Assembly (NCBI GenBank): GCA_021738105.1
Contig: JAIPCS010000190.1
Span: 1 to 6,237 of the forward strand
Length of the DNA stretch: 6,237 nt
Reading direction: 5' to 3'
Source: Sulfuritalea sp.
Lineage (GTDB): Bacteria; Pseudomonadota; Gammaproteobacteria; Burkholderiales; Rhodocyclaceae
In this document: positions 1 to 6,237 of the stretch, piece after piece
Position numbering within the stretch: position 1 is the stretch's first letter
Layout of the letters: each line of letters begins with the position of its first letter
Position numbers and translations under genes: made by a program
The notes under the pieces: generated by a model
Databases searched by the model: none
Seen by the model: the letters and a program-made list of their open reading frames with translations, nothing else
What the model was told of the DNA's origin: nothing

Positions 1-37
1 CGTTGTTGGGTATTTTTTGGTTATAGTCGATGCTCAT
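1..37 (-). CDS. boxB: BoxB, benzoyl-CoA 2,3-epoxidase oxygenase component, N-terminus only
   Basis: Only the first 12 codons lie in the window, reading MSIDYNQKIPNN, and the gene runs off the left edge. From memory, BoxB proteins begin with a similar M-S-x-x-Y-x-x-x-IPNN-V-N-L stretch, and the position directly downstream of boxC fits. BoxB is the di-iron subunit that, with the reductase BoxA, converts benzoyl-CoA to 2,3-epoxybenzoyl-CoA using O2 and NADPH in the cytoplasm. The start ATG (37-35 on the minus strand) has an AGGAG ribosome-binding site at 48-44, 6 nt upstream. A second ATG between the two (42-40) hits a stop after one further codon, so it is not the start. The gap to boxC is 45 nt, so co-transcription is expected. 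The call rests on a short peptide plus context, so confidence is moderate to high. Confidence 0.78.
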   Translation of the reverse strand, partial: MSIDYNQKIPNN

Positions 38-73
38 TGCATTCTCCTGTGGGGTTGGGGGTGCATTTTTTGC

Positions 74-96
74 GGGAACGTGTCAAACGCGTTCCC
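74..96 (-). other. Stem-loop spanning the boxC stop codon
   Basis: GGGAACG (74-80) and CGTTCCC (90-96) form a perfect 7-bp inverted repeat. A wobble pair (81/89) and a G-C pair (82/88) can extend it to 9 bp. The boxC stop codon lies in the loop region. On the minus strand the stem is followed by GCAAAAAATGC rather than a U-run, so it does not look like an intrinsic terminator. It could be an mRNA-processing or stability element between boxC and boxB. Function is inferred from position only. Confidence 0.4.
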
Positions 97-1753
97 AGTT
101 GAACTTCGCTTTGTTGCCACTGCCGAATATTTTCAGTGCGCCGGTTTCTCCGACGGCATTGGGTCGAATGAAAATCCAGTTCTGCCATGCCGAAAGGCGA
201 CCGAATACACGAGTCTCCATGGTTTCACCCGGGCCGAAACGCAGATTGGCCTCCATTGCAGTCAGTGCGTCCGGTGACAGGCTGGCGCGTTCTTCGAGGA
301 CGATGCGGATCTCGTCTTCCCAGTCGAGATCATCGGGTGTGGCAGTCACCAGTCCCAGTTCAGCGGATTCGGCCGCGCCGAGCGCCTTGCCGATGGCCGC
401 TTTAACTGCTGCGATTGGTTCGTCTTCATCGTAGAAACGCGCGGCGATTCGGAAACGGCCATTGACCATGGGGTAGCTGCCGAAATTCATCTCGGACAGC
501 GTGACTTTTGGTTCCAGCTCCGGGGTGTCGGGCAGGGAAAGCATGTAGCTGCGGTCTGCGGCCAGCAATAGCTCAGCCAAAGTACCTGCGAAACAGGTGC
601 CTTGCTCGACCAGAGCAATCAGAGTGCGCGATGTGACGTCGAGACGGGCCAATGTTCTGCGCAGCATGCCGATAGTTTCACGGACGAACCAGTGTTGCCG
701 GTGCTTGATCATCGCGGCATCGGCATCCAGTACGAGTTGAGTGTCACCCGTGGTCTTGAGAATCCAGGTACCGATCTCCAGATCGTTGGTGCGCAGCATC
801 AGAATGGCATCATCAAGTTCCCTCGACATTTTCAGCGGCCACCAGGAGTCACCTTCGGCAACGATGGTTTCGACGCTGTTTGCTGCTTCTGTTTTTGGTG
901 CCGTTACCGTAATGGTCGCTTGTCTCGATTTGCGATCAATGACGACATCCACGGTTTCATAGTGATAGCCTGCACCGTCAATGGTCCTTTTGACGGGAGT
1001 CAGGGCGATACCTTTGGCGTCCTTGGGGCGATCACTCAGCTCCGCGAGTTGTTCCGCCCGCTGTTGCACCTTCTCGGCAAATTGCTGGGGTTTGGCATAA
1101 TCGTCGATCAGGCGCCATTCCTTGGCGCGCTGCGCACGGATACCCTCGGTGAGGGTGCAGAAAATGTCTGCGTGATCGCGTCGGACCCGGCGCTTGTCGG
1201 TAACGCGGGTGAGGCCACCGGTGCCGGGAAGTACTCCGAGCAGCGGGACTTCTGGAAGGCTGACGGCCGATGAACGATCGTCGACCAAAATGATTTCGTC
1301 ACAGGCGAGCGCCATTTCATAGCCACCACCTGCCGTCGTGCCGTTGCACGCCGCAATGAATTTCAATCCGGAATGGCGGCTGGAATCTTCAATGCCGTTG
1401 CGCGTCTCGTTGGTGAATTTGCAGAAATTCACTTTCCAGGCATGAGTAGAGAGACCCAACATGAAAATATTGGCGCCGGAGCAGAAGATTCGATCTTTGC
1501 CGCTGGTGATCACAACACTTCTTACCTCGGGATGCTCGAAGCGGATTCTTTGCAGAGCGTCATGAAACTCGATATCGACGCCGAGATCATAGGAGTTGAG
1601 CTTCAGTTTGTAGCCAGGCTTGATGCCGCCGTCTTCGTTGATGTCGAGATGAAGCGTGGCAACCGCGCCAGAAAAACTCAGGCGCCAGTGTTTGTACTGG
1701 TCAGGATGGGTGTCATAAGTGATGGTCTGTGGGGGGGCTTCTGGATAAGTCAT
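83..1753 (-). CDS. boxC: BoxC, benzoyl-CoA-dihydrodiol lyase (2,3-epoxybenzoyl-CoA ring cleavage)
   Basis: This 556-aa cytoplasmic enzyme of the aerobic box pathway hydrolytically opens 2,3-epoxybenzoyl-CoA to 3,4-didehydroadipyl-CoA semialdehyde and formate. The N-terminal half is a crotonase (enoyl-CoA hydratase) domain. Visible landmarks are SGANIFMLG (residues 92-100, oxyanion-hole region), CNGTTAGGGYEMALACDE (136-153) and SLPEVPLLGVLPGTGG (165-180). E146 and E168 fall at the two acidic positions used by crotonase-type enzymes. Residues about 270-530 form the second, degenerate crotonase-like half typical of BoxC, and the protein ends GSGNKAKFNWERV. The length matches the family, at about 550 residues. 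The start at 1753 has GGAG at 1763-1760, 6 nt upstream. The gene lies 27 nt after the regulator gene and 45 nt before boxB, as one operon. The domain order and motifs appear intact. Confidence 0.95.
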   Translation of the reverse strand: MTYPEAPPQTITYDTHPDQYKHWRLSFSGAVATLHLDINEDGGIKPGYKLKLNSYDLGVDIEFHDALQRIRFEHPEVRSVVITSGKDRIFCSGANIFMLGLSTHAWKVNFCKFTNETRNGIEDSSRHSGLKFIAACNGTTAGGGYEMALACDEIILVDDRSSAVSLPEVPLLGVLPGTGGLTRVTDKRRVRRDHADIFCTLTEGIRAQRAKEWRLIDDYAKPQQFAEKVQQRAEQLAELSDRPKDAKGIALTPVKRTIDGAGYHYETVDVVIDRKSRQATITVTAPKTEAANSVETIVAEGDSWWPLKMSRELDDAILMLRTNDLEIGTWILKTTGDTQLVLDADAAMIKHRQHWFVRETIGMLRRTLARLDVTSRTLIALVEQGTCFAGTLAELLLAADRSYMLSLPDTPELEPKVTLSEMNFGSYPMVNGRFRIAARFYDEDEPIAAVKAAIGKALGAAESAELGLVTATPDDLDWEDEIRIVLEERASLSPDALTAMEANLRFGPGETMETRVFGRLSAWQNWIFIRPNAVGETGALKIFGSGNKAKFNWERV

Positions 1754-1780
1754 TCGCTTCTCCGTTATGTAAATTTATGA

Positions 1781-2677
1781 TTAGTGTGTGACGATTTGAC
1801 GCAACTGCTTGAGACAGTCCTCCGGCTTTCGGCCAGTGGTATCGAGGATGAAATCTGCTTTCGAATACAGCGGTTCACGGGCGACCAGAATTCGGCGCAT
1901 ATCTTCCATTGCTTCGGCGTTGCCTTCCATCGGTCTGAAGTCTCCCTGGGCGACAACTCTGGCCATGTGTTCTTCGGGAGTCGCTTTCACCCAAATGGTG
2001 AAACAGTCCATCAGCAAGAGATTGAAGGTTTCCGTTTCGGATACGATGCCGCCGCCGACGGTGATGACCGCAGAGTCATTTGTCGCGATGAAAGCCTCCA
2101 GACAGCGACGCTCAAGGCGACGAAATCCCGGTTGGCCATAGAGCATGAATACTTCGTTCAGACTCATTCCGGCTTCGGCTTCAATCGCATTGTTCAGTTC
2201 GACAAATGGTGTGGAAAGCTCTTTTGCCAGAACGCGACCCAGCGTCGATTTGCCTGCACCACGCAGACCGACCAGTGCGATGCGTTTTCTGCGTGCCGCG
2301 TCTTCTTTGCCAAAGTCCCGCATCAGGCGCAACAGGGCTTCTTCGAGTTTTGCCGGAGGCAGTTGCTCGAGGAAATGAGATATCAGGCGGTACTCAGCAG
2401 AACTGTGCTGGGGCTCAAGCAGTTCAATCAGAGAAATCCCTAACGCATGTGAGACATGGCGCAACACCATAATCGATGGATTTGTTTCTCCGCTTTCTAC
2501 CTGCGCAAGGTATCGCTCCGAAACATCCGAGTTCAAGGCCAGCGCCTTGCGAGACATTCCGCGCCGCGCCCGCGCCTCGCGGACCCGTATGCCAAGCGCC
2601 TGGATGAACTCGGCATCGGCCGTTTCATCGATGAGGCGAGGGTGCGCATCAGTTTCTGGCTTATCGATTGATTCCAT
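1781..2677 (-). CDS. bzdR/boxR: BzdR/BoxR-type transcriptional regulator (HTH_XRE plus shikimate-kinase-like domain)
   Basis: A 298-aa fusion regulator. Residues 31-87 form an XRE/Cro-type helix-turn-helix, with SERYLAQVESGETNPS around the recognition helix. A linker (about 88-130) leads to a shikimate-kinase-like domain with Walker A GLRGAGKST (137-145), GFRRLE (184-189), GGG (208-210), a lid with R248-P, and AREPLY (266-271). In Azoarcus, BzdR (also about 298 aa) represses the anaerobic bzd promoter and its paralogue BoxR represses the box genes. Benzoyl-CoA, bound by the kinase-like domain, relieves repression. Here the gene leads the box operon and is divergent from bzdN, so sequence alone does not decide between the two names. 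In the alignment I make to AroK, the shikimate-binding Asp34 is Asn162, which argues against shikimate kinase activity. The start at 2677 has GGTGA at 2688-2684, 6 nt upstream. A dyad over its own -10 suggests autoregulation. Confidence 0.93.
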   Translation of the reverse strand: MESIDKPETDAHPRLIDETADAEFIQALGIRVREARARRGMSRKALALNSDVSERYLAQVESGETNPSIMVLRHVSHALGISLIELLEPQHSSAEYRLISHFLEQLPPAKLEEALLRLMRDFGKEDAARRKRIALVGLRGAGKSTLGRVLAKELSTPFVELNNAIEAEAGMSLNEVFMLYGQPGFRRLERRCLEAFIATNDSAVITVGGGIVSETETFNLLLMDCFTIWVKATPEEHMARVVAQGDFRPMEGNAEAMEDMRRILVAREPLYSKADFILDTTGRKPEDCLKQLRQIVTH

Positions 2678-2700
2678 GTTTAGTCACCAATGGTTTTCCG

Positions 2701-2748
2701 AGTGCACAGTGCCGCGTAAACAGACTGCACTATAGTACATAGTGCCGC
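2701..2748. promoter_or_regulatory. Operator cluster: perfect dyad plus AGTGC half-sites
   Basis: GCACTAT (2727-2733) and ATAGTGC (2739-2745) form a perfect 7-bp inverted repeat around a 5-nt spacer. AGTGC half-sites recur at 2701-2705, 2708-2712 and 2741-2745, with the inverted GCACT at 2727-2731. The octamer AGTGCCGC occurs twice, at 2708-2715 and 2741-2748, 33 bp apart and so close to three helical turns. TGCA occurs at 2703-2706 and 2726-2729. BzdR/BoxR operators in Azoarcus are known to contain repeated TGCA within palindromes, so this is a strong candidate site for the adjacent regulator. It overlaps the predicted -10 and early transcribed region of the regulator gene. Binding is inferred. 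Confidence 0.68.
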
Positions 2749-2758
2749 TTTTTGTGAA
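2729..2758 (-). promoter_or_regulatory. Predicted sigma70 promoter of the regulator-boxC-boxB operon
   Basis: On the minus strand, a -35 TTCACA (2758-2753, one mismatch to TTGACA) is followed by 18 nt and a -10 TATAGT (2734-2729, one mismatch to TATAAT). Transcription would start near 2722, giving a leader of about 45 nt. The -10 lies inside the dyad at 2727-2745, so a protein bound there would block RNA polymerase. This is a prediction from consensus matching. Confidence 0.55.
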
Positions 2759-2767
2759 CAATATTTT

Positions 2768-2782
2768 TTAGACCTAATCTAA
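2768..2782. repeat. Short inverted repeat in AT-rich upstream region
   Basis: TTAGA (2768-2772) and TCTAA (2778-2782) are perfect 5-bp inverted arms around CCTAA. The element lies in the AT-rich stretch (about 2749-2855) upstream of the bzdN promoter, centred near -129 from the predicted start. It does not contain the TGCA or AGTGC motif of the other sites. It may bind another factor or be chance in AT-rich DNA. Nothing else definite was seen between 2783 and 2850. Confidence 0.25.
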
Positions 2783-2852
2783 TAGTGGTTATAAAAACAG
2801 TGTAACTATATGAATAAGAACAAAAACATAGTAATTCTTGAATCGATGAAAA

Positions 2853-2860
2853 ATACTGCA
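2853..2860. promoter_or_regulatory. Upstream half of the TGCA inverted pair at the bzdN promoter
   Basis: ATACTGCA here is the exact reverse complement of TGCAGTAT at 2910-2917. It ends 8 nt before the predicted bzdN -35, at about -51 to -44. It carries TGCA, the core reported for BzdR operators, so it is a candidate regulator half-site paired with the downstream copy. Confidence 0.45.
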
Positions 2861-2868
2861 TGAGACTA

Positions 2869-2897
2869 TTGACTACAAGGTCTTTTTATCCCATAAT
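2869..2897 (+). promoter_or_regulatory. Predicted sigma70 promoter of the bzdN operon (PN-like)
   Basis: TTGACT (2869-2874) and CATAAT (2892-2897) are separated by 17 nt, and each box has one mismatch to the sigma70 consensus. Transcription would start near 2904, leaving a leader of about 100 nt before bzdN. TGCA elements lie just upstream of the -35 and just downstream of the start, so a repressor could bracket the promoter. This is the best promoter in the intergenic region for the rightward operon. Confidence 0.65.
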
Positions 2898-2909
2898 TCG
2901 CTCAGCTTG

Positions 2910-2917
2910 TGCAGTAT
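2910..2917. promoter_or_regulatory. Downstream half of the TGCA inverted pair at the bzdN promoter
   Basis: TGCAGTAT is the exact reverse complement of ATACTGCA at 2853-2860. It sits at about +7 to +14 from the predicted bzdN start. The centre-to-centre distance to the upstream half is 57 bp. This position fits an operator that blocks promoter clearance or supports a bound complex across the promoter. Role inferred. Confidence 0.45.
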
Positions 2918-2928
2918 GGTTCATCGAT

Positions 2929-2942
2929 GGAACAATAGTTCC
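2929..2942 (+). other. Small hairpin in the bzdN leader
   Basis: GGAAC (2929-2933) and GTTCC (2938-2942) form a perfect 5-bp stem with a 4-nt AATA loop, in the untranslated leader about 25-40 nt after the predicted start. There is no U-run, so it is not a terminator. It may stabilise the 5' end of the mRNA or have no function. Confidence 0.3.
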
Positions 2943-2994
2943 TGTTCAAATGAATACAGCGTCCCGACCCTGAAATGGTGGTGGATAGCTAACA

Positions 2995-3000
2995 AGGAGG
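2995..3000 (+). promoter_or_regulatory. Ribosome-binding site of bzdN
   Basis: A perfect AGGAGG lies 5 nt before the ATG at 3006. It decides the start. The reading frame is open further upstream (TTG at 2907, ATG at 2916), but those codons have no Shine-Dalgarno sequence and would add a Trp- and Ser-rich stretch outside the conserved protein. Confidence 0.85.
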
Positions 3001-3005
3001 CACCA

Positions 3006-4145
3006 ATGGCTGATGGATTGTTCGACCAGTTCCAAAACTGGTATGAGAAGCGCCATGACTACGCGCGTGATTGGAAAGCACGCACCGGTGGTCAGGTTGT
3101 TGCAACGATGTGTACCTATACGGCAGAAGAACTACTGATTGCCGCTGGAATGCTGCCGGTACGTGTACTTGGCGCGCATGAACCGCAAAACGTGACCGAG
3201 CCGCACATCTTTGGCATGTTCTGTCCGTTCTGTCGCGATTCTCTGGCGCAGGGCCTGCTCGGTCGCTACGATTACTGTCAGGGCGTGACCCTGACACAGT
3301 CCTGCATTCAATATCGGCAAACCTTCAGTTCCTGGCGCGGCAATGTGCCGACCGTGGAATGGGATTATTTTGTGCCGATGCCGAATGAAGTGCAGTCTCC
3401 ACATGCGCGCAAGGCGCATTATGCGGAGATTCAGGCGTTCCGCGTATTCCTGCAGGCTTTGACCGGCAAGGAGCTGACGGACGAGATGCTGCGCGAGGCC
3501 CTGGCCGTGGTCGACGAAAATCGTCGCCTGCTGCGTGAATTGTTCGAATATCGCAAGGCAGAGAATCCCCAGATAACCGGCTGTGAAGCCCTGTACGCTT
3601 CGATTACCGCGCAGTTCGTCGACAAGCGTGAGCACAACGAGATGCTCAAGAAAGTGCTTGCCGCACTGCCGACGCGTCAGCTGAATCGTCCCGAAGGCGT
3701 TCGTTTCATGACCATCGGTTCCGAGAATGACGATCTGGCATTCATGGCCATGGTCGAGTCCGTCGGATCGACGATCGTGATCGACGACCAGTGTTCCGGT
3801 ACCCGCTACTTCTGGAACCAGTCGAAGCCCGAAGATGACGTGATCAAGGCGATCGCCGAGCGCTACTGCGACCGCCCGGCCTGTCCGACCAAGGATTATC
3901 CGGTTCACACCCGCTACGATCATGTGCTGGGCCTGGCCAAGGAATACAATGCCCGCGCCGCCATCTTCCTGCAGCAAAAATTCTGCGATCCGCACGAAGG
4001 CGACTATCCCGATCTGAAAAAGCATCTTGAAGACAATGGCATTCCAACGCTGTTCCTGGATTTCGACATTACCAACCCCATCGGCCCCTTCCGCATCCGT
4101 ATCGAGGCTTTCCTCGAGACGATGAGCGACGAAGAGCTGTTCTAA
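3006..4145 (+). CDS. bzdN: BzdN, benzoyl-CoA reductase (Azoarcus/bzd type) subunit, HgdB-like
   Basis: A 379-aa subunit of the catalytic half of class I benzoyl-CoA reductase, which reduces benzoyl-CoA to cyclohexa-1,5-diene-1-carbonyl-CoA at the cost of ATP. It belongs to the 2-hydroxyglutaryl-CoA dehydratase D-component (HgdB) family and corresponds to BcrC of Thauera. The family signature is visible as [21 protein letters not shown] (31-51). It is followed by [12 protein letters not shown] (72-83) and QSCIQYRQ (98-105). C36, C73/C76 and C100 are the candidate ligands for a [4Fe-4S] cluster. The length is typical for BzdN. The start at 3006 is set by AGGAGG 5 nt upstream. It is the first gene of the operon, with bzdO 14 nt downstream. 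Assignment to bzd rather than bcr type rests on recall of the family and on the BzdR-type regulator next door. Confidence 0.9.
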
Positions 4146-4159
4146 CCAGACGGGAGAGC

Positions 4160-5473
4160 ATGATGAACGCACCAAACAAGTATCCGACTGAGTCCCTCAA
4201 GCTGTGGGGCAAGGCCAAGCAGTTGCGCGAGCAGTATTACAAGAACTATGCCGATGCCAAAGACAAGGGCGGTCTGCGCTGGTCCGGGTCCGCCTGGGCG
4301 CTGGATGCACTGCCGGCCGGTCTTGGTGATGACGTCTATTCACTGACTGGAGAGCCCTACGCGGCTGCTGTTGCGCACGATCCGAAGTTCGCCAAGGAGT
4401 GTATGGACGCCGCCGAATCTGTCGGTTTCGCCCGTGACCTTTGCTCCTACATGCGGATTTACTGGGGTGGCATGCACCTCGACAAATACCTGTACGGGGG
4501 TAAGTTTCCCAAGGCCGACTTCATTTTTCAGACACAGATCTGCTGCTCGCACTCGAAGTGGTACCAGCACGTTGCCAAGGAAGAGCAGATTCCCCAGTTT
4601 TACGTGGATGTCGGCGTCGGTCCCTACAAGGACATGAACGCAGCGCGCCTCGATTACGTCACCAACCAGTTGCACGACGGTATCGAGTTCCTGGAGAAAT
4701 CCACGGGCCGCACCTTCGACGACGAAAAGTTCCTCAAGGCAGTCAAGAACGAAATGCGCTCGACCAGTCGCTGGGCCGACATTTGCGCCCTGAACAAGGT
4801 CAAGCCCGCGCCGCTCGACGAGAAGACCATGTACTCGCTGTATGTGCTGGCGACGCTGTCGAAGTCATCGCAGTGGTGTGCCGACTTCTACGACGAGCTC
4901 TATGAAGAAGTGAAGGATCGTGTTGCTCGCGGCATTGCTGCCGTGGGAAATGAAAAGTGCCGCATGATGTCCGACACGCAGCCTCCCTGGTCCTTCCTCA
5001 AGATTTTCCGCTATCTCGAAACCTACGGTGCGGTGTCGATCGGTTCGCTCTATACCTTTGCGCTTGAAGGTATCTGGGAAGACAAACCGGATGGCAGCTG
5101 GGGTGGTCGTTCCTTGCCGTGGGAAAAGGGCATCGAGATGAATACCCGCGACCAGATATTGCGCCTCTATGCCGACTGGAACTTGTCGAAGCCTCAGTGG
5201 CAGCATTTCTTCGATCCGCGACTGAAGACGGAAATGATGCTGCGTATCGTCAAGGAATGGCAGGTCGACGGCGTCATGTTGCACCTCAATCGCGGCTGTG
5301 AAGGGCTCAGTCTCGGCATCATGGAAAACCGTGGCGGTATCGCAAAAGCCGGCGTGCCGATCATGACCTTCGAAGGCAACATGGGTGATGAGCGCGAGTT
5401 TGACGAGACGCGAACCCAGGCCCGGGTCGATGCTTTCATGGAACAGCTCGGCTTGCGCCGTCAAGCTGCCTGA
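4160..5473 (+). CDS. bzdO: BzdO, benzoyl-CoA reductase (bzd type) subunit, HgdB-like
   Basis: A 437-aa (or 436-aa) second catalytic-half subunit of benzoyl-CoA reductase, corresponding to BcrB of Thauera. It is thought to form the substrate-binding heterodimer with BzdN and to carry a further [4Fe-4S] cluster. Candidate cluster cysteines, numbered from the first Met, are C95 ([13 protein letters not shown]), C128/C129 ([11 protein letters not shown]) and C380 (NRGCEGLS). The C-terminus has the family pattern [17 protein letters not shown] before a short helix. Two adjacent ATG codons exist, at 4160 and 4163. GGGAG at 4152-4156 is only 3 nt from the first but 6 nt from the second, so translation may well begin at 4163. 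The protein is complete, lies 14 nt after bzdN and is followed 32 nt later by the ATPase subunit gene. Confidence 0.92.
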
Positions 5474-5491
5474 TTTGTTAAAGAAACGTAC

Positions 5492-5497
5492 AGGAGG
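5492..5497 (+). promoter_or_regulatory. Ribosome-binding site of the ATPase subunit gene
   Basis: AGGAGG lies 8 nt before the ATG at 5506 in the 32-nt gap after bzdO. It fixes the start of the partial gene, whose first residues already enter the ATPase phosphate-binding motif. Confidence 0.8.
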
Positions 5498-5505
5498 AAT
5501 CTAGG

Positions 5506-6237
5506 ATGATTACCGCTGGAATAGATATGGGCTCGCGTAGCATCAAAGTGGTTCTGCTCGAAGAACTCGATGTAAATGGCGCACCGCAGCTCAAGTATGG
5601 CGTTAAAAAAGCCCACATCATGATGCCGGGCGATCTGGATCAGGACGTCGCTGCCGAAAAGGCCTACGACGAGGCCCTGGCTGTCGCTGGACTGAAGCGC
5701 GAGGATGTGTCGGTCGTATTTGCTACGGGCGCAGGCCGCAACCAAGTTGCTTTCGCTAAGGAGGGCGTGACCGAAATGACCTCCGGTGCCAAAGGCGCGG
5801 TGTTCATGTTTCCGGCCGCACGTACGGTCGTCGATGTCGGTGCCGGGGAAGGTCGCGGCATGAAGACCGACGCCGAGGGCAAGGCGATTGACTTTGCCGG
5901 CAACGAGAAATGCGCTGCAGGTGCAGGCTCCTTCGCCGAAGCCATGTCGCGGGCGTTGCAAATGACACTCAAGGAGTTTGGCGAGGCCAGCCTGCAGTCC
6001 GACAAAACCATCCCGATGAATGCGCAATGCACGGTATTTGCCGAGTCCGAAGTGGTGTCGCTGATTCACGCGTCCACACCCAAGAACGACATCGCCAAGG
6101 CCGTGCTGGATGCGGTTGCCAGCCGTGTCTGCGCCATGGTTCGCCGCGTCGGAATCGAGGGCGAGGTGGTGCTGATTGGTGGCATGGTGCATAACGCCGG
6201 CTTCGTCAGTTCGCTGAAGACCGCGATGGGCGTCGAT
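5506..6237 (+). CDS. bzdP: Benzoyl-CoA reductase ATPase subunit, probably BzdP (BadF/BadG/BcrA/BcrD family), 3' end missing
   Basis: The frame is open for 244 codons to the right edge, so the gene is partial. It encodes an ASKHA-fold ATPase of the BcrA/BcrD and HgdC activator family. Two such subunits form the ATP-driven electron-transfer module that passes low-potential electrons from ferredoxin to the catalytic half. Visible motifs are GIDMGSRSIKVVL (5-17, phosphate 1), ATGAGRNQ (73-80), VVDVGAGEGRG (108-118, phosphate 2), NEKCAAGAGSF (133-143), NAQCTVFAESEV (172-183) and IGGMVHNAGF (224-233, adenosine site). C136 and C175 are the conserved cysteines that hold the [4Fe-4S] cluster bridging the two ATPase subunits. 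DVGAGEGR instead of the more usual DIGGQD resembles the BcrD side of the family. The third position in the operon fits bzdP, but bzdQ cannot be fully excluded because the naming depends on the missing C-terminus and next gene. Confidence 0.82.
   Translation, partial: MITAGIDMGSRSIKVVLLEELDVNGAPQLKYGVKKAHIMMPGDLDQDVAAEKAYDEALAVAGLKREDVSVVFATGAGRNQVAFAKEGVTEMTSGAKGAVFMFPAARTVVDVGAGEGRGMKTDAEGKAIDFAGNEKCAAGAGSFAEAMSRALQMTLKEFGEASLQSDKTIPMNAQCTVFAESEVVSLIHASTPKNDIAKAVLDAVASRVCAMVRRVGIEGEVVLIGGMVHNAGFVSSLKTAMGVD

Follow-up and report, generated by a model that had tools for sequence, protein, structure and literature searches.

A single repressor of the BoxR kind, itself probably released by benzoyl-CoA, probably governs the aerobic (box) and anaerobic (bzd) benzoyl-CoA genes of this locus as one unit, with a bzd promoter that would no longer be confined to anaerobic conditions; from the sequence comparisons below, we put the probability of this reading at about two in three. 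Coordination of the oxygen-dependent and oxygen-sensitive routes is best known from Azoarcus, for which a pair of paralogous regulators and an activator of the FNR type are described in the accessible parts of PMC6449761 and PMC6678401. The present locus resembles a natural version with one regulator and one control region, in which the reductase operon has no recognisable anaerobic activator site.

Gene layout and the regulator

The window (the whole stretch of DNA analysed, 6,237 bp) carries the start of boxB, boxC and a regulator gene leftward and bzdN, bzdO and bzdP rightward, with a 328-bp gap between the two arms:

1–37, minus strand: start of boxB (benzoyl-CoA oxygenase component B), truncated by the window edge; the reverse complement reads MSIDYNQK..
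83–1753, minus strand: boxC, 2,3-epoxybenzoyl-CoA dihydrolase (TIGR03222, 974.1 bits, cut-off 712.3)
1781–2677, minus strand: repressor of the BoxR kind as placed in the tree, with HTH and shikimate-kinase-like domain (NF006015, 404.3 bits, cut-off 204)
2678–3005, no strand: divergent control region common to both arms, 328 bp
3006–4145, plus strand: bzdN, benzoyl-CoA reductase subunit (TIGR03190, 831.3 bits, cut-off 453.8)
4160–5473, plus strand: bzdO, benzoyl-CoA reductase subunit (TIGR03191, 925.5 bits, cut-off 448.6)
5506–6237, plus strand: bzdP (ATPase/activator subunit) by position, truncated by the window edge (TIGR00241 above cut-off)

These profile matches confirm the arrangement that had been proposed before any database search, regulator–boxC–boxB leftward and bzdN–bzdO–bzdP(?) rightward from a gap that falls at 2678–3005, and the locus can indeed be described as a compact hybrid for benzoyl-CoA. 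The BzdN and BzdO equivalog models (TIGR03190 and TIGR03191) assign the reductase to the bzd type. The boxB N-terminus (MSIDYNQK..) matches the beginning of full-length boxB in a relative, L001, and boxA, boxB and boxC lie together in L001 and others; the window itself shows no part of boxA. The product of 5506–6237 is an acyl-CoA dehydratase activase for which TIGR02261, TIGR03192 and TIGR02259 are all under cut-off; it is assigned to bzdP by position because bzdQ follows its full-length counterpart in L001 and other relatives. Since only 27 bp separate the regulator from boxC, the regulator is probably the first gene of the box operon.

The regulator belongs to the BoxR/BzdR family (NF006015), with PF01381 and PF01202 also above their cut-offs, and consists of an N-terminal HTH_3 domain and a shikimate-kinase-like C-terminus. 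In the regulator tree, in which four box labels were assigned by hand and five rows have long branches, 20 head-to-head regulators and five box-linked rows, Aromatoleum BoxR among them, form one group (support 96/89), and 25 bzd-linked rows form a separate group (support 100/95); the exception is the box-linked regulator of genome G028, which falls with the BzdR side. The window regulator lies outside the bzd-linked Aromatoleum group. As placed in the tree, it appears to be of the BoxR and not the BzdR kind, a sharper identity than the joint BzdR/BoxR label of the sequence-only reading.

Genome-wide counts come from 31 genomes of the Sulfuritalea-like genus to which the nearest relative, G001, belongs, and not from the window's own genome, which may have a second regulator or ligase. 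In 25 of the 31, the regulator and bzdN are arranged head to head, and box genes lie directly behind the head-to-head regulator in 23 genomes of the genus. The layout is common inside this one genus and was not seen among the loci examined outside it, for which the collection scan covered the best 80 of 347 BzdN relatives; a phylum-wide sample of 398 genomes, which did not reach Magnetospirillum and other alphaproteobacteria, returned only G001 itself, and no plasmid-borne bzdN was found at E 1e-60 among 72,556 records. Two genomes (G432 and G434) have lost bzdN and retain the regulator, the box genes, a promoter-like sequence and a strong ligase.

Exactly one NF006015-type regulator was found in 27 of the 28 regulator-bearing genomes of the genus, among them G426, a single contig of 3,802,648 bases. 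This count, together with the operator code described below, makes plausible the earlier suggestion that one BzdR/BoxR protein serves both operons. The exception is G015, which retains the regulator–bzdN layout, yet has three regulators as well as a divergent box cluster that carries a boxR of its own, so that a second boxR or bzdR elsewhere, which would speak against the suggestion, is present in one genome of the 28. Two regulators each were counted in G020, G021 and G022 and in four Aromatoleum/Azoarcus genomes (G024–G027). Among the remaining pathway genes that the earlier reading had proposed to look for, boxA, bzdQ and a strong ligase are present in relatives, but the boxD semialdehyde dehydrogenase was found in none of the 28 regulator-bearing genomes at E 1e-60, in a search of 30 genomes that matched only the one from which the query came (G024) and hence had no independent positive control. 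The names ssmS, bzdV?, ech(bzdW?), adh(bzdX?), dctP, dctM, gcdH, sbp and lactonase? serve as working labels based on the look of the sequence; the gene labelled 'lactonase?' was treated as cupin-like, and we take the start of one L001 gene to resemble a PaaK-type ligase.

Candidate operators and promoters of the control region

Six elements were recognised in the 328-bp region:

2725–2740, no strand: left operator CTGCACTATAGTACAT, 2 mismatches to the published BoxR/BzdR palindrome (PMC6449761, accessible part); core kept in 28 regions
2729–2758, minus strand: leftward promoter candidate TTCACA-18-TATAGT, a consensus match only (10 of 12 positions), with its -10 inside the left operator
2846–2861, no strand: upstream operator candidate of the bzd arm, ATGAAAAATACTGCAT, the second-ranked window site with the left-only model
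2869–2897, plus strand: bzdN promoter candidate TTGACT-17-CATAAT, TTGAC invariant across 19 aligned regions
2909–2924, no strand: operator candidate R1, GTGCAGTATGGTTCAT, just downstream of the predicted transcription start
2929–2942, no strand: operator candidate R2, GGAACAATAGTTCC, with the same sequence in 27 of 28 regions

The published palindrome, TGCA-N6-TGCA (consensus ATGCACTATAGTGCAT), is matched only loosely by the bzd-side sites: the left site has 2 mismatches, the 2846 and 2909 sites have 4 each and R2 has 6. With a model built from left operators alone, the three bzd-side sites come second to fourth in the 6237-bp window (13.5, 12.9 and 11.6; next 6.8), and with a model built from R1 and R2 alone, the left site comes third in the whole window. 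As read from these models, both arms carry the same operator code. The left operator and R2 are 201–205 bp apart (s.d. 1.0) in 27 of the 27 loci with both sites, a constancy that in part reflects shared descent, as the relatives are non-independent samples. The distance from the regulator ATG to the left operator varies from 43 to 124 bp, and median pairwise identity is 46% over the ~100 bp that separate the left operator from the bzd promoter. Both the -35 and the -10 of the bzdN promoter candidate are near consensus.

Oxygen control, ligase supply and the proposed switch

For scoring, TTGAT-N4-ATCAA was taken to be the FNR-type site. An FNR-like box (≤2 mismatches) precedes bzdN in 1 of 25 head-to-head loci, as against 30 of 31 loci with a co-directional bzdR, and no site with ≤1 mismatch occurs in the last 190 bp of the 28 control regions. 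The window's bzdN lacks the site near -41.5 that marks the AcpR/FNR-dependent PN promoter. A box at 2982, the window's sole match with ≤2 mismatches, adjoins the bzdN start codon and was judged not to belong to a promoter. The absence of a clear FNR box is not unique to the head-to-head layout: locus L022 lacks one too, as do 10 of the 41 bzdN loci that have no regulator next to them.

One strong benzoate-CoA ligase (>450 bits) was found in 25 of the 28 genomes. In nine genomes it lies ~14–16.5 kb downstream of the head-to-head bzdN on the same contig and strand, a count from which G019 is excluded because its ligase is on a different contig from the head-to-head genes. Six of 28 genomes have a weaker second match above the model cut-off (409–426 bits), in most cases close to the second bzdN type. 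Since the sole strong ligase sits down the bzd arm, the aerobic route would also need that arm; an internal promoter closer to the ligase could nevertheless exist. Neither the missing FNR/AcpR box at bzdN nor the sole strong ligase in the bzd arm was anticipated by the sequence-only reading.

We propose the following course of control. The BoxR-kind repressor would bind the 328-bp gap at one operator over its own -10 box and at three near the promoter of bzdN. As long as benzoyl-CoA is lacking, it would shut both arms, possibly as one looped complex, as their constant 201–205-bp spacing suggests. Benzoyl-CoA, which has been published as the inducer for BzdR of Azoarcus CIB, would be made by the ligase far down the bzd arm and would release the repressor, so that both arms fire. 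As the aerobic box route would need the bzd-arm ligase, the bzd promoter could no longer be anaerobic-only; with a near-consensus -35/-10 and no FNR/AcpR site, it is predicted to express the bzd arm in the presence of oxygen.

We also suggest, tentatively and at clearly less than even odds, how this state arose. With its only strong ligase gene placed last in the anaerobic operon, the lineage may have freed the reductase from oxygen control, the FNR/AcpR site having left the bzd promoter; looped BoxR, across a gap of ~203 bp, would be the main switch, and oxygenase and reductase would be made together. If so, an oxygen-sensitive reductase would be produced without oxygen control, with oxygen picking the route at the enzyme level. 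The place of the shared ligase in the gene order could then explain the promoter's loss of its oxygen sensor, and the module would give clear predictions for habitats with fluctuating oxygen.

In 17 of the 28 loci, the window not among them, it is the aerobic arm that carries an FNR-like site: this site has ≤1 mismatch and lies within 50 bp of the left operator, and shuffles gave a mean of 0.15 and at most 3 of 28. Such sites raise the somewhat doubtful alternative that the oxygen switch has moved, so that, in many of the species, repression of the regulator–box arm by an FNR-type protein in anoxia would lower the amount of repressor and thereby open the bzd arm. The site overlaps the -35/-10 stretch of the leftward promoter, a position at which protein binding would usually block, no counterpart occurs in the last 190 bp, and FNR-family proteins exceed the cut-off in 13 of 14 head-to-head genomes tested. 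However, the window lacks the site (its best match has 4 mismatches), as do 10 of the 27 other regions, the rows are related, and a 1-mismatch site is also found in one of seven ordinary box promoter regions; moreover, its GTCAA half often doubles as the -35 hexamer of the leftward promoter, and it could activate if transcription starts elsewhere.

It is unlikely that the arms are mere neighbours, with the regulator controlling box alone, like BoxR elsewhere, and another protein controlling bzd. The grouping with BoxR in the tree would fit, as would the divergent partner operon that BoxR usually already has (PMC6449761, accessible part), but 27 of 28 genomes lack a second BoxR/BzdR-family protein, the left-only model scores the bzd-side sites highest in the window after the left site itself, and the inter-arm spacing is fixed. 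Very improbable is a reading of R1 and R2 as an RNA element of the bzdN leader (a GGAAC-AATA-GTTCC hairpin) and not as operators: both do lie downstream of the predicted transcription start and R2 is a perfect 5-bp inverted repeat, but the AATA loop is as invariant as the stem (27 of 27 rows), the motif resembles the left operator, which itself overlaps the leftward -10, and no Rfam family reached its gathering score in 1700–3100, where one E 0.9 match (20.2 bits, gathering 35) was taken as chance.

Comparison with known systems

Control of both arms by one BoxR-kind repressor would be a variant of known regulation, in a layout that is new as far as seen in the literature searched: no description of a box/bzd divergon was found in the open-access papers covered, including the accessible parts of PMC6449761, PMC10803450, PMC6678401 and PMC5852087. 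The locus is less novel than first supposed: the idea of one regulator and one ligase is already in print for Thauera and Magnetospirillum, G028, from outside the genus, also has a single regulator, and the layout itself is common within one genus.

At the PN promoter of Azoarcus sp. CIB, BzdR operators are placed at -32 to +31 (OR1), -83 to -63 (OR2) and -146 to -126 (OR3), and AcpR at -41.5 is reported as necessary (PMC6678401, accessible part). The window shares with this system (Azoarcus sp. CIB, Aromatoleum) the regulator family, the bzdNOPQ operon and, as candidates, several palindromic operators located at and before the transcription start. It differs in that its regulator is divergent, of the BoxR kind and ahead of boxC, whereas the Aromatoleum loci examined have bzdR co-directional with bzdN, and in that no FNR-like site was seen at its bzdN where PN requires AcpR.

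With the BoxR divergon of Betaproteobacteria, as far as described in the accessible part of PMC6449761, the window has in common a boxR–boxCBA arm, a divergent partner operon and candidate palindromes with the core ACTATAGT; unlike there, the partner arm is bzdNOPQ..ligase, which replaces boxD/bclA. In the same text, bzd genes are reported for EbN1 alone in the BoxR set studied, and no box/bzd divergon is described. It also states, from older papers, that Thauera and Magnetospirillum have a single regulator and a single ligase for both pathways, a likeness to the present locus, and that the distant reductase operon of Thauera sp. MZ1T has no candidate BoxR sites. Ligases near box and reductase genes have been noted in PMC10803450, where SUTH_01659 of Sulfuritalea hydrogenivorans belongs to a group of three, two with hybrid context; the gene mix is similar, and the accessible part of that paper does not state which two of the three are meant and describes no divergent promoter, operators or regulator for SUTH_01659.

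Genome G028 (locus L078, titled Candidatus Desulfobacillus denitrificans) likewise has one BoxR/BzdR-family regulator, box genes and bzdN. Unlike in the window, its box genes and bzdN are ~330 kb apart, bzdN is preceded by a near-FNR box and the strong ligase is part of the box divergon. A single regulator, as this genome shows, does not require a shared control region.

Gene order and distribution of the head-to-head locus

In the Sulfuritalea sp. window, a BoxR/BzdR-family regulator gene and the box genes are transcribed leftward and the bzd genes rightward. The regulator, boxC, bzdN and bzdO scored well above their curated cut-offs.

1-37, leftward: boxB, first codons
83-1753, leftward: boxC
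1781-2677, leftward: regulator
3006-4145, rightward: bzdN
4160-5473, rightward: bzdO
5506 onward, rightward: truncated activase gene, bzdP by position

The window bzdO shares 84-90% identity with its counterparts in bzdR-linked clusters (e.g., loci L034, L042 and L047), versus 75-77% with those of a second bzdN-bzdO type (L030, L033, L039, L040, L045, L049, L052, L053, L056 and L079), which we take to be the methylbenzoyl-CoA (mbd) type. Because bzdO is nearer to the bzdR-linked clusters, the window reductase is assigned to the benzoyl-CoA type and not to the mbd type. Second bzdN copies without an adjoining regulator occur in several genomes of the Sulfuritalea-like genus of G001, the window's nearest relative (L172, L178, L183, L192, L197 and L199), and these perhaps serve methylbenzoate.

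Searching a species-level genome collection for BzdN gave 347 relatives. Among the best 80 of these 347 loci, 18 carry a window-type regulator that faces bzdN head to head (L001-L015, L025, L028 and L036). Within the genus, bzdN was detected at E 1e-100 in 24 of 31 genomes; in 25 of the 31, the regulator is placed head to head with a bzdN that is complete or truncated at a contig end. Box genes lie immediately behind the regulator in 23 of these 25, the exceptions being G017, whose contig ends just beyond the regulator and leaves the box genes out of view, and G015. In the latter, a window-type regulator is still head to head with bzdN, and further along is a divergent box cluster (64-75% identity) that has a boxR of its own. 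This cluster, with a gene that is presumably cupin-like, occupies the usual place of the box genes (L219:5780-13360). As for the six remaining genomes, G432 and G434 carry the regulator and box genes without bzdN at E 1e-100, G436 is cut by a contig end, and the regulator was not found in G428, G429 and G435.

In the wider family, bzdN is present in 66 of 395 genomes. Flanks were examined at 34 loci (L235-L268, some representing the same place twice), and other bzdN genomes of the 66 were covered only where already among the best 80 loci. A co-directional regulator was seen at 22 of the 34 and no regulator at 12; box genes were alongside bzdN at none of the 34, many of which had only 1.5 kb of flank. 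Three of the best 80 loci (L020, L026 and L080, the last with its view limited by a contig end) have a divergent but distant regulator and no box genes in view. In G019, a bzdNOPQ copy (L035) lies behind genes resembling a TetR-type regulator and enoyl-CoA hydratases, and a different contig (L206) stops inside a head-to-head bzdN; this arrangement is possibly a misassembly.

Number and descent of the regulators

Exactly one regulator exceeded the cut-off in 27 of the 28 regulator-bearing genomes of the genus, the sole exception being G015, with three. The single regulator of G426 comes from a genome on one contig of 3,802,648 bases, approximately its whole listed size. Outside the genus, two regulators each were found in G020, G021, G022 and the Aromatoleum/Azoarcus genomes G024-G027, and one each in G023, which has no boxB match, and G028. 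Since G028 (L218, L078) has a single regulator with box and bzdN ~330 kb apart, one regulator for both gene sets is not peculiar to the genus. Its sole regulator is box-linked, yet is placed among the bzd-linked regulators in the tree (support 95/90), making G028 another candidate for one regulator governing two gene sets.

The tree comprised 57 rows (57 distinct regulators minus one of 253 residues, plus the window), with four distal regulators hand-labelled as box-linked and five rows on long end branches. All 20 head-to-head regulators form one clade (support 100/99) that adjoins Aromatoleum BoxR and the boxR of G015 (96/89), and 25 bzd-linked regulators are separate from it (100/95). Box-linked rows require two changes on this tree. 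We infer that the bzd operon passed under the control of a BoxR and that bzdR was lost.

PMC6449761 states that a single regulator and a single ligase serve both pathways in Thauera and Magnetospirillum, and gives the divergent boxR-boxCBA arrangement as standard; hybrid ligase contexts are noted in PMC10803450. Box expression in anoxic Azoarcus cultures, cited in PMC5852087, is in keeping with the two routes being expressed together. Searches of an open-access library turned up no account of a box/bzd divergon whose arms share operators.

Shared candidate operators in the control region

We compared 28 control regions, from the window and 27 relatives including G432 and G434. The core of the left operator, ACTATAGT, overlaps the predicted leftward -10. 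On the bzd side, TTGAC is invariant in all 19 aligned regions and the -10 is CATAAT- or CATACT-like in 18 of the 19, with L002 deviating. This side also carries three candidate operators: an upstream site, R1 (27/28 regions; absent from G432) and R2, GGAACAATAGTTCC, which is identical in 27/28 and absent from G434.

With a matrix built from left operators only, the three bzd-side sites ranked 2-4 in the whole window, well above rank 5, and all three fell within the best 7 sites of 12-21 kb in each of the 13 relatives (of 27) in which the cross-test was made. The reverse matrix, from R1 and R2, placed the left site at rank 3 in the window and at ranks 2-4 in the same 13. Because each arm's matrix recovers the other arm's sites, both arms carry a common operator code, and the sites are candidate operators as judged from their sequences.

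The distance between the left operator and R2 is 201-205 bp (sd 1.0) in all 27 regions with R2, compared with an sd of 2.7 for that from R2 to the bzdN start (26 loci). The left-to-R2 spacing is kept even though the ~100 bp separating the left operator from the bzd promoter have a median pairwise identity of 46%, and L013 and L202 have ~75 additional bases between regulator and left operator. In Azoarcus sp. CIB, the upstream operators OR2 and OR3 are required for release by benzoyl-CoA and the complex loops DNA, according to PMC6678401. In the loci compared here, the left operator lies roughly at the position that an OR3 would occupy, and it is likely also the operator of the regulator-box promoter.

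Strong BoxR-type operator matches at L200:1387-1402 (a perfect palindrome) and L001:1020-1035 precede genes that resemble a TRAP-transporter set and lie close to the box genes. This set may be a third member of the regulon, perhaps acting in benzoate uptake.

FNR-like boxes and the benzoate-CoA ligase

An FNR-like box (TTGAT-N4-ATCAA) with ≤2 mismatches lies upstream of bzdN in 30 of 31 regions with a co-directional bzdR (17 of 31 at ≤1 mismatch), the single locus without one being L022. Of these boxes, 29/30 are at -124 to -149 from the bzdN start codon, in agreement with the published AcpR site. Before the head-to-head bzdN, such a box was found in 1 of 25 loci at ≤2 mismatches and in none at ≤1, where shuffled sequence gave about 0.13 and 0.01 per region, respectively; L015, counted apart, has a best box with 3 mismatches. 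Likewise, no site at ≤1 mismatch occurs in the final 190 bp of any of the 28 control regions (a stretch preceding a bzdW-like gene in G432). Divergence alone does not remove the box, as L020 and L026, with divergent regulators and no box genes in view, keep perfect ones; loci without an adjacent regulator have it in 31 of 41 cases and lack it in 10. Nor is the FNR-family protein generally lost: of 14 head-to-head genomes tested, 13 have one above the cut-off, G011 being the exception. Beside the left operator, an FNR-like site occurs in 17 of 28 regions (shuffles: mean 0.15, highest 3). The window has none there, so no FNR control is predicted for either arm in its organism.

A strong benzoate-CoA ligase match, set here at >450 bits, occurs once in 25 of 28 genomes of the genus, twice in G437 (one partial) and not in G010 or G431; outside the genus, G024-G027 have two each. 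Weaker second matches (409-426 bits, above the model's own cut-off) in 6 of the 28 (G011, G014, G018, G019, G427 and G437) speak against a strict reading of this gene as the only ligase; five of the six have the weaker match on a contig that also bears the second bzdN type. In nine genomes (G001, G007, G008, G009, G012, G013, G018, G426 and G427), the strong ligase shares contig and strand with the head-to-head bzdN and lies ~14-16.5 kb downstream of it; in the remainder the two are on separate contigs, that of G019 having its ligase next to a further bzdN copy on one contig. Plus-strand reading frames in G426 run consecutively between bzdN and the ligase, spaced by less than ~400 bp, and no operator-matrix site above 8.2 occurs in this interval. 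G426 is possibly Sulfuritalea hydrogenivorans, the ligase of which, SUTH_01659, is named in PMC10803450.

G021, whose one strong ligase is transcribed divergently from bzdR and has an upstream region of its own, carries a perfect FNR box at bzdN; Aromatoleum has two strong ligases and retains the box. These comparators fit the idea that ligase position matters for the FNR box, as a correlation over few lineages.

At the loci of G432 (L220) and G434 (L222), bzdN to bzdV are missing, with short remnants of bzdN and bzdV in G434. Both retain a bzdW-like gene together with the regulator, box genes and a TTGAC..-10 promoter-like sequence. A strong ligase shares contig and strand with these in G432 and sits on a separate contig in G434. 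Retention of the bzd arm for the ligase fits these two cases, which are possibly metagenome assemblies. Either a natural switch from a facultative to an aerobic use of benzoate or an artefact of assembly could account for them.

No boxD orthologue was detected at E 1e-60 in the 28 regulator-bearing genomes of the genus, the control being the query's own genome only. If boxD is absent and the box route works, another aldehyde dehydrogenase must catalyze its step. In G018, boxB is broken into two reading frames at two places (C26:274079-275538 and C8:578-1940), through a frameshift, an assembly error or decay.
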